The position numbers and the translations under genes were made by a program. Shown here piece after piece: positions 1 to 64,000 of a stretch of DNA of 64,000 nt; positions within the stretch are counted from its first letter, which is position 1, and every line of letters starts with the position of its first letter. Under the pieces are notes generated by a model that was not told the DNA's origin, did no database searches, and was given only the letters and a program-made list of their open reading frames with translations. The DNA comes from Chthoniobacterales bacterium (lineage in GTDB: Bacteria > Verrucomicrobiota > Verrucomicrobiia > Chthoniobacterales > JACTMZ01): assembly GCA_018402585.1 (NCBI GenBank), contig JAGYIO010000001.1, positions 434,001-498,000 on the forward strand, read 5' to 3'.

Positions 1-278
1 GACTTTTCTCTCTGCTTCTTCTCGAGATGGTTTGCGAAGGCTCTCTTGGGGGCTCTTTGTAGTATTTTGGTGGGGCTCAAGGCACTGCGTAGAAATCTGT
101 TGATCGACGACGCGGGCACGCGGACGACTTTATGGTTTACGCGACGCACAGGGTACACACGCCCCTCCTTGACATAGCGGCTCATGGTTTGGCGTCTAAC
201 ACCGACTAGCTCGGCGGCTTTGGTGATGCTGTAATGTTGCTCGACAGGACGGGAGAACGGGCTTCCTTTTTTATTCAT
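1..278 (-). CDS. Excisionase-like helix-turn-helix protein (partial, runs off left edge)
   Basis: Reading the minus strand from the ATG at 276-278 gives an open frame of at least 92 residues with no stop before the window edge. Residues about 16-40 (YSITKAAELVGVRRQ, then a Tyr-Val-Lys-Glu-Gly-Arg turn) match the winged HTH pattern of excisionase/MerR-like DNA-binding domains, in which a small protein recognises DNA through a 'KAAELVGVRRQT' helix and a basic wing. It lies just downstream of the tyrosine recombinase gene on the same strand. That context suggests a directionality factor or regulator of the integrated element. The basic tail (residues 70-92) is not diagnostic. It could also be a regulator unrelated to excision. 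Confidence 0.6.
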   Translation of the reverse strand, partial: MNKKGSPFSRPVEQHYSITKAAELVGVRRQTMSRYVKEGRVYPVRRVNHKVVRVPASSINRFLRSALSPTKILQRAPKRAFANHLEKKQREK

Positions 279-376
279 TCTCAAAGATACCGGGCACATC
301 GGTGATCTTGATGAAGCGGGCGAGTTAGCGCCCGCGACGCCCTCAGCCAGGCGATTAACTCGGAATGTCGGGCGGA

Positions 377-1561
377 TTAACCCAACTCCTCGACCGCATC
401 AATCGAGTGCAGGTCCTGCAGTAACGCGCTGTAAAACATATTCGTGACCGTTGGGTTCTTGTGCCCCAAAAACTCTTGGGCGTGGTACAGCCCGTACTTT
501 GTGACCAGCACCGCACCAGCTTGCTTTCGTAGGTGGTGTAAAATCTTCCGAGGCGAGGGACGACCGTTCAGCTCTCGGTATTTCTTGTCTTCATCTGTCT
601 CTAAGAAATCACGGAGGAACGCACCTGTGTGACGGTATACTATGTCGTAGCGTGATGTTTTGTTATCGCGTAACCGGTCCGCAATGATGAATGAGTCTGG
701 CTTCGCGACCTTGTTGTAGAGTATATCTCTCAGTCGTTCGGAGACCGTGATGGTGCGAGGGTTGCCTCCTTTGACTGTGTTGATGTGGAGCCTCAAGCCC
801 TTCGGTGTGTCTTTAAAATCGCGCCTGCGGGCGAAGAGTATTTCCTTCGCTCTCATGCCCAGAAAATATGCCATACTGATAACTTTCGCCATCTCACTGG
901 CAAAAGGTTTGTCCGAGATAGCTAGGTCCTTGGTTGCCTCGAGGATTTTCCTAACCTCATCTTCGGTCATCGGGTCAAACTTTTCTATCGGCTTTGCTTG
1001 GAGCATCGGAGCCTTGAGGAAGGCGAGAAACTCGACAGGCATCCGAAATTTCTCCAGTGCGTATTGCGCCATCATTTGAACTGTGAACAGCGATACAGCC
1101 TGTCTCCAGGTGCTATTGATTGATCGCCCTGACCGACCACGCGCAATCTCGAACCTCTGAAACTTTTCAGCCACCCCGGGCTTGTTTGCAGTGCCAAGTT
1201 TTATGGCATCAAGCTTGATTGCCTTAATCTCCTCTTCAGTGACTAGGTGAGGCTTCTTGTCGAGCGAGTGTCTGAGCACCGAGCAGAGGCTGAGAAAATT
1301 GCTCCTAGCTGTGTCGTGAGACGCGCGGGTTAGCCCATTTTTAGCGCGTTCGATGTAGATGTCGTAGCAGTCCCCGACTGTTGGAAACTCTTGTCTTACG
1401 CGAACCGCCAACTCCCCGCGGTCAAGTTTTGCCTTCATTTCCGCTGCTAGCTTTTTTGCTTCGCGTCGGTCTCTCGTCTTGAGCGTTCGTAAAACGCCCT
1501 TCTTTCCGCGTTGCTCTCGGTAGTACCAAATCTCTCCCCGCTTAACTAGGTTCTCAGACAT
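377..1561 (-). CDS. Tyrosine recombinase / phage-type integrase
   Basis: The 394-residue protein has an N-terminal basic region (about 1-60), a SAM-like core-binding domain (about 60-165) and a catalytic domain (about 195-390). The catalytic set of the tyrosine recombinase family is complete: Arg237 (GMRAKE), a candidate Lys264, His342-x-x-Arg345 (HHLRK), His367 (FLGHKNP) and nucleophile Tyr377. Such enzymes move integrative elements, often into tRNA genes. A truncated tRNA-Thr lies about 200 bp upstream of this gene, so this enzyme probably inserted the element there. The gene is richer in AT-ending codons than its neighbours to the right, consistent with transfer. The ATG at 1559-1561 is the natural start. 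Confidence 0.92.
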   Translation of the reverse strand: MSENLVKRGEIWYYREQRGKKGVLRTLKTRDRREAKKLAAEMKAKLDRGELAVRVRQEFPTVGDCYDIYIERAKNGLTRASHDTARSNFLSLCSVLRHSLDKKPHLVTEEEIKAIKLDAIKLGTANKPGVAEKFQRFEIARGRSGRSINSTWRQAVSLFTVQMMAQYALEKFRMPVEFLAFLKAPMLQAKPIEKFDPMTEDEVRKILEATKDLAISDKPFASEMAKVISMAYFLGMRAKEILFARRRDFKDTPKGLRLHINTVKGGNPRTITVSERLRDILYNKVAKPDSFIIADRLRDNKTSRYDIVYRHTGAFLRDFLETDEDKKYRELNGRPSPRKILHHLRKQAGAVLVTKYGLYHAQEFLGHKNPTVTNMFYSALLQDLHSIDAVEELG

Positions 1562-1631
1562 CCGTCAAAGATACTCAACTGATACGGCTTTTGTCACGCT
1601 TTTTGATACAGTTTACTGCATCGCATAACCC

Positions 1632-1660
1632 GACGAATCCGGACGAATCCGGACGAATTT
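1632..1660. repeat. Three 10-bp direct repeats near the att junction
   Basis: GACGAATCCG occurs at 1632 and 1642, and a third copy diverging after GACGAATT begins at 1652. The exact 10-bp period puts the copies on the same face of the helix. They sit between the integrase start and the split tRNA, where integrase arm-type or excisionase sites usually lie. That role is inference. The rest of 1562-1898 outside this repeat and the tRNA fragment shows no gene. Confidence 0.6.
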
Positions 1661-1768
1661 CTGGATTCCAGTCAAGGTCCGTTAGTTCTGTAAGATCAAG
1701 GACTTTTGATGTAATTCAGTGAGAATCTAGCGGCTTGCATCATTTTCTGTCATGTTCAAAACATCAAA

Positions 1769-1806
1769 TTACGAATCAGCTGCTCTACCAACTGAGCTAC
1801 GTCGGC
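1769..1806 (-). pseudogene. 5' half of tRNA-Thr(CGT), element attachment junction
   Basis: On the minus strand 1806-1769 reads as a normal tRNA 5' half: acceptor strand GCCGACG, D-arm TAGCTCAGTTGGTAGAGCA, anticodon stem GCTGA and loop TTCGTAA with anticodon CGT (Thr). Beyond the loop the sequence becomes TTTGATG, which cannot pair with the anticodon stem. No T-arm or CGTCGGC acceptor strand follows. The gene is therefore cut exactly after the anticodon loop, a known crossover site for tyrosine recombinases. The missing 3' half should lie at the other end of the element, outside the window. Confidence 0.8.
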
Positions 1807-1898
1807 GCGAAAGGGCAAAAATATCGGTCTTCCTGCGTGCTTGGCAAGCCCTGCCTCTTGCCACCGACCCCCGGCCTCGGCATAGTAAAGGGTTCTTC

Positions 1899-2378
1899 AT
1901 GGAAACCTTGCTCCGACTCTTGCAACAGGACGCCAACACGTCCCGCGAGGACCTCGCGCGCCTCCTCCATCTTTCGGTCGAAGAGACCAACACCCGCATC
2001 GCCGCCCTGGAGAAGGAAGGGGTCATCCGCGGCTACCAAGCCATCGTCGACCGCGAGCGCTTGGACAAGAACACGGTCACCGCCTTCATCGAAGTGCGCA
2101 TCACACCGGAGCGCGGCGGCGGCTTCGACCGCATCGCCCAGCGCATTGCCAAATTCGACCAGGTCGTGAGCTGCTACCTGATCAGCGGCGGTTACGACCT
2201 CCTCGTCGTCGTGGAGGGCGGCAGCCTGCGCGAGGTGGCCAGTTTCGTCTCGGAAAAACTCAGCACCATCGAATCGGTCATCTCCACGGCAACGCACTTC
2301 CGTCTCAAAACCTACAAGGAAAACGGCGCGCTCCTCACCTCCGATCTTCCGGAGGACCGCTTGCCGGTCAGCCCGTAA
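1899..2378 (+). CDS. Lrp/AsnC family transcriptional regulator
   Basis: The 159-residue protein has an N-terminal winged HTH (about 5-60, with DLARLLHLSVEETNTRIAAL as recognition region) and a C-terminal RAM/ligand-binding domain (about 70-145), including the GGYDLLVVVEG segment typical of Lrp/AsnC. These proteins sense amino acids and control nearby amino acid genes. The chosen ATG at 1899 has an AAAGGG ribosome site upstream and gives the usual family length. A class I/II aminotransferase starts 12 bp downstream on the same strand. The same pairing occurs in Bacillus subtilis as alaR-alaT, so control of alanine or related transamination is a reasonable inference. Confidence 0.9.
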   Translation: METLLRLLQQDANTSREDLARLLHLSVEETNTRIAALEKEGVIRGYQAIVDRERLDKNTVTAFIEVRITPERGGGFDRIAQRIAKFDQVVSCYLISGGYDLLVVVEGGSLREVASFVSEKLSTIESVISTATHFRLKTYKENGALLTSDLPEDRLPVSP

Positions 2379-2390
2379 CACCCGCCGGGC

Positions 2391-3614
2391 ATGGAAGACA
2401 AAATTGCCACGCACGTGCGGGACATCCCGCGTTCCGGGATCCGCGACTTCTTTGAAATCGTGCAGTCGATGCACGATGTCATTTCCCTCGGGATCGGCGA
2501 GCCGGATTTTGTCACCCCTTGGCACATCCGCGAAGCAGCCCTCTTTTCCCTCGAGAAAGGGCGCACCGGCTACACCTCGAATCTCGGCCTGCCCAAGTTA
2601 CGCGAAGCCATTGCCGACTACGTGGCCCGCAAGTTCCACCTGCAATACCACGCGCCCTCCGAGGTGCTCGTCTCGGTCGGGGTTTCCGAGGCGATCGACC
2701 TGGCCATGCGGGCCCTCCTCAATCCGGGCGAGGAGGTCCTCTTCCACGAGCCCTGCTACGTGAGCTACGGCCCGAGTATCACCCTGGCCCACGGCAAGGC
2801 GGTCTCCATTCCAGTGCACGAGAAGGACAACTTTCAGCTCCGCGCCGACGAAATGGCCAAGCGCATCACGCCGAAAACCAAAGCGCTTCTGCTCAATTTC
2901 CCGACCAACCCGACCGGCGCGACCATGCCGCGGGAAGCGCTGGAGCCGATCGCCGCACTCTGCCTGAAGCACGATCTCATCGTTCTCTCGGACGAAATCT
3001 ACGCCGAACTGACCTATGATGGCGCGGCACATGTCTCGATCGCCACGCTCCCCGGGATGCGCGAGCGGACCGTATTGCTGCACGGGCTCTCCAAAGGCTG
3101 GGCCATGACCGGGTTCCGCATCGGCTACGCCTGCGCCCCTGCGCCGCTCATCGAGGCGATGATGAAAATTCACCAATACGCCATCCTTTGCGCGCCGACC
3201 ATGACGCAATATGCAGCGGTCGAGGCGCTCGAGAACGGCGACGCCGCCGTGGCGCAGATGCGCGGGCAATACGAACTCCGGCGCAACTACATTGTCTCCG
3301 CTTTCCACGAAATGGGTATCCCCTGCCCGACCCCGCGCGGCGCATTTTACGTCTTCGCCGACATCCGCTCGACCGGCCTGACCAGCCGGGAGTTTTCCCT
3401 CCGTCTGCTCGAGGATCATAAAGTCGCCGTGGTGCCCGGCACCGCGTTCGGGGCGGACGGCGAGGGTTTTGTCCGTTGCAGCTATGCGACCTCCTTGGCG
3501 CAAATCAAGATCGCCCTGCAGCGCATGGCAATCTTTGTCGCCGGGCTGCCGCGCCGAGCAAAACCGGGCGGCCGGCGCGGCGCGACGCCTTCTTTGTCGC
3601 TGCAAGTCCTTTGA
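2391..3614 (+). CDS. Class I/II aminotransferase (AlaT/AspC-like)
   Basis: The 407-residue PLP-dependent fold-type I aminotransferase has NFPTNPTGA (Asn173), a PLP-binding Asp201 in LSDEIYAEL, and the Schiff-base Lys235 in HGLSKGWAMTGFRIGY. It transfers amino groups between an amino acid and a 2-oxo acid in the cytoplasm. It follows an Lrp-type regulator by 12 bp, an arrangement matching alaR-alaT, so alanine transaminase is the favoured guess. Aromatic or aspartate specificity cannot be excluded from sequence alone. The C-terminal 25 residues (PRRAKPGGRRGATPS) are a low-complexity tail not needed by the fold. Confidence 0.9.
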   Translation: MEDKIATHVRDIPRSGIRDFFEIVQSMHDVISLGIGEPDFVTPWHIREAALFSLEKGRTGYTSNLGLPKLREAIADYVARKFHLQYHAPSEVLVSVGVSEAIDLAMRALLNPGEEVLFHEPCYVSYGPSITLAHGKAVSIPVHEKDNFQLRADEMAKRITPKTKALLLNFPTNPTGATMPREALEPIAALCLKHDLIVLSDEIYAELTYDGAAHVSIATLPGMRERTVLLHGLSKGWAMTGFRIGYACAPAPLIEAMMKIHQYAILCAPTMTQYAAVEALENGDAAVAQMRGQYELRRNYIVSAFHEMGIPCPTPRGAFYVFADIRSTGLTSREFSLRLLEDHKVAVVPGTAFGADGEGFVRCSYATSLAQIKIALQRMAIFVAGLPRRAKPGGRRGATPSLSLQVL

Positions 3615-3646
3615 CCTTCTTCCGGCCGGGGCGTATGGAGTTAGGC

Positions 3647-4144
3647 ATGAAGGGCAAATCGGAGTGGGCGAAAGCGGGTTCCTATCTGCGGCACGCCATG
3701 GCACTGCGCTGTCCGGTCTGCGGTCAAAGTCCGATGTTTCCCAGCGTGGCCCGCACGCGCACGCTGCACGATTGGTTCACTCCGCTCGACGGCTGCCCGC
3801 GCTGCGGCTACGCCTACGATCGCGAGCCGGGCTACTTCCTGCTTTCGATCTGGGCCATCAATTACGGATTCGCCGCGCTTTTCGGCTTGGTCCTCTACCT
3901 TTCCTTCGAATGGTTCTTCCACTGGCCTGTGTGGACCCTGATTGCTGCGGTGGTCATCCCGGTGGTGGTCTTCAATCTCCTCTTCGCCCGCCACTCCAAA
4001 GCCATCTTTGTCGCGTGGGACCACTTTTTCGACCCGCATGAAAGGGAGGGCGGGGACGACGGGGGCAACAAGCCGGCCGAATCACCCCGCATGCCCTCGC
4101 GCCCCCCGCGCCGTGCCCGTCTGCCGGTGGATGCCGGCGTTTAG
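3647..4144 (+). CDS. DUF983 family membrane protein
   Basis: The protein has about 165 residues. It begins with a cytoplasmic segment holding two CxxC motifs (RCPVCGQ and GCPRCGYAYDREPGYF), then two predicted membrane helices (about residues 70-92 and 96-118), and ends in a Pro/Arg-rich tail. This layout, including the Tyr-Asp-Arg-Glu-Pro-Gly-Tyr stretch after the second CxxC, is that of DUF983. The family is of unknown function, with zinc-ribbon-like cysteines next to a membrane hairpin. The ATG at 3647 was chosen because GGAG lies 6 nt upstream; an in-frame ATG at 3635 is possible. After this gene, 4145-4412 shows nothing convincing. Confidence 0.8.
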   Translation: MKGKSEWAKAGSYLRHAMALRCPVCGQSPMFPSVARTRTLHDWFTPLDGCPRCGYAYDREPGYFLLSIWAINYGFAALFGLVLYLSFEWFFHWPVWTLIAAVVIPVVVFNLLFARHSKAIFVAWDHFFDPHEREGGDDGGNKPAESPRMPSRPPRRARLPVDAGV

Positions 4145-4412
4145 ACTCCAGCGGGCCGCGGCTTAGCCACGTTCCCTGCTTGTTCTCCTCCAGGCCCTGC
4201 TCCTCAGTTCCCCCGCTCCGGGCGCTCCTCGGCCTCCAGCGCCAGTGGAGCGGCGGGCGCGAAAAACCCGCCGCCGATCCATTTGCCGCGGCGCGCACCT
4301 GCGCCCGCTGGGCGGCGCACGGCACGCTCTGCGCCTGGTTTGGGCCGGCGGACCCGCCGGGCAGCAAACGGTCGTCTTGGTCCTCGGGGCCGGCGCGGCC
4401 GGCGCGGCCTCG

Positions 4413-5234
4413 CTACTCTGACCGCCGCACCGCCGCCTGATCCGGCAGAAGCGGCGCAGAGCGCGGGGCGGGAGCATCTTGCAGGGCGAGCAATTGACTC
4501 ACCGTGGCAAAACCGAAGCCCTTGGCTTTAAGATCGCGGATCGTCCCCGGCATGGCCTCGATCGTGCCGGGGTGGATATCGTGCGCGAGGAGGATTCCGC
4601 CCGGTTTGGCTCCGTCGACCAAGCGCTGGCGCACCACTGCCGCGCCGGGACGCCGCCAATCGAGCGGGTCGACCGACCACATGATGACGTCGAACCCGTG
4701 GTTCTTGAACATACTCTGGCGCACCCGCTCGTTCACTGCGCCGTAGGGCGGGCGCATATTCGTCGGGGTGCGGCCGGTCACGCGCTGGATGACCTCCGTG
4801 GTGCTGGTGATTTCTTTCTCGAGGCGCGCGGCACTTATCGCCGTGAGGGTCGGATGGCTCCACGAGTGGTTGGCGATCTCATGACCCTCGGCCACGATGC
4901 GGCGCGCGATCTCGGGGTAGGTCTCCACGTTGCGGCCGATGACATAAAAAGTGGCGCGCACCCCTTCCTTCCGCAGGACGTCGAGCAGCTGCGGGGTCAA
5001 TTGCGGGTGCGGCCCGTCATCGAAGGTCAGGGCGACAAACGGACGCGAAGTGTTGACCGCATTGTAGCTGGCCGGGGCGCGGCGCTTGCGGGGCGCGGTC
5101 AAAACCGGGCCGGCGGCACCGATGCTGATCGAGGGCTCGTGGGGGGCGGAGGCGGAGGAGGGGGCGGATTGATCCTGCGCGCAGGCGGTGACTAAACAGG
5201 CGGCAACGGCGGCAAGGGGTGCGGTGAACTTCAT
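4413..5234 (-). CDS. Polysaccharide deacetylase (NodB domain) lipoprotein
   Basis: The 273-residue carbohydrate esterase family 4 protein starts with a lipoprotein signal (lipobox LVTAC, Cys about residue 17), then a low-complexity linker (18-55) and a NodB fold. Motif 1 is FVALTFDDGPH (the two metal-site Asp residues), motif 2 is EIANHSWSHPTL (HxxxH metal ligands), motif 3 is RPPYGAVN, motif 4 is DPLDWRRPG, and motif 5 is ILLAHDIHPGT. All catalytic elements are intact, so it should be an active metal-dependent N-deacetylase acting on peptidoglycan or another N-acetylated glycan outside the inner membrane. The ATG at 5234 was chosen because it begins the signal peptide. It lies 47 bp downstream of the LysR gene. 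Confidence 0.9.
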   Translation of the reverse strand: MKFTAPLAAVAACLVTACAQDQSAPSSASAPHEPSISIGAAGPVLTAPRKRRAPASYNAVNTSRPFVALTFDDGPHPQLTPQLLDVLRKEGVRATFYVIGRNVETYPEIARRIVAEGHEIANHSWSHPTLTAISAARLEKEITSTTEVIQRVTGRTPTNMRPPYGAVNERVRQSMFKNHGFDVIMWSVDPLDWRRPGAAVVRQRLVDGAKPGGILLAHDIHPGTIEAMPGTIRDLKAKGFGFATVSQLLALQDAPAPRSAPLLPDQAAVRRSE

Positions 5235-5281
5235 GGCTGGCCTGCGAGATACCATCGCAGGCACTAATCCGCCAGAAGGCC

Positions 5282-6199
5282 CTACTTGGCAAGCTTCGGC
5301 CGGTCGGACGTGCCGCGCAAAAGTTCCAAAAACCGCCGCAAGGCCGGCGAACCGGCGCGGTTGCGTTTCAGGACCACCCCGACCGGGCGCCACATATCCG
5401 GCGAGGCGATTTCGACCGGAATGAGCGAGCCCGCACGACGCTCATTGGCCAAGGCCGCCTCGGGCAGGATGGAAACCGCACCCTCAATCTCCACCGTGCG
5501 CTTGACCGTCTCGATGTTGTCGAACTCCCGCTCGGGACGCACGCTGGCGCCCGCGGCACGCAAGGCCCGGTCAAGGGCTTTGCGGGTCGGGAGGTCGGCC
5601 GCGAAGGCGATAAATTTTTCGGTGGCCAATTCGCTCAAAGGCACCCGCGTCCGTCGCGCCAGCCGGTGCGAGGGGGCGCAAACCAGGACCATGCGGTCGC
5701 GCCAGAGGACTTCGGATGCCAAACCGCGCCGGGGCGCAGGAAAGGCGACCAGCCCGGCCTCGGCCCGGCCGGAAAGCACCGCGGCGTAGACCTCGGCGGA
5801 GCGGAGGTAATCGGTCCGGATTTTCACCTGGGGATAAAGGCGGGTGAATTGACGGGTGAAGGGCGGCAGCTCGTGCAGTCCGACACTGAGCACCGCGGCC
5901 AGCGGCAAATCACCGGCGATCACCTCGTTCAGCTCGCGCAGCCGGGTTTTCAAACCGTCGACCACCCCGAGGATTTCGCGCGAGGCCCCGAGAAAGACCA
6001 CCCCCTCCGCGGTGAGGGAAAAACTTTTTTTGCCGCGCTCGATCAAACGGACCCCGTGGCGCTTCTCCAAGGCCTTGACCTGTTGGCTTACCGCGCTCTG
6101 CGTGATGCTGTTGAGCCGCGCGGCCTGCGAAAAACTGGCAGTTTCGGCCAGATCGCGGAATACTTTGAAAAGCAGGAGCTGCACGGGACTATGAGACAC
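5282..6199 (-). CDS. LysR family transcriptional regulator
   Basis: The 305-residue protein has an N-terminal HTH (FRDLAETASFSQAARL, then SAVSQQVKALE) and a periplasmic-binding-protein-like effector domain (about 85-300) of the CysL/CysB-like LysR type. The GTG start at 6197-6199 was chosen for two reasons: it puts the HTH at the usual distance from the N-terminus, and it leaves the perfect inverted repeat at 6202-6225 outside the gene. An in-frame ATG at 6223 would add eight residues. It is divergent from the yggS gene (start 6235), so it may control yggS as well as itself. The polysaccharide deacetylase follows on the same strand. Its effector is unknown. Confidence 0.88.
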   Translation of the reverse strand: MSHSPVQLLLFKVFRDLAETASFSQAARLNSITQSAVSQQVKALEKRHGVRLIERGKKSFSLTAEGVVFLGASREILGVVDGLKTRLRELNEVIAGDLPLAAVLSVGLHELPPFTRQFTRLYPQVKIRTDYLRSAEVYAAVLSGRAEAGLVAFPAPRRGLASEVLWRDRMVLVCAPSHRLARRTRVPLSELATEKFIAFAADLPTRKALDRALRAAGASVRPEREFDNIETVKRTVEIEGAVSILPEAALANERRAGSLIPVEIASPDMWRPVGVVLKRNRAGSPALRRFLELLRGTSDRPKLAK

Positions 6200-6201
6200 T
6201 C

Positions 6202-6225
6202 TTATGCACTGTCGGCGCTGCATAA
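6202..6225. promoter_or_regulatory. Inverted repeat, candidate LysR operator
   Basis: TTATGCA (6202-6208) is repeated inverted as TGCATAA (6219-6225) with a 10-nt spacer. It lies between the divergent LysR and yggS starts. LysR proteins typically bind an interrupted dyad of about this size next to their own promoter. The site is seen directly; its binding by this regulator is inferred. Confidence 0.55.
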
Positions 6226-6234
6226 GCAAATCTA

Positions 6235-6933
6235 ATGACCGAAATCGCCACCCATCTCGCCACCGCCCACCAGGAAATCGCCGCCGCCGCCCGGCGTGCC
6301 GGGCGCGCCCCGCAAAGCGTGCGCCTCGTCGCGGTCTCCAAAACGCAGCCCGCCGCAGCCATCGTGACCGCGGCGGCCACCGGCCAGCGAATCTTCGGCG
6401 AAAACCGGGTGCAGGAAGCGCGGGAAAAAATCCCGGCCTGCCCGCCGGAGCTTGAATGGCATCTCATCGGCCACTTGCAAAAAAACAAAGTGCGCCAAGC
6501 TCTTTCCCTCTTTTCCTTTTTCCACAGCATCGACAGCCAGGCCCTGGCCGGAGCGATCGACCGCATCGCGGGTGAAACCGGACAAAAAGTCGACGGCCTC
6601 CTCGAGGTCAATGTTTCCGGTGAAGAAACCAAGCACGGCTTCACCCCGGCCCAACTGCGCGAGGCCTTCCCCGCGCTGGCCGCCCTGCCGCACCTCCGGA
6701 TCCGCGGGCTCATGACCATGGCGCCCTACAACGAAAACCCCGAGGCGGCCCGGCCCGTCTTCCGGGCCCTGCGCGCCTTGCGCGACGAATTGCAGTCCGC
6801 CCACGGCTCTGCCCTGCCCGAACTTTCCATGGGAATGAGCGGCGACTTCGCGCCCGCCATCGAGGAAGGGGCCACCCTCGTCCGGCTCGGCTCATCCATT
6901 TTCGGCCAACGCCCCCAAGCCAACGCCGAATGA
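6235..6933 (+). CDS. yggS: YggS/PLPBP family pyridoxal phosphate homeostasis protein
   Basis: The 232-residue single-domain fold-type III PLP-binding protein has the family signatures [11 protein letters not shown] (PLP lysine), [44 protein letters not shown] and [24 protein letters not shown]. The family binds PLP without catalysing a reaction and keeps vitamin B6 and amino acid pools balanced. Length and motifs are complete. The ATG at 6235 is only 10 bp beyond the operator-like repeat, so expression may be coupled to the divergent LysR regulator. No good Shine-Dalgarno site is visible. Confidence 0.93.
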
Positions 6934-7009
6934 TGAGCGAAGAACGGAAAACTCACCGGCGCGCTACCTAGCCAAACTTCATCATTCTCCCTTTTTTTCC
7001 CCTTTCCCC

Positions 7010-7318
7010 ATGACCCCGCAGATCCGCACCTTGCAAACCATCGGCCGCGAATTGGCCATCGCCTGGAGCGACGGGCACGAGACTTATCTCGCGTGGGAGG
7101 ACGTGCGCAAAGCCTGCCCCTGCGCGGTCTGCTGCGGCGAGCCCGACGTCCTCGGCCGCGGCGACAAGCCCGAGACCAAGCACACCGCGGCCAGTTTCGA
7201 GTTGGATTCCTACGAGATGGTCGGCGGCTACGGCTGGAGGCCCAAGTGGGCCGACGGCCACGCCACCGGCATCTATTCCCTCGGCTACCTCCGCCGCTTG
7301 GACCCCACGGCGGCCTGA
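7010..7318 (+). CDS. DUF971 domain protein
   Basis: The 102-residue protein matches DUF971, the small domain also found at the N-terminus of gamma-butyrobetaine hydroxylase-like enzymes. Visible features are the [28 protein letters not shown] segment with a CxCxxC metal-binding cluster (seen here in two short pieces) and the C-terminal [18 protein letters not shown] motif. Stand-alone DUF971 proteins are often encoded near Fe-S, Mrp or respiratory genes; the function is not established. It stands alone between yggS and the isocitrate dehydrogenase gene, 56 bp upstream of the latter. Confidence 0.85.
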
Positions 7319-7374
7319 AAGTCCGTCCTTTGCTTTGACCCTGCCGCGCCGCGCGCTTTAATCACGAACCTTTT

Positions 7375-9603
7375 ATGCCGACCAAGCCCACCATCATTTA
7401 CACCAAGACCGACGAAGCCCCGTTGCTCGCCACCTATTCCTTCCTCCCGGTCATCCAAGCCTTCACCAAACCGGCGGGGATCGGGGTCGAACTTCGCGAC
7501 ATTTCCCTGGCCGGACGCCTCCTGGCCACTTTTGCCGACCTGCTGCCGGCCGGGCAAAAGAGGGCCGATGCCTTGACCGAACTGGGCGCTCTGACCCTCC
7601 AACCCGGCGCCAACCTGATCAAACTTCCCAACATCAGCGCCTCGGTGCCCCAGCTCAAAGCCGCAATCACCGAGTTGCAGTCGCAGGGGTTTGCCCTCCC
7701 CGACTACCCCGAAACACCCGCCACCGGCGCGGAGCAAGAAGCCAAGGCGCGCTATGACAAAGTGAAAGGCAGCGCGGTCAATCCTGTCCTGCGCGAAGGC
7801 AACTCCGACCGCCGGGCCCCCAAAGCAGTCAAAGCCTATGCCCGCAAGCATCCCCACCAGATGGGGGTATGGTCGCCGGATTCCCAAACCCGCGTGGCCA
7901 GCATGGAGGCGAACGACTTCTTTGCAAACGAGCAATCGGTCACGATCCGCACCGCCACCACGGCGACGATCGAATTCCTCCCCGCCTCCGGAGAACCTCC
8001 GGTTGTTTTGAAGAAAGGGATCAAGCTGGAGGATGGAGAGGTGTTGGATGCGACTTTCATGAGCACCAAAGCTCTGGTCGCATTTTTCGAAAAACAGATC
8101 GCCACCGCGGCCGAACTCGGCCTGCTTTTCTCCCTCCACCTCAAGGCCACCATGATGCAGGTCTCCGACCCTCTGCTCTTCGGGCATGCGGTCAAGGTTT
8201 TCCTCGGCGACTTCATCCCCCGGCACAGCGCCGTACTGGAAGCACTCGGTGTCGATTTCAACCACGGGCTGGGCGACCTCACGGCCAAAATGGGGCTGCT
8301 GCCCGCTGCGGAAAAAGCAGGACTCGAAGCCGCCTTGGCCGCGACGCTGGCCGCCCGTCCGGCGCTGGCCATGGTCAATTCGGACAAAGGGATCACCAAC
8401 CTCCATGTGCCCAGCGATGTGATCGTCGATGCATCGATGCCGGCCATGATCCGCGAAGGCGGCAAGATGTGGAATACCCAGGGCGAGACCCAGGACACCC
8501 TGGCGGTCATTCCGGACAGTTCCTACGCCCCGGTTTACCAGGCGGTCATCGATTTCTGCCGCACCCATGGCGCACTCGATCCGGTCAAGATGGGTTCCGT
8601 GCCCAATGTCGGGCTCATGGCGCAAAAGGCGGAAGAATACGGTTCGCACGACAAGACCTTCGAAATCCCGAGCGATGGCACCATCCGCGTGACCGATGCC
8701 GCGGGCAACCTCCTCACCGCGCACCAGGTGGAGGCGGGCGACGTCTGGCGGGCCTGCCAAACCAAGGACCGGGCGGTCCGCGATTGGGTCAAGTTGGCGG
8801 TCAAACGCGCCCGCGCGAGCGGCGCACCCGCCATCTTCTGGCTGGAGCAACGCCGGGCCCACGATGCAGAACTCATCGCCAAGGTGCAGACCTATCTGCG
8901 GGAGGAGGATACCGCCGGACTTGATCTCCGCATCCTGCCGCCCGCCGCGGCCTGCCGCTTGAGCCTGGAACGTATCGCGGAGGGCAAGGACACCATTTCG
9001 GTGACCGGCAACGTCCTGCGCGACTACCTGACCGACCTTTTCCCCATCCTCGAAGTCGGCACCAGCGCGAAAATGCTCTCCATTGTCCCGCTGATGGGCG
9101 GTGGCGGGCTTTTCGAAACCGGGGCCGGCGGTTCCGCGCCGAAGCACGTGCAGCAATTCACCGCGGAGAACTACTTGCGCTGGGATTCGCTCGGCGAGTT
9201 CTTCGCGCTGGCCGCGTCCTTGGAGCACCTCGCCGAAGTGACCGGCAGCCAAGAGGCCAAAGTCCTCGCCGAGACCCTCGAGACCGCCACGGCGCAATTT
9301 CTCGAGGAAAACAAAAGCCCCGGACGCAAGCTCGGCACACTCGACAACCGCGGCAGCCATTTTTACCTCGCCCTCTTCTGGGCCCGGGCTCTGGCCGGGC
9401 AGACCGATGACCTCGCCCTGCAGAAGCATTTCCTCCCGCTGGCCGGGGAACTCGCGGCTGAGGAAAAGCAAATCACGGACGAGTTGGCCGCGGTGCAGGG
9501 CCAAGCCGTCGATCTCGGCGGTTACTTCCATCCGGACGAAAGCAAAGCCACCGCCGCGATGCGCCCGAGCGCCACCTTCAATCGGATCATCGACGCGGCG
9601 TGA
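7375..9603 (+). CDS. icd: Isocitrate dehydrogenase (NADP+), monomeric type
   Basis: The 742-residue protein is full length for the monomeric isocitrate dehydrogenase family, which is unrelated in length to the approximately 420-residue dimeric enzyme. Family stretches include [19 protein letters not shown] at the N-terminus, [37 protein letters not shown], and [18 protein letters not shown] near the C-terminus. It oxidatively decarboxylates isocitrate to 2-oxoglutarate with NADP+ in the TCA cycle, in the cytoplasm. It is convergent with glmS, with only 59 bp between the stops. Codon use resembles the neighbours and nothing suggests recent transfer. Confidence 0.95.
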
Positions 9604-9662
9604 AGCCCGGCTGGCCGCGCGGGCGGTTGTCTCCGCTGCCGGGAAACCGCCGGCCGCCAAGC

Positions 9663-11510
9663 TCACTCCACCGTCACGCTCTTGGCCAGATTGCGCGGCT
9701 GGTCCACGTCGCAACCGCGATTCAAGGCAATGTGGTAGGAGAGCAGTTGGAGAGGAATCACGGTCAGCACCGGCATGAGCCAATCCGGCGCGGCCGGGAC
9801 CCACAAGGTGTCGTCGGTGATCTCCGCCAATTCGCGATGGCCCTCCGTGCCGACCCCGATGACCGGACCCTTGCGGGCGCGGACTTCCTGGATGTTGCTC
9901 GCGTTTTTTCCGAAGAGGGCATCGTCGGGCGCGATGAACACGGACGGCATATCGGGATTGATCAGCGCAATAACGCCGTGTTTCAGCTCCGCGCTCGGGT
10001 AACCCGAGGCGGACATATAGCTGATCTCCTTGAGTTTGAGCGCGGCCTCCATCGCGACCGGATATTGGAACTGGCGCCCCATGAAGAGCATGCCGTGGGC
10101 GTTCTCGTATTTTTCCGCGATCTCCGGCAGGCGCGGGTTCATCTCGAGCACCCGGGCCACTTTCTCCGGCAATTTTTCCATCTCCTCGATGATGCGGAGA
10201 CCGTCCGAACTGGAGAGATTCCGGATGCGGCCCATGAGGAGCGACAAGAGGGTGAGGATCGTGACCTGCGAGGTGAACGACTTGGTCGCCGCCACCCCGA
10301 TCTCCGGCCCGGCGTGCATGTAAACCCCGCCGTCGCTCTCGCGCGCGATGGTGCTGGCCACATTATTGCAAATGCCGAGGGTGCGGTGTCCCTTGCGCTG
10401 GCTCTCCCGCAACGCCGCCAGGGTATCGGCCGTCTCGCCGCTCTGGCTGATGACAAAGGACAAGGTGTATTTGTCCATCGGCATGTTGCGGTAACGGAAC
10501 TCGCTGGCGATTTCCACCTCGGTGGGGAGGCAAGCCAGACTTTCCATCAGATACTCCCCGACCACCGCGGCATGGTAGGCCGTGCCGCAGCCGATGAGGA
10601 CAATGCGTTCGACCTCGCGCAACTGCGCGGGGGTCATGTTGAGTCCACCCAGTTTGGCCGTGGCCTCCTCCGCCGAAAGGCGTCCGCGCATCGCGTCGCG
10701 CACTGATGAGGCCTGCTCGTAGATCTCCTTGAGCATGTAGTGCGCATAGTCGCCCTTGGAAACTTCCTCCGCCTCGAAATCAACCCTGCTGATCTCGTAA
10801 TCCTGGCCATCGCCGGCCAGCGACTGGATTTGAAAATTGTCGGGGCGGAGCACGACAATTTCAAAATCCTTCAAATAGACCACGTCGCGCGTGTGGTTGA
10901 CCAAGGCCAACGGGTCGCTGGCCAGGAAATTCTCGCCCTTGCCCACCCCGAGCACGAGCGGACTGCCCCGCCGCGCCCCGACAAGCAGATCCGGCACATC
11001 GCGGTGCATCAGGGCAATCCCGTAAGTCCCGTGCACCTCGCGCAAGGCCAGACGCACCGCCTCGACCAGATGATCGGCCGAGGGCTCACCGAGTTGGATC
11101 GCATATTTGCCGATAAGGTGGGCCAGCACCTCGGTGTCGGTTTCAGAAAGAAAGACGTGCCCCTCGCGCTCCAGTCCGGCGCGCAGTTTCAGGTAGTTTT
11201 CGATCACTCCATTGTGCACCAGCACGATACGGCCGCTCTGATCGGCATGCGGGTGGGCGTTCTCCCCGGTGACCGCACCATGCGTGGCCCAGCGCGTGTG
11301 GCTGATCCCGCGGTTGCCCTGCGCCGGTTCGTCGGCCACCAATTGCGCCAAATTCTGGATGCGGCCGACCGCTTTGCGGATCTGGAGCGTTCCATTGTTG
11401 CCCAAGGCCAGCCCCGCTGAGTCGTAACCCCGGTATTCCAAGCGGCGCAGCCCGTCCAAAAGAATGGGCGCTGCTTCAGCCGGGCCAACGTAACCGATAA
11501 TACCGCACAT
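9663..11510 (-). CDS. glmS: Glutamine-fructose-6-phosphate aminotransferase
   Basis: The 615-residue protein is the usual GlmS length. The N-terminal class II glutaminase domain begins MCGIIGYVG with nucleophile Cys2, which fixes the start at 11510, and has LEYRGYDSAGLA. Two SIS sugar-isomerase domains follow (about 290-430 and 460-600), with CGTAYHAAVVG and SQSGETADTLAAL. The C-terminus DQPRNLAKSVTVE is the conserved family end. It makes glucosamine-6-phosphate from fructose-6-phosphate and glutamine, the first step to UDP-GlcNAc, peptidoglycan and LPS. It is divergent from glgC, which uses the same sugar-phosphate pool. No glmS ribozyme is visible in the 118-bp gap. Confidence 0.97.
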   Translation of the reverse strand: MCGIIGYVGPAEAAPILLDGLRRLEYRGYDSAGLALGNNGTLQIRKAVGRIQNLAQLVADEPAQGNRGISHTRWATHGAVTGENAHPHADQSGRIVLVHNGVIENYLKLRAGLEREGHVFLSETDTEVLAHLIGKYAIQLGEPSADHLVEAVRLALREVHGTYGIALMHRDVPDLLVGARRGSPLVLGVGKGENFLASDPLALVNHTRDVVYLKDFEIVVLRPDNFQIQSLAGDGQDYEISRVDFEAEEVSKGDYAHYMLKEIYEQASSVRDAMRGRLSAEEATAKLGGLNMTPAQLREVERIVLIGCGTAYHAAVVGEYLMESLACLPTEVEIASEFRYRNMPMDKYTLSFVISQSGETADTLAALRESQRKGHRTLGICNNVASTIARESDGGVYMHAGPEIGVAATKSFTSQVTILTLLSLLMGRIRNLSSSDGLRIIEEMEKLPEKVARVLEMNPRLPEIAEKYENAHGMLFMGRQFQYPVAMEAALKLKEISYMSASGYPSAELKHGVIALINPDMPSVFIAPDDALFGKNASNIQEVRARKGPVIGVGTEGHRELAEITDDTLWVPAAPDWLMPVLTVIPLQLLSYHIALNRGCDVDQPRNLAKSVTVE

Positions 11511-11628
11511 GATTGCCCGATCACCATGCGTCATCGGCCCGCGGGTGGCAACTGCGGGAATCACCCCACCCGGGCGAAAGGCAAATCGCGGCGTGACATC
11601 CGCCCCTCTTTGCGCGAACCCATGAGGC

Positions 11629-12936
11629 GTGACCGCGGATCTAGATGCCCCCCGGGTCGGCGCCGCCCTGGCGCGGACCCTGGGCATTATTATGGGGGGC
11701 GGGGCGGGCCAGAGGCTTTTTCCGCTGACCAAAGACCGTTCCAAGCCGGCGGTTCCCCTCGGCGGCAAATACCGTCTGGTCGACATCCCGATCAGCAATT
11801 GCCTCAACTCGGGCATCCGCAGCATCTACGTGCTCACCCAGTTCAATACCGCCTCGCTCCACCAGCACATCAACGGCACCTATAAGTTCGACATCTTCAG
11901 CGCGGGCAGCTTTGTCGAGATCCTCGCCGCCCAACAAACCCCGACCGGCGCCGGCTGGTATCAAGGGACGGCCGATGCGGTGCGGCAAAACCTGAACTAC
12001 TTCCTGGAGAAACCGTGGGACTATTACCTCGTCCTGAGCGGCGACCAGCTTTACCAGATGGATTTCCGCGAGCTGATCGAAAGCCACCTCGCCTCCGGGG
12101 CCGACCTGACCATCGCCACCTTGCCGGTCAACCGCCAAGACGCGACCGGATTCGGCATCATGCAAACCGACGAGGCGCGGCGCATCACGCGATTCGTGGA
12201 GAAACCGACCGAGCCCGCCCTGCTCGACGGCCTGCGCATTCCCGGCCCGCTCCTCGCCGAACTCGGCCTCGTGCCGGGCAGCGATTATTATCAGGCTTCC
12301 ATGGGTATTTACCTGTTCAACCGCTCGGTCCTTGCCGCCTGCCTCGACAACAAGCTGGACGACTTCGGCAAAAACATCATCCCGGCTGCCATCTCGGACC
12401 GGCGTGTCCAAGCGCACATTTTCCAGGGTTACTGGGAAGATATCGGGACCATCCGCTCCTTTTTCGAAGCCAACCTCGCACTTTCCGAAGTCGAACCCTC
12501 CTTCAGCTTCTACCGGCACGACGCGGTCATTTATTCGCGGCCGCGATTTCTCCCCGCGAGCAAAATCAACAGCGCCACGATCCATCGCGCCGTGGTCTCC
12601 GACGGTTGCATCATCACCGAGGCCACCCTCGAACGCTGCGTGGTGGGGATCCGCAGCGTCATCGAGACCGGCGCCGTGCTGCGCAATGTGGTCATGATGG
12701 GCGCGGACTTCTACGAATCGCAGAGCTCCGCTCCCCCCGGCACACCCCCGATCGGCATCGGACGGAACACGACAATCACCGACGCCATCGTCGACAAGAA
12801 CGCCCGCATCGGCGAAGGCGTGGTGATCAGGCCGGAGGGCAAACCTCCGGAATACAATGGCGACAACTACTACATCCGCGACGGCATCATCATCATTCCG
12901 AAAAATGCCGTCATCCCCGACGGCACCTCGATCTGA
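11629..12936 (+). CDS. glgC: Glucose-1-phosphate adenylyltransferase (ADP-glucose pyrophosphorylase)
   Basis: The 435-residue protein carries the GlgC nucleotidyltransferase signature (IMGGGAGQRLFPLTKDRSKPAV, seen as two overlapping parts), then KYRLVDIPISNCLNSGI, WYQGTADAVRQNL, LSGDQLYQMDF and FVEKPTEPA. It ends in a left-handed beta-helix domain (about 310-435). It makes ADP-glucose from ATP and glucose-1-phosphate, the committed step of bacterial glycogen synthesis. An in-frame stop at 11623-11625 and the absence of an early ATG make the GTG at 11629 the likely start. The sugar porter gene follows 28 bp later on the same strand. Confidence 0.96.
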   Translation: MTADLDAPRVGAALARTLGIIMGGGAGQRLFPLTKDRSKPAVPLGGKYRLVDIPISNCLNSGIRSIYVLTQFNTASLHQHINGTYKFDIFSAGSFVEILAAQQTPTGAGWYQGTADAVRQNLNYFLEKPWDYYLVLSGDQLYQMDFRELIESHLASGADLTIATLPVNRQDATGFGIMQTDEARRITRFVEKPTEPALLDGLRIPGPLLAELGLVPGSDYYQASMGIYLFNRSVLAACLDNKLDDFGKNIIPAAISDRRVQAHIFQGYWEDIGTIRSFFEANLALSEVEPSFSFYRHDAVIYSRPRFLPASKINSATIHRAVVSDGCIITEATLERCVVGIRSVIETGAVLRNVVMMGADFYESQSSAPPGTPPIGIGRNTTITDAIVDKNARIGEGVVIRPEGKPPEYNGDNYYIRDGIIIIPKNAVIPDGTSI

Positions 12937-12964
12937 TCCCACTCCCTCCATCCTCCCCTCCCCC

Positions 12965-14476
12965 ATGTCCTCCTCCCCCCCACCCGCCGCGCCGGCGATT
13001 TCCGGCAAAACCAAACCAATTGTTTACTTTGTCGGCCTGACCGCCGCACTGGCCGGACTCCTCTTCGGTCTCGATGTCGGGGTCATTTCCGGCGCGAACG
13101 TATTTATCCAGAAAGATTTCGGGGTCGACGACCACACCGTGGAGAACATCGTCAGCTCCCTGCTCTGGGGTGCGGTTTTCGGCGTGCTGATCAGCGGATT
13201 TTTTTCCCTCCGCCTCGGTCGCCGCGGCACCATCCTGATCAGTGCCCTGGTCTTCGCCGTCGGCTCCATCCTCTGCTCCATGGCTCCTTCGGCCGGTGCG
13301 CTCATCGCCGCGCGCTTCTTCCTCGGTATCGCGGTGGGCATGGCCTCGTTTGTCGCCCCGCTTTACCTCTCGGAAATCGCCCCGCAAAACGTCCGCGGCG
13401 CGCTTATTGCCATGTATCAGCTGATGATCACCATCGGCATCGTGCTGGCCTTTCTCAGCGACACCTTTTTCTCCACCTACGCCAATCTCCAACCGCTGGC
13501 CGCCGAAATGAGCCAATCGCTCAGCACTCTGGCCGGCGGACGCGGACAAATGGTCATGCAGGCCTATTTCGCCATGCCTTGGCGATGGATGCTCGGGATC
13601 ATCGCCGTGCCGGCCGTGCTCATGTTTCTCGGTATGCTTTTTCTCCCGGAAAGCCCGCGCTGGCTGGTCCTGAAAAAACGCGGCCCCCAAGCACTCCAAG
13701 TGCTCCGCCGTCTGGCCAACAGCGACGCGGAGGCGGAACGCGAATTCGCCGAGATCGAGTCGAGCCTCAGGATCAAACAAAAGGGCTTTTCCCTCTTCCG
13801 CGAGAACCGCAACTTCCGCCGCGCCGTTTTCCTCGGCGTCGGTTTGCAGGTCATCCAGCAATTTACCGGCATCAATGTGATCATGTATTACGCCCCCCGC
13901 ATCCTGCAGGAAGCCGGCTTCAACACCACGGCCGAGCAGATGTGGGGCACGGTCCTGATCGGCACGATCAACGTGCTCGCCACCTTCATTGCCATCGCTT
14001 TTGTCGACCGGTTGGGACGCAAACCGATGATGTTCGCCGGGTTTCTTGTCATGGGCCTCGGCATGCTCTCGCTCGGCTCCCTCTTCCACTTGGGCCTCGG
14101 CGGCCACCCGGACGGAGGACTGACCATGAGCTACCTCGCCGTTGCTGCGCTCGTCGTCTTCATCATCGGCTTCGCCATGAGCGCCGGACCGATCATCTGG
14201 ATCCTCTGCGCGGAAATTTTCCCGCTGGCCGGACGCGATTTCGGCATCACCTGCAGCACGGTGACCAATTGGACGGCCAATGCCCTTGTCGGCATGACCT
14301 TCCTCACCATGTTGAACAGCCTCGGCCCCGGGAACACCTTCCTGCTCTATGGAGCGCTCAATGCCGTCTTCATTGTCTTCTTCCTCGCTCTCGTGCCCGA
14401 GACCAAGGGCGTCTCCCTCGAGTCGATCGAGGAGAAGCTCCTCGCCGGCGCCCCGCTGAAAAATATCGGCCGCTGA
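12965..14476 (+). CDS. Sugar porter family MFS transporter
   Basis: The 503-residue protein has twelve predicted membrane helices and the sugar porter signatures: GLLFGLDVGVISGA in helix 1, LGRRGTILIS after helix 2, PLYLSEIAP, LPESPRWLVLKKR in the central loop, LQVIQQFTGINVIMYYAP in helix 7, DRLGRKPMM, and PETKGVSLESIEEKL at the C-terminus. It probably imports a hexose or pentose by proton symport. A 14-residue Ser/Pro-rich N-terminus precedes the first helix. It follows glgC on the same strand, linking sugar uptake with glycogen synthesis. The exact sugar cannot be read from sequence. Confidence 0.93.
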   Translation: MSSSPPPAAPAISGKTKPIVYFVGLTAALAGLLFGLDVGVISGANVFIQKDFGVDDHTVENIVSSLLWGAVFGVLISGFFSLRLGRRGTILISALVFAVGSILCSMAPSAGALIAARFFLGIAVGMASFVAPLYLSEIAPQNVRGALIAMYQLMITIGIVLAFLSDTFFSTYANLQPLAAEMSQSLSTLAGGRGQMVMQAYFAMPWRWMLGIIAVPAVLMFLGMLFLPESPRWLVLKKRGPQALQVLRRLANSDAEAEREFAEIESSLRIKQKGFSLFRENRNFRRAVFLGVGLQVIQQFTGINVIMYYAPRILQEAGFNTTAEQMWGTVLIGTINVLATFIAIAFVDRLGRKPMMFAGFLVMGLGMLSLGSLFHLGLGGHPDGGLTMSYLAVAALVVFIIGFAMSAGPIIWILCAEIFPLAGRDFGITCSTVTNWTANALVGMTFLTMLNSLGPGNTFLLYGALNAVFIVFFLALVPETKGVSLESIEEKLLAGAPLKNIGR

Positions 14477-14564
14477 TCAAGCGAGCGACTTTGCCACCAC
14501 GCAACTTCTTGGCCCGTGGCTTCCGCCGGCCCGGAGAGGGTCGCGCGGCTTGGCTTGACCCGGG

Positions 14565-15152
14565 TCAATCCTCGATCTTCACCGGCGTGTCCTGTTTGAC
14601 GCGCTGAAATATGAGCGGCGCAATATAGGCCGGCAAGCGCACCGCGCGGTCCGCGGAAGGATAACCCGGCAAGCGTCCGGCATGCAGGGCCAGCCCGTCA
14701 TCATCGAGGCGTAGAAAATACCGCACCGGCACCGGGCGGAAGGTGGTGCCGCTCGGGGCCGCGTCGATCCGGGTGCTCGCGCCATGACGGACCGCATTGC
14801 CCTCGCGATCGACAAAATCCCCGTACAAATTCGAGCTTTGCTCTGTGGCCTTCTCTTTCACGCTGAAGTCTCCGGTCGGGGTTTGGCCGCGACGCTTTCC
14901 CGTGGAGACCGGGGCATCGATCGCCACTTCCTCCTCCACGTAGAGATAAACCCGCTGCCGGCCGAGAGAGACCACGATCCGCGTGTTCTCCGGAGTCGCG
15001 CGGTCCAAGACGCGCGGTACGACCTTCGGGGGATCCTGCGCGACGATCAGCTCACCGGGACCCCGAATTCCCGCTTCGGATGCCTCCTCGGCCCATGCCG
15101 GCGCAACGGCCAAGACCGCGGCCCCCAGCGCAAACCTGAGCAGATTTCCCAT
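14565..15152 (-). CDS. L,D-transpeptidase-fold (YkuD) protein with degenerate active site
   Basis: The 195-residue protein starts with a signal peptide (cleavage expected after APAWA, about residue 22). A YkuD-like domain follows, with RIVVSLGRQRVYLYVEEEVAIDAPVST, GQTPTGDFSV, and LALHAGRLPGYP near the C-terminus. Active L,D-transpeptidases have a final SHGC(V/I)RLP motif; here the equivalent stretch reads SADRAVRLP, so both the His-Gly pair and the nucleophile Cys are replaced (Cys to Ala). The fold and the upstream His remain. It is therefore likely a non-catalytic peptidoglycan-binding relative, or it uses other chemistry. It is divergent from a large membrane-anchored Ig-like protein, with 57 bp between the starts. 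Confidence 0.85.
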   Translation of the reverse strand: MGNLLRFALGAAVLAVAPAWAEEASEAGIRGPGELIVAQDPPKVVPRVLDRATPENTRIVVSLGRQRVYLYVEEEVAIDAPVSTGKRRGQTPTGDFSVKEKATEQSSNLYGDFVDREGNAVRHGASTRIDAAPSGTTFRPVPVRYFLRLDDDGLALHAGRLPGYPSADRAVRLPAYIAPLIFQRVKQDTPVKIED

Positions 15153-15209
15153 CACCCGCAAAATAGGGTTCGCCTCGCCTTTTTCCAACCCATTTGCTTC
15201 TCTGGCCCG

Positions 15210-17459
15210 GTGAGTGTCCGCCTCTTCGCTTGCCTGGCGATTTTCTGCGCCGCGCAGCTTGCGGACAGCCCGGCGAAAAAACCGGAACGCGTTTCGCCCA
15301 AAGCCGTAAATGTCGAAGTCGAAGTCGCGCGGGGGGGGAGCGTGCGCATTCCCTTGCGCGGGTTCGAACGCAATCTCAACCCGCTGACCGCCCGACCGCT
15401 GACCCGGCCGCAGCACGGCCGACTCTCGCCAGTCGAACAAAACAAGGGCCCGGAGCGCCAAGGGCCCGCTTACCTCACCTACACCCACGGTGACGATGAA
15501 GATTCGGTCAGCGATACCTTCGCCTTCGAGGTCAAGGCCGGGATGACCGGACGAACCGGCCGCGGGCGCGTCATGATCAAGATCATCGACGCCAGCCCGG
15601 TGTTATCCATCACCCCGGAACTGCTTGATTTCGGACCGGCCGCACTGGGAGATCCCCCGACTCGGCGCGTGGTGGAGTTGGCCAACATCGGCGGCGGCGT
15701 TCTCACCGGGTTCCTCCGACCAACCGAACCGTTTGTGCTGCAGGACGAGGGGAGCTTTGTTCTGCGCCGCGGCGAGAAAACCCGCATCCCCCTGCTCTTT
15801 GCCCCGGAACGGGCCGGTGAATTCGTTTTCCGCCTCCAACCGGTCGCCGGCGACCCGGCCTTGCTCATCCTCAAAGGCCTGGCTCTTCCGCCGCTCGCGC
15901 TCGAGATTGCGGAGCAAACATTTTTACCCAACTTAGACCAGTCACGCAGCGCCCTCGTCGTGGTGAAAAACCAGTCGGCGCTGCCGCGCACCGTATCCAT
16001 TGGCCTTCCGCCGGAGAGCCCGCTCGAAGCGGTGGCCGACTTTGCCCTTGAGCCGGGCGAAAGTGCAGAGGTCAACCTGCGCATCCCGGCTGAGCGCAAA
16101 GCATACCTGCCGCCCTTCGACGTCCGCTTCGAAAGTGCAGGGCAGGCCGAGTTGCGCGAATTCAGCGCTCCCGCCATCCCGGCCGCACTTGAGGTCAGTG
16201 CGGAGCTTGACTTCGGGGCAGTCAGACCCGGCTCCGTAGCCACCGCTACCCTGATTCTCGGCAATGCTGGCGGCACACCCGCTGAAGGCAAATTGCTTTT
16301 GCCCGCATCAATCAGTCCGGCCAACGGGGCCACAGCTTTCACTCTTTCCCCCGGAAAGAAACTGCCCATCCCACTGGAACTGCGCCTCAAGCCGGGCCAA
16401 GCCCTTCCCACTGAGATGTCCGTCACCCTGCTCGGAAAAGAAGTCGTCGTGAAGGTCACCGCGCGTCAAATCCGGCCCGCCCCTGCGCCGACCCCAACTC
16501 CTCCGCCGACCCCAATTCCTCCGCCTCCGGCCCCAGATTTTGTCCTCAACATCGACATCCGCTACGAAACAACCCCCGAAGGCCCGGCTCTCATTTGGGT
16601 CGAAAAACCGGGTTGGCTGGATTTCGTCCTCGAGCACCGCGCCGGAAGGACTAGCGCGTGGCAAAACTACCGCCGGCCCGAACCGCCAGGAGGATTGCTC
16701 GGGTGGCTGCAGGGCCTGGCCGACGGGATTCGCCAACGCCTCGATACGCCGATCGAAAGACCCGACCCCACGAAAGAGCTTTCCAACGACGCACCCACCG
16801 GCCGACAACTCATCGCAGAGTCCCCTCTCGGCACCGATGAATGGCGTCTCGTCGCCAGACCCGAGGGCGGCGCCGCGCGGCCCGCGTCCGTGCCGTTCCA
16901 GATCCGCGATCACCAACTCGTCGACCTCGCAGAGCAGCCTGCTCCTCGCCCAGCGCCCTCGGCCGCCGCGCCCCCGACCACCCGCAGAAATGGCCGAGAA
17001 ACCGCCATGGCCTCCGCCGGCAGCAAACCCGAAGGGAACGGCGCCTTCTTGCAGATCGCCTTCGCGCCCGAGCTTGAGGTCCGCAGCTTCCGCCTCGAGC
17101 GCGGCGCGATGGTTGCCCCCCTTGAGCCGAAAACCGGCATGCCCGGCGCGCCCACATTTGAAATTCTCGACCCACCCGAAGCGACCGTGGAAATCCTCGG
17201 CCTCGCGGAGGCGGAATCCGCGGGACGCCAGCTGACGGTGTGTGCCGCCCGCATCGAGGGCCTGCCCGCCGGGACACGCACCTATTGGCGCGCCGTTCCG
17301 TCTGGACCATCGGGCGAGCTTGCGCCAACCAATGTGTTCCTGGTCGACACCCTCCCCCTGCCCCCTTTTCCCTGGCAAACCGTGGCGATCGGCGCGCTCT
17401 GCGCCCTGCTCGCCGGGGTGCTTTACCTCCGCTGGCGCCTCAACCGTCCTCCTTCCTGA
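15210..17459 (+). CDS. Large envelope protein with ASH/Ig-like repeats and C-terminal membrane anchor
   Basis: From a GTG at 15210 the product is 749 residues. It has an N-terminal signal sequence (VRLFACLAIFCAAQLA), a cadherin-like/Ig region (about 30-125), and repeated beta-sandwich domains of the ASH or choice-of-anchor-D type (about 130-430; for example TPELLDFGPAALGDPPTRRV and LDFGAVRPGSVATATL). A Pro-rich hinge of TPTPPP type (about 435-455), a less recognisable C-terminal region, one membrane helix (about 720-742) and a short basic tail complete it. ASH domains are protein- or filament-binding modules. No catalytic motif is visible. It heads a row of envelope genes with the downstream lipoprotein and GYF-domain protein. 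Function unknown. Confidence 0.75.
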   Translation: MSVRLFACLAIFCAAQLADSPAKKPERVSPKAVNVEVEVARGGSVRIPLRGFERNLNPLTARPLTRPQHGRLSPVEQNKGPERQGPAYLTYTHGDDEDSVSDTFAFEVKAGMTGRTGRGRVMIKIIDASPVLSITPELLDFGPAALGDPPTRRVVELANIGGGVLTGFLRPTEPFVLQDEGSFVLRRGEKTRIPLLFAPERAGEFVFRLQPVAGDPALLILKGLALPPLALEIAEQTFLPNLDQSRSALVVVKNQSALPRTVSIGLPPESPLEAVADFALEPGESAEVNLRIPAERKAYLPPFDVRFESAGQAELREFSAPAIPAALEVSAELDFGAVRPGSVATATLILGNAGGTPAEGKLLLPASISPANGATAFTLSPGKKLPIPLELRLKPGQALPTEMSVTLLGKEVVVKVTARQIRPAPAPTPTPPPTPIPPPPAPDFVLNIDIRYETTPEGPALIWVEKPGWLDFVLEHRAGRTSAWQNYRRPEPPGGLLGWLQGLADGIRQRLDTPIERPDPTKELSNDAPTGRQLIAESPLGTDEWRLVARPEGGAARPASVPFQIRDHQLVDLAEQPAPRPAPSAAAPPTTRRNGRETAMASAGSKPEGNGAFLQIAFAPELEVRSFRLERGAMVAPLEPKTGMPGAPTFEILDPPEATVEILGLAEAESAGRQLTVCAARIEGLPAGTRTYWRAVPSGPSGELAPTNVFLVDTLPLPPFPWQTVAIGALCALLAGVLYLRWRLNRPPS

Positions 17460-17485
17460 GCGGCCCACTGCCCCCAATCTTGGTC

Positions 17486-17959
17486 ATGACACTGCGCCCC
17501 GCCGGTTGCCTCGCTTCGGGCGGATGGCTCACCGCCTGCACCTCCCTTCCCCCTCCGCAGATCGGGGCCTCGGTCCATCTCGCGCGTCAGGCGGGGCCGT
17601 GGCACAAAATTGCCTTCCCCCCGCATTGGTGCCAAAGCGGCTCGGCCCAGACAAAATACCCCGGGGCCCGAGAGACGTATTCGTGGGGTCAACACTTGCG
17701 AGCGGGGCGGCCGCAAGAAGAGAAATCCCAAGGCCGCTTCTCCTCGTCAGGCGATGGCGACTACTCAATCCTCGCTTTTGATCCGGCCTGCCCCTCGGTC
17801 GGCGCCGGCCCGCCCAACCACAAATATTTCTCCATCCTCGCCCGCCAGAACCCCCCCGAACCCGGAATCCTCGAAGGCATCCGCTCCCGCTTTGCCGCCA
17901 AGCACCACGATGTTAGCCGCTTGCGCCCCACGCCCTCTTTGGCGCAGAATTGGAAGTAA
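17486..17959 (+). CDS. Putative lipoprotein, unknown function
   Basis: The 157-residue frame begins with a short lipoprotein-like leader with lipobox LTAC (Cys about residue 18), followed by a region rich in Pro, Ser and Gly without a recognised domain. Codon third positions are GC-rich like the neighbours. Its TAA stop (17957-17959) shares one base with the ATG of the next gene, a translational-coupling arrangement that supports both frames. No clear ribosome site precedes the ATG, so the start is uncertain. It lies 26 bp after the ASH-domain gene and probably belongs to the same operon. Confidence 0.55.
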   Translation: MTLRPAGCLASGGWLTACTSLPPPQIGASVHLARQAGPWHKIAFPPHWCQSGSAQTKYPGARETYSWGQHLRAGRPQEEKSQGRFSSSGDGDYSILAFDPACPSVGAGPPNHKYFSILARQNPPEPGILEGIRSRFAAKHHDVSRLRPTPSLAQNWK

Positions 17960-18555
17960 TGATCCCAGAAGACTCCCCTCAAAGCCCCCCTACCAGCCCC
18001 CCAGGTACACCCGGATCCCCATTACGACCGCCGGATTTTCTCTTGCCGAAGTCGGAGCGAAATACCGAGCGGTCTCGCGACTCCAAGGCCGACCTCTACG
18101 TTTCCTCGGGGGGTCAGACCTACGGCCCCTCCACTCCGCGGGAGGTGGTGGCCAGCGTGCGCACCGGATATTTCGACGCGGATGCGGCCTTTTGGGTCGA
18201 AAGCCGCCATGAGTGGAGACCTCTGGCCGAATTGGCCCAGCACGTGGAATTACCTCCGCCCAACCTGGAACCGGTCCACCTCGAACTGCCCCCGCGCGTC
18301 CCCCTGCACTCACCGCCAACCGAGGCCGTCACCCCGAAATGGCCCGGGGCGCGCCGCCGGTCATCTTCCCCTCCTGCTCTTGCTTCTTCCCCCTCCCCCT
18401 CTCCGCCCCGCGGCGAAAAGCGGCGGCGTGGGCGCAAAGGGCGCCAAGGAAAAACGGCAAAAGGGCGGCTGGTCGGGCGGCTCATCGTGTTCGGGGCCAT
18501 CCTCTTCGCCATCCTGATCACCGCCGGGCTCCTCCTGCTCCTGAGCAGGGTTTAA
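17959..18555 (+). CDS. GYF-domain (GYF_2) single-pass membrane protein
   Basis: The 198-residue protein has a Pro-rich N-terminus (1-35), then a GYF_2 domain (about 45-95; YVSSGGQTYGPSTPREVV, then TGYFDADAAFWVE and EWRPLAEL). A Pro/Ser/Arg-rich linker and a basic patch (RGEKRRRGRKGRQGK) follow, and the C-terminal membrane helix (about 175-196) ends right at the C-terminus. GYF_2 domains bind proline-rich sequences and sit on the cytoplasmic side in many PVC membrane proteins. The tail-anchored topology implies a cytoplasmic domain. The upstream ASH protein has a Pro-rich hinge, but that lies across the membrane, so a direct contact is not implied. Confidence 0.75.
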   Translation: MIPEDSPQSPPTSPPGTPGSPLRPPDFLLPKSERNTERSRDSKADLYVSSGGQTYGPSTPREVVASVRTGYFDADAAFWVESRHEWRPLAELAQHVELPPPNLEPVHLELPPRVPLHSPPTEAVTPKWPGARRRSSSPPALASSPSPSPPRGEKRRRGRKGRQGKTAKGRLVGRLIVFGAILFAILITAGLLLLLSRV

Positions 18556-18592
18556 CCCTGGCTATCCCGCAATACCGGTGGCCCGGTGGAGC

Positions 18593-19912
18593 TCACGCCT
18601 CCCCGGCGGGGCCTCCTCCCCCTGCTTCGGCCCGGGAGGAGGAAGCCGCTGCATCCCTTGCTGCCGCGACCGTAAGACGCAGGGCCTGGAGCCGGATAAA
18701 TCCCGTGGCGTCCGACTGGTTGTATGCCTGCGTCGGGTCGGCCTCCATCGTGGCAATCTGCGGATTGTAGAGGCTGCGCGGACTGCGCCGGCCCGCGGCG
18801 ATAACATTGCCCTTGTAAAGTTTTACCCGCACTTCGCCGGTCACCTCCTGCTGCGTCTCCTCGACCAGCGCTTGCAGGGCACGGCGCTCGGGCGCGAACC
18901 AGAATCCATTGTAAACCAGTGTGCTGTACTGCGGGATGAGCGAGTCACGGAGGTGCATGGCCTCGCGGTCCATGGTCAGCGACTCCATCTGGCGGTGGGC
19001 AAAATGCAAGATCGCCCCGCCCGGCGTTTCATAGACCCCGCGGCTTTTCATCCCGACAAAACGGTTCTCCACCATGTCGACCCGCCCGATGCCGTGCTTG
19101 CCGCCCAGTTTGTTGAGCACCCGCATGACGAGGAGCGGACTCAACGTCTTCCCGTCTCCTTGGTGCCCGAGTTCCTGCCGCACCTGCGTGACCCCCGCGC
19201 CCTCCAATCCGGTGCAGTCGCCCTTGGTGAAATGCAAAATGAGCCGCTCCGCCTCGTCCGGCGCGTCTTCCGGCGCCGCGCTGAGACGGAACATGTCCTT
19301 GTTCTCCTCGTCGCTCGCGTCGAACCACGGATCCTCGAGGATTCCGCTCTCGTAGCTGATGTGGAGAAGATTGCGGTCCGTCGAATACGGCTTCTTCGCC
19401 GTGACCGGCACCGGGATGCGGTGCGCCTCGGCGTAGGCGATCATTTCGGCGCGGCCGGGGAATTTTTCCCGGAACCGCTCCTGCCGCCAGGGCGCGATCA
19501 CGGCCAATTCCGGGGCCAAAGCCGCCGCGGCCAACTCGAAGCGCACCTGGTCATTCCCCTTGCCCGTCGCCCCGTGGGCCACCGCGGCCGCACCCTCGGA
19601 CCGCGCGATTTCCACCATGCGCTTGGCGATGAGCGGCCGGGCAATGCTCGTGCCGAGAAAATACTGGCCCTCGTAGATCGCGGCGGCGCGGATCATGGGG
19701 AAAATAAAATCCCGGGCGAATTCCTCCTGCAGATCATCGACAAAACATTTCGCCGCCCCCGTGCTCAGCGCCTTGGCCTCGAGCCCGTCCAGTTCCTCCT
19801 CTTGCCCGATATTGGCGCAGAAGGCAATGACCTCCGCTCCGTAGGTTTCTTGCAGCCACTGCAGCAGCACCGAGGTGTCCAAGCCGCCCGAATAAGCACA
19901 TACGATCTTCAT
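18593..19912 (-). CDS. argG: Argininosuccinate synthase
   Basis: The 439-residue protein begins with the N-type ATP pyrophosphatase P-loop [15 protein letters not shown] (about residues 5-19). It has the family stretches [36 protein letters not shown], and [21 protein letters not shown] (seen in two pieces). It joins citrulline and aspartate using ATP in arginine biosynthesis. The length is near the usual approximately 400 residues, with an extra Ala/Gly-rich C-terminal tail of about 25 residues ([15 protein letters not shown]) that is not part of the fold. It is divergent from an Rrf2 regulator, 92 bp away. No other arginine genes are nearby. Confidence 0.97.
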
Positions 19913-20004
19913 CGGCCCGCTTTCCTACATCGGCCGCCCCCTTCTGGCAATGCCGCACGGGTCTTGCCGAAGACAAGCCCTGCTCCCACTATGTGGTCCT
20001 CGCT

Positions 20005-20484
20005 ATGAAGGTCTCCAAACGCGGTGAATACGCCCTGCGCGCGCTGATTGATCTCGGCCTCGCGGCCGAACTCGGACGCCCCCTCCTCCGCGCCCAGGAA
20101 ATTGTCGCGCGCGAAAATCTCCCCAAAGGGTTTCTCGACCAAATCCTCATGCAACTGCGCCAAGCCGGCCTCATCGGGACGAAGCGCGGCAAACACGGCG
20201 GGTATTATTTGAACAAGCCGATGGACAGCATCACCCTCGGCCAGATCGTCCGCCTGGTCGACGGCCCCCTCGCCCCCATCCGCTGCGTCAGCCAGAGCAA
20301 ATACGAAAAATGCTCCTGCCCGGACGAAAACACCTGCGGCCTCCGCATGGTCATGCTCGAGGTGCGCAACTCGATCGCCGACCTCCTCGACCGCCACACC
20401 CTGGCCGACACCGTCCACGGCTCCCTCGCGAAAATGCGCGCCTGCGGCACAAAGCTCCCCTACGCCGCCGACGCGCCGTCCTGA
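20005..20484 (+). CDS. Rrf2 family regulator with cysteine cluster
   Basis: The 159-residue winged-HTH protein begins MKVSKRGEYALRALIDL, the usual Rrf2 start. It has the LPKGFLDQILMQLRQAGLIGTKRGKHGGY recognition and wing region (seen in two pieces), and a Cys cluster at about residues 93-112 (RCVSQSKYEKCSCPDENTCG). In IscR, NsrR and RsrR such cysteines hold an Fe-S cluster, so this protein may sense iron-sulfur status, nitric oxide or redox. CysR/CymR-type members lack this cluster. It is divergent from argG. The 259-bp gap after it contains no recognisable feature. Confidence 0.9.
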   Translation: MKVSKRGEYALRALIDLGLAAELGRPLLRAQEIVARENLPKGFLDQILMQLRQAGLIGTKRGKHGGYYLNKPMDSITLGQIVRLVDGPLAPIRCVSQSKYEKCSCPDENTCGLRMVMLEVRNSIADLLDRHTLADTVHGSLAKMRACGTKLPYAADAPS

Positions 20485-20743
20485 ATGCGCCATGGAGTGC
20501 GCCGGCTCGACGCCGCTTTCCCTCGGCGACACGTTTACCTTCAGTTCGGTTCGCGGTTACTTTCCTCTGTCGTCTAATCGTCACGTCGCGCACCAACCCG
20601 AAAACGCCTTTACCCGTATCGTCCGCTGGCAACCGCTGGCCCGTCGGAGCCTTGGGCCTCGGTCCACTTGAGGCAATCGACCCTTCGGCTGAAAAGCAGC
20701 TTCTGCCTGAGCGCGTTGCCAAAACCGTTCTCACTCTCCGGCC

Positions 20744-21406
20744 TCAACCCGTCACCCACTGCCACAACTGCTGCAGACCCGCCGCGCCCAGGATAAAAAT
20801 CAGCGCCACGTAGCAAATCCCGACCAAGGCGAAAAAGTAGCCGATCAAGGTGCAGACGCCGTCACGCTCCATGATGCCGAGGGCCATGAAAATGACCGCC
20901 AACCCGGGAATGGTGTTGGTCAGCGGAAAAATGGGCGGGAAGGGCAGACTGAGCAGGACGCCGCCCACCATGATCATCAGCCCCATCAGGTTGATCATCC
21001 CCGGCCAGCGTTGCAGGAAGTGCATGCGCGGCCGGACCAGCTTTTCCACCTTGCGGTAGAACGCGGCGGCGAAACCAACGATCTTTTTCAACATCTCGTA
21101 GCTCACCTCGCGCCGCAGGATGAATTGGGGCATCCACAAGCTCTGACCCAGACCGAGCCGCAGCCCGCAGAGCGCGATGGCCAGGCCAAAGGGAATGGAG
21201 AGACCCGGCAAGGGCAGGGGAAAAAGAAAGGGTACGCAAAGCAGCACGATAAGGGTGGGCAGGCCCCGGAAGTGCAAATGCTCGACCACGGTCTGCAGCT
21301 TCATCGGCTGCCCCGGAGCGATCGCCAAGAGGCTTTCCAACTCCTCGCTCAGGCGCTGGGCCTGGAGGGGAGGATCGGTCTCGGTCGGCGGCGGGGAACT
21401 GCTCAT
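20744..21406 (-). CDS. ExoD family exopolysaccharide synthesis membrane protein
   Basis: The 220-residue protein matches ExoD, named from a Rhizobium exopolysaccharide gene. It has a cytoplasmic N-terminus (RLSEELESLL), then TVVEHLHFRGLPTLIVLLCVPF, PLPGLSIPFGLAIALCGLRL with conserved Pro residues, and three or four membrane helices overall (about 48-85, 145-170, 190-215). The molecular role of the family is unknown; it affects exopolysaccharide production. The export and tyrosine-kinase genes at 35-38 kb show that this organism makes exported polysaccharide, but they are not adjacent. It is divergent from the GreA-like gene, with 86 bp between starts. Confidence 0.85.
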   Translation of the reverse strand: MSSSPPPTETDPPLQAQRLSEELESLLAIAPGQPMKLQTVVEHLHFRGLPTLIVLLCVPFLFPLPLPGLSIPFGLAIALCGLRLGLGQSLWMPQFILRREVSYEMLKKIVGFAAAFYRKVEKLVRPRMHFLQRWPGMINLMGLMIMVGGVLLSLPFPPIFPLTNTIPGLAVIFMALGIMERDGVCTLIGYFFALVGICYVALIFILGAAGLQQLWQWVTG

Positions 21407-21492
21407 CGCAGCCGCATTCTAACCTGCGCGGGGTCCGCGGCAAATTTTCAATCGCCGCCCGGCCCCGGACCCGATAACTTAACGGGTGCACC

Positions 21493-23370
21493 ATGCATTC
21501 GGAATTATTGACCGCGATCGACGAAGGAAAACTGAGCAAACAGCAGGCGGAAATACTGGACCAACTCGCCCCCGGGGCTTTTGCCCTGCATAAAAGCTGG
21601 GGCTGCGCCCGGGTGGCCGGCACCGACTTTCTTATCGGGCAAATCGAGCTCGAATTTCTGGGCGGACGCAAACAATCCATGCAAATGGCCTTCGCCGCGA
21701 CGTCCCTCACCCCCATCACGGAATCGCACGTCGAAGCCCAGCGCCTCTCCGACCACACCGCCGTGCAGAAAGCGGCTTTGCATAATCCGGTCGAGTTTGT
21801 TCATCGCGTGGTCTCCGACTTTCAGTCCCGTCTCACCGTCGATGCGCTCTCCGACTACCTCGCGGCCGTCCTCCCCGACAGCGTTTTTCCCAAACCGGCC
21901 CCGGGAGCTTTCAAACGTTGGTGGACTTCCCTGCGCGGCAAACTCAAAAACGACAGCCGTTTCATTGTGCCCCCGAAGAAGACGGAATTCGTCGTGGTGC
22001 GCGAACGTCCCACCGCGCCGCACCTTGACCTGGTCGAGGCCTTCGAGGTCGCCCGCCAACCGAAGGAGCAGGCTGCCGCAGCCGAAGCCCTCCTCAAAGG
22101 CTGGGAAACCTTCGAAGGCCAGCCCGACCAATTCCAGCGCATCCTCGGCCTCCTCGCCAAGGCGGCGGACGACCACCAGCGGCGCAATCCGGCCCACGCC
22201 ATTCACCTCCTTTGCGTGCGCGACGAAATCCTCGAGCGCCGCAAGACCGCCTTGCCCGAAGGCGCCCTCACCCTTACCGCCTTCCTTTCCCATCCGCCCG
22301 CGCACCTCGCCGGGTTGCTTGCCCCGCTCCCCCCCGCCCGCATCCGCCACGCGCTCGAATCCGGCGTGGCCCTCGGCGGTACGGCCGGCGACCGCCTCCT
22401 GCTCGACGTTCTGCAGGAGGGCGAGAGCAAAGTGGTGGTCGAAGCCACCCGCCTGCTTCTCGAACAGGGCCACCTCGAACCGCTGCAGGAGTATCTGCGC
22501 CGGAGCATTTCCGAGCGCAACACCAACCCCGAACTTCTCGCCTGGTTCCTCTCCAAGCGCCCCGAAGGACTGGCCGCCCTCATCACCCCGGAAACCCTCG
22601 AGGCCGCCATCACCGTGGTGGAGCGCGAAGCGCTGAAGGACAGCAAACGCGCCACCCGCTTGCACAAAGTGCTTTCCGACGACAAGGCCCTCATCGCGAT
22701 CGCCCTCGCCTCGGCCGACGGTGAAGCCACCCGTGACCTCGTCCGCAAGATCATGCGCACGGCCATTTTCGAGGAAATGGACAAACGCGCCCTCCTGGCC
22801 CGCGCGATCAAGGCCCGCCCCGAGTTGCAGGAATTGCTCGAAGTGAGCGAAGACAAGTCCGCCACCTCCGCCCCGGCCGCGAAAGTGCTCACCGTCTCCT
22901 GGGCCAGCCTCGCGCGGCGCAAGAAGGATTATGACGATCTGGTCAACACGCGCATCCCGGCCAACAGCCGCGACCTTCAAGTGGCCCGCGAACAAGGCGA
23001 CTTGCGCGAGAATGCCGGATTCAAATTCGCCAAGGAACAGCAAGGCGTTCTCCTCCGCCAGAAAGCGGAGATCGAGCAGCAATTGGCCAACTGCCGCGGG
23101 ACCAATTTCGAGAATCCCGAAACTTCGCGGGTCGGCCTCGGCACCACCGTGCACCTGCGCGACCAGGCCGCCGGCACGGAAGAACATCTCCACATCCTCG
23201 GGGCGTGGGACGGCGACTCGGTCAAGCAGGTCGTTTCCTACCTCGCCGCCGCGGCCACCGCGCTGATCGGCCACCAGGCCGGCGAGACCGTGCGCATGCC
23301 CTCGGAACACGGCGAACGCGAGATGACCATCGTCTCGATCGAGCCGTTTAAAAGCCTTGAAATTCTCTGA
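21493..23370 (+). CDS. Long GreA/GreB-family transcription elongation factor with N-terminal helical extension
   Basis: The 625-residue protein has a C-terminal GreA/GreB module (about 470-625). Its coiled-coil part includes RIPANSRDLQVAREQGDLRENAGF, where the acidic tip (D/E residues that promote RNA cleavage) is conserved, followed by the FKBP-like domain (LGTTVHLRDQAAGTEEHLHILGAWD, in pieces). The first about 460 residues form a mostly alpha-helical, HEAT-like region absent from the 158-residue E. coli GreA. Chlamydial GreA proteins have a comparable long N-terminal extension, so this is a PVC-type trait. It probably rescues backtracked RNA polymerase; the extension may tether it to another factor. 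It lies upstream of eno. Confidence 0.88.
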   Translation: MHSELLTAIDEGKLSKQQAEILDQLAPGAFALHKSWGCARVAGTDFLIGQIELEFLGGRKQSMQMAFAATSLTPITESHVEAQRLSDHTAVQKAALHNPVEFVHRVVSDFQSRLTVDALSDYLAAVLPDSVFPKPAPGAFKRWWTSLRGKLKNDSRFIVPPKKTEFVVVRERPTAPHLDLVEAFEVARQPKEQAAAAEALLKGWETFEGQPDQFQRILGLLAKAADDHQRRNPAHAIHLLCVRDEILERRKTALPEGALTLTAFLSHPPAHLAGLLAPLPPARIRHALESGVALGGTAGDRLLLDVLQEGESKVVVEATRLLLEQGHLEPLQEYLRRSISERNTNPELLAWFLSKRPEGLAALITPETLEAAITVVEREALKDSKRATRLHKVLSDDKALIAIALASADGEATRDLVRKIMRTAIFEEMDKRALLARAIKARPELQELLEVSEDKSATSAPAAKVLTVSWASLARRKKDYDDLVNTRIPANSRDLQVAREQGDLRENAGFKFAKEQQGVLLRQKAEIEQQLANCRGTNFENPETSRVGLGTTVHLRDQAAGTEEHLHILGAWDGDSVKQVVSYLAAAATALIGHQAGETVRMPSEHGEREMTIVSIEPFKSLEIL

Positions 23371-25049
<1,679 letters not shown>

Positions 25050-25187
25050 GGGGCCGGGACGAGCAACCCGCTCGTCCATCCCGGGGGATCGCGATTCCCC
25101 TCAGCCGTGGTGTTTTCAAGCTTCGGCCGAAGGAAACATCGTTTAAGGGCGGCCCACTTTCTAGTGAACAGTTTCGCCCGTGACCAA

Positions 25188-25245
25188 GGGGCACGGGCGT
25201 CTCGCCCGTCACGACCCGACCACACGGGCGAGACGCCCGTGCCCC
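25188..25245. repeat. Perfect 22-bp inverted repeat (palindromic repeat family 1)
   Basis: Left arm 25188-25209 and right arm 25224-25245 are exact reverse complements (GGGGCACGGGCGTCTCGCCCGT and its mirror), with a 14-nt loop CACGACCCGACCAC. The gap 25050-25436 between ftsB and prfB holds no gene and is occupied by this element and shorter repeats. The same element recurs at about 26650-26945, 30796-30820, 31234-31309, 31465-31531 and 31687-31753. As RNA it would form a very stable hairpin. It has no U-tract and so is not a simple intrinsic terminator. Confidence 0.85.
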
Positions 25246-25436
25246 CTGGACAAACCGAGCCCAGCCGCGTCCGAAGCGCTTCTTCATTGGCCTCATGACG
25301 GGCTCAGGACTCATCGCGCCAAACCGGAGCGAAGTGAAAATGGGCCCTTGGGCAAACGGCGCGATCCACCTTCTCCGCATTTATCCGTGCCATCCGCCTC
25401 ATCCGTGGTTAAAAATTCCCCCGCGCTGCACCCATC

Positions 25437-26583
25437 ATGTCCCTTCCCGACTTCGACAGTCTCGACACCTCCGGGCTCGCGTCACGCTTGACGCAGCTGC
25501 GGAGGTTTCTTTGACTACGACCAACTCACCTCCGAACTGGGCGCGGTGGAAAGCCGCATGTCCGAGCCCGGCTTCTGGGACAACAAGGAGAAAGCCCAGG
25601 CCGAGGTGGAAAAAGTTTCCCGCTTGCGCGGGCTGATCGAACCGTTCCGCAGGCTCGAAACCCGCACGGCCGATCTTGCCCTCCTCCACGAAATGGCCCT
25701 CGAAGAGGCGGCGGGCGAGGCCCGCAGCCAGGCCGAGCAGGAAGTGGTCAAAGAATGCCACGACCTCGAAAAAGCGCTCGATGCCTTTGAAGTCACCTGC
25801 CTGCTCGCCGGCGAGTTCGACCGCAATGCGGCCTACCTGACGATCCATTCCGGGGCCGGCGGGACCGAAGCCTGCGATTGGGCCGACCTGCTCATGCGCA
25901 TGTATCAGCGTTGGATCGAGCGGCACGGCATGACGTCCGAAATCCTCGACATCCAACCCGGTGACGAGACCGGGATCAAATGGGTCACCCTGAAAGTCAC
26001 CGGTGACTACGCTTACGGCTACCTGCAAACCGAACGCGGCGTGCACCGCCTGGTCCGGATCAGCCCGTTTGACAGCAACAAGCGCCGCCACACCTCCTTC
26101 GCGAGCATGGACGTGACTCCGGAAATCCCCGAGGACGCCCCGATCGAAGTCGACGATCGCGACCTTCGGGTCGACACCTACCGCAGCGGGGGCAAAGGCG
26201 GACAAAACGTGAACAAAGTGGAGACCGCCGTCCGCCTGACCCACCTGCCCTCCGGGATCGTGGTGGCCTGCCAAGCCGAGCGCAGCCAGCTGAAGAACCG
26301 GAACCTCGCGATGAAGCTGCTTAAGGCCAAGCTCTACCAGCGCGAGCAGGACAAAAAGCGGGCCGAAGTGGAGCGTCAATACAGCGAAAAAGGCGAGATT
26401 GGCTGGGGCAGCCAAATCCGCAGCTACGTCTTCCAGCCCTACCAAATGGTCAAAGACCTCCGCACCGGCGTGCAAACCAGCGATGTGCAGGGTGTGATGG
26501 ATGGCGACCTCGACCCCTTCATCCACGGCAAACTCCGCGGCCTGACCTACAAAAAAGGCGCGGCCGAAGCCGACGATCTGTAA
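25437..26583 (+). CDS. prfB: Peptide chain release factor 2, with programmed +1 frameshift
   Basis: The first frame starts at ATG 25437 and runs 25 codons to an in-frame TGA at 25512-25514. Translation then continues in the +1 frame from GAC at 25513 for 356 residues, about 381 residues in all. The second part has the SPF stop-codon recognition motif ([15 protein letters not shown]) and the catalytic GGQ motif ([14 protein letters not shown]). RF2 recognises UGA and UAA and releases finished peptides; the in-frame UGA makes it autoregulated by its own level. The protein is otherwise complete. The neighbouring gaps are filled with palindromic repeats. Confidence 0.96.
25500..25515 (+). promoter_or_regulatory. 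RF2 +1 frameshift site
   Basis: CGGAGG TTT CTT TGA C: a Shine-Dalgarno-like GGAGG lies just upstream of the slippery CTT codon and the UGA stop, followed by C, the weak termination context. This is the canonical bacterial prfB recoding signal (SD-like element, CUU UGA C). When RF2 is scarce, ribosomes slip by +1 and make full-length RF2. Confidence 0.93.
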
Positions 26584-26649
26584 GACCAAGGTCCTTTTGC
26601 TTTGCGACTCCCGACTAACTCAAGTTATGGCGGACCCGCCAGCTGGTGG

Positions 26650-26945
26650 TTCGGGCAGGGGGGCACGGGCGTCCCGCCCGTCACGATCCAAGCCCATCGG
26701 CAGGATGCCGATGCCACACCCCAATGATTTGGGTTGCGGGCGTCCCGCCCGGGTGGTCTTTCGGAAAACGGGCGAACCGGAGTCCCGCCAAAGCGGGACG
26801 TAGATAGCCCATAGGCAAACGCCCGTTCCCCCTGGGCTTTGCCGCCCCAGTTACTCCCAGCACACACCCGCCAATGCGCGTCCCGCCCGTCGCGATGAAA
26901 CAACCTCAAACAACACGGCCGGGACGGCCATGCCCCCTGGAAAAA
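26650..26945. repeat. Composite of palindromic intergenic repeats
   Basis: The 438-bp gap between prfB and rho (26584-27021) contains no gene. It contains a family-1 arm (GGGGGGCACGGGCGTCCCGCCCGT from 26658, in pieces), a short palindrome CATCGGCAGGATGCCGATG near 26695 that recurs near 30898, a GCGGGCGTCCCGCCCG dyad near 26738, and a right half related to the tandem units at 31.2-31.8 kb (AACAACCTCAAACAACACGG from about 26901). It looks like a nested insertion or recombination of several repeat copies. Confidence 0.7.
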
Positions 26946-27021
26946 CCGAGCCAAGCCGTGCTTTTATTGCCTCTTCAACTGCATGGTTACGGCTTGGTTA
27001 CCTTTTGTTCCAATCCCCTGC

Positions 27022-28455
27022 TCAACCCGGAAGACTCTTCAGCATTTCCAGATTGGTCGGATACTTCCGCACAAAGTGGAGCAAGCGCTCGATTGCTTCG
27101 ATCGGTTTGTGTCCGGCCAGACCGCGGCGGATGACGTTGATCTTGTGCAGCTGCTCTTCGGGCAAAAGCAATTCCTCGCGGCGGGTGCCGGAGAGGAAAA
27201 TATCGACCGCCGGATAAATGCGCTGGTCGCTGATCTTGCGGTCGAGGACGAGCTCCATATTGCCCGTGCCTTTGAATTCCTGGAAAATCAGTTCGTCCAT
27301 CCGGCTGCCCGTTTCGATCAGCGCGGTGGCCATGATGGTGAGGGAACCGGCTTCCTCCGTGTTGCGGGCCGCAGCGAAGAGTTTGCGCGGAATTTCCAGC
27401 GCCCGCGAATCGACGCCGCCGCTCATGGTGCGCCCGCCGCCGCCCGTCGCGTTGTTGAAGGCGCGTCCGATGCGGGTGAGTGAGTCCATGAGCACAAAAA
27501 CATCCTTGCCCATTTCCACCAGGCGCCTGGCGCGCTCGATGGCGAGAATCGCGATGCGGGTGTGGCTCTTGATGTCACTGTCATTCGAACTGGCCATCAG
27601 CTCGGCCTGCGGCACAGTGCGGCGGATTTCGGTCACTTCCTCCGGACGTTCATCGACCAGCAGGATGATCAGCTTCATCTCCGGATGGTTGCGCACCACG
27701 GCTTCGGCAATGTGCTGCAGCAGTGTGGTCTTGCCGGTGCGCGGGGGCGCGACGATGAGCCCGCGCTGGCCCTTGCCGATCGGGGTCATGAGATCCATGA
27801 TCCGCGTGGTGAAGCGGGCCGGATCGGTCTCGAGATTGATCCGGGAATTCGGGTTGATCGTGGTCAGCTCCTCGAAGAACGGGATATTAGTGTATTTTGC
27901 CGGGTCCTCGCCCTCGATCTCGGTGCAGCGGAAGAGTTGCGGACCACGGCTCCCCTTGCGGATTTCGCCTTTGATCCAGACGCCGTCGCGCAGGTTGAAG
28001 GCGCGCACGATTTCGGGGGTGACGAAAATGTCGTTGTTCGACTGGGTGAAATTGCGCTTCGGGTTGCGGAGGAAACCGAATCCCTTGCCACTGACCTCGA
28101 CAATGCCCTCGGCAAAGACCGGTTCGCCCGTCGGTTCATCCTCGAGAGGAACCCCGGCGTCGGACGGACCATCCTGACTGCCGCCGCGCGGGCCGCGCTC
28201 GTCGCGCGGACCACGCTCATCCCGCGGCCCACGGTCGTCCCGCTCGCCGCCGCCGCGAAAACGCCGGTCGCGTCCCCGGCGGAAAGTGCGTTGGCGGGTG
28301 CGGCGCGGGCCGGCCTCCCGTTGGGTTGCGCCGCCGTCTCGCTGTCCGTCGCCCTCGGGGGCGGGCAGCGCCGGATCGGGCCGGTGCGCGGGCAAAGCCG
28401 CTTCGCGTTCGTGAACCGGCAAAGCCGGGGGTTGAGGGGATTTGGTCTCTTCCAT
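27022..28455 (-). CDS. rho: Transcription termination factor Rho
   Basis: The 477-residue protein has a low-complexity Arg/Gly/Asp-rich N-terminal insertion (about 40-100, with repeats of RGPRDE), an OSB-fold RNA-binding domain (about 112-185; GFGFLRNPKRN) and a RecA-type ATPase with P-loop VAPPRTGKTTLLQ, LLVDERPEEVTE, the Q-loop region and the R-loop FVLMDSLTRIGRAFN. It is a hexameric helicase that ends transcription. The N-terminal extension replaces the usual approximately 50-residue leader and may add RNA affinity or drive phase separation, as for other Rho N-terminal insertions. The 432 bp upstream (28456-28887) show no gene or recognised RNA. Confidence 0.97.
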   Translation of the reverse strand: MEETKSPQPPALPVHEREAALPAHRPDPALPAPEGDGQRDGGATQREAGPRRTRQRTFRRGRDRRFRGGGERDDRGPRDERGPRDERGPRGGSQDGPSDAGVPLEDEPTGEPVFAEGIVEVSGKGFGFLRNPKRNFTQSNNDIFVTPEIVRAFNLRDGVWIKGEIRKGSRGPQLFRCTEIEGEDPAKYTNIPFFEELTTINPNSRINLETDPARFTTRIMDLMTPIGKGQRGLIVAPPRTGKTTLLQHIAEAVVRNHPEMKLIILLVDERPEEVTEIRRTVPQAELMASSNDSDIKSHTRIAILAIERARRLVEMGKDVFVLMDSLTRIGRAFNNATGGGGRTMSGGVDSRALEIPRKLFAAARNTEEAGSLTIMATALIETGSRMDELIFQEFKGTGNMELVLDRKISDQRIYPAVDIFLSGTRREELLLPEEQLHKINVIRRGLAGHKPIEAIERLLHFVRKYPTNLEMLKSLPG

Positions 28456-28887
28456 GGTATTATCGGGAAATCAAAGGCGGGCGGGTCGGCCTGGGAGCAG
28501 GCCGGCGGAGTAGATGAATTGGCAATGGACCTTGGTCACGTCTTAGTCATCGCGGGCCAACGCTTCCGCCCGGAGGGAAAATTTTTCCCGCTGGGCGTCG
28601 AGCCTGCCCTTGGTGCGCTAATCGTTGGATCACTTGTGGTGACCGGTTTTCGGATGGGTCCGAACCGAAATTCGAACCGAGTAAAAATACGTTATCGGGT
28701 TGCTCTGGGGGATTGTGCGCCATTCTTTGGCAACCACTTGCCGGAATCGCCTTGCGGGGAAGCGCGACGGAGGGCGCGGACAATCAGAACTGCCCCCATA
28801 GAACTATGCCCTCGCCTCGGTGTCAACCCCCCTCTGGGGGAAAATCCGAGCCAAGCTTTTTTTGCCCTGCGGTGGCTTGGCGCCGTT

Positions 28888-30702
28888 TTACCCCCCCGTC
28901 TTGGCCGACGCCCGTTTACGACCGTTCGCGTCGAGAATCTTTTTGCGCAGGCGCAGGCTCTTCGGCGTGACCTCGACGTATTCGTCGGGTGCGATGTATT
29001 CGATCGAGCGCTCGAGGGTCATTTGCACCGGCGGGGCCAGCTGGATGCCTTTGCCGTCGCCTTGGCTGCGCATATTGGTCAGCTTTTTCGCCTTGCACGG
29101 ATTGACCGGCAGGTCATCCGGACGCGCGTTCTCGCCGACGATCATGCCCGCGTAGATTTCCTCCTGCGGACCGATGAAGAGGCGTCCGCGTTCCTGGATC
29201 GTATCGAGCGCGTAAGCCATGCTGATCCCGCCCTCCATGGAAATAAGCACGCCTTTGCCGCGGCTCGGGATCTCGCCTTTATGCGGACCGTATTCCTTGA
29301 AGAGATGGCTCATCGTGCCGAGGCCCTTGGTCACGTTGACCAGATCGGTCTCCAGCCCGATGATGCCGCGTGTCGGGATGGTGGCCTGCACAAGCACGCT
29401 GTGCGGATGGTGCTCCATGTTGGCGATGTCGGCTTTGCGCGTGGCGAGAGCTTGCAGGATGTCGCCGAGGTTCTCGGGCGGAACATCGACGTAGAGGGTC
29501 TCCATCGGCTCGAGCAGGGAACCATCCTCACCGCGCTGGAAAATCACTTCCGGACGCGAGACGAGCAACTCGAAGCCTTCGCGGCGCATTTGCTCCACGA
29601 GGATGGCAATTTGCATCTCACCCCGCGCCTTGACCTCGAATTGTCCGGCCACCTCGGTCTCGGAGACTTGCAGCGAAACATTGGTGCGGGTCTCGCGGGT
29701 CAGGCGGTCCCGGATTTGGCGGGCGGTGAGCAGCTTGCCGTCACGTCCGGCCAGCGGCGAATCATTGACGCAAAGGCGCATGCTGATCGTGGGCGGATCA
29801 ATCTGGATAAAGGGCAGGGAAGCGCGCTCCTCGTGGTCGACCAGGGTCTCGCCGATGAAGACGTCCTCGAAACCGGCCAGGCCGATGATGTCGCCTTCGG
29901 AGGCCGACGCGATCTTCACTTTCTCAAGGCCTTGGTGGCCGAAGATCGCGGTCACGTTGGCCCGCTCTTTGCGTCCGTCGGCATGGAGGCAGACGATGGA
30001 TTGCCCGACCTTGACCGCACCGCTGATCACCCGCCCGTAGGCGATACGGCCGAGGTAATCGCTGTAGTCGAGGTTCGAAACGAGCATTTGGAAATAATCG
30101 AGGCCCGACTTTTTCGGCGCGGGAATGTGCCAGGCGATGGCTTCGTAGAGCGGGACCAGGGTGTCACTCGGATCGACCAGTTCGCGTTTGGCGAAGCCGG
30201 CCTTGGCACTGGCGTAAATGTGCGGGAAGTCGAGCTGCTCGTCGGTCGCATTCAATTCGAGGAAAAGCTCGAAGACCATATCGAGGACCTTGTGGGGACG
30301 GGCATTTTCACGGTCGATTTTGTTGATTACCACGACCGGCTTGAGGCCGTTTTCCATCGCCTTGCGCAGGACGAATTTGGTCTGGGCCTGCGGCCCCTCG
30401 TAGGCGTCGACCACGAGCAACACCCCGTCGACCATTTTCATGATGCGCTCGACCTCGCCGCCAAAGTCGGCGTGGCCCGGGGTGTCGACGATGTTGATGT
30501 GGTATTTGTCCCACTTGAGCGAAGCATTCTTCGCCCGGATCGTGATCCCCTTCTCCTTTTCGAGGTCCATCGAGTCCATGACCCGCTCCTCCAGCTTCTC
30601 GTGGGCTTGAAAGGTTCCCGACTGACGAAGCAGCTGGTCGACCAAGGTGGTTTTGCCGTGGTCGACGTGGGCGATGATAGCGATGTTGCGGATATTTTCC
30701 AT
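28888..30702 (-). CDS. typA: GTP-binding protein TypA/BipA
   Basis: The 604-residue translational GTPase starts MENIRNIAIIAHVDHGKTTLV (P-loop about 10-19). It has the switch I/II elements GITIRAKNASLKW and NIVDTPGHADFGGEVER, the NKID guanine motif (VVINKIDREN), then EF-G-like domains III and V and the TypA-specific C-terminal domain (about 490-600; RGKGVLISMEGG). TypA binds the ribosome and helps assembly and stress growth. The ATG at 30702 was chosen as the conserved start. It lies upstream of rho on the same strand but 432 bp away, so it is probably a separate unit. Confidence 0.96.
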   Translation of the reverse strand: MENIRNIAIIAHVDHGKTTLVDQLLRQSGTFQAHEKLEERVMDSMDLEKEKGITIRAKNASLKWDKYHINIVDTPGHADFGGEVERIMKMVDGVLLVVDAYEGPQAQTKFVLRKAMENGLKPVVVINKIDRENARPHKVLDMVFELFLELNATDEQLDFPHIYASAKAGFAKRELVDPSDTLVPLYEAIAWHIPAPKKSGLDYFQMLVSNLDYSDYLGRIAYGRVISGAVKVGQSIVCLHADGRKERANVTAIFGHQGLEKVKIASASEGDIIGLAGFEDVFIGETLVDHEERASLPFIQIDPPTISMRLCVNDSPLAGRDGKLLTARQIRDRLTRETRTNVSLQVSETEVAGQFEVKARGEMQIAILVEQMRREGFELLVSRPEVIFQRGEDGSLLEPMETLYVDVPPENLGDILQALATRKADIANMEHHPHSVLVQATIPTRGIIGLETDLVNVTKGLGTMSHLFKEYGPHKGEIPSRGKGVLISMEGGISMAYALDTIQERGRLFIGPQEEIYAGMIVGENARPDDLPVNPCKAKKLTNMRSQGDGKGIQLAPPVQMTLERSIEYIAPDEYVEVTPKSLRLRKKILDANGRKRASAKTGG

Positions 30703-30795
30703 ACGGAGACCTGAAAAGGAGGGCGGACTATGCTGGCGGCGACGGGCGGTGTCAATGGTGCGGAGGTTCTTCCGGTCGCGTTGCCCTTGGCCGTT

Positions 30796-30910
30796 CGGGG
30801 GGGGCACGGCCGTCCCGGCCATTTGTCCGGCGCGCACCATGCGGGGCGGAATAAGTGGCACGGACAGCTTGCCCGTGGGGACCGGACCACCCTCGGCAGG
30901 ATGCCGATGC
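30796..30910. repeat. Palindromic repeats upstream of typA
   Basis: This stretch contains a family-1 arm (GGGGGGCACGGCCGTCCCGGCC from 30797, in pieces) and the CTCGGCAGGATGCCGATGCCAC element near 30893. A further dyad follows at about 30957-31110: GGATGACACGAATTTCACGG, with its near-inverse ATCCGTGAAATCCGTGGTTAA near 31091. The whole gap 30703-31805 is repeat sequence without genes. Confidence 0.65.
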
Positions 30911-31128
30911 CACGCGGCCGCGCCATGAGCTTTTCTAAGCCGTGTCCATTCAATTGAACCACGGATGACACGAATTTCACGGATGGGTTCAGAGAAATTT
31001 CAAGACAATCCCTGCCGGCGGATTACTCACCAAATGGTGAACTTTCTTTACGGTTTCCTGCCCCTCATCAAGGTGCTTGGCATCAGTGTCATCCGTGAAA
31101 TCCGTGGTTAAAGGTTCTGCCTCGTTCC

Positions 31129-31811
31129 GGCTAAGCCGTATCCATGCAAAACATTCTGCCATTTCCGGCGCTGCCACAGAGGCGCGTCTGGGCGAGAGTT
31201 GACTAACTATTTGGTGAGCGAGTTGGCAGGTGGCCAAGGGGCACGGGCGTCCCGCCCGTCACGATCAAACAACCTCAAACAACACGGCCGAGACGGCCAT
31301 GCCCCCTGGAAAAACCGAGCCAAGCCGCGCTTTTATTGTCTCTTCAACTGCATGGATACGGCTAAGCCGTAACCAGGCAAAACATTCTGCCATTTCTGGC
31401 ACGGCAACAGAGTCGCGTCTGGGCGAGAGTTGACTAACTATTTGGTGAGCGAGGTGGCACGTCGCCAAGGGGGCACGGGCGTCCCGCCCGTCACGACCCG
31501 ACAACACGGCCGGGACGGCCGTGCCCCCTGGACAAACCGAACCAAGCCGCGCTTTTATTGTCTCTTCAACTGCATGGATACGGCTAAGCCGTAACCATGC
31601 AAAACATTCTGCCACTTCTGGCACGGCAACAGAGGCGCGTCTGGGCGAGAGTTGACTAACTATTTGGTGAGCGAGGTGGCACGTCGCCAAGGGGGCACGG
31701 GCGTCCCGCCCGTCACGACCCGACAACACGGCCGGGACGGCCGTGCCCCCTGGACAAACCGAACCAAGCCGCGCTTTTATTGTCTCTTCAATTGCATGGA
31801 TACGGCTAAGC
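31129..31811. repeat. Tandem array of three 222-231 bp units
   Basis: The motif GGCTAAGCC begins at 31129, 31360, 31582 and 31804, giving units of 231, 222 and 222 bp. The second and third units are almost identical. Each unit holds a conserved AT-richer half (AAAACATTCTGCCA, GAGAGTTGACTAACTATTTG), one long family-1 hairpin (31234-31309, 31465-31531, 31687-31753), and a tail TTTTATTGTCTCTTCAA(C/T)TGCATGGATACGG. A related partial tail lies near 26.95 kb. There are no spacers as in CRISPR and no coding frame shared by all units. Confidence 0.9.
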
Positions 31812-32288
31812 CACGATTAAGGGCACGATCGAATCCGGCGCCTGGTGCATGATATGCATGACGCGGCGGAAGCCTTCGGGGTTCACCGTGAGACAGGAAA
31901 GCGAGTCCGGTCTACCGGGCCGGCCTTCCGGGTGGAGCAGGATGGCGTCCGCCTTGTAGCCGGGGCCCGGTTTACCCACTGGCTGGCCCGGGCCGGTGAT
32001 CGCGGGGGTCTGGGCCGGCCAATTGGCCCCGCTCTGGCGCTTGGGCTGTAGAGTGTAGTGGCCCAGCGGGATGCCGCGCGATTGGCCGATAAACCCGTTT
32101 TCGTTGACCCGAAAATCCCCGAGGTAACCCTGCCGGCCGTATAGATACATTGTGCCGGGCGAACGCCGGTCCTTCGGATCATCACGCTCCACCACGACCC
32201 CAATCCAGCCGTCCTTCGCCCCTCTGGGTTTTTTCCCCGGATCCGGCAGCGGCCGGTAGTGCGGCTTTGGTCGCGGCAGCCGGCGCAT
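31806..32288 (-). CDS. Small L,D-transpeptidase-like protein
   Basis: The 160-residue protein has a basic Pro-rich N-terminus (1-25) and a beta-rich domain ending with DAILLHPEGRPGRPDSLSCLTV. The spacing of the His and the Ser-x-x-Cys-like SLSCL is like the His...S(H)GC active site of L,D-transpeptidase-fold families (YkuD, DUF2778, DUF5675). The match is partial, so the function is tentative: cleavage or crosslinking of peptidoglycan, or a structural relative. No signal peptide is evident. It starts 11 bp after the GH13 enzyme on the same strand and is probably cotranscribed. Its stop lies at the edge of the tandem repeat array. Confidence 0.6.
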   Translation of the reverse strand: MRRLPRPKPHYRPLPDPGKKPRGAKDGWIGVVVERDDPKDRRSPGTMYLYGRQGYLGDFRVNENGFIGQSRGIPLGHYTLQPKRQSGANWPAQTPAITGPGQPVGKPGPGYKADAILLHPEGRPGRPDSLSCLTVNPEGFRRVMHIMHQAPDSIVPLIVA

Positions 32289-32299
32289 AGGCAATTAAA

Positions 32300-35050
32300 T
32301 CAGGGTCCGGTCACCCGCAAGCGCAGGAATTTTGCGGCCCCTTCGAGCGGCACGGATACTGCGCGGCGCTGGTGATTGAGCGGGTCGCCGAGACGCGCCG
32401 CAACATTGGCCGCTGGGACCGGGACCCAGCCAGCGGGCAAATCCGTCGAGACCTGCGGGATGACGGCCAGGGAAGATCCTCCGTCCGTCCGCTCCAGCCA
32501 CTCAAGAACCAGGTGGTCGCTGCCGCCTGAGTTGGTTCTGACCAGGGTCTGCAGGGTCCGACCGTCCGCGGCGTCGGTCGGATTTCCCCCCAAGGCGTAT
32601 TCCAAACGGTGGGAGAACCCGTCGCCGTCGGTGTCGTTGGCCCAGCGCGGGTCGTCGGCGCTGGCGGGCCAAGGCGCGGGAAGCCCGCGGGTTTCCCACC
32701 ACTCGGCAGAGACCGGGAAGCTTTGCGCGGTGTAGACGCCATCGGTTTCGCGGAAAGCAAAGCGGTAACGGCCGGCCGCCAAAGTGGTGGCCAGATTATT
32801 CGTCCCGGTCGCGGCGGCGGTGCCGGCCGTGATGCCGGCGCCCGTGCCGTAATTGGCCCCTTCCCAGCCCGGTCCGCGGGCAAATTTAAAAGCGAGGGCT
32901 CCCGCGGTGAAATTCCCGGTCCACTCCCAGCGCTGGCGCTGATCGGACCAATTCATCCGGAGCGGTTCCTCATCCGGAGTCCAGTCGAGCGGCGCACGGC
33001 TCCCGACCAAAAACATGCGATCCGCGCGCCACGGATCACTCGAACGGCGGAACTCGGCCGCGTTGGAAATACCGTCGTGGTCTTCATCTGCCTCCGGATC
33101 ACTCACCCCCACCATGGCTTCCCATCCGTCGGGCAACCCGTTGCCGTCGGCGTCGTCCAGCGCCGCCCCGGGTGCGGCGGGACTGCGGGCCAGAATGATC
33201 GCGCTGTGCGGGGCAATGGTCATGGTGGCCCGCGCTTGCCCGTTGCGGAGCGTGGCCGTCACCACACCGCCCGGCCCGGCATGGCCGAAGTCCGCACCAT
33301 AAGCCGACCAATCCGTGTTCAGCCGGACATGCCAGGGGCCGGACGCCGGCAAAGGCACGCTGAAGTCGGTCCGCGTCTGCCCGGAGAAATTAAGGAAGAC
33401 GACAACGTCCTGGGCGGCATCTCCGCCCGCCTGGCGCCAGTAGACGACCAGACCGAGATCCTCGTTCAGCCCGCCCGGTGCCGTGGAGAGGTCGGAATTC
33501 CGCAGGGCCGGGAGGTTTTCGCGCAAAAGGAGGAGGTCGCGATGGGCGCGGAAGATACGGTGTTGCCCGAATGCGGCGCGCCAGTCCAAGGGCACGCGGT
33601 CCGTGAACGTCCCGGTCGCGTGGAACTCCTGCCCCATCCAAAGCATCGGCGTTCCGGGAGCAGTCAGGGTAAGGACCGCATTAAGCAGGGTTTTCCGGCG
33701 CGCGGTTTTGCTCCCGGGAGAGAGCGGATCCATGCGGTTGGCCAAGCGGGTCTCATTGTTGAGGCTTCCCGACTTGTCGTGGTTGTCGGTGAAAATGACC
33801 CGGTAACCGGGGGGCTCGGACCAGCCGCTGACCTTGCCGAGGATCCGGCCGACGTCGGGCGACGCGGAGGCGATCTGCGGGGTGATTTCGTTGTGGAAAC
33901 TGGTCTGCCAATGGCCGTCGAAGCTGTCGGCCGCGTCCTCGACCCGCAATTGGTCCAGGAACGAGCCTTCGGGATACCAGGCACCATCGGGACGGACGGT
34001 GAGCAGATCCGCATCTTCGGCAATGCTCCAGCGACCGGGATATTCCTGGTCGATCATCCGGTTGATCGCCATAAGCATGCTCTTCCCTTCCCGCCACACG
34101 GTGTCGGGGTTGGCGCCGCTTTGCTTGGTGTCATAGCCGAGAATATTCTGCGGCGAATCCCAGCGGAAACCATCAATCCGGTAGTCCTCGATGAGCGTCC
34201 TGATATTTTCCATGATAAAACGCCGCACCTCCTGCTTGGCGTAGTCGGGGCGATCGCCCCACGGGGTCCAGCGAAGGAGCGGATCGGCCGGGTAATAAAG
34301 GTTGTCCGGCCCGTCGAACTCCCAAAGCCCGTCGATCGGCGGGTTCCAGTGATTATGGACCACATCGAGCTGCACTTTCATGCCCCGCGCATGGGCGGCT
34401 TTGACCAAGCGCTTCAGGCCGTCCGGCCCGCCGTAAGCCGCCTCGATGGCGAAGAGATGCTCCGGGTTGTAGCCCCAGCTGTAGTCCTCCCCGAATTCGT
34501 GGACCGGCATGAGGGCGATGACGTTGACCCCCAGACGCTGCAAATAATCGAGGCGGGCCACGGCGTGGTCGAAGGTGGCCGGGCGGTTGTCGTCGGGATT
34601 GGGGTCGTAAAAACTTCCGACATGCAATTCATACATGACCTGCCGGTCCACCGGGATGCTCGGGCGGGGGCCGGTTCCCCAGTCGAAGACACTGTGGTCG
34701 TAGACTACGGAGTTGCCATTACGGACCCACACCGCCCGCGGGTCGTGCTTCCAGACGCCCGTCGTGTTGCCGGGCCAGCGAAGAAAGTATTTGTATTCTT
34801 GGTTCGGCCGCGCCTCGGCCACCGTGGCCGTCCAATAACCCGTGGCGCTCTCCTTGGTCATGGCCCTCTCGGTCCACCCGTTAAACTCTCCCCGCACCGC
34901 GACGCTGGTCGCGTTGGGTGCCCAGACCCGGAACGTCACGCCGGTCATCGTCTCGCCGCTGCGGTTGACCAGCGCACCGAGGGATTGTGCTTGAGCCTCG
35001 GCGGTCACCCCGACCGAGAGCAAACAAAACAAAAAGACGGTGCTGCGCAT
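32300..35050 (-). CDS. Secreted GH13 alpha-glucan enzyme with CBM48-like and SusF-like modules
   Basis: The 916-residue protein has a signal peptide (1-22), a CBM48/E-set N-domain (about 30-110; FRVWAPNATSVAVRGEFNGW) and a GH13 barrel (about 135-520) close to branching-enzyme or trehalohydrolase types. Catalytic residues are intact: Asp in DGFRWDSPQN (about 296), Glu in WSIAEDADL (about 345), Asp in FTDNHDKSG (about 424). A Ca-binding type-3-like repeat follows (about 637; DDADGNGLPDGWE), then a starch-binding SusE/F-like module (about 680-780), a second type-3-like repeat (about 813) and a C-terminal domain ending FLRLRVTGP. It likely acts on extracellular starch or glycogen. It follows the polysaccharide export genes. 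Confidence 0.88.
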   Translation of the reverse strand: MRSTVFLFCLLSVGVTAEAQAQSLGALVNRSGETMTGVTFRVWAPNATSVAVRGEFNGWTERAMTKESATGYWTATVAEARPNQEYKYFLRWPGNTTGVWKHDPRAVWVRNGNSVVYDHSVFDWGTGPRPSIPVDRQVMYELHVGSFYDPNPDDNRPATFDHAVARLDYLQRLGVNVIALMPVHEFGEDYSWGYNPEHLFAIEAAYGGPDGLKRLVKAAHARGMKVQLDVVHNHWNPPIDGLWEFDGPDNLYYPADPLLRWTPWGDRPDYAKQEVRRFIMENIRTLIEDYRIDGFRWDSPQNILGYDTKQSGANPDTVWREGKSMLMAINRMIDQEYPGRWSIAEDADLLTVRPDGAWYPEGSFLDQLRVEDAADSFDGHWQTSFHNEITPQIASASPDVGRILGKVSGWSEPPGYRVIFTDNHDKSGSLNNETRLANRMDPLSPGSKTARRKTLLNAVLTLTAPGTPMLWMGQEFHATGTFTDRVPLDWRAAFGQHRIFRAHRDLLLLRENLPALRNSDLSTAPGGLNEDLGLVVYWRQAGGDAAQDVVVFLNFSGQTRTDFSVPLPASGPWHVRLNTDWSAYGADFGHAGPGGVVTATLRNGQARATMTIAPHSAIILARSPAAPGAALDDADGNGLPDGWEAMVGVSDPEADEDHDGISNAAEFRRSSDPWRADRMFLVGSRAPLDWTPDEEPLRMNWSDQRQRWEWTGNFTAGALAFKFARGPGWEGANYGTGAGITAGTAAATGTNNLATTLAAGRYRFAFRETDGVYTAQSFPVSAEWWETRGLPAPWPASADDPRWANDTDGDGFSHRLEYALGGNPTDAADGRTLQTLVRTNSGGSDHLVLEWLERTDGGSSLAVIPQVSTDLPAGWVPVPAANVAARLGDPLNHQRRAVSVPLEGAAKFLRLRVTGP

Positions 35051-35114
35051 ACGGCCTTGAAACTAAAGCGCAGCACCAAGAGGGTCAAACGAGTTGCCCC
35101 CCCGGGGCAAAGAT

Positions 35115-35696
35115 TCACCAGAAACTCTGGGGCACCTCGATTTGGTCGCCGGGAAGCAAAACGATGTCGCGGGAGGGATCCTTGCGGATCGCCTTGATAT
35201 CGGCAATTTGCACCCCGCCATCGCGGATCAGGCGGACCTTGCGCTGGTCGGCATATTCGGTGAAGCCGCCAGACGCGCTGATCGCGCCGAGCAGGGTGAG
35301 GTCCGGGGTGTATTCGACGCGCCGCGGTTGGCGGACGTCACCGCTCACGTTGACAAAGCGCAGGGTGTTGGGCACGGTTACCATGACCGATGGGTTGGTG
35401 TAAATCTGGCCAGCCCGATAGGCGGCTTCGATGGCGTGCTGCACGGCAGCCTGGCCCAGGCCGGCGGCGCGCACCTTGCCCACGTGGGGCAGGTTGACAA
35501 ACCCCTCCCCGTCGACGGTGTAAGCGCCGGTGATCAATTGCGTCTCCTCCGCCGGAACGCCGCCGATGCGCAGTTCGATGGTGTCTCCCGTGCGGAAGGC
35601 CGCATCGGAAGCGCGGAGGGCGCCCGCCGCGAGGAGAGAAGCAAGGAGGCCGGCCGCGCAGAAGACCGGGAATGGGGAGGTCATTTTAGTAGTCAT
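35115..35696 (-). CDS. Polysaccharide export protein (Wza/OPX family)
   Basis: The 193-residue protein has a signal peptide (about 1-29; FCAAGLLASLLAAGALRAS), a polysaccharide biosynthesis/export (PES) domain (FRTGDTIELRIGGVPAEE, YTVDGEGFVNLPHVGKVRAAGL) and one SLBB domain (about 115-180; VSGDVRQPRRVEY, LLGAISASGGFTEYADQRKV). It is short for Wza, which forms the outer-membrane channel; short OPX proteins often lack the C-terminal outer-membrane helix and work with a separate partner. It overlaps the end of the tyrosine kinase gene by 11 bases if the ATG at 35696 is used, or starts just after it from the ATG at 35684. Confidence 0.9.
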   Translation of the reverse strand: MTTKMTSPFPVFCAAGLLASLLAAGALRASDAAFRTGDTIELRIGGVPAEETQLITGAYTVDGEGFVNLPHVGKVRAAGLGQAAVQHAIEAAYRAGQIYTNPSVMVTVPNTLRFVNVSGDVRQPRRVEYTPDLTLLGAISASGGFTEYADQRKVRLIRDGGVQIADIKAIRKDPSRDIVLLPGDQIEVPQSFW

Positions 35697-37953
35697 CTTC
35701 CAAGCCCACTTTGGCCGGACGCCGCGAGCGGGCCGCGCCTTTGGCCGGCTGGGCCGCGCTCCCGTTCACGCCCTCCTGAGCCTTCTGCGGGGTGTAGTAG
35801 TAATTATAGTAGTTGGTGTAGTATTCGTAATACTGGTCGTGGCGCACGTCCACGTTGTTCAGGACCACCCCGAGGATGTTGCCGCCGACATTGAGCACGG
35901 CTTGCTTGACCCGCCGGAGCATGGCCCGGGGAAAACGGCGGTGCTGCACGACAATAATGGTGAGGTCCAACGAGCGGACCAGCACCGAGGCGTCGCTCAG
36001 GCCGAGAATCGGGGGGGAGTCGAAGAAAACAATGTCATAGCGGTTCTTGACCTGCGCAACGAGATCAACCATGCGCTGGGAGTTGAGCACACCGACCGAA
36101 TCGTAGGGCATCTTGCCGCTGGGCAGGAGCGAAAGGTTGGGCACGGAAGTGGGGTGGACCAGTTCCTCCAGATCGGCATCGGTGGTCAGGAAGTCGCTCA
36201 ACCCCTTCTCGTTGTCCAATTCCAGCATGCGGTGCTGCGAGGGGCGGCGCATGTCGGCGTCGACGATGAGGGTATTGTAGCCGCCTTGGGCGAAGGTGCA
36301 GGCCAGGTTGTTCAGGGTGGTCGATTTGCCCTCGCCGGCTCCGCCGCTCACACAGGTCACCGTGTTGTGCTCGGCCGAAGGACGGTTGAATTCGAGATTT
36401 GTCCTCAAGATGCGGTAAGCCTCGATGTCCGCCACGGCTTCGGGGTGGGAATGGAGCAACTGGATGTTCTTCGGCACCACGGCCAGGACCGGAACTTGCA
36501 GGTAATTTTCCACATCCTCCATCGTTTTCACGCTGGTATCGAGATACTCGAGGAAGAAGGCCAGGCCCACGCCGACAATGAGGCCGACGGCCACGGCCAG
36601 CGCCATGTTGAGCAGGACCTTGGGTTTGGATGGACCGGCAGAAGGCTCCGCCTTTTCCCAAATGCGGGCCGGGCTCATCGGCATGCTGCGCTGCATCGTC
36701 TCGGTGGAGAGGCGCAATTCCGCGGCCTCGAGCACCCGCTTGGCTTGGATGTAATTGTTCTTGGCCCGCGCGTATTCCGATCCGCGGGTTTTCGAATCCC
36801 GCTGGTCCTCGCGGGCGGCCTCGAGTTCCTCTTCCATCTTGGCCATCGAACGCTCGGTAATTTCGAGGTTGGCCGCCAGGGTGCGGCGGATGCTGTTGAC
36901 CTGATCGGAAAGTTGCTGCTCATAGGTCGCCTTCTTGGCGCCGAGGGAAAGGATGGTCGGGTGGCGGGGGCCGAGGCCGGATTGCAAGGCGCGGGCCAAT
37001 TCGGAGCTGACCTCCTGGTATTGGGGAAGAATGGTGACCACCGTCTGGTCTTCAATTTGCAGGGTCGGGAGCGAGCGCATCAGCTCGTCGCCGGAAAGTT
37101 TTTCAATCTCGACATACTTGGTCCGGAGGTTGGAAGCCATCATCCGGGCCTCGCTGACCTGCGCCTCTTGCTGCTGCAAGACGGTCTCCTTGGACTGCAT
37201 GGGATCCTCCAGACTGTCGGGCGCGAGATCCGTGATGCCCAACTCGGTGCGGATCCGCCCCATTTCTTCGTTGGCCTCTTGCACCTTGGCGCGCTGTTTG
37301 GCCACCTCGTCTTCCAACGTGGCGAGGGAACCGGAGAGGAGTTTTTGCTGATCTTCGATCCGCTTGCGCTGGTATTCCTGCGCGATGCTGTTGGCCAGAT
37401 CCGACGCCTCCTGCGGATCCGTGCTCTCCACGCTGATTTGCAGGAGATTGGTGTTACGCACTTCGCGCACGTCGATCATGCTGCGCAGCTTGAAGTAAGC
37501 CTGCTCCCGGCTGCGGATGCCGAATTCCGCGCTCCACCGCTCGAGCAATTTCATCGAGTCGATCACCGGATAAAGCATCTCTTTGCGCTGGATGATCTGA
37601 AACTGCGTGGTGGCAAACCGCGGATCCATTCCCATGCCGCCTTGGAAGCCTTCGCTAAAAATGCGGATTTTCTGCTCGTTCTGCTCGACCTCAATGATCA
37701 CGTTTGACTCATATTGGCGCGGCATGAAGTAGGTCGTGACGCCCGCGGTGACCACGACGAGAAGGAAGGCCAGAATAATGATCGGCAGCCGCAGCCTGAT
37801 GACGCGCCAGTAATCGAGAAAGTGGAGCTTTGCTTCCTGTCCTGCGCCGGTCGCGCCATAGCCGTCCGCACCATAGCCGTTCGCGCCGTAGCCGTTCGCG
37901 CCATATCCGGTGCTGCCGTAGGGCCTGGAGTCGGGAGTGTTTTGGTCGGCCAT
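35686..37953 (-). CDS. Wzc-like chain-length determinant / BY-type tyrosine kinase
   Basis: The 755-residue protein has an N-terminal cytoplasmic segment with GYGANGYGANGYGADGYG repeats (about 12-35), then a Wzz domain: membrane helix about 50-75, periplasmic coiled-coil region to about 440, second helix about 455-480. A BY-kinase ATPase follows (about 515-690) with Walker A SGGAGEGKSTTLNN, Walker A' LIVDADMRRPS and Walker B IVFFDSPPIL. The C-terminus has a Tyr cluster (YYEYYTNYYNYYYTP, about 704-721) for autophosphorylation. It controls length and export of surface polysaccharide together with the overlapping export protein gene. The start ATG at 37953 gives the natural N-terminus. Confidence 0.92.
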   Translation of the reverse strand: MADQNTPDSRPYGSTGYGANGYGANGYGADGYGATGAGQEAKLHFLDYWRVIRLRLPIIILAFLLVVVTAGVTTYFMPRQYESNVIIEVEQNEQKIRIFSEGFQGGMGMDPRFATTQFQIIQRKEMLYPVIDSMKLLERWSAEFGIRSREQAYFKLRSMIDVREVRNTNLLQISVESTDPQEASDLANSIAQEYQRKRIEDQQKLLSGSLATLEDEVAKQRAKVQEANEEMGRIRTELGITDLAPDSLEDPMQSKETVLQQQEAQVSEARMMASNLRTKYVEIEKLSGDELMRSLPTLQIEDQTVVTILPQYQEVSSELARALQSGLGPRHPTILSLGAKKATYEQQLSDQVNSIRRTLAANLEITERSMAKMEEELEAAREDQRDSKTRGSEYARAKNNYIQAKRVLEAAELRLSTETMQRSMPMSPARIWEKAEPSAGPSKPKVLLNMALAVAVGLIVGVGLAFFLEYLDTSVKTMEDVENYLQVPVLAVVPKNIQLLHSHPEAVADIEAYRILRTNLEFNRPSAEHNTVTCVSGGAGEGKSTTLNNLACTFAQGGYNTLIVDADMRRPSQHRMLELDNEKGLSDFLTTDADLEELVHPTSVPNLSLLPSGKMPYDSVGVLNSQRMVDLVAQVKNRYDIVFFDSPPILGLSDASVLVRSLDLTIIVVQHRRFPRAMLRRVKQAVLNVGGNILGVVLNNVDVRHDQYYEYYTNYYNYYYTPQKAQEGVNGSAAQPAKGAARSRRPAKVGLEDDY

Positions 37954-38149
37954 GGGATGAGAAAGACCAAGAAACATAGCTTCGACTTGGCGGCCAGCGC
38001 AAGAGAAAGATTCGCACCGCACGCCCTCTCGAGCATCCGCTGAGCCTCAAGCACGACCGGGGCCCCCAAGGGAGAGCAAATCAAAACCCCAAGGTGGACC
38101 AAAAAAGAGCGCATCAAACGGATCTCCCCGGGGTTATAGCTGAGAATCC

Positions 38150-39193
38150 ATGAGCCCGAACCGCCTCTTTCTTCCCGGCCTGCTCGCCATCCTCCTCCTT
38201 TTTTGGGCGGCTTGGCATCTTTATGCCGGCTGGGGCTTGGTCAGCTTGGACCTCCGCGACGCCCCGCTGGCCAAAGCGATTGCCGCCATCAGTCGACAGG
38301 GCGGTATCGAAATCGTTTCCAACCTCGATCCCGCGACCCCGGTGACGCTCAAGGTGAAACGCGTTCCGCCGGTCGAGGCCCTCGACATCCTAGCCATCCG
38401 CTCCGAGGCCTCCTGGCAATTGGCTTACTTGGGCGCGCCCGAGGCCGGAGCGATCAACGAGGTCCTGGCCGTCTTCCGCGCGGGCGGGGAAACAACCGGC
38501 TGGGCCTCCTTTGCAGCCGGCGGTTTTAGTCTCATCGCGCCGCAATCCGGCGCGGCTCTTGATTTGCGCGGCACACTTTGGACCCCTTCCGAGCCGGGGG
38601 GATTGCCCGCCTTGCTTAAAGAGGCGGCCGAGAAGACGGGGGTCTTCCTCGCTGCCCCGGCGGACTGGAAGCCGTCGGTCAGCGCGCCTCAAGCCGCCCC
38701 CATGGCGGTGGCCATGCCGCGCCTGTTCCGCAGCGCCGGCGGGGTGACCCGCGAAGTTTTTCTCCTGCGGGCCAGTCCCTCGCGCGACGACGAGATGGGT
38801 GGCGGACGCGGCGGCGCGTGGATCGGGAGCCGCCCCGGCGGGGAACAGCGCGGAGAGCGCGGAGGCGGTTGGCGGAACTCCCCGGGCGGCGAGCAGAACT
38901 TGGTGGCCCGTGCCGAGGCGCAGATCGCCCTGCTCCCGCAAAACGAACAGGAAAAAGCCCGCGAAGACGTCCGCTTGATGGGCGAATTCTGGCGCGGGAT
39001 GCGCGACCTTCCCGAGCAGGAGCGCCGGGCCAAAGCCCAAGAATTTTTCAGCCGCCCGGAAGTGTCCGATCGGATGGACGAACGTCGTTTGGCCCGCGAG
39101 GCCAAGATGACGCCGCAGCAGCGCGTCGAACGCTCCAAGCGATACTTCGAGCGCAAACAGGCGGCCCAGGACGGGCCAAACCGCGGCTCGTGA
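38150..39193 (+). CDS. Membrane-anchored protein with STN/secretin-N0-like domain
   Basis: The 347-residue protein has an N-terminal membrane segment (about 5-25), followed by an STN-like fold (about 30-95; LDLRDAPLAKAIAAISRQGG, VTLKVKRVPPVEALDIL), as in the short domain at the start of secretins and TonB receptors. A weakly conserved middle, a Gly/Arg-rich linker (about 220-260) and a charged helical C-terminus (about 265-345) complete it. STN/N0 domains dock machine parts in type II/IV systems. Its stop overlaps the GTG start of a pseudopilin gene by four bases (GTGA), so the two are coupled. No known family was recognised for the whole protein. Confidence 0.7.
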   Translation: MSPNRLFLPGLLAILLLFWAAWHLYAGWGLVSLDLRDAPLAKAIAAISRQGGIEIVSNLDPATPVTLKVKRVPPVEALDILAIRSEASWQLAYLGAPEAGAINEVLAVFRAGGETTGWASFAAGGFSLIAPQSGAALDLRGTLWTPSEPGGLPALLKEAAEKTGVFLAAPADWKPSVSAPQAAPMAVAMPRLFRSAGGVTREVFLLRASPSRDDEMGGGRGGAWIGSRPGGEQRGERGGGWRNSPGGEQNLVARAEAQIALLPQNEQEKAREDVRLMGEFWRGMRDLPEQERRAKAQEFFSRPEVSDRMDERRLAREAKMTPQQRVERSKRYFERKQAAQDGPNRGS

Positions 39194-39714
39194 AAGCCCC
39201 CGCCTTCACCCTGGTCGAATTGCTCGTCGCCCTGGCCATCCTCGCCATCCTCGCCGCCATCGCCACCCCGGCCCTCGGTTCGATGCTCGAACGCGGCCGC
39301 TCGGCCAAGTGCCTCGGCAATCTCCGCCAAATCGGGGTCGCCGTGCAGCAATACGTGAGCGACAACGACTACCGCTTCCCGCCGATTGAGACCGTACCGC
39401 CCTCGCTGGGCAACGCAGGGCGCTCCGCGCTGGAAACTCTCGAGCCCTATGGCGTGACCGAGAACACCCTCACTTGCCCGAGCGACGTGGCCGGTCCGGA
39501 TACCGTGGCCCGATACGGTTCGAGCTACCACTTTTCCCCGGTCCTGCAGGATGAACTGGCCTCCCAGGTGAACATTTACGGACGGCGCGGTATTTTCCAA
39601 ATTCCCAATGTCGGCCGCCTGACCGTCTGCACCGATTACCAGCCGGTGCACCCCAGTCCGGGACGGCTCGGCCTCAATGTGCTCAAAGCCGACGGCCGCG
39701 TCCTCCAGCGCTGA
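39190..39714 (+). CDS. Type II secretion-type pseudopilin (prepilin-like)
   Basis: The 174-residue protein begins with a short basic leader and the class III signal AFTLVELLVALAILAILAA, with Glu5 of the mature protein (FTLVE) for prepilin peptidase cleavage. A C-terminal region follows that is typical of verrucomicrobial and planctomycete pseudopilins (GQYVSDNDYRFPP-like region, ending VLKADGRVLQR). It probably forms a periplasmic filament with a dedicated secretion or assembly function. It starts at GTG 39190 overlapping the STN-domain gene's stop. No other pilus gene is nearby, so it would depend on an assembly system elsewhere. tRNA-Thr(TGT) follows. Confidence 0.88.
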   Translation: MKAPAFTLVELLVALAILAILAAIATPALGSMLERGRSAKCLGNLRQIGVAVQQYVSDNDYRFPPIETVPPSLGNAGRSALETLEPYGVTENTLTCPSDVAGPDTVARYGSSYHFSPVLQDELASQVNIYGRRGIFQIPNVGRLTVCTDYQPVHPSPGRLGLNVLKADGRVLQR

Positions 39715-39720
39715 GCGGGG

Positions 39721-39793
39721 AGCCGGCAGTCGGATTCGAACCGACGACCGCCTGATTACAAATCAGGTGCTCTACCAGCTGAGCTATGCCGGC
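39721..39793 (-). tRNA. tRNA-Thr (anticodon TGT)
   Basis: The minus strand reads GCCGGCA (acceptor), TAGCTCAGCTGGTAGAGCA (D-arm), CCTGA-TTTGTAA-TCAGG (anticodon stem-loop, TGT), GTCGG-TTCGAAT-CCGAC (T-arm), TGCCGGC and a T discriminator. All stems pair. CCA is not encoded. It is a complete 73-nt gene, unlike the split tRNA-Thr(CGT) at the left end. Confidence 0.96.
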
Positions 39794-39827
39794 GAAAGGA
39801 GCAGTGAAAAACCACCCGGCCGCGAAG

Positions 39828-42800
39828 TCAAGGCGCGGGAAATTCGGCCACCACGCGGTAAAATCCCGAGGATGCCCCGGCGTGGCGGTGGACGAACGGG
39901 CCGGAAGTCAGGCCGGTGGCGGCCTCCACCCAGGTTCCGGATCCGAGGGACTCACGGTATTGCACCCGGTAGGAACGCCCGGGAACGGCGGCCCAATCGA
40001 CCGTGGCTTGGTCCGGAGCCCGGCTCACCGCGGCGGTAAAGCGCGAACCGGGGTCGAGGGCATTGGTCCCCGCGATCTGCTCGTCCTCGTTACGCCTTCC
40101 GTCGCCGTCCTCATCTCCGGCCGCGGCAAGAACCCGGATGGAGGGCAGGGAAACCGCGGAACCGGACTTGTTTGCCGGGTCATGGGGATTGACCGCACGG
40201 ACACTCACGCTCACTTCGTCACCGGGATCGACCGCCTCCACCATGTAGCTGGTATCGACCACCACGGCGGACGGACGCGCCGTCCCGTTGACCGTGACCG
40301 TGACTTCGTAGGCCGGAACGACACCGGCTGTATCGGCGGGCAGGGCCGCCCAGGAGAACGGAACACGGCGGCCGACCGCGAAAGCGGCGGCATTGGGACC
40401 TTGCAACCCAGTCGGCGCACCAACTGGCGGGGTGAGATCATAGAGCTGGAGAAACTTGGCCTCGTAGGGTGCGCTGGTCCAGGCGGCGTCTGATCTTGGC
40501 ACCGGGTTGAGCGCGACGGCAATGCCGTCGGCTTCCAGCTGGGGCCGGGTCAAGCCCGCTCCCCAAAGCCACTGGTCGCGGCGCTGGCTTTGTTCATTGG
40601 CCCGGCCGGTGTAAGCCGCGATATTTTTCGCGTTGTAAAGTCGGCCGGCTTGCAGACCGAGGATGTCGGCCAGAGCCGCGGAGAGCCCGAAGGTGTTGGC
40701 CCGGGGGCTGTCGCGGTCCAGGCTGGTGAAGGCGAGCACCACGTCCTGCTGCGCGAGCGGGGTGTGGCCCGCGGTGTATTTGGCCACCGCGAAGATCTCC
40801 GGATCGGGGTTGTCGCTCCCCCGCGGGTTGAGGAACCAGCGGTTCGGACTGCGCAGCGCCGGACTGGAGGCGCGCGCGTGGCCGACCGCGGCATAGACCG
40901 GTTGCAAAAATTGGAGGCCGTAAGCATTGTTGTCATAGGCAGTCCACTGCGGTTGCAGCGAATTCCATTTTTTGAAGTGGGGAATGAATTTGCCGAAGTT
41001 CGACTCGTACCAATCGAAGCCGCCCTGCGGGAGGGCATCCTGGACCTTTTGCCCGGTGCCGATTTCCTGGCCATACATGATCATGGGCGCCCCGTCGGTC
41101 GCCGACACCGTGGCATAACGGATCAAGGCCTGCCACGCATCGCTGTAGGGCATCTCGTCATGCGAGGTGTTGTTGAGCAAGACCAGGCTCTGGCCGTAAG
41201 CCGCGCGGCGGCCCTCCATGATCGAGCGGTAAGCGGACGTGGTCGTGGCCTCCTGGAGGGGGAAGACGATATTCTCGTTGAGCACCGGAAAATGGCGGCT
41301 CGAGCGGTAAGTGACTTGCTCGCCGTCGAGACTTTCGGTCATGAAAACAAAGTTCCACTTCACCTCATGCGTGCGGTTGATGAGGTATTCCATGGCCTGG
41401 GGCGGAAGCCCTTGGCCGAAGTCCTTGCGCAGTCCGTCGATGCCCGCGTTGTCGAACGCGTCGCGGGCCGAGCCATCCGCGACCGTCGAGTTGTAACCGC
41501 GGTGGCCCGACTGGACGATCCAGTGGGGCAGCACCTCGCCGAAGTAGCGCCAGACCCCTCTTGTCGTGGCGGACATCCCGCCGAAGTCCATCCAGTCGCC
41601 CTCGCTCCGCGTGATGGCGCGACTGGCCTCGGCCTCCGGGTATCCGGTGACCAACGTCGCGTAGTTGCCGAAATAGACATCCCGGACGTCACTCCATTTG
41701 CCGAAGTCATTGCGGTCGGGCGCGGTGGCGATACGGGCCCCCGACCGGGCCGGCGCGCTGTAAGCGGCCGGGCCCTCCCCGCCATCGGTCGAAAAGAACC
41801 CGGCCACCCGGTGACGGATTTCGTCGCCGGGTTGCCAGCCGCCCGGATTTCCCGCGCCCCCGAAAATCGCCACACCCTGCTCGCCGAGCACCACATCCGG
41901 CGAGGTATGGTTGAAGGGGAAGTCGAGCATGAGCTGGATGCCGCCCTGATCCGCCGCCGCGGCAAAGTTCCGAAAGGCGGTCATGGCCGCCGCGTAATTC
42001 GCCGGGGCGGCGGCCGGATCGGCCAAGCTGCCATTGTAGCTGCGGGTGTAAAGCGGGTTGATCTCCCAGAAATTCCGGATCGCGTAGGGGCTGCCCGGGT
42101 CGTAAACCGACTGGGTCGCCGGGTCGGTTTGCCTGCCGTCCAAACCTTGCGGGTGGAAGGGCTGGAACCAGATCCAATTGACCCCGAGATCTTGGAGCCA
42201 AGTGAGATTGACCCGCGCGGCCGGGTCGTGAAGATCCTCGAAGGTGCCGCGGGCGGCAAAAGTTGCGGCGGTGGCATTGGCGTTGGGCACGTGGAGCTCG
42301 TAAACCCGCATATCTTGGGCACTGCGTGGTGCCACGACCACGGCATGGTCGCGAATCCCCGAGCTGCCCAGCCAGGTCCAGGGGTCGGTCGGGTTGGCCC
42401 GGTAGCGGGCCGTGACCCGGTAGGCCCCGGTCTTGAGCACGGGCAGATCGAGTTCATAGGTGCCGTCATAATCCGAGTCGGTCATGGCATAAGCTTGGAA
42501 ATAAGCCCCGGTGTCGGCCGTGGTGGTCAGGTTGCCATCCGGCGGAAGAATGCCGTCCTCGATCCCGTCCTGGTTGAAGTCATCATTCGCCCGGTCGCGG
42601 TTGTTCAGGTTGGTGAAGACCTCGACCTCTGCGGTGCTCCCGGGGTTCACGCGCACCGACAAGGTGGGGAAAGTGAGGTCGTTGTTCTCGTCGAGGTAGA
42701 AGTTGGACTTCGAATAGTCGCCATTCGCTCCGTTCACCGTAAAGACCGGGCGGGGCGGGGCCACGCTGAAGGAAAACGGATTGGCCTGCGCCGCGGACTC

Positions 42801-43268
42801 GACGGTTCCCACCGTGTTGCCCGCAGAGACAAAGGTGGCAGAGCGGTTACTGAAGTCGGTCTTGAAGTAATACTGCACCACCGCCCCGACCGCGCCCGGC
42901 ACGGTCAGCGCCGCCTGCCAGAATTGGTTGAGGCTTGGACCGTCGCCGACGTTGGAGTGGAAACCGAGACTGACCGGTTGCCAACTCCCCCCGTTGATCC
43001 GGTAAACGAGCCGCCCTCCCGTCTGGTTGGCCCCCTCCCCTTGGTCGGCCCCCTTCCAGACACCCTGGTAAAAGGTCACGCCCTGGCTGGCACCCGGGGT
43101 GGCCGGATCGCGCATCGTCCCGGGGATGCCCTCCTGCGTCGACGCCGGAAGGTGCCAGATATTGGCCGGCTGGGCGGCGGCGCTCAGGGGCAGCAGGGCC
43201 AGTAAGACAAAGGCCAGGCGGGCCGGAGAAAAGCGCTTCGCGGATGGCTGGCTAAGAGCGGGGTTCAT
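39828..43268 (-). CDS. Large secreted GH13 alpha-amylase family enzyme
   Basis: The 1146-residue protein starts with a signal peptide (about 1-32; LAFVLLALLPLSAAAQ). N-terminal beta domains (about 35-330) include carbohydrate-binding or E-set regions and a type-3-like DDFNQDGIEDG segment. The GH13 barrel (about 330-880) has intact catalytic residues: Asp in DGLRKDFGQG (about 613), Glu in FMTESLDGE (about 646) and Asp in NTSHDEMPY (about 704). An Fn3-like domain, a type-3-like repeat (DEDGDGRRNEDEQIAGTN) and a C-terminal domain with RSYRVQYRESLGSGTW ending GFYRVVAEFPAP complete it. It probably degrades alpha-glucan outside the cell. The upstream neighbour is the FIST gene, divergent. Confidence 0.88.
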   Translation of the reverse strand: MNPALSQPSAKRFSPARLAFVLLALLPLSAAAQPANIWHLPASTQEGIPGTMRDPATPGASQGVTFYQGVWKGADQGEGANQTGGRLVYRINGGSWQPVSLGFHSNVGDGPSLNQFWQAALTVPGAVGAVVQYYFKTDFSNRSATFVSAGNTVGTVESAAQANPFSFSVAPPRPVFTVNGANGDYSKSNFYLDENNDLTFPTLSVRVNPGSTAEVEVFTNLNNRDRANDDFNQDGIEDGILPPDGNLTTTADTGAYFQAYAMTDSDYDGTYELDLPVLKTGAYRVTARYRANPTDPWTWLGSSGIRDHAVVVAPRSAQDMRVYELHVPNANATAATFAARGTFEDLHDPAARVNLTWLQDLGVNWIWFQPFHPQGLDGRQTDPATQSVYDPGSPYAIRNFWEINPLYTRSYNGSLADPAAAPANYAAAMTAFRNFAAAADQGGIQLMLDFPFNHTSPDVVLGEQGVAIFGGAGNPGGWQPGDEIRHRVAGFFSTDGGEGPAAYSAPARSGARIATAPDRNDFGKWSDVRDVYFGNYATLVTGYPEAEASRAITRSEGDWMDFGGMSATTRGVWRYFGEVLPHWIVQSGHRGYNSTVADGSARDAFDNAGIDGLRKDFGQGLPPQAMEYLINRTHEVKWNFVFMTESLDGEQVTYRSSRHFPVLNENIVFPLQEATTTSAYRSIMEGRRAAYGQSLVLLNNTSHDEMPYSDAWQALIRYATVSATDGAPMIMYGQEIGTGQKVQDALPQGGFDWYESNFGKFIPHFKKWNSLQPQWTAYDNNAYGLQFLQPVYAAVGHARASSPALRSPNRWFLNPRGSDNPDPEIFAVAKYTAGHTPLAQQDVVLAFTSLDRDSPRANTFGLSAALADILGLQAGRLYNAKNIAAYTGRANEQSQRRDQWLWGAGLTRPQLEADGIAVALNPVPRSDAAWTSAPYEAKFLQLYDLTPPVGAPTGLQGPNAAAFAVGRRVPFSWAALPADTAGVVPAYEVTVTVNGTARPSAVVVDTSYMVEAVDPGDEVSVSVRAVNPHDPANKSGSAVSLPSIRVLAAAGDEDGDGRRNEDEQIAGTNALDPGSRFTAAVSRAPDQATVDWAAVPGRSYRVQYRESLGSGTWVEAATGLTSGPFVHRHAGASSGFYRVVAEFPAP

Positions 43269-43438
43269 GGGAGGAGGAAAGAAAATTGGCGGACTGCGAC
43301 CATCAAGCCGGGCCCGCAAAATTTCTCACCATTCGGTTGGACCGGGCCCGGAGCAATGATGTTCAACCAAAAAGGCCGCAAATAAACGAAAAACCTTCAT
43401 TTGACCTCCTGACCGGCAGCGGGGATGGTTCCTCTGCG

Positions 43439-44593
43439 ATGAACCGTGCTGTCTCCCGCCTTCTTTTGCACGCCTTCGACGAAGCACGGGTGCGCACGGC
43501 CGCGGAAGAAATGCGGGCCGAATTGGGCGGGGCCCCGACCCTCGCCTTGGCTTTCCTCTCGGCCGGCTACGCCTCCCACCTGGCCGAATTCCAAGAGATC
43601 GTCGCGGTGCATGGCCATGTTCCCTTTCTCGCCGGCTGCACCGGTTCCGGTCTGATCGGCACCTCCTGCGAAGGCGAGACGAGCGAGGGCTTCTCCCTGC
43701 TTTTTCTTCATCTGCCGGAGGCAAAAGTCCGCGCCGTCCCGCTTTGCCAAGCGCAGGTCGAGACCTCGCAGGGCGACTCCTTTTGGGCGGAAGTGGCCGG
43801 CCGTCCGGCTCAAGCCTGGCTCTTGCTGGCTAATCCGTTCCGCTTCGACGCCGACACCTGGCTGCGCGAATGGAACCTCGCCTTCCCCGGCGCCCCCGTG
43901 CTCGGCGGCCTGGCCAGCGGACCCCGCGGGGACGAGGAGGTGACCGTCTTCGGTCCGGCCATCGGCGACACCTCCGACGCCCTCGCCCTCGCCCTGGACG
44001 GGGTGCGGATCGAAACGGTGGTCAGCCAAGGATGCCGTCCGATCGGCGAGGCCCTGCCGGTCACCCGGGCGGAAGAACATCTCCTCTACGAACTCGGCTC
44101 CCGCCCCGCTTATCAGGTGCTCGAGCAGGCTTTCAACACCCTGGCCGAGGCGGACAAACAACGCGCCCGCGGCAATCTTTTCGCCGGCTTGGTGGTCGAC
44201 GAATACAAAGAGAAGTTCGCCCGCGGCGATTTTCTGGTCCGCAACATCCTCGGGGCCGATCCGGCCACCGGCGCGGTGGTGGTCGGCGCGCATCCGCGCA
44301 CCGGGCAGACCTTGCAATACCAGTTGCGCGATGCGGCCAGTGCGGACGAAGAACTCAAAGCCCTCCTTGCCCCCCTCGCCCGGCGGGCCGAAAAACCGGT
44401 CGCCTCGCTTCTCTTCTGTTGCAACGGCCGGGGCAAAAATCTTTTCGGCAGCCCCGACCATGACGCCCGGGTCGTCGCGGAGACACTCGGACCCCTCCCC
44501 TCCGCCGGCTTCTTCTGCAACGGCGAAATCGGTCCGGTGGCCGGCCGCAATTTCCTCCACGCCTACACCGCGTCGATCGGATTGATCTACTGA
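43439..44593 (+). CDS. FIST-domain protein
   Basis: The 384-residue protein has a FIST N-domain (about 35-225; FLAGCTGSGLIGTSCEGE, LLANPFRFDADTWLREW) and a FIST C-domain (about 230-365; ELGSRPAYQVLEQAFNTLAE, LLFCCNGRGKNLFGSPDHDA, FFCNGEIGPVAGRNFLHAYT). FIST proteins are cytoplasmic small-molecule sensor modules, often for amino acids, in signal transduction. No output domain (kinase, GGDEF) is present here, so it may work with a partner or serve as a stand-alone sensor. It is divergent from the large GH13 gene. The ATG at 43439 was chosen as the start of the conserved region. Confidence 0.88.
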   Translation: MNRAVSRLLLHAFDEARVRTAAEEMRAELGGAPTLALAFLSAGYASHLAEFQEIVAVHGHVPFLAGCTGSGLIGTSCEGETSEGFSLLFLHLPEAKVRAVPLCQAQVETSQGDSFWAEVAGRPAQAWLLLANPFRFDADTWLREWNLAFPGAPVLGGLASGPRGDEEVTVFGPAIGDTSDALALALDGVRIETVVSQGCRPIGEALPVTRAEEHLLYELGSRPAYQVLEQAFNTLAEADKQRARGNLFAGLVVDEYKEKFARGDFLVRNILGADPATGAVVVGAHPRTGQTLQYQLRDAASADEELKALLAPLARRAEKPVASLLFCCNGRGKNLFGSPDHDARVVAETLGPLPSAGFFCNGEIGPVAGRNFLHAYTASIGLIY

Positions 44594-44609
44594 GCCCGCG
44601 CTCGGGGGC

Positions 44610-44690
44610 ACCGCTGCCTCCATCGCGCCACGGGACTTGTCCTCGCGGCCGGCGGACACCAGGTCCAACGCGCGGCCCGAGGCTTGAGGG
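44610..44690. repeat. REP-like element pair (family 2)
   Basis: This stretch contains CGCGCCACGGGACTTGTCC (about 44623-44645) and GGCGGACACCAGGTCCAACGCG (about 44655-44680). These are diverged copies of the two hairpin elements that bracket the transposase at 46.65-47.86 kb, here in the reverse order. Confidence 0.6.
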
Positions 44691-44718
44691 CGGTCGGGGG
44701 TGGGAGTAGGTTTAGAAA

Positions 44719-45656
44719 ATGAAGAAGAGACAGGCGGTTTGCGGGGCGGCTTTCTTCCTGGCCAACGTGGCGACCGGCCCAGCCCAGACCGATCCGGGCC
44801 TCTCGACCAAACCGGCGGGAGTGACCTTCTCCGGCGAACGCCTCGCCCCGGAAAAGGCACCCGTGGATTTGTCGCGGCCGGAGATGCAACAAACCGAGCG
44901 CTTGTCGACCCGCTTGGAATCCGAATATGCCGACGCCGCCACGCGCGGCGAAGCCTGGGCCCAGACGAAGTTGGGAAAAGCCTATGTGACAAACATGGAG
45001 AACCCGCAGCTTCAAGAGCAAGGAGTTGCGCTCTTGCGCCAGGCGGCGGAACAGGATGACGCGGAAGCGATCTATCTTCTGGCCACGCTCAGTGCGTTAC
45101 CGGCATCGGCGTGGAGCAGTCCGACCTCAACGCTTTCGAGCAGATGAAACGCGCGGCCGAGTTGGGATTCGCCGAGGCGCAGTTCGAATTGGCCACGATG
45201 TATTTCGAAGGGCGCGGGACAGTGCGGAGCATGGGCGATCCGCGGAACTGTGGCTACGCAAAGCAGCCGGACGAAATCATGACCGAAGCAGCAGTTCATC
45301 CTAGGCCGCACCCTACTCATGTCAGCCGAGGCCGACCGCAAGGTTGAGGGTGAAAGCATATCTCGCAGCAACTGTCCGGCTCCGGGACATGCACCATGCA
45401 GCGATTTTTCTCGCCGACGCCTGTAGGCAATGGAAAATTCGGTCTGATCAAAGGATGAGTTCAAGGCTGAGTCGCATTGCTCAAGCCTTTTGCGGACGAG
45501 GGCAACGCTGACTGCCAATTTCTGCTCGCTGCACTCTATCGATTCGGCGAGTCTCTTCGTTGGCGAAGCGCGACCAAGCCTCTTCCGCTCATTGAAAAGC
45601 CGCGGATCAGGGGCCATCCTGACGCCTTGCTAATCCAGCAGGGGACTAAACCCTAG
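44719..45656 (+). pseudogene. Sel1-repeat secreted protein, frameshifted
   Basis: It starts MKKRQAVCGAAFFLANVATG (signal peptide), with a first Sel1-like repeat (EAWAQTKLGKAYVTNMENP, LLRQAAEQDDAEAIYLLATL). The frame breaks near 45090; a second repeat (FEQMKRAAELGFAEAQFELA, then MYFEGRG) continues in another frame, and another fragment (AELWLRKAAG) in a third near 45245. A last repeat (LLKPFADEGNADCQFLLAAL, then YRFGE) begins near 45478 and ends at TAG 45654. At least three frame changes make a functional product unlikely. Sel1 proteins are scaffolds made of TPR-like helices. It is convergent with a second pseudogene. Confidence 0.75.
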
Positions 45657-45674
45657 AGGAAACGAGCAAGATAG

Positions 45675-46454
45675 CTACCTGGAGGCCCGACGACGGCGTG
45701 AAAAGTGGGCGCCAAAGCCGAGAGCAGCTAACCCCAACAGCGTGTACGTTGATGGCTCGGGGACAACGCTGAGGTCGTTGAATGCCAAAATTTTGACCGT
45801 CGCCTTGAGTCTGGTCTGAAAAACCGGACGCCGGTCAAATCCGGAATGTCGACGCTGACCTGCGTTGAAATTGTCGCCTGATGCCGACCCAAAAGATGTA
45901 GGAATACGGAACTTCCACCATTGTAGGTGAAGGACAAAGCTGAGGCGAAGTATTGGCCAGCGTAGGCCTTGACCAGAGTCCCAAAGTCGCTTACCGCCGT
46001 CGTTGAGCTGCCAGCTATCGCCACCACCCACGAATTTGAGCGTCCAACGTAGCAGCTGAACCGCCACCAGAAACTGCAGGCCGAGTTGCCCACCCGTGTT
46101 GACTGTGGTGGTATTTCCAAGCGATACTGCCAAAGAATTGACCTGACTGTCAACCAAGCCCCCGGTGAACGGGCGATCTGCGCTGGCATAGCGGCATCAA
46201 CGTCGCGCTTCCGGCGAATAATACCGAAAGTAGTGGTCGCCGACAGCTGTTCCCCGATGAAGTGAACCGGCAAGTTGCATCTCGCAGGTGTAGGGTCAGC
46301 GTCCAACAGCCAAAGCCAGTTCCACCGTTGTCGCCAGTTGCCCATCCGTCGCTGTATGCAGCATTCGATGCATTATCACTTGCAACACTGGCAGAGAGGC
46401 TAATCGAGGGGACCGCAGCAACCATCACAGCCGCCGCAGGAGGAGTTTTTTCAT
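45675..46454 (-). pseudogene. PEP-CTERM protein, frameshifted
   Basis: The minus strand from ATG 46454 reads MKK and then loses frame in a run of six A. The continuing frame encodes a signal-like AAAVMVAAVPSISLSASVA and SDGWATGDNGGTGFGCW. Later pieces in other frames carry TLKFVGGGDSWQLNDGG and, at the end, VPEPSTYTLLGLAALGFGAH with RRRR, an intact PEP-CTERM sorting signal. Several shifts are needed to join the pieces. The GDNG and LND motifs resemble the intact secreted protein at 59.6-60.4 kb, suggesting a broken paralogue. Confidence 0.7.
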
Positions 46455-46784
46455 AAGGGGGGAATTAAGATGTTGGGGGAATTTGCAATGGCCGCAGCCT
46501 CAAAAAGACTGTGTCATTTATGAAATCTAGATACGCCCGATTTGCCGGAAGGTCAACGAAAATTTTTCAAGAATTTCGACCCCGGCTTTCAGGCGGGTTT
46601 CCCGGCCGGTGCGGTGCCGCGGAGAAAGGGTAGGGGCGCCGCCTGGAGGAGACCTGTTGCGGTCGGTCGACACCAGGTCCACCGCGCCGCCCAGAGCTGA
46701 GCCCGCCGCCCGTCTTGCCCTTCGCCAGCCCATCCCCGCGCCACGGGGCTTGTCCCCGTGGACGGGAGAGGCCAAGGTCCGCCC

Positions 46785-47588
46785 ATGCGCACGAGACGCA
46801 CGGACCTCGTCCACCGCATCGCGTATTCCTGGACCGGCTGGCCGCAGGACGAACCCTTTCCATCCGAGCCGAGCGACGACTTCCTCCCCACCCTCGACGC
46901 GGCCTGGGCCTCCGACCGCCTGCGCCGCCTGGCCCACCGCTGGCAACCGGATCTGGTCCAGTTCACCTTCGCAGCACCGGGCAATGCCTCCCCGGAATTC
47001 GTCGCAGCCCGCGCCAAGGGCCGCCTTGACCATGCCTTGCGCCGAGCCGGGTGGCGGCACGGCCTGCAGCGCAAAGTCGCGGTGCGTTCCCTCGGGGAAA
47101 ACACCCTCGAGGTCGTGCTCCGCTACATCGCCACCCAATTGGATCGCGCGAACCTGGCCGATCCGCGCTACGCCCACTCGCTGGCCGAGGCGGCCTGGGA
47201 GGATGGGGCCGTCGATCTCGACGAGCCCTTGGCCAGCGGGCACGGCCGCTATTGGTACAATCTGCACCTCGTCGCGGTGACCGGCGGACGCTGGCGGATC
47301 GGGCGGGAGGATTTTCTCCCCAAGGTGACGGCGGCCGTGCGGTCTTGGAGCGCGGAGCTCTCGGCGGCGGGCGGTCCGGGGGAGGCGCGGCCGGGGGTGC
47401 ATTCGCTCGCCGTGATGCCGGATCACGTGCATCTGGCGGTGCGGGGGCCGTCCGCGCAGTCGCCGGACGCGCTGGCCGGCGCACTGCGGGGGGCGCTCAA
47501 TGGCGCGGCGGGGTGTCTGCTTTTCGACCCGCGGGTTTACGCGGGGACGTTTTCCTCCTATCCGCTCGCGCACCTGCGGCCGCGCTGA
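46785..47588 (+). CDS. IS200/REP-associated (Y1-type HUH) transposase
   Basis: The 267-residue protein has a C-terminal half with the Y1/IS200-like signature: YNLHLVAVTGGRWRIG, the HUH motif in LAVMPDHVHLAVRG, and conserved tyrosines in DPRVYAGTFSSYPL. The N-terminal half (DLVQFTFAAPGNASPEFVAA, RAKGRLDHALR, YIATQLDRANLADPR) resembles the extra domain of a transposase family common in Planctomycetota and Verrucomicrobiota. Such enzymes cut and join single-stranded DNA at hairpins. The gene is flanked by direct copies of two hairpin elements, supporting a REP-associated role. The ATG at 46785 was chosen over a GTG at 46758, which lies inside element B. Confidence 0.8.
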   Translation: MRTRRTDLVHRIAYSWTGWPQDEPFPSEPSDDFLPTLDAAWASDRLRRLAHRWQPDLVQFTFAAPGNASPEFVAARAKGRLDHALRRAGWRHGLQRKVAVRSLGENTLEVVLRYIATQLDRANLADPRYAHSLAEAAWEDGAVDLDEPLASGHGRYWYNLHLVAVTGGRWRIGREDFLPKVTAAVRSWSAELSAAGGPGEARPGVHSLAVMPDHVHLAVRGPSAQSPDALAGALRGALNGAAGCLLFDPRVYAGTFSSYPLAHLRPR

Positions 47589-47613
47589 GCCGCCTGTTGC
47601 GGTCGGTGGACAC

Positions 47614-47803
47614 AAGGTCCACCGCGCCGCCCGGAATCTCATCCCTCGCTTCCCCCAAGGTCCACCGCGCCGCCCGGAGTCTCATCCCTCGCTTCCCCCA
47701 AGGTCCACCGCGCCGCCCGGAATCTCATCCCTCGCTTCCCCCAAGGTCCACCGCGCCGCCCGGAATCTCATCCCTCGCTTCCCCCAAGGTCCACCGCGCC
47801 GCC
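47614..47803. repeat. 43-bp tandem repeat, four full copies and one partial
   Basis: The unit AAGGTCCACCGCGCCGCCCG plus GAATCTCATCCCTCGCTTCCCCC begins at 47614, 47657, 47700 and 47743, with a partial fifth at 47786. Copies differ by at most a base or two (A/G at the AATC/AGTC position of copy 2). Each unit begins with the right arm of hairpin element A, so the array grew from the end of the transposase unit. It is contiguous, without CRISPR-like spacers. Confidence 0.92.
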
Positions 47804-47874
47804 AGATCCGCCGCGCCCCGTCCCCCCGCGCCACGGGGCTTGTCCCCGTGGACGGGAGAGGCAGGTCCGTCGGG

Positions 47875-49941
47875 CTACCGCCCGGCCTCGGCCCGCAGGC
47901 GGCGGTAGATCTCGGCGAACTGGCCGCTTTGCTTGATCCCGTCGTCGGCCAGGGCCAAGGCCTTCGGCTTCTGCCCGGTTTGCAGGTAGGACAAAATCAG
48001 CGCCTGATCGGTGGCGACGAGGTCTTCGGCCTGCATCTTAACCCGCGCAGCGAGGAGGTAGGGGATGGCCTCGGTCCATTCCTCGCGCAACTGATGCAAG
48101 CGCCCGAGGTAGCGCTCGGTCAGCCCGCTCTCGGAGTACCCGTGGGTGAGAAGGAATTGTCCTTGGGCGATGGCTTCGGCCGCCTCGGCCAAGGCTCCGG
48201 GGTCGAGCCTGCCGTCGATTTTCTGCCGGCAGGCCAGGGCGAAGTAAACGTATTCGAGCGACCACGAGGTGTAATCGGGGACTTGGCGCGCCGCGATTTG
48301 GTAGAACTTGAGCGCTTCTTCCGTCTTGCCCTCGCGCAGGAGGACGCGGGCCACCATGCCGGTGAGCGGACGGAGCCCGCCGGCGTGCGGACGCAAGGTC
48401 TGCCACTCGCGCGCCGCGGCGAGCACCCCGGGACTCATGCCTGCCTCTTCCTCACGGCACAACTGGGCAAAGACCTCGAAAGCCGGCGTGTTCGTTTTTT
48501 TCATAAACGGCACGCCGAAGAGGACGCGCAGGGTGTGGTTGACCCGGTAGTCGTCGTAGCGGTTGGTGCCGAGGGTTTCCGCGTAGGACTCGTCATCCTG
48601 CACGAGGGCGAGTTCGTCCGGGCCGAGTTGGAGGGGACCGGAAAGGTTGACCATGGCGCCGACCATGGCCCGGGCGGCGAGGGCCTGGCCGGAAAGCGAG
48701 AGATGCACGTGGTCGTCGAGCAATTCCCAGCCGGTGGCCCCGTCGGGGCTTTCCTGGCGGAAGATTTCCGCCACATCGCAAAGCACGGCGCCCTTGACCA
48801 GCGCGGTGTTGCGGATGGCCTGCTCGGTCCGGGAGATCGGGCGCCAGGGCATGGTGTCGAAGTCGCGGGCCTCGAGAAAGGCGGTGCGGGCCAGTTCCGG
48901 TTGGTCAGCGCGGGCCAGCACCTGGCCGAGGAGAAAGCGGGCCCGGGCGTGGCGCGGGGCGAGCTGCACGGCTTGGCGGAGGAGGTTGACCGCCCGGGAA
49001 AAGTCATCGGCCCCGGCCGCGTCGGCCGCCTCGCCCAGGAGGCGGCGCAACTCCCGCTGCTGCGTTTCATCAAGGCCGGCGGTGTCCTCCGCCCCGAGCG
49101 GCGCGAGACCCGACTCGTTGCTCGCCGTGGTGCAGACCATGGCCGGGACGCCCGTCGCTTTGACTTCATCGAGCATGGTGCCGAGGTTGGCCGCGAGATT
49201 GCGGGCCGCCGCCTCGCGCAACGGGGAGTCGGCCGCGATGACCGTCTGGCCGATCATTTCCTCCATCAGGCTCCGGTTTTCGTCCGCCCCCCGGTAAAGC
49301 CAGCTGTCCAGCACCTGAACGAGGGCCAGGCCCCGCGCGGCGCGCATCGCGCGCAAGGCCCAGGGCGGGAGGGAGCCGGCCGCATTGATCGAGGCCGTGC
49401 CGTAAGCGCCGAAGAATTCGTTGTTGCCGGTGTAGAAAATGAAGAGGTCGGGCGAGAAGCGGAGCGCATCGCGCACCTGATAGACGAGCGGGAAGCTGGC
49501 CACCGCGGTCGTGCCGAGGTTGATCACTTCGATGGTTTTCCCCGGCCAGGCATCGGAGAGCATGGCTTGGAGGAAGGAGGACATCGCGAGGTTGCGCGGT
49601 TGCGGGTAGCCCTTGGCGGCGGATTCGCCGACCAGGAAAATACGCACGGTATCTGCCGGCTTGGGCAGGAGAAAATTGGTTTGCTCGGCGTAGCCCGGGC
49701 GGGTCGGATTGGCGAAGAAGTAGGGCTTGGCCGCCGCCGGTTCGACCATGCAAAGGGTCGGGCCGGAGGGCAGTGTCCCGGCCTCACGGATCCACGCCGG
49801 GTAGCCGCCCCAGCCGAAGAGGCGCAGGATCAATTCCGCCGCGGCAAGAAAAAGGAAAGGCAGCGCGACGGTGATGAGAATGAAGAGCCGACGCCTGGCC
49901 GGCGAGAGCGGGAGGTGGGCGCTGGGGGTTTTCTTGGCCAT
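47875..49941 (-). CDS. Membrane-anchored SGNH hydrolase with TPR region
   Basis: The 688-residue protein has an N-terminal membrane helix (about 19-42) and an SGNH/GDSL-like hydrolase domain (about 95-270 and 395-425). Block I reads IFLVGESAAKGYP (nucleophile Ser in GES), block III FYTGNNEFFG, and the catalytic Asp-x-x-His lies in LLDDHVHLSLSGQAL. Between and after these blocks are TPR-like helices (FSRAVNLLRQAVQLAPRHAR; a C-terminal set about 500-680). SGNH enzymes of this kind deacetylate or acetylate extracellular glycans; the TPR region suggests a partner. It is convergent with the transposase unit. The exact substrate is unknown. Confidence 0.75.
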   Translation of the reverse strand: MAKKTPSAHLPLSPARRRLFILITVALPFLFLAAAELILRLFGWGGYPAWIREAGTLPSGPTLCMVEPAAAKPYFFANPTRPGYAEQTNFLLPKPADTVRIFLVGESAAKGYPQPRNLAMSSFLQAMLSDAWPGKTIEVINLGTTAVASFPLVYQVRDALRFSPDLFIFYTGNNEFFGAYGTASINAAGSLPPWALRAMRAARGLALVQVLDSWLYRGADENRSLMEEMIGQTVIAADSPLREAAARNLAANLGTMLDEVKATGVPAMVCTTASNESGLAPLGAEDTAGLDETQQRELRRLLGEAADAAGADDFSRAVNLLRQAVQLAPRHARARFLLGQVLARADQPELARTAFLEARDFDTMPWRPISRTEQAIRNTALVKGAVLCDVAEIFRQESPDGATGWELLDDHVHLSLSGQALAARAMVGAMVNLSGPLQLGPDELALVQDDESYAETLGTNRYDDYRVNHTLRVLFGVPFMKKTNTPAFEVFAQLCREEEAGMSPGVLAAAREWQTLRPHAGGLRPLTGMVARVLLREGKTEEALKFYQIAARQVPDYTSWSLEYVYFALACRQKIDGRLDPGALAEAAEAIAQGQFLLTHGYSESGLTERYLGRLHQLREEWTEAIPYLLAARVKMQAEDLVATDQALILSYLQTGQKPKALALADDGIKQSGQFAEIYRRLRAEAGR

Positions 49942-50037
49942 GGGGTGGAGGGAACTCTAGGCCAGAAGGGCGCGGAGGCCAATGCTCCGGGGCGCGTTCT
50001 GGTCACTGGGGGATCTCATGGGCAGACGGCCCGGGAC

Positions 50038-50095
50038 GCAGCCTCGGGCGGTCGGTGGAGACAAGGTCCACCGCGCCGCTCAAGCACCGCGCCGA
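50038..50095. repeat. REP-like element (family 2)
   Basis: GGTCGGTGGAGACAAGGTCCACCGCGCCGCTC (about 50049-50080, in pieces) is another copy of hairpin element A of the transposase unit. It lies between the SGNH gene and a bidirectional terminator. Confidence 0.65.
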
Positions 50096-50124
50096 CCACA
50101 AACCACAGGGCCGACCCGAAGATC

Positions 50125-50163
50125 AAAAACCCCGGACCGGGAAGAATCCGGACCGGGGTTTTT
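50125..50163. terminator. Bidirectional Rho-independent terminator
   Basis: AAAAACCCCGGACCGG and CCGGACCGGGGTTTTT form a 16-bp hairpin with one central mismatch and a 7-nt loop, flanked by A5 on one side and T5 on the other. It ends the PEP-CTERM gene on the minus strand, whose stop is 20 bp away, and works equally on the plus strand. Confidence 0.85.
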
Positions 50164-50183
50164 GTGTGGGACTCGGGGGAAAT

Positions 50184-50939
50184 TTATTTCCGCGCGCGGC
50201 GCCGGGCGGCATAACCCGCCAAGCCCAAGGCACCAAGGGTGAGCAGGGCGTAGGTGGTGGGTTCGGGGATGGTGGTGAAGCTATTGCTGCCAGCTGCAGT
50301 GAAGGCGTTGTAGCCCTGTGCAGGAGTTCCTGTAAAAGATGCACCAAAAGTTTCCGTTGAACGGAAAGCCGTCTCGCTGATGTATGAGGTGAAGAAAGAA
50401 AACGACTGACCGCTGTTTGCAGTCAACCCAATGTTACTGACGTTGAGACTGAAGTTATACGAGGTCTCCGATTGGGTTGCAGAAGCGGGCAACAAGTTGG
50501 CAGACACTTGGAAGGGGAAGTCTGCGGGATTACTGAGGCTCCAAAGGCCCGCAAAACCGTTGTTGAGAGCAAGTGCGTAATCAGCAGTAAATCCACTGGC
50601 GAAATTAAGCGTGGAGCGTTGTGAGGTGTTTGTATTAACCCCAGATATCGCTCGGCGAAGTCCGTCGGCATTGTCGGTAAAGCCCGAAGTCGAGGTAGCA
50701 CCACCCGGGATTGAGTCAAAATAGATAACTATGGCATTGTTGAAATCAGAGCTGCCACGGGTGTAAGTGAAACTAAGGGCTCCAAGATTGTCATTAACGA
50801 TTTGAAACGAACCAGTGCCAACAGCGCCGCCAAAGTCGGTATTGCCGTTTCCGGCGTAATTGTTGGTGACGAGCTGCGCGTTCGCTGAAGCCAGCGCGAG
50901 CGCCGCGGTGACAAAAGCTGAGAGGAGAATTCTTTTCAT
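50184..50939 (-). CDS. PEP-CTERM sorting domain protein
   Basis: The 251-residue protein has a signal peptide (1-21; LLSAFVTAALALASANA) and a beta-rich middle with many Asn, Ser and Thr (GAVGTGSFQIVNDNLGALSF, YIDSIPGG-like region). It ends with the PEP-CTERM signal: IPEPTTYALLTLGALGLAGY followed by AARRRARK. Such proteins are cleaved and anchored by an exosortase in bacteria that make exopolysaccharide. The protein is intact, unlike the frameshifted PEP-CTERM gene at 45.7 kb. No exosortase gene is in the window. A strong terminator follows. Confidence 0.9.
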   Translation of the reverse strand: MKRILLSAFVTAALALASANAQLVTNNYAGNGNTDFGGAVGTGSFQIVNDNLGALSFTYTRGSSDFNNAIVIYFDSIPGGATSTSGFTDNADGLRRAISGVNTNTSQRSTLNFASGFTADYALALNNGFAGLWSLSNPADFPFQVSANLLPASATQSETSYNFSLNVSNIGLTANSGQSFSFFTSYISETAFRSTETFGASFTGTPAQGYNAFTAAGSNSFTTIPEPTTYALLTLGALGLAGYAARRRARK

Positions 50940-51084
50940 TTGCTGGGAGGCATTTTAGAGGTGAACAACTGAGGGAACAATTAAAATTTAAGGCCCGGGA
51001 ATGAGCCGTCAAGAGATTTTTGTGGCAATTATGGGAATTTTTCGGGGTAAACAACCCACTCGGCCTGAGGGTTTTAGAATAGGC

Positions 51085-51792
51085 CTATCCCTCAGCATGG
51101 GCAGAATGTTTCTTACGACGCAGGCGGAACCAATTGTTCCAGGTTTTGCGCATGGTCTGTCGGGTGGAGAGGTATTGCTGCTCCAGCTCGGTGCCGCGCT
51201 GCATCGCGTCGAGCACGCCGCGCACGCTGAAGTCGTCCGTCTCGAGGATGGTGCAGGCCACCCCGACCGCCCCGGCATGGTGCGCATCGCTCCCGGCCGT
51301 CATGGGCAACCCACGGCGCAACGCGTAGTCGTAGGCCTTGCGGTTGTGCCGCTTCAAGGTCGTCGCGGCGTTGAAGACCTCAAGCCCGTCGAGCGGCAAG
51401 GCATCGAGCACCGACTCGCGGATGCCGGCCCGGAACAAGTCGTAAGGGTGCGGCGCCACGGCCATCCCGCCGGCGGCGTGGGCCAGACGGCAAACTTCGG
51501 CGGCCGGCATCCCTTTGAGGGAGGAAGGCAGGGTGCAGCCGAGGCAGAGCAAGTGACCGTCCGCCGTGGTCACCTCGATCCCGGGGATGACGAGGAATCC
51601 GTCGACCGGTTGACCATCGGCCTGCATCAGTCCGCGTTCCACGAGGTAACCGACCGCCTCGCACGTGTTGTGGTCGGTGATGGCCAAGCCGTGCAGCCCG
51701 GCCGCCCGGGCCGAGGCAACCAAGTCCTCCGGACGGCTCACGCCGTCCGCGGAGAAGAAGGAGTGGACGTGGAGGTCAATGCGAAGGGTCAT
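51085..51792 (-). CDS. PHP-domain metal-dependent phosphoesterase
   Basis: The 235-residue PHP family protein has metal-binding motifs LRIDLHVHSFFSADGV (HxH), LAITDHNTCEAV (DH), VIPGIEVTTADGHLLCLG, AVAPHPYDLF and TAGSDAHHAG. All expected His and Asp ligands are present, so it should be catalytically competent. Small stand-alone PHP enzymes include 5'-nucleosidases (YciV/RnaAM) and histidinol-phosphate phosphatase relatives. Its C-terminus ends in a basic helical tail (RKTWNNWFRLRRKKHS) that might bind RNA or membrane. It is a single gene. Confidence 0.88.
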   Translation of the reverse strand: MTLRIDLHVHSFFSADGVSRPEDLVASARAAGLHGLAITDHNTCEAVGYLVERGLMQADGQPVDGFLVIPGIEVTTADGHLLCLGCTLPSSLKGMPAAEVCRLAHAAGGMAVAPHPYDLFRAGIRESVLDALPLDGLEVFNAATTLKRHNRKAYDYALRRGLPMTAGSDAHHAGAVGVACTILETDDFSVRGVLDAMQRGTELEQQYLSTRQTMRKTWNNWFRLRRKKHSAHAEG

Positions 51793-51807
51793 GGGGCAGC
51801 GTTGTGC

Positions 51808-52015
51808 GCTGCCCAGTGTTCAGTTTTCAGTTTTCGGTGTCCAGTGGATCCGGCGACGAAGTCGCCGGAGTTTTCCGTGTTCAGTGATTCAGTGTTCAGT
51901 AACGGCGGGATTCCGGGGGAGCCCGTCCCCCCTGAGCCAAAGCGTCGTCCGTCCGCTGCTCTGCAAAAGACTGAACACTGAACCACTGAACACTGAACCA
52001 CTGAACACTCCGCGC
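51808..52015. repeat. CAGTGTTCAGT-type degenerate repeat, inverted
   Basis: Plus-strand copies such as CAGTGTTCAGTTTTCAG (from about 51814) and GTGTTCAGTGATTCAGTGTT (about 51878-51898) face inverted copies such as CTGAACACTGAACCACTGAA (about 51970-51995). The middle reads GGCGGGATTCCGGGGGAGCC. The array lies between the divergent PHP and ppgK genes and could form a long hairpin. The same motif family appears at 53.94-54.03 kb. Confidence 0.75.
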
Positions 52016-52085
52016 TGCGGCCCTCCGGCCGCGGCGCGGATCCGTTCTTGCCCCTCTGGCGCCCGCTGTTATGCAATCGCCATGC

Positions 52086-52841
52086 ATGCAACTCCTCGGC
52101 ATCGACATTGGCGGTTCGGGCATCAAAGGCGCTCCGGTCAATATTGCAGCAGGAAATCTCGCGGCCGAACGCCTGCGCCTCGCCACCCCCTCGCCCTCGG
52201 CTCCGGACGCCGTGGCCGGGGTCATCCGGCAGATCACGGAGAGCTTCAGCACCACGAGCGGGCCGATCGGCATCACTTTCCCGGGGGTGGTCAAACACGG
52301 ACGCATCCTCACCGCGGCCAACATGGATCCCGCCTGGATCGGCTTTGATGCGGCCACCTTTTTCTCGGCCAAGCTCGGACGCCCCGCCTTGATGATCAAC
52401 GATGCCGATGCCGCGGGCCGGGCCGAAATGCGTTTCGGCGCCGGGCGCGGGATCGGCGGCACCGTGGTCCTGCTCACCCTCGGCACCGGCGTCGGGAGTG
52501 CCGTTTTTCTCGATGGCAAGCTGGTGCCCAATACAGAATTCGGCCACACGGAAATCCGGGGCAAGGATGCCGAGGCCCGGGCCTCCGACCGGGTGCGCGA
52601 GGAGAAGGACCTCGCCTGGGAACAGTGGGGGGAACGGGTCGGCGAAGTCATCGCCCGCCTCGCCTTCCTGCTCAATCCCGACCTGGTCATCATCGGCGGC
52701 GGGGTCAGCCGCAAAGCGGATAAATTCCTTCCCATCGTCCAGGGCATGGTCAAGGTCCCGGTGGTGCCGGCCCAATTACAAAACCAAGCCGGCCTGGTCG
52801 GCGCAGCCCTCGTCGCCGCCGGTGGCGACGTTTCCTCTTGA
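52086..52841 (+). CDS. ppgK: Polyphosphate glucokinase (ROK family)
   Basis: The 251-residue ROK-family kinase has the N-terminal phosphate loop [16 protein letters not shown], the PpgK-type motif and spacing. It also has [27 protein letters not shown] with catalytic Asp, [24 protein letters not shown] and [11 protein letters not shown]. It phosphorylates glucose using polyphosphate, and usually ATP as well. This fits a cell that takes up glucose from starch. Its stop TGA overlaps the TTG start of aroB, so the two are translationally coupled. The ATG at 52086 was preferred; an ATG at 52071 is in frame. Confidence 0.92.
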
Positions 52842-53926
52842 ACGCCGGCGCCCCGATCGAAGTGCCGGTCAACCTCCCGGGCCAGACCTGCCGCGTGCTG
52901 GTCGGTCCCGGACTCCTCGCCCGCACCGGCCAATTGGCCCGCGAGGGCGGACTGCACGGCCGCTGCGCCGTGATCACCGATGAAAATGTCGGCCCTCTCC
53001 ATGCTGCCGGCGTGTTGCAATCCCTCGAGGCGGCCGGTTTTCCTGCCGTCCTTCTTCCCGTGCCCGCCGGCGAACGATCAAAGTGCCTCGCCGTGGCCGA
53101 AGACCTCTGCGACCGCCTGATCGAGGCCGGACTCGACCGCGGTTCCTTTGTCGTCGCCTTGGGCGGCGGGGTGATCGGCGACCTCGCGGGCTTCGTTGCC
53201 GCCATTTACCAGCGGGGTATCCCCTTGGTGCAAATCCCCACGACCATCGTGGCCCAGGTCGACAGCTCGATCGGGGGCAAAACCGGGGTCAATGCCCGGG
53301 CCGGGAAAAATCTGATCGGCGCGTTCCACCAACCGCGCCTCGTCCTGGCCGACACCGACACGCTGGGCACCCTGCCCGACCGCGAATACCGCGAGGGCTT
53401 TGCCGAGGTGATCAAACACGGGGCCATCCGCGACGCCGCCCTGCTCGACGAACTCGACCCCGCCACCCCGCGCGAAAATCTCGCCCCGCTCATCGCCCGC
53501 AACATGACGATCAAAGCCGCCATCGTGGCGGCGGACGAATACGAACAAAGCGGCCAACGCGCCCTGCTCAACTTCGGCCACACCATCGCCCACGCGATCG
53601 AAAATGTGGCCGGCTACGGACGCTTCCTGCACGGCGAAGCGGTCAGCCTCGGGCTGGCCGCCGCGCTGGAAATTTCCCTGCGCAAATACGGCCTCGCCAC
53701 CGCGGAGGCCGATCGCCTCCGCGCAAAGTTGTCCGCCTTCGGCCTGCCCCTCACCCTGCCCGACGATCTGACCACCGACGCGCTCCTTGCCGCGGCAGGC
53801 CGCGACAAGAAATTCAGCACTGGCCGGATCCGCTATGTCGTCTGTCCGCGCCTCGGCGCAGCCTTCGTCGCGGAGGATGTGAGCGAAGACGATCTCCGCG
53901 CCGCGATCGATTCGCTGCGCGCCTGA
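52838..53926 (+). CDS. aroB: 3-dehydroquinate synthase
   Basis: The 362-residue protein has the DHQ synthase signatures [63 protein letters not shown] and [11 protein letters not shown] (metal-binding His). It closes DAHP into 3-dehydroquinate, step 2 of the shikimate pathway, with NAD+ and a divalent metal. Translation starts at TTG 52838, four bases inside the end of ppgK (TTGA overlap). Coupling a glucokinase with aroB is unusual and may be incidental. Confidence 0.96.
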
Positions 53927-53995
53927 AGCGCGGAGTTGGCAGTGTTCCGTTTACAGTGTTCAGTTTGGCGCGGCGGTCTCTGACCGCCGAATGCC

Positions 53996-55138
53996 GTGCT
54001 GAAAACTGAATCACCGAAAACGGAAAACTCTGCGCCAACCGCGCAGAAAGCGCGCCATCTCTACATCCACATCCCGTTCTGCCTGCAGATTTGTCCTTAC
54101 TGCAGCTTTTACAAGGACATCGCCGGTCCGGGGAAGGCCGATCCGCTGGTCGAGGCGGTCATTCGCGAGGCAGAACGGTTCGGCCGCGGGATCGCGCCGC
54201 GCACCATCTTCATCGGCGGGGGCACCCCGACCGCGCTGTCCGTCTCGCAATTGGAGCGGCTCTTCGCCGGTTTGCGCGAGCAAATGGATTTCGCCCGGGT
54301 CGAGGAATTCACCATCGAGATGAATCCGGCCACCGTGACGAAGCGCAAGGCGGACTTGCTCCGCCGCGCCGGGGTCAATCGCGTGAGCATGGGCCTGCAA
54401 TCATGGGACCCAGGCCTGCTCAAATTGCTCGGACGTGTCCATGATGCCGAGCAGGTCCGGCGATCCTTCGCCCTCTTGCGCCGCGCCGGATTCGACAACC
54501 TTAACCTCGACCTGATCTACGGGATTCCGGGCCAGACCCTCGCGCAGTGGGAGGAGAGCATCCGGCAGACCGCCGCACTCCGGCCCGAGCACATCTCGGC
54601 CTATTGCCTGACCTACGAGGAGGACACCGAATTCTTCGAACGACTGGCGCGGGGCGAATTTGCCGAGGACCGGGACAGCGATGCCGGATTTTTCGAACGC
54701 GGCGTCGCGCTCCTCGGGGCGGCCGGCTACGGGCAATACGAAATCTCCAATTACGCGCAAGCCGGACGCCAGTGCCGTCACAACCTGGCCTACTGGGAAG
54801 GCGCGGACTACCTCGGTCTCGGCCCGAGCGCTTGGTCCACGATCGGCGAGCGCCGTTGGCAAAACGTGCCCGACACCGCGGCCTACGTCCGCGCCATCCA
54901 GGCGGGAGTGCGTCCGGTCCGTGACGAAGAAATCCTGCCCGCGGCCACGCGGGAAGCGGAGAAAATCGCCTTCGGTTTGCGCATGAATGCCGGGATCGAC
55001 CCGGCACGGCTGGCCGAGCGGCGCGATCTGGTCGCCGGCTTGCGGGCCGAAGGATTGCTCGAGGACCACGGCCCGCGCGTCCGATTGACCGAACGCGGCC
55101 GCCTCCTGGCCGACGAAATCGCCTCCGAGTTGATCTGA
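53996..55138 (+). CDS. hemW: HemW-type radical SAM protein
   Basis: The 380-residue radical SAM protein begins near YIHIPFCLQICPYCSFYKDI, with the Cys29-x3-Cys33-x2-Cys36 iron-sulfur motif, and has IFIGGGTPTALS, VNRVSMGLQSWDPGLLKLLGR (two pieces), LIYGIPGQTLAQWEES and GQYEISNYA. The C-terminal HTH-like region (about 305-378) is typical of HemW, a haem chaperone related to coproporphyrinogen dehydrogenase HemN. The only usable start is GTG 53996, which lies in a CTGAAAACTGAATC-type repeat, so the first 15-20 residues come from repeat sequence and may not be native. Confidence 0.9.
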   Translation: MLKTESPKTENSAPTAQKARHLYIHIPFCLQICPYCSFYKDIAGPGKADPLVEAVIREAERFGRGIAPRTIFIGGGTPTALSVSQLERLFAGLREQMDFARVEEFTIEMNPATVTKRKADLLRRAGVNRVSMGLQSWDPGLLKLLGRVHDAEQVRRSFALLRRAGFDNLNLDLIYGIPGQTLAQWEESIRQTAALRPEHISAYCLTYEEDTEFFERLARGEFAEDRDSDAGFFERGVALLGAAGYGQYEISNYAQAGRQCRHNLAYWEGADYLGLGPSAWSTIGERRWQNVPDTAAYVRAIQAGVRPVRDEEILPAATREAEKIAFGLRMNAGIDPARLAERRDLVAGLRAEGLLEDHGPRVRLTERGRLLADEIASELI

Positions 55139-55292
55139 CGCCGGCACCCGGCGTTTTGGAGTGCGGCGGCAGAACCGCCGCTTTCTTCGGGTGGAAGCTC
55201 CGGATCTTGCCGCAGACCGCACCGCAGAGCGAACCTCCTCACGAAAAACGAAAAGCGCGGTCCAGCCGGCGCACTTCAAAAAACAGCCAACA

Positions 55293-55321
55293 AAAAGGGC
55301 GTCCCTCGCGGAACGCCCTTG
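55293..55321 (-). terminator. Rho-independent terminator of the RRM gene
   Basis: On the minus strand AAGGGCGT - 10 nt - ACGCCCTT (55321-55296) folds as a stem followed by a T-run. It lies 24 bp after the RRM protein stop. Confidence 0.85.
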
Positions 55322-55344
55322 GTGAATTGGTTTTGCCGGCCGGC

Positions 55345-55773
55345 TTAGTAGCCGCCGCGGTCGCTGCCGCGGTATCCACCGCCGCCGCCGCCGCCGCCAC
55401 CACGATAGCCACCGCCACCGCCGCCGCTCCGGCCTCCGCCGCCGCCGCCGCGATAGCCACCACCGCCGCCGCCACCGCCGCCACCGCGATATCCGCCGCC
55501 GCCACCGCCGCCTTGCGGACGGTCTTCACGGGGACGCGCTTCGTTGACTTGGATCGAACGGCCGTCCATGTCCTGGCCATGGAATTTGCCGACCGCCGCG
55601 TTGGCTTCCTCGTCACTGGAAAAAGTGACAAAACCGAAACCGCGGGAGCGGCCGGTCTGACGATCGACGGCAATCATGACGTCGGTCACGGTGCCACATT
55701 GTCCGAAGGCGTCGCGCAGCGAGTCTTCGGTGGTGCTGAAGGGGAGATTCCCCACATAGAGTTTGTTACCCAT
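55345..55773 (-). CDS. Glycine-rich RRM RNA-binding protein
   Basis: The 142-residue protein has one RRM (about 1-80) with RNP2 LYVGNLPF and RNP1 RGFGFVTF, both aromatic positions intact, then a Gly-rich tail with repeated Gly-Gly-Tyr-Arg units (about 90-142). This is the bacterial cold-shock-type Rbp family also found in cyanobacteria and PVC bacteria. It binds single-stranded RNA, often as a chaperone or localisation factor. The ATG at 55773 is the family start. A strong terminator follows, so it is a single-gene unit. The Gly-rich tail has near-exact repeats and may vary in copy number. Confidence 0.93.
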   Translation of the reverse strand: MGNKLYVGNLPFSTTEDSLRDAFGQCGTVTDVMIAVDRQTGRSRGFGFVTFSSDEEANAAVGKFHGQDMDGRSIQVNEARPREDRPQGGGGGGGYRGGGGGGGGGGYRGGGGGGRSGGGGGGYRGGGGGGGGGYRGSDRGGY

Positions 55774-55939
55774 ACTATTATCTTTCTGTTGTGTGTTACT
55801 GCCAGGCTCCAAGCCATCCGGTGCCTGCGCAGGTTCCCACGAACGTAAACTCAACCCGGGGGTGCGCTTTCTGACCTGAACTTGTCGACTGTCAGCCAGA
55901 AGCATCTGATAAACTGTGCAAAGCGCAAGCGAAATCGGC

Positions 55940-58900
55940 TCAGCGGTCGGCCACCACCCGGAAGAAGCCCTGCTCATCGGGAGCCGCTCCCTCCGGCCGG
56001 GTCACGGGGAGGGTTTGCTCCGCGGTGCCGTCACCCGTGATCAAGCCGCCGGCTGGAATCCATTCCGGATCGGTCAGACGCGCTTTGTATTCCACCCGGT
56101 AGGGCACGCCCGGGACGGTCGGCAGCTCGAGGACGAAATCCGGTCCGGAGCGCCGCAAGGCGGACACCCGGAATTGACGGGCGGCATCGAGGCGGTCGAG
56201 GCGGTTGTCCCCCACGGTGTCGGCAATCGAGGCGAGGGGGAGGGCGAGAAATTCCTCGGGCTCCAGGTTGCCGTTCGGCGTGACGGCGGCCGGAGCTTGC
56301 GCCGCGAGCACCCCGTTGTCCGCGGTTTGGATGGCCGCGACCGCCAGGTAAATGGTGGCCGGCACCGCGCCGAAGGCCTCGGCCAGATCGATCACCCCCT
56401 CGAAAATGTTGCCGCTGCTGCTCGCCTTGGCGGTCGAAGAGGCCGGTGCTCCGGTCCAGCCCACGTAGCCGTTGGCACTTTCCATCGCGAGGTAGGGTTT
56501 GCTTGGCGCCATGGCAATCTGGCCCGCTTTGTTCCACGCTCCGGCCAGGGCCGCGGAAGCCGAAGCGAGAAGCTGATCGGTGACAAAGATGAAATGGTCG
56601 TTGCCCTGGGCCGGGGCGGCGAACCACGTGGCGACGTAAAGTTTCGTCCCGCGCACCGCCGCGTGGATTTTCATGCCCGGTGCGGTCAGCAGGTAGCCCG
56701 GACGGTTTTCCCCGGCCAGATTGAAGTCGGGCGGTTGCACCGGGCGCACCGGCGTGGTCGCCGAAACGGCCGCGGAGGGCGCGGAGTCGCCGGCCGAATT
56801 CACCGCGGCAACCGTGTAGTGGTAGGAGGTGGAGGGCTGCACCGTGGTGTCGGCATAGGACGCCGTGCGGCTGGTGCCGATCTGCGTGCCGCCGCGGCGG
56901 ATGGTGTAGGAGGCCGCCCCGGAAACCGCGGTCCAAGCAAGGTCGACCCGGTTGGGCGCGGCGGCCGTGGCGCGGAGCCCGGCCGGTGCGGCGGGGGGTC
57001 CGGAGGGCGCTTCCGCGGTCACGCTCAGATTCCAGTTGCTCCCGCCATTGTTGTCCCAAGTGCCGGCGCCATTGTTGAACACCAGGGCGATCGTGGTGGC
57101 CTCGGCCGGCACCGGGTAGGCGAAGGTCCAGGCGGTGTCACTCTTCGTCATGGCCAGGCCGGGCAGTGCGGTCCAATTCCCCCCGTTGAAGCCGTGGTGA
57201 AGATTGACCGCGCTGGCCGCAGCCAGGTTCCGCCCGGCCGGTTGGTAGGTGACCGTGACGGTTTGGCCGGCCACCGGGGGATTCGGGTTGGTGGTCACAA
57301 CCGTGCCGGATGGACCGCCACCCCCGCCGCCGTTGACCTGCCCGCTGAAGTCGTCGACCCAGACGTGCTGGATTTCCGATTGGGAAACGTTGCCCTTCGC
57401 ATCGGTCGCCTCGATAAAATAGTCGAGCAGTTTGCTCCGGAATCCGGGCAGGTTGGCCTCGGTAATTTTGACAAAATAGTAATCCGCCACCGCCTCGGGT
57501 TGCACCGGCAGGAAGTAATCGATCTGGTTGTTGGCTGCCGCCGCGTTGAGCGCCTCGCGCGTCTTGGGCAATGCGCGCTTGGTCATCTCGAGCGTCACCC
57601 ACGGCCCCACCTCGTCCCCGCCGGCGTAAGTTTCGTTCTGGTTGCTGGCCAGCGGGTTGATGCCGTCATGGTCGATGCGCACTTTCAACTTCACCTGGCC
57701 GGAGGGGATGCCACTGATGTCGTAAGCGTGCGTCCAGATATAAAATTCCGAATTCATCCGCTTGAGAAACGAGGTGTCGCCCCCGGGCACCTGGTTGAAC
57801 CAGCCGAAGGTGTAGGCCCCCGGGTTGTAGGGGAAACGCTGCGGTTTGAGCACGGTGGGCGGGGTGCGGTCGTTGTTGCGGCGCGCCGTGGTCATCCACG
57901 GGGTCAATTTTTCCACCGCGCGCCGCGTGGCCAGCCCGGGCTTCATCTCGTCGTCATTGCCGAGCCCGCCATAGTAGTTGAAGCCGGAATCCAGGCCCTT
58001 GAGATAAATATGCCAGGCAAGCTCGACCTCGTGGGGATGGTTCCACCTCCCGTCCTCGTCGTAAGGCGCCTGGATTTTCCAGGCCTCGACCGAACCACCC
58101 TCGTCGCGCAGGATTTGCTCGGCCGTTTCGCACCAGTTGGCCCCGGCCATCAAGGGCGCGTAGCTGTAAAACTTGAGGGCGAAGCCCGGCGTTTCCAGGT
58201 CGATCTGGGTGCCGGGCACGGTGGTCACTCCCCGGTTGGCCACCGTGGCCACCGGCGGCTCGATCCACTTGAGGAAGGACGGGGACCCGTAGTCCATCTC
58301 GGGAAAAATCCAGGCGCCATCCTCGATGTGGACCACCGGAATGTTGTTCTCCCCGCCGGCCGCGCCGATCGCGGCATGGACAAAATCCTGCGGCGCGCTC
58401 AGCCGGTAACCGGCGGCGCCGGATTGGCCGAAAAATTGCGGGGTCGCCTCAAACCAGGAGCTGGATCCACCGCCCCATGCGTTGTCGCCGTCGGTCGAAG
58501 GCATGACCAGAACCGGCCGGCTGCGGTCTGTGGCGTGGGGCGCGATGAACTGCTCAATTTTGCCGATTCCCTCGCTGGCGTAGCCAAAGCGGTAGCTGAG
58601 CACGTCGTCGGACGGGACGGCATACATGGTGGTTTCCGCCCCGGTTTCCGGGTTAACGTATTTGACCCGGTGCAGTTGGTAAGCGTAGGGCGCGACATTC
58701 CAGGCCGCGTTGCCCGGATTCGGCTCGCCGTACCACCAGCCTTCAGTCGGGGAGGGGCCGAGCTGGTCCGCCCTGTTCGGCGGACTGGAGAAAATGTTGT
58801 AGCGGCCCTCGGGGTTGGCCACCGTGTTGTAGGTCGGGCAGGTCCGGCTGAGGTGGTGGCTGGCCACGATGACCCACTCGTAGCCTTCCTCGCGCAGCAC

Positions 58901-59560
58901 CTCGATAAGGTGGCGCGAGTAGCCCATTTCGGTGGGGAAAAATCCTTTCGAATGGTCGCTCAAGTCGGCCTTGCCGCCCCACGCCTTCCACCAGGCCTGC
59001 TTGAAGATCTGCAGTTCCTTGCGGAAGACCGCTTTGGGCAGGAGCGGGGCCAGCGAGTGATGATAGGTGAAGCCGACGAGGTCCATACGGGGCGAACCGG
59101 ACGGCGTTTTCCAGCCGCGCGCTTCCTTGTAGCCGTTGTTCCAGCCGCGGCCGTAGCCCAGCTGGCCGACCGAACCAAGTTGCCGCACGTTGTCGATGAG
59201 CGAACCGGAGTAGCTGAGGGCGAAACCGGCGGCGCGGTCCAGCCCGCTAAGCGAGTTCCGCGGGCCGCTTTGGTAGGAATTGACCCGGTCGTTGATGCTG
59301 AAAATCTCGGTCAGATTGTTTTCCGGATGCTGCGTGGGGCTGAGGCCGCCGTAATTTTGGCCCGGTTTGAGCACGATCGAGTCCCAGGCGAACTGGCCGC
59401 GCTGGGTCTCCGCGCCGTTGCTATTCCACTCCGGCCAGTAAAGCGGTTGGTGATTGTGCCAAAAGCGCGAGACGTAAACGTTGCTGTTGGCCAGAACGAG
59501 ATTCGGCAAAAAAAACGTCGCGCAAAAGGCAACGCCGAGGAGTCGGGGGGACAGGGGCAT
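55940..59560 (-). CDS. Secreted GH57-type glucan enzyme with CBM25 and Fn3 modules
   Basis: The 1206-residue protein has a signal peptide (about 1-24) and a GH57-like catalytic domain. Motif 1 is HNHQPLYWP (35-43); the candidate nucleophile Glu211 lies in GFFPTEMGYS; the candidate acid Asp357 or Asp359 lies in MPSTDGDNAWGG. After a poly-Gly linker comes a CBM25-like starch-binding module (about 755-845; VNLHHGFNGGNWTALPG, LVFNNGAGTWDNNGGSNW), an Fn3 domain (about 855-938), a further binding-type domain (about 945-1120), and the C-terminal domain with VPYRVEYKARLTDPEW ending EQGFFRVVADR. It likely attacks starch or glycogen outside the cell. A secreted protein gene lies just upstream in the same unit. 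Confidence 0.85.
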   Translation of the reverse strand: MPLSPRLLGVAFCATFFLPNLVLANSNVYVSRFWHNHQPLYWPEWNSNGAETQRGQFAWDSIVLKPGQNYGGLSPTQHPENNLTEIFSINDRVNSYQSGPRNSLSGLDRAAGFALSYSGSLIDNVRQLGSVGQLGYGRGWNNGYKEARGWKTPSGSPRMDLVGFTYHHSLAPLLPKAVFRKELQIFKQAWWKAWGGKADLSDHSKGFFPTEMGYSRHLIEVLREEGYEWVIVASHHLSRTCPTYNTVANPEGRYNIFSSPPNRADQLGPSPTEGWWYGEPNPGNAAWNVAPYAYQLHRVKYVNPETGAETTMYAVPSDDVLSYRFGYASEGIGKIEQFIAPHATDRSRPVLVMPSTDGDNAWGGGSSSWFEATPQFFGQSGAAGYRLSAPQDFVHAAIGAAGGENNIPVVHIEDGAWIFPEMDYGSPSFLKWIEPPVATVANRGVTTVPGTQIDLETPGFALKFYSYAPLMAGANWCETAEQILRDEGGSVEAWKIQAPYDEDGRWNHPHEVELAWHIYLKGLDSGFNYYGGLGNDDEMKPGLATRRAVEKLTPWMTTARRNNDRTPPTVLKPQRFPYNPGAYTFGWFNQVPGGDTSFLKRMNSEFYIWTHAYDISGIPSGQVKLKVRIDHDGINPLASNQNETYAGGDEVGPWVTLEMTKRALPKTREALNAAAANNQIDYFLPVQPEAVADYYFVKITEANLPGFRSKLLDYFIEATDAKGNVSQSEIQHVWVDDFSGQVNGGGGGGPSGTVVTTNPNPPVAGQTVTVTYQPAGRNLAAASAVNLHHGFNGGNWTALPGLAMTKSDTAWTFAYPVPAEATTIALVFNNGAGTWDNNGGSNWNLSVTAEAPSGPPAAPAGLRATAAAPNRVDLAWTAVSGAASYTIRRGGTQIGTSRTASYADTTVQPSTSYHYTVAAVNSAGDSAPSAAVSATTPVRPVQPPDFNLAGENRPGYLLTAPGMKIHAAVRGTKLYVATWFAAPAQGNDHFIFVTDQLLASASAALAGAWNKAGQIAMAPSKPYLAMESANGYVGWTGAPASSTAKASSSGNIFEGVIDLAEAFGAVPATIYLAVAAIQTADNGVLAAQAPAAVTPNGNLEPEEFLALPLASIADTVGDNRLDRLDAARQFRVSALRRSGPDFVLELPTVPGVPYRVEYKARLTDPEWIPAGGLITGDGTAEQTLPVTRPEGAAPDEQGFFRVVADR

Positions 59561-59590
59561 GAGCTGAGAAGAAACCCGTACCAGGGGGGC

Positions 59591-60382
59591 TTATTCGATA
59601 GTTCGGCTTAACTGGAAATTGTTGAAGTAGAAGTCGTGCCTCCCGGCATGGCGGTTGAAAAAGGCCAGGCTCTGCACCGGCGTGCCCGCTTCGCCGCCGA
59701 ATTTGCGGCCGGCGAGGAGGTTGACCGATTGGTCGCGCAGGTTGATCACCTCCAAATCATAGGTATCCGCATCGACCAAGGTCAGGGTGAGGGCCAGCGC
59801 CTCCTGCGTGATCGGGATCCCCGTGTCGAACTCCTGCTCGCGGTCCTTGATCAGGTAATTGGCCGCACCCTCGCGGGCAAAAAATCTCAGGCGCGCCCCG
59901 AGGTCGATCTCCCCGACCGACCCGTCGGCCTGGCCCGTGCGATAAGTCACCCCGACTTCGCCCGGGGCCGGATCATCCTGCTCGTCCTTTGGCTCGAAAG
60001 GCCCGTGCAGAATCTCGAAGGTGAAATTGTCGCCCGGTTCCAGCGGGATGGCGATCCCGCGGAAAGCCGCCGACTCCGCAAAGCTTTTTCCGTTGGCGAA
60101 AAGCGCAAAGACGCGGTCGGTAGTGATCGGCGCGACTTCCGGCTGCTCGGCCACCGTGCCCAGATAATGCCCGGCAAAACTCCCCTCGCCCTCCGCTTGG
60201 GAAACCATCTTCCAAGCGAAAAAACCGTTGTCCCCCCCCGATCCGACATTCCACCCGCCATGATACATGCCTTGATTGGCCTGGTCCTCCCCCACATTCA
60301 ACTGGGTCAGCGCCTGAGCAGAAACGCAGGGGAAGAGGGCCAACGAAGCGGAAATCAACCGGCGCCAAAAGGGGGAAGTCAT
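59591..60382 (-). CDS. Secreted protein of unknown function, partner of the GH57 enzyme
   Basis: The 263-residue protein has a signal peptide (1-22; LISASLALFPCVSAQA) and an all-beta domain with GGWNVGSGGDNGFFAW, RGIAIPLEPGDNFTFEI and LRFFAREGAANYLIKDREQE, followed by LTLVDADTYDLEVINL. The same GDNG...ANYLI.D...TY.L pattern is found in verrucomicrobial PEP-CTERM proteins and in the pseudogene at 45.7 kb, but here there is no PEP-CTERM signal, so it is probably released. It lies 30 bp upstream of the GH57 gene on the same strand, which suggests shared expression and a role in glucan binding or degradation. Not recognised as a known enzyme. Confidence 0.7.
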   Translation of the reverse strand: MTSPFWRRLISASLALFPCVSAQALTQLNVGEDQANQGMYHGGWNVGSGGDNGFFAWKMVSQAEGEGSFAGHYLGTVAEQPEVAPITTDRVFALFANGKSFAESAAFRGIAIPLEPGDNFTFEILHGPFEPKDEQDDPAPGEVGVTYRTGQADGSVGEIDLGARLRFFAREGAANYLIKDREQEFDTGIPITQEALALTLTLVDADTYDLEVINLRDQSVNLLAGRKFGGEAGTPVQSLAFFNRHAGRHDFYFNNFQLSRTIE

Positions 60383-60444
60383 GGCAATTAAAAGAGAAAA
60401 GTTACCGCCCCGGCGACCTCCTGTCAAACGGCCGGAGCCGCCTT

Positions 60445-61518
60445 TCAATCCCCCGTCCCGTCTCCGAAGTGCTTGCGCGGCATCAGGTAGCGCGCCACAT
60501 AATCCTTCACCGCCTCCGGCAATGCCGTGACTCCGCCCGCGTAACCGGTCGACTTCAGCTTGGTGATGTCCGCCTCGGTGAAATACTGGTATTGGCTGCG
60601 CAGCGCTTCGGGCATCTCGATAAATTCAATCCGCGCTTCCCTTCCCATCGCCTCGAAAATCGGGTGGACCAAGTCGAGCCAGGTGTGGGCCTGGCCGGAT
60701 CCGAGGTTGAACAACCCGCCGGCCTTCCTTGTCGCGGCCAGATGCAGGGTCATGGCCACCGCGTCTTTGACGTAAAGAAAATCCCGCAGCTGCCCGCCGT
60801 CCGCGTAATCCGGATGGTAGCTCTTGAAAAGCTGCACCAGCCCCGTCTCCTCGATCTGCCGCCAGGCCTTGCTCACCACACTACGCATTTCGCCCTTGTG
60901 CTCCTCGTTCGGGCCGAAAACATTGAAATACTTCAACCCGACCATCCGGCGCAGATACCCCTCGCGCTGGGCGTGAAGATCGAAGAGTTGCTTTGAATAC
61001 CCGTAGGCGTTGAGCGGGCGCCAGGCGGACAAATCATCGGACAAGTCATCCATCCCGGCCGAACCGTCGCCATAGGTCGCCGCGGAGGACGCATAGACAA
61101 AACGCGCCCCGCGCCCCAGGGCCCACTCGGCCAATTGACGCGTGCAGCCGAAATTGTTCCGCAGCAAATAGTCCGCATCCCGCTCCGTGGTCGAGGAGCA
61201 CGCCCCGAGGTGGAAGACGTGGGTGAATTCCCCGAAGGCCCCCGCCTTCTCGGCCAAGCGGTCGTAAAATTCATCGGCCTCGACAAATTGCTCGAAGCGC
61301 AAAGGCGCAAGATTCCGCCACTTCTCATCGCTCTCCAGTTGGTCGACCACGACGACGCGATCCGTCCCGTGCCAACGGTTCAGCGCCCCGACGAGCACGC
61401 TGCCGATGAAGCCGGCCCCGCCGGTGACCAGAAAACGATCCTTGCCCGAGAACGGAGCCCGCGGCGCGCTCCCGCCTTTCGCCGACTTTTTTTTCGCCGC
61501 TGGTTTCGTCTTGCCCAT
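60445..61518 (-). CDS. hldD: ADP-L-glycero-D-manno-heptose 6-epimerase
   Basis: The 357-residue extended short-chain dehydrogenase has the Rossmann motif FLVTGGAGFIGSVLVGALN, HLGACSSTTERDADYLL (catalytic Ser/Thr region), a YGYSKQLFD catalytic Tyr-Lys, and VGLKYFNVFGPNE with GEMRSVVSKAW, all typical of HldD/RfaD. It makes the LPS inner-core heptose precursor, indicating an LPS-bearing outer membrane. An N-terminal Lys/Ala/Pro-rich extension of about 25 residues (KTKPAAKKKSAKG) precedes the fold. It is divergent from recJ with 86 bp between starts. Confidence 0.94.
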   Translation of the reverse strand: MGKTKPAAKKKSAKGGSAPRAPFSGKDRFLVTGGAGFIGSVLVGALNRWHGTDRVVVVDQLESDEKWRNLAPLRFEQFVEADEFYDRLAEKAGAFGEFTHVFHLGACSSTTERDADYLLRNNFGCTRQLAEWALGRGARFVYASSAATYGDGSAGMDDLSDDLSAWRPLNAYGYSKQLFDLHAQREGYLRRMVGLKYFNVFGPNEEHKGEMRSVVSKAWRQIEETGLVQLFKSYHPDYADGGQLRDFLYVKDAVAMTLHLAATRKAGGLFNLGSGQAHTWLDLVHPIFEAMGREARIEFIEMPEALRSQYQYFTEADITKLKSTGYAGGVTALPEAVKDYVARYLMPRKHFGDGTGD

Positions 61519-61604
61519 ACCCAAAGCAAAGTAATCACCGCGCCCCCCCGCGGGCAAATCCCTTCGCATTGCCACCCCGCCGCGCCGGCCGTAACCTTGC
61601 GCCT

Positions 61605-63341
61605 ATGCTTTCACCCCGCTGGGAAACCCGGGATCCCGCGGATCCCCTCATCGCGCAGACCCTGGTCCGCGAACTCGGCATCTCCACCCTCCTCGCCTCG
61701 CTCCTCACCTCGCGCGAAATCACCGACCCGGGCGAGGCGGACCACTTCCTCCACCCCCGTCTGGCCTCGCTTCCCGACCCGCTGGACACTCCCGGACTGG
61801 AGGCCGCCGCCCGGCGCCTCGCCCTGGCCGTGGAACGCGGGGAGAATGTTGTTCTTTACGGCGACTATGACGTGGACGGCGTGACCTCCCTGGCCATCAT
61901 GCACCGCTTTCTCGCCGCGCTCGGGCTCGAGGCCGGTTGGTTTCTCCCGCTGCGCGAATCCGAAGGCTACGGGCTGAGTCGCGACGGACTCGACCGCGTC
62001 TTCGCCGCCCGCCAACCCACCCTCCTCGTCGCCCTCGACTGCGGCACCGGGTCGCACGAAGAAGCCGCCTGGCTGGCCGCACGCGGGGTCGACCTGGTCA
62101 TCATCGACCACCACGAACCGAAACACGGTGCGGCCCCCTGCACCGCGCTGGTCAACCCGAAGGCCCTCGGCGGCAACACCGACCTCTGCACCGCGGCGCT
62201 GGTCTTCAAGGTCTGCCACGGCATCCAGAAAGTCAGCGGACGGCGCGAACCCGACCTCCGCGACTTCCTCGACCTCGCCGCGATGGGCACGATTTGCGAC
62301 CTCGCCCCGCTGCGCGGGGAAAACCGGGTCATCGTGCGTCACGGGCTGGCCCGGCTCAGCCAGACCAAGTGGGAAGGTCTCCGCGCGCTGATGGAAGTTT
62401 CTTCCGTCACACCGCCGGTCATCACCACGGCCGAAGTCGGGTTCCGCCTCGGCCCCCGCCTCAACGCAGCCGGACGTCTCCACACGGCCGAAGCCGCGCT
62501 CAAATTACTCCTGAGCGAAGATCCGGCCGAAGCGCGACGCCTCGCCCGCGAACTCGATGCCTGCAATCGCGAACGCCAGGACCTTGAACAAGACGTCCTG
62601 GCAGCCGCCCTGGCCGCTTTGGAAAAAGATTTCGACCCCGCCCGCGACTGCGCCATCGTGGTCGGGGGCGAAGGCTGGCACGCCGGCGTGGTCGGGATCG
62701 TCGCCTCCCGCCTCTGCCGCAAATACCACCGCCCGGCCATCGTGGTCGGCTTCGACCCAAGCGGCGAAGGCCACGGGAGCGGACGGAGCATCGACGCCCT
62801 CTCCCTGGTCGAGACCCTCGGCGACTGCGCCGACTTGCTCGGACCCTTCGGCGGGCACCACATGGCCGCCGGCCTGAGTATCACGCGGGAAAACTTTGCC
62901 CGCTTCCAGGAAAAATTCAGGGCGGCGGCCGGACGCCGGCTGCAACCGCAAGACCTCGTTCCCCGGATCAAGCTCGATGCCCGCATCGACCTGGCCGACC
63001 TGGAACACGCGCACCTTGAAGAGCTCTCTCTGCTCGAACCCTGCGGGATGGGCAACCCCGCACCACTCTTTTACGCCCGCGCCGTCGCCCCCGTGCACGG
63101 CCCCGACGTGCTCAAAGAAAAACACGTCCGCTTCCGGGTCCGCGGACGCGAAGAACTGCTCGCCGCCATCTATTTCAACGGCGCCCGCGACGACTTCCCC
63201 CGGGCCCCCTGGGACGTCGCCTTCAAACTGGTGCGCAACGAATACCGCCAGCGCATCAGCCTCCAGCTCGAAGTCCAGCACCTCCGCCCGACCGAAAAGG
63301 GCGAAGGCACCCCCGCCGCGGCTTTTTCCCGGACCGGCTAG
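61605..63341 (+). CDS. recJ: Single-stranded-DNA-specific exonuclease RecJ
   Basis: The 578-residue DHH-family exonuclease has LYGDYDVDGVTS (motif I, about 85-96), VALDCGTGSHEEA (motif II), VIIDHHEPKHGAAP (DHH, motif III), and VLEQDV- and GLSITRENF-type regions. In the C-terminal DHHA1 domain it has GGEGWHAGVVGIVASRLC, GSGRSIDALSLV and GGHHMAAGLS. It is a 5'-3' exonuclease of recombination and repair needing Mn or Mg. Full length, with the OB domain at about 460-575. The start ATG at 61605 was chosen because it is conserved. Confidence 0.95.
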   Translation: MLSPRWETRDPADPLIAQTLVRELGISTLLASLLTSREITDPGEADHFLHPRLASLPDPLDTPGLEAAARRLALAVERGENVVLYGDYDVDGVTSLAIMHRFLAALGLEAGWFLPLRESEGYGLSRDGLDRVFAARQPTLLVALDCGTGSHEEAAWLAARGVDLVIIDHHEPKHGAAPCTALVNPKALGGNTDLCTAALVFKVCHGIQKVSGRREPDLRDFLDLAAMGTICDLAPLRGENRVIVRHGLARLSQTKWEGLRALMEVSSVTPPVITTAEVGFRLGPRLNAAGRLHTAEAALKLLLSEDPAEARRLARELDACNRERQDLEQDVLAAALAALEKDFDPARDCAIVVGGEGWHAGVVGIVASRLCRKYHRPAIVVGFDPSGEGHGSGRSIDALSLVETLGDCADLLGPFGGHHMAAGLSITRENFARFQEKFRAAAGRRLQPQDLVPRIKLDARIDLADLEHAHLEELSLLEPCGMGNPAPLFYARAVAPVHGPDVLKEKHVRFRVRGREELLAAIYFNGARDDFPRAPWDVAFKLVRNEYRQRISLQLEVQHLRPTEKGEGTPAAAFSRTG

Positions 63342-63395
63342 GCCGCGAGCATCCCGACAGGCACCGTCCCTGCGGCGCGACTCGACCGAATGCCA

Positions 63396-63424
63396 TTGCC
63401 AATCCGCGCGGGGAATGCTTTAAC
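63396..63424 (+). promoter_or_regulatory. Probable promoter of tRNA-Ala
   Basis: TTGCCA (-35-like, 63396-63401) and TTTAAC (-10-like, 63419-63424) are 17 bp apart. The likely start would be about 10 bp before the tRNA. It is a fair sigma-70 type match, judged by eye. Confidence 0.4.
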
Positions 63425-63440
63425 TTTTGCCTGGTTCTCC

Positions 63441-63513
63441 GGGGTCATAGCTCAGTTGGTAGAGCGCCTCAATGGCATTGAGGAGGTCTGGGGTTCGAAT
63501 CCCCATGGCTCCA
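63441..63513 (+). tRNA. tRNA-Ala (anticodon GGC)
   Basis: GGGGTCA (acceptor), TAGCTCAGTTGGTAGAGCG (D-arm), CCTCA-ATGGCAT-TGAGG (anticodon GGC), GTCTG, GGG-TTCGAAT-CCC (T-arm), TGGCTCC and discriminator A. All stems pair, with one G-U in the acceptor. CCA is not encoded. Confidence 0.95.
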
Positions 63514-63521
63514 CTTTCCGG

Positions 63522-64000
63522 TCAAGCCACCGGTGCCGCGGCCATTTTTTCCGCTTCCTTCAGGGCCATGCCGACGATCTGGTCCATGTTGTAGTAGCGG
63601 TAAGTGGCCAAGCGACCGATGAAGGAGACCGTGGGGTCCGCGGCCGCCCCGGGAGGACAAAGGTCGCGGAGGTGACGGGGAAAAGGGTCGGTCTCGGTCC
63701 GCGATTTGTATTTCTCGTAGAGGGCCGCGGAATCGGGGGCGGGAACCGGGTAGTAGGCTTCCTTGCCGGGACCGAAATCCTCCGGATATTCCCGGACAAT
63801 GGTCGTATTGGCGCACTGTTGGCCAGTGGCATGTTTGATTTCGACAATGCGGGTGAACTTTTCCTCGTTGGGATAATTCACCTGCATCGCGGGCTGGAAG
63901 AAGCCCGCCGGGCTTTTGAAGGCTGAGGGCGGAGAGCCTGGACTCGAGTGCCGGGCGGCGAGCTGCCCGGGGGTGAAGGACTCGGGTTCGAAACGGAGTG
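63522..64000 (-). CDS. glf: UDP-galactopyranose mutase, C-terminal part (runs off right edge)
   Basis: About 159 C-terminal residues are visible. VNYPNEEKFTRIVEIKHATG, IVREYPEDFGPGKEAYYPVP, ALYEKYKSR and SFIGRLATYRYYNMDQIVGM match Glf, the flavoenzyme that interconverts UDP-galactopyranose and UDP-galactofuranose for surface glycans. Upstream the open frame continues to the window edge (LRFEPESFTPGQ, then AARHSSPGSPPSAFKSPAGF), where a stretch of about 20 residues lacks similarity to the family and looks inserted. The N-terminal FAD-binding part is outside the window. It is convergent with tRNA-Ala, whose end is 8 bp away. Confidence 0.9.
   Translation of the reverse strand, partial: LRFEPESFTPGQLAARHSSPGSPPSAFKSPAGFFQPAMQVNYPNEEKFTRIVEIKHATGQQCANTTIVREYPEDFGPGKEAYYPVPAPDSAALYEKYKSRTETDPFPRHLRDLCPPGAAADPTVSFIGRLATYRYYNMDQIVGMALKEAEKMAAAPVA

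Follow-up and report, generated by a model that had tools for sequence, protein, structure and literature searches.

At the locus described here, a gene of the L,D-transpeptidase (YkuD) family that has lost its catalytic motif stands divergent to the gene of an anchored protein with ASH-type domains, which is followed by two further genes. This raises the question of what a transpeptidase without its catalytic residues is kept for, and which of its neighbours share in that task. The window, that is, the whole stretch of DNA analysed, is 64,000 nucleotides long and corresponds to positions 434,001-498,000 (G000:C1:434001-498000) of a 2.46-Mb draft genome. Family f1 as sampled consists of one genus of uncultured bacteria with 11 genomes (the genus below), and the isolate names suggest that the nearest relatives come from lake and other water samples.

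An earlier note on this DNA had described a divergent YkuD gene and three co-directional genes separated by a 26-bp gap and a one-base overlap, and this layout is confirmed from the sequence:

14565-15152, minus strand: YkuD gene, a catalytically dead L,D-transpeptidase (LDT) ortholog; signal peptide recognized by eye
15210-17459, plus strand: ASH gene, divergent from the YkuD gene with 57 bp between them
17486-17959, plus strand: lipocalin gene, decayed, for a Blc-type lipoprotein; 26-bp gap after the ASH gene
17959-18555, plus strand: GYF_2 gene, with a one-base overlap (TAATG) with the lipocalin gene

In the genus, the order glmS - glgC - sugar transporter - LDT - ASH - (lipocalin) - GYF - argG - rrf2 - exoD - greA is largely collinear; a few genomes lack the transporter or have another in its place, and parts of the flanks fall beyond contig ends. 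A Pfam scan identified argG and the sugar transporter; the genes that we take to be glmS, glgC, rrf2, exoD and greA were named by our own recognition of their sequences. The locus gave no match to the sugar transporter in G005, G008 or G009, and the transporter in L111 (G003, 10403-11842) shares only 32% identity with that of the window, as if replaced. With its longest start, the glmS-like frame of the window (9663-11825) runs into the 5' end of the divergently oriented glgC-like frame (11629-12936); its true start is probably further in. A scan of positions 14400-18700 for sigma-70-like promoters found none, which is uninformative, since only 0.4 were expected by chance.

Loss of the catalytic motif

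The fold family of the YkuD gene product is clear. The Pfam YkuD domain (PF03734) is matched over its whole length (E 5.7e-10; residues 58-194 against positions 2-146 of 146), the AlphaFold model has a mean pLDDT of 81.6, and L,D-transpeptidases head the Foldseek list of PDB matches with TM-scores of about 0.5. LDT matches at E <= 1e-40 were present in 149 of the 213 genomes of the order, most likely Chthoniobacterales. The 108 distinct loci compared are those retrieved, and do not represent all 149 genomes; HGC is kept in 96 of them and lost in 12. For the comparison of columns, 106 of the 108 loci were aligned (94 intact, 12 dead), leaving out the distant paralogs L095 and L105. Three sites summarize the difference:

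14643-14654, minus strand: former SHGC, now ADRA, residues 168-171; S, H, G and C in 94/94 aligned intact relatives, Cys in 0/12 dead proteins
14682-14684, minus strand: His158, kept in 94/94 intact and 12/12 dead proteins
14649-14651, minus strand: Asp169, at the position of the motif His; Asp in 11/12 dead proteins (the 11 of the genus)

The protein thus lacks the [S/T]HGC motif and Cys of an active L,D-transpeptidase, as the earlier note had proposed in calling it dead, and the change from SHGC to ADRA belongs to a loss common to its congeners. Every one of the 11 genus genomes lacks the motif Cys, with the readings ADRA, SDTA, ADTA, ADSS, SDMT, SDVS and TDGT; the protein of G011, from a second family, reads AHSN and likewise has no Cys. 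The motif His and Gly are gone in 11 of the 12 dead proteins. Nine columns are invariant in all 94 intact proteins (H106, Y111, G141, M144, G156, S168, H169, G170 and C171), and these are changed in 8-12 of the 12 dead ones. In contrast, 24 columns are kept in nearly all intact and dead proteins, among them S84, G86, P93, G95, K102, G112 and A133 as well as H158, G160, L162-G164 and R173. A single bad assembly as the source of the loss is ruled out, as the loss is common to 11 separate genomes. The motif loss is old. A scan of viral contigs, with patterns taken from the protein of the window and able to reach close relatives only, confirmed no relative.

At the threshold used, V46, T58, G65, R140, A159, D169, V172, R185 and I194 are newly fixed in the dead group. 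They include no new Ser, Cys or Lys, and in 7 of the 12 dead proteins Ala has taken the position of the lost Cys; both findings argue against a new enzyme that would use another nucleophile, or Asp169 together with His158, for a different reaction. Such an enzyme would nevertheless suit the recurrence of Asp169 in 11 of the dead proteins and of His158 in all 12, and one Thr is among the newly fixed residues. A Legionella YafK protein, in the available part of its description, turns over a beta-lactam in a serine-dependent manner with its Cys dispensable (PMC13400389). On balance, we consider a new catalytic activity quite improbable.

The LDT tree (69 rows) groups G011 with the genus (support 93/97), and a second tree, built from 41 selected rows of the 108 after masking of the five motif residues, again places it inside the genus group (89/96). 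G011 forms a long branch, and in the ASH tree (38 rows, quick method) it does not fall with the genus. The ASH tree and the LDT trees disagree on G011, and the motif may have been lost either once or twice. The locus in question (L121) carries its AHSN transpeptidase beside an ASH gene and may represent an independent loss.

The reading frame of the dead transpeptidase is open, free of inner stops, in 11/11 genomes, down to 49-57% identity. Nei-Gojobori estimates of omega were 0.07-0.12 for the conserved part (six close congener pairs) and 0.09-0.16 when more of the gene was included (eight pairs). For comparison, the six-pair set gave 0.05-0.10 for glgC and 0.04-0.06 for glmS, and intact LDT orthologs gave 0.03-0.13 (fifteen pairs). 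The dead protein has roughly double the omega of typical intact pairs; it is therefore constrained about two-fold less than the intact enzyme, yet far from neutral. The doubled omega is what a slowly decaying gene, kept by chance, would also produce. However, the open frames in all 11 genomes and omega values of 0.07-0.16 make this explanation barely credible, and random decay is ruled out by the omega values. With its catalytic residues lost and purifying selection acting across species, the dead LDT is very probably a maintained pseudoenzyme.

The ASH protein and the divergent pair

The divergent neighbour of the pseudoenzyme has the following parts:

15210-17459, plus strand: ASH / choice-of-anchor-D protein, 749 aa, with signal peptide, Ig-like/ASH domains, Pro-rich linker, two beta regions and C-terminal helix
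15297-16469, plus strand: four N-terminal Ig-like domains, about residues 30-420; boundaries set by eye from the AlphaFold model
16479-16556, plus strand: proline-rich linker, residues 424-449, of low pLDDT in the AlphaFold model
17373-17438, plus strand: C-terminal membrane helix, residues 722-743, from the sequence and the AlphaFold model

The Ig-like domains are the region best conserved across the order; in the AlphaFold model (34 sequences, mean pLDDT 85.2, pTM 0.48), the two beta regions span residues ~450-575 and ~600-715. The Pfam profile for HYDIN/ASH-type Ig domains matches at 4.9e-4, below its cut-off here but above it in relatives, and NCBIfam choice_anch_D matches at 1.9e-5, below cut-off. 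In the Foldseek search, ciliary central-apparatus chains rank first, with low TM-scores, as expected because the chain is flexible. With relatives above the Pfam cut-off and AlphaFold and Foldseek in agreement, we place the protein among the ASH-type tandem Ig proteins. In six congeners it is 744-781 residues long, versus 432-647 residues in 30 other relatives, with start codons picked by script; therefore, the C-terminal half is enlarged in the genus. Three pairs with G001, in which 30-31 codons of unrelated match were aligned, were ignored in the omega estimates for ASH. In most relatives the protein ends with a hydrophobic segment followed by a short basic tail. The C-terminal membrane helix bears out the anchored protein of the earlier note, and going by its sequence features the protein fits a periplasmic location with an anchor in the inner membrane.

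An ASH gene stands divergent to LDT in 41 of the 108 distinct loci, mostly beside an intact transpeptidase, and the pair spans at least eight families (f1, f2, f3, f4, f6, f7, f9 and f10) where family labels are known. The 41 consist of 37 loci flagged by script and four counted by hand (L012, L158, L072 and L081), where long stop-to-stop frames overlap. A class-wide search added three more intact pairs (L265-L267). The ASH gene adjoins 11 of the 12 dead loci, and the remaining one (G001) stops at a contig edge. The flanks vary across the order, and outside the genus the divergent LDT/ASH pair is the only part that recurs.

The two genes also occur apart. No ASH match was found in 67 of the 108 LDT loci, only four of which had less than 600 bases of room, and all of 14 further ASH loci (L284-L297, eight of them outside the order), read over 8-13 kb, had no LDT nearby. 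Since each occurs without the other in many loci, neither needs the other to be adjacent. In L098 (G022, of the same family as G011) the ASH gene is kept, and an LDT ortholog was found neither beside it nor at E <= 1e-40 in the genome. Ten ASH neighbours from nine loci (six without LDT) were scanned and had no common theme: a helicase, a radical SAM protein, two CinA proteins, a C39-type peptidase, a 6PGD-like protein, a ribulose-phosphate epimerase, a Mur ligase and two matchless proteins. Class-wide, 91 of 384 genomes had ASH-profile matches at E <= 1e-10, a good part of which are single Ig-like stretches of very long frames. In G005, G009 and G010, the ASH gene is found as two halves, each at the end of a separate contig, as would be expected if the assembly broke inside the gene. 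In L238 (on the same contig as L167; 7946-10004), the ASH gene is split between two frames that overlap (7946-9520 and 9240-10004), which looks like a frameshift in the genome or the assembly. Taken together, the comparison supports an older two-gene envelope module of LDT and ASH as the core of the locus, in which the enzyme turned into a non-catalytic protein.

The lipocalin and GYF genes

The earlier note had joined all four genes into a scaffold spanning the envelope and had taken their separation in every related genome as grounds for giving the idea up. Within the genus they do stay together, but this is weak evidence because the whole neighbourhood is collinear there.

The first of these had been called a lipoprotein. 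Its product has a lipobox-like LTAC, seen by eye, at the start; the identity of the product has to be revised to a Blc-type lipocalin in decay. The Lipocalin_2 profile matches the window copy at E 3e-5, only 0.4 bits over cut-off, and over positions 83-145 of 146 only, so that the copy lacks a complete domain, whereas two congeners match over positions 1-145 of 146 (9e-43 and 4e-47). Compared with the DNA of the congener locus L107 (77% identity), the window copy has deletions of 8, 42 and 1 bp, and because of these about 67 bases are out of frame before the 3' end returns to frame:

~17656-17722, plus strand: out-of-frame stretch of the lipocalin gene, about 67 bases, from the DNA alignment with L107

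Among the residues aligned with the congener, the window copy has lost four of six tryptophans and both cysteines. Omega values were 0.63-0.76 (three pairs). Of the 10 congeners that could be tested, three (G005, G008 and G010) lack the gene at this locus, and a Lipocalin_2 match is absent from the whole of their genomes; the copy of G002 lies at a contig end and has an internal stop. As it is missing in three congeners and broken here, the lipocalin is dispensable, and it is being lost in the genus. An intact Blc-type lipocalin is encoded elsewhere in the genome of the window (G000:C30:172615-173040, E 4.9e-40), which may explain how the window copy could decay. A lipocalin profile run over 205 loci (duplicates included) found no match outside the genus.

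The last gene encodes a protein with the C-terminal membrane helix that the earlier note had ascribed to it:

17959-18555, plus strand: GYF_2-domain protein with C-terminal membrane helix; genus-specific neighbour; Pfam GYF_2 3e-5

The GYF_2 domain scored 24.1 bits in the protein scan, against a cut-off of 25.8, and 26.9 bits, over the cut-off, in the genome search. The gene is present in all nine testable genus genomes, this one included, with an omega of 0.32 (one pair). Over the 205 loci (duplicates included), among which L268-L272 are genus loci, the GYF profile gave outside the genus only one domain-level match, in L238 (2.2e-7); that protein is a different, multi-helix one, about 7 kb from the transpeptidase. 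The GYF protein is a lineage-specific add-on. A basic stretch before the C-terminal helix suggests that the GYF domain is cytoplasmic. Its contact with the proline-rich linker of ASH is therefore unlikely, since the charge distribution predicts a cytoplasmic GYF domain and a periplasmic linker.

Collinearity of the four genes in the genus, and the short overlap of the lipocalin and GYF genes that also occurs in the congener loci L109, L110 and L111, would suit a trans-envelope scaffold of LDT, ASH, lipocalin and GYF. However, the rest of the neighbourhood is equally collinear, the lipocalin is missing or broken as described above, and neither it nor the GYF protein was found as a neighbour outside the genus, where LDT and ASH alone recur. 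This comparison gives no support to the four-part scaffold, and we regard it as very improbable.

Possible role and comparison with known systems

The strong selection on the dead LDT, together with its position beside the ASH rod, suggests that the protein is used for binding rather than catalysis. The secreted LDT and the divergently transcribed ASH rod, predicted to be periplasmic and anchored in the inner membrane, form the two-gene envelope module, which occurs in many Chthoniobacterales. In the genus, the LDT has given up Cys, His, mostly Gly and other invariant columns while purifying selection continued. The kept residues His158, Arg173, S84, G86, P93, G95 and K102 might then hold peptidoglycan stem peptides, or the ASH protein, without reacting with them, and the pair would act as a sensor or tether of the wall and not as a cross-linker. 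Cross-linking would be left to intact paralogs at other loci. We give an even chance to the general form of this proposal, in which the dead LDT now acts by binding to wall peptides, to ASH or to both, and the LDT/ASH pair serves to sense or tether the wall. A more specific version, in which the genus LDT is a non-catalytic peptidoglycan reader with a rebuilt putative His158/Asp169/Arg173 site and the ASH rod is its wall-to-membrane tether or sensor, is tentative and, as a whole, rather unlikely.

The dead LDT could also regulate the intact paralogs, by competing for substrate or by entering a mixed complex, with ASH merely a co-regulated neighbour. YkuD paralogs elsewhere in the genus do carry SHGC, in 18 of the 19 loci read. 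However, at the genus loci no paralog was seen next to the dead gene, and the neighbour that recurs across families is ASH; regulation of paralogs is therefore unlikely in our view, even with the precedent of the LytM proteins considered below. The nineteenth locus (L134, a paralog of G002) reads SLGC, possibly a further loss of the motif histidine.

The LytM fold is unrelated to the YkuD fold. LytM proteins without catalytic activity, among them Caulobacter DipM, regulate wall hydrolases according to the available part of the report (PMC10336132). They resemble the protein described here in being inactive wall-enzyme domains, which in their case are kept as regulators.

In the literature, covered in part through titles and the beginnings of abstracts, neither a lineage-wide dead L,D-transpeptidase nor an LDT/ASH pair was described. 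The closest parallel to the binding proposal is Acinetobacter LdtJ, a transpeptidase-family protein with a role in the cell for which its activity is not needed. As far as the accessible part of that study goes, the C390S mutant supports growth and cell shape, and its authors propose a scaffolding role (PMC12548408). The same part also reports that the YkuD domain itself can be deleted and that the role resides in other domains (PMC12548408). LdtJ is an active enzyme with a dispensable YkuD domain, whereas here a lineage has lost its catalytic residues and the protein is little more than a YkuD domain. Because the YkuD domain of LdtJ is dispensable, this precedent, so far as the source is available, supports the binding proposal only in part.

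The ASH protein shares tandem Ig-like domains with HYDIN, ASPM and choice-of-anchor-D proteins, and ciliary central-apparatus chains are its first PDB matches; it differs from them in its signal peptide, its single C-terminal membrane helix and its place in a bacterial envelope. Blc-type lipocalins (Lipocalin_2) have the full domain, as in two congeners, whereas the window copy is frame-disrupted and shortened. With the YkuD L,D-transpeptidases, the dead group has in common the fold, the signal peptide, the first motif His and the 24 conserved columns, and it differs in the absent Cys of SHGC, the His and Gly of SHGC gone in 11/12 and the nine changed columns. Because related groups carry this locus, ASH neighbour included, either with an intact or with a dead enzyme, a comparison of orthologs allows a binding role to be told apart from catalysis. 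In the available part of the LdtJ study, a non-enzymatic role was argued from engineered mutants; here, evolution has made a comparable change.

Follow-up and report, generated by a model that had tools for sequence, protein, structure and literature searches.

In IS608, the tyrosine helix of one transposase subunit completes the HUH site of the other subunit. The active sites are reportedly shared between the two IS608 subunits (Ronning 2005). The TnpA proteins of the IS200/IS605 family (IS608, ISDra2) are homodimers with two sites, in which each chain is a single HUH-Y core of about 150 aa, and their elements occur at IS-like copy numbers as near-identical copies with discrete ends. The metal of IS608 is bound by the two HUH histidines and by a glutamine located four residues after the tyrosine (PMC6006769), and the guide of IS200/IS605 elements precedes the palindrome, on its 5' side, at either end (PMC8266576).

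The REP-associated transposases (TnpAREP or RAYT, class 2) are encoded by single-copy genes placed amid REPs, which stand alone or as inverted pairs, an arrangement called REPtron. Those of the E. coli type (Quentin subclass 2.2) have one core in a chain of about 165 aa (monomer 4ER8), a YxxxNP motif and a GTAG tag, and E. coli TnpAREP cleaves between C and T beside its REPs (PMC8266576). Quentin et al. (2018) divided the Y1 proteins into 12 subclasses, all with a single core per protein, and we found neither tandem cores nor Verrucomicrobia mentioned in their text. Class 3 (TnpAY1), whose hosts are Planctomycetes and Acidobacteria, has one 155-aa core in a 178-aa protein, an NHVH motif, a Y-motif ending in Q, a 5' foot CnGA, atypical hairpins and a REPtron-like arrangement. 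Heterodimeric REP pairs are already known, including those of E. coli REPtrons. The GTAG and CGTC REP families are short palindromes arranged as inverted heterodimers and clusters, the CGTC REPs having no associated transposase, and Opitutus terrae is rich in GTAG REPs (Di Nocera 2013). We found no published fused, pseudo-dimeric or split-site Y1 or RAYT protein in the open-access journal literature, an absence that is not a proof.

The window, that is, the whole 64-kb stretch of DNA analysed here, comes from a verrucomicrobial assembly of 2.46 Mb in 35 contigs (nearest named matches: Chthoniobacter-labelled and uncultured Verrucomicrobia MAGs). A preliminary description had placed two hairpin elements, A and B, in matching order and orientation on both sides of an HUH transposase gene, with extra copies 2-3 kb away. 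The coordinates confirmed both statements (Table 1), the extra copies being a solo A on one side and a degraded B/A pair on the other. The gene is present as a single copy in its genome, and a GTG at 46758, upstream of the ATG, is a possible alternative start.

Table 1. Features of the transposase locus and of the associated hairpins (positions in the window)
Feature	Position	Strand	Remarks
Degraded B-like and A-like pair	44621..44681		z -0.79 (DNA folding)
A1 hairpin with 5' tag CCTGTT	46653..46690 (hairpin 46659-46690)	+	
B1 hairpin with tag GCCTCT	46735..46772 (hairpin 46735-46766)	-	ends 12 nt upstream of the ATG
Fused two-domain Y1/HUH transposase gene (proposed)	46785..47588	+	267 aa from ATG; PF01797 match; family alignments
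N-terminal Y1-like half, residues 10-121	46812..47147	+	tyrosine helix kept, HUH lost
Degenerate HUH position L57 V58 Q59 in N-half	46953..46961	+	aligns with HIH of 2f4f
Candidate catalytic motif Y114-I-A-T-Q118 (YxxxQ)	47124..47138	+	aligns with YIEEQ / YIENQ of IS200 and IS608 transposases
C-terminal Y1-like half, residues 154-267	47244..47585	+	HUH intact, stops before tyrosine helix
HUH motif D213-H-V-H216	47421..47432	+	D213, H214 and H216 unchanged in 32 members
A2 hairpin with 5' tag CCTGTT	47593..47630 (hairpin 47599-47630)	+	
Tandem 43-bp units	47613..47804	+	3' half of A
B2 hairpin with tag	47825..47862 (hairpin 47825-47856)	-	
Solo A hairpin	50048..50079	+	same place kept in close relatives

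A reads GCGG-T-CGGTGGAC-ACAAG-GTCCACCG-CG-CCGC on its own strand, and B reads CCCG-T-CCACGGGG-ACAAG-CCCCGTGG-CG-CGGG on the minus strand; the ACAAG loop, the bulges and the stem lengths are equal and the paired bases alone differ. Stems of 7 bp for A and 8 bp for B, attributed to two distinct hairpin types, had been proposed from the first inspection, but both stems are of 8+4 bp with bulges, and the presence of A's loop and bulges in minus-strand B ruled out two unrelated types. Judged from their sequences, A and minus-strand B are one element, and since they share this architecture each flank corresponds to an inverted REP pair (REPIN-like), which occurs in direct order on both sides of the gene. 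The CGTC motif is present in B and absent from A, and identity with the CGTC REP family was rejected. Five hairpins of the A/B architecture were found in the window versus 0.22 expected from shuffled sequence. The folding z values as DNA were -2.97 for A2, -3.69 for B1, -2.52 for B2 and -1.16 for A1, the latter being weakened by two substitutions. About four 43-bp tandem units, containing only the 3' half of A, lie downstream of A2. The site of the degraded pair (44615-44664) is a variable spot, occupied by other sequence in one relative (L021) and by a PEP-CTERM-like piece in another (L022).

The complete protein reached 24.4 bits with PF01797, above the gathering score (cutoff 23), and no named NCBIfam family was above its cutoff (IS200/IS605 transposase equivalog, 21.8 bits versus a cutoff of 55). 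An HUH, Y1-like transposase associated with REPs and with matched hairpins on both sides, as initially described, was recovered. Its N-terminal extra domain had been considered unusual, as indeed it is, but it is not an unrelated domain: profile comparisons indicate that it is a second Y1 domain, homologous to the C-terminal half and carrying the catalytic-tyrosine helix that the C-terminal half lacks. When a profile of 32 N-halves, devoid of HUH, was compared with the PDB, it matched 2f4f (E 9.8e-7), 2ec2, ISHp608 (E 1.8e-5) and ISDra2; all the matches with E < 1 were IS200/IS605-type transposases, other proteins having E > 1, and the alignment placed Y114..Q118 over the catalytic YxxxQ and LVQ over HUH. 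The C-half profile matched the same structures (E 1.5e-13) with the HUH aligned and the alignment ending before the Y helix. PF01797 was matched by 23/32 N-halves and by 32/32 C-halves, and hhalign of one half versus the other gave an E of 6e-5 and a probability of 65%. The AF2 secondary structure was b-a-b-b-a-b-a followed by b-a-b-b-a-b, and the top 28 Foldseek matches of the model were transposases of the IS200, IS608 and ISDra2 type. Confidence in the model was modest (pLDDT 70.6) and poor around the tyrosine helix (pLDDT below 50 for residues 105-111 and 121-125), so that no distance from the tyrosine to the HUH is claimed.

Y114 and Q118 were invariant in 32/32 N-halves and, together with H214 and H216, in all members holding those segments, down to about 25% identity. 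Neither an HUH in the N-half nor a YxxxQ in the C-half was present in any family member holding those segments, the N-half position showing no histidine pair across the family (variants LVQ, HIQ and KIQ). A single composite site is supported most strongly by this complementary loss of motifs within one chain: because IS608 sites are completed across subunits, a fused chain would form one trans-composite site and not two. The likeliest interpretation of these alignments is a pseudo-dimer fused into one protein, whose single trans-composite active site may be formed within one chain or between two chains. In L050, an in-frame deletion joins the N-half tyrosine region to the HUH half in a 187-aa ORF, and this copy is possibly dead.

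When 388 genomes of the phylum (199 genera sampled) were searched with a profile, relatives were detected in 23 genomes and 21 genera. Relatives with a taxon name belong to MAGs of Verrucomicrobia, Lentisphaerae and Planctomycetes. No clear member was found in viral contigs, whose one match was distant and partial (98 residues at 25% identity). The flanks of 34 family loci (up to 700 bp, 42 kb in all) contained 68 hairpins that combined an 8-bp stem with an RCRAG loop, versus 0.025 expected from dinucleotide shuffles, and none was found in 23 kb inside the family genes. These hairpins were within 700 bp of the gene at 23/34 loci, on both sides at 15, and were absent from 11 in a strict scan; the association of hairpin and transposase gene proposed at the outset was consistent in the relatives. 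As the hairpins had been pre-selected for pairing, the percentage of paired positions has no weight and it is the variety of pair types that counts: in 38 distinct hairpins 86 cells changed on both sides, versus 21 when shuffled and 7-19 when slid in register. Stems were identical across the gene in 23/30 same-orientation pairs, a figure inflated by repeated copies within L046, in 6/31 opposite-orientation pairs and in 2.6% of comparisons between loci. The nearest hairpin was in minus orientation upstream in 12 of 16 cases and in plus orientation downstream in 16 of 20. The tag had the consensus RAYCTT and was located some 6 nt from the stem on its 5' side, with an offset of 1-2 nt in the window, and no GTAG tag or 5' GT[AG]G foot was found in hairpins of this class.

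Matches to a covariance model of the hairpin (E 0.001 or better) were found in 15 of the 18 gene-bearing and in 1 of the 14 gene-less genomes (Fisher p 4e-5); some gene-bearing genomes had supplied the model, and their dispersed copies were outside it. Numbers ranged from 1 to at least 96 matches per genome, all being lower bounds as 150 candidates were scored per genome. Copies were few in the genome of the window: two B, one further hairpin on contig C31, and roughly twelve A-like copies, the majority in a single tandem array on contig C30 (L016:2872-3359) made of ten 50-bp units, each with an A-type hairpin. The occurrence of both elements elsewhere in the genome, which the preliminary description had proposed to count, was thus seen for A, while B, with up to 3 mismatches in a pattern search, was confined to this locus. 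Shorter and more degenerate arrays are present at the position of the C30 array in two relatives (G074 and G035).

The proposed comparison of occupied and empty sites could be made with G062, a close relative whose flanking gene is 95% identical and whose locus consists of the left flank, A, one 43-bp unit, B and the right flank; the transposase gene was absent both from the locus and from the rest of this genome. The window differs from G062 by one direct-repeat period (A1-B1-gene) and by the number of tandem units, fewer in G062. This genome branches within the clade of gene carriers (support 98/99 for the clade, 94/95 and 89/92 inside), so loss of the gene is the simpler reading of the sequences. 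If A1 and A2 recombined through recA or slipped on each other, the product would equal that of excision by the enzyme, and either route can yield this allele. Of the other relatives, G026 has a single A at the locus, and G018 and G043 have no such hairpin. The gene adjoining the locus (47875-49941, minus strand), for a TPR and GDSL-lipase-like protein, is kept in 8 of the 11 genomes of the genus and is a useful anchor for such empty-site comparisons.

We consider it probable that the locus is a REPtron of a separate lineage, whose tandem-duplicated, fused Y1 transposase has a divided catalysis. In the N-half, Y114 would act as the nucleophile and Q118 as third ligand of the metal, and the C-half would give the HUH histidines H214 and H216. 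The enzyme would bind the RCRAG-loop hairpin in single-stranded DNA and cut at the pyrimidine-rich, CT-containing tag 5' of it; a 5'-phosphotyrosine would be formed, the ends rejoined and the REP pairs mobilised. The RAYCTT-type tag is the likely cleavage site, by analogy with the C-T cutting of E. coli TnpAREP. The equivalents of left and right ends around the gene would be A1/A2 on the top strand and B2/B1 on the bottom strand. Against this explanation we count the modest AF2 model with its poor tyrosine helix, the hhalign probability of the two halves, the few copies in the own genome with B confined to this locus, the missing GTAG, the possible origin of the G062 allele by recombination or slippage, the invariance of Y252 in the C-half and the 11 of 34 loci in which the strict scan gave no RCRAG hairpin.

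The presence of an HUH and of a catalytic tyrosine with a third ligand four residues on, although in different halves, places the protein in the Y1/HUH superfamily (PF01797). It shares with the E. coli-type REPtrons the HUH-Y1 core, the single-copy gene flanked by REPs, the bulged hairpins dispersed in the genome (at low number in its own) and the CT-containing tag. Unlike TnpAREP, it has two cores, with YxxxQ in one, in all members instead of YxxxNP, and HUH in the other, and its REPs have an RCRAG loop. With IS200/IS605 TnpA it has in common YxxxQ, DHVH, hairpin ends in direct orientation with a 5' guide and, as proposed, active sites shared between two subunits. Since each palindrome of IS200/IS605 has its guide on the 5' side, a bracket in direct orientation is in keeping with that family, contrary to what had first been thought. 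The fused family differs from IS200/IS605 in having one chain with one complete residue set, a single copy and REP dispersal. Class 3 is the nearest in Y-motif and atypical hairpins, and is distinguished by its single core and its CnGA foot. The GTAG and CGTC REPs resemble the present hairpins as short palindromes in inverted heterodimers and clusters, and differ in tag and loop.

A tentative extension, possible but on the doubtful side, is that a fused Y1 dimer was pruned to one site with each half recognising another hairpin of the pair, giving an obligate, asymmetric, single-site REP mobilisation. In that case the stems of the plus hairpin and the minus hairpin would be free to diverge within a REP pair, and the one-site machine would contrast with the two-site tyrosine exchange of IS608. 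Domestication, in which the protein would bind REP pairs (for regulation, at the nucleoid or at mRNA ends) having lost DNA cutting, agrees with the one copy per genome in most hosts, with the same position inherited in four relatives and with the few REPs in the own genome; it seems improbable to us in view of the invariance of Y, Q and both HUH histidines over so wide a range of identity and of the tens of dispersed hairpins in gene-bearing genomes. The direct bracket might also be a passive segmental duplication of one REP pair around the gene, without mechanistic meaning, as REPs often expand in tandem (the C30 array, the 43-bp units) and the spacings on the two flanks are unequal, but direct brackets with same-orientation stem matching recur at loci that are unrelated and whose stems differ (L025, L040 with L059, and L046), which makes this explanation unlikely. 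A self-sufficient C-half, using Y252 or Y259 with its own HUH while the N-half merely binds DNA, is very improbable, given that Y252, although invariant, belongs to the strand that corresponds to SYF of IS200 and precedes the tyrosine helix, that Y259, nearly invariant, is R in L053, and that the canonical YxxxQ is invariant in the N-half.

If the fused, split-site reading is right, the new points would be this enzyme and its REP class, with RCRAG loop, covarying stem and RAYCTT tag, in a phylum whose REPs have received little study. A natural single chain with exactly one IS608-like site would test if a single trans site is enough for the movement of REPs, and also whether one-site enzymes arose independently, as E. 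coli-type single-domain RAYTs and as the fused type. As a tool for single-strand DNA, a small hairpin-specific HUH nuclease of this fused, one-site kind could be useful.

Elsewhere in the window, a FIST-domain protein (PF08495, PF10442) is encoded at 43358-44593 (plus strand), and a 28-nt inverted repeat of CACTGAACACTGAA-like units lies at 51873-51997, a similar unit being found near the C30 array. A distant subgroup of the family (L057, L051/L054) has a GTVGPY C-terminus and other repeated hairpins in its flanks, namely nine copies of a TCTCCGGG-RCRAG hairpin in L057 and a CCCGCTTG-C(G/A)GGG-CGAGCGGG hairpin in L051/L054, which together appear to represent a second REP type.
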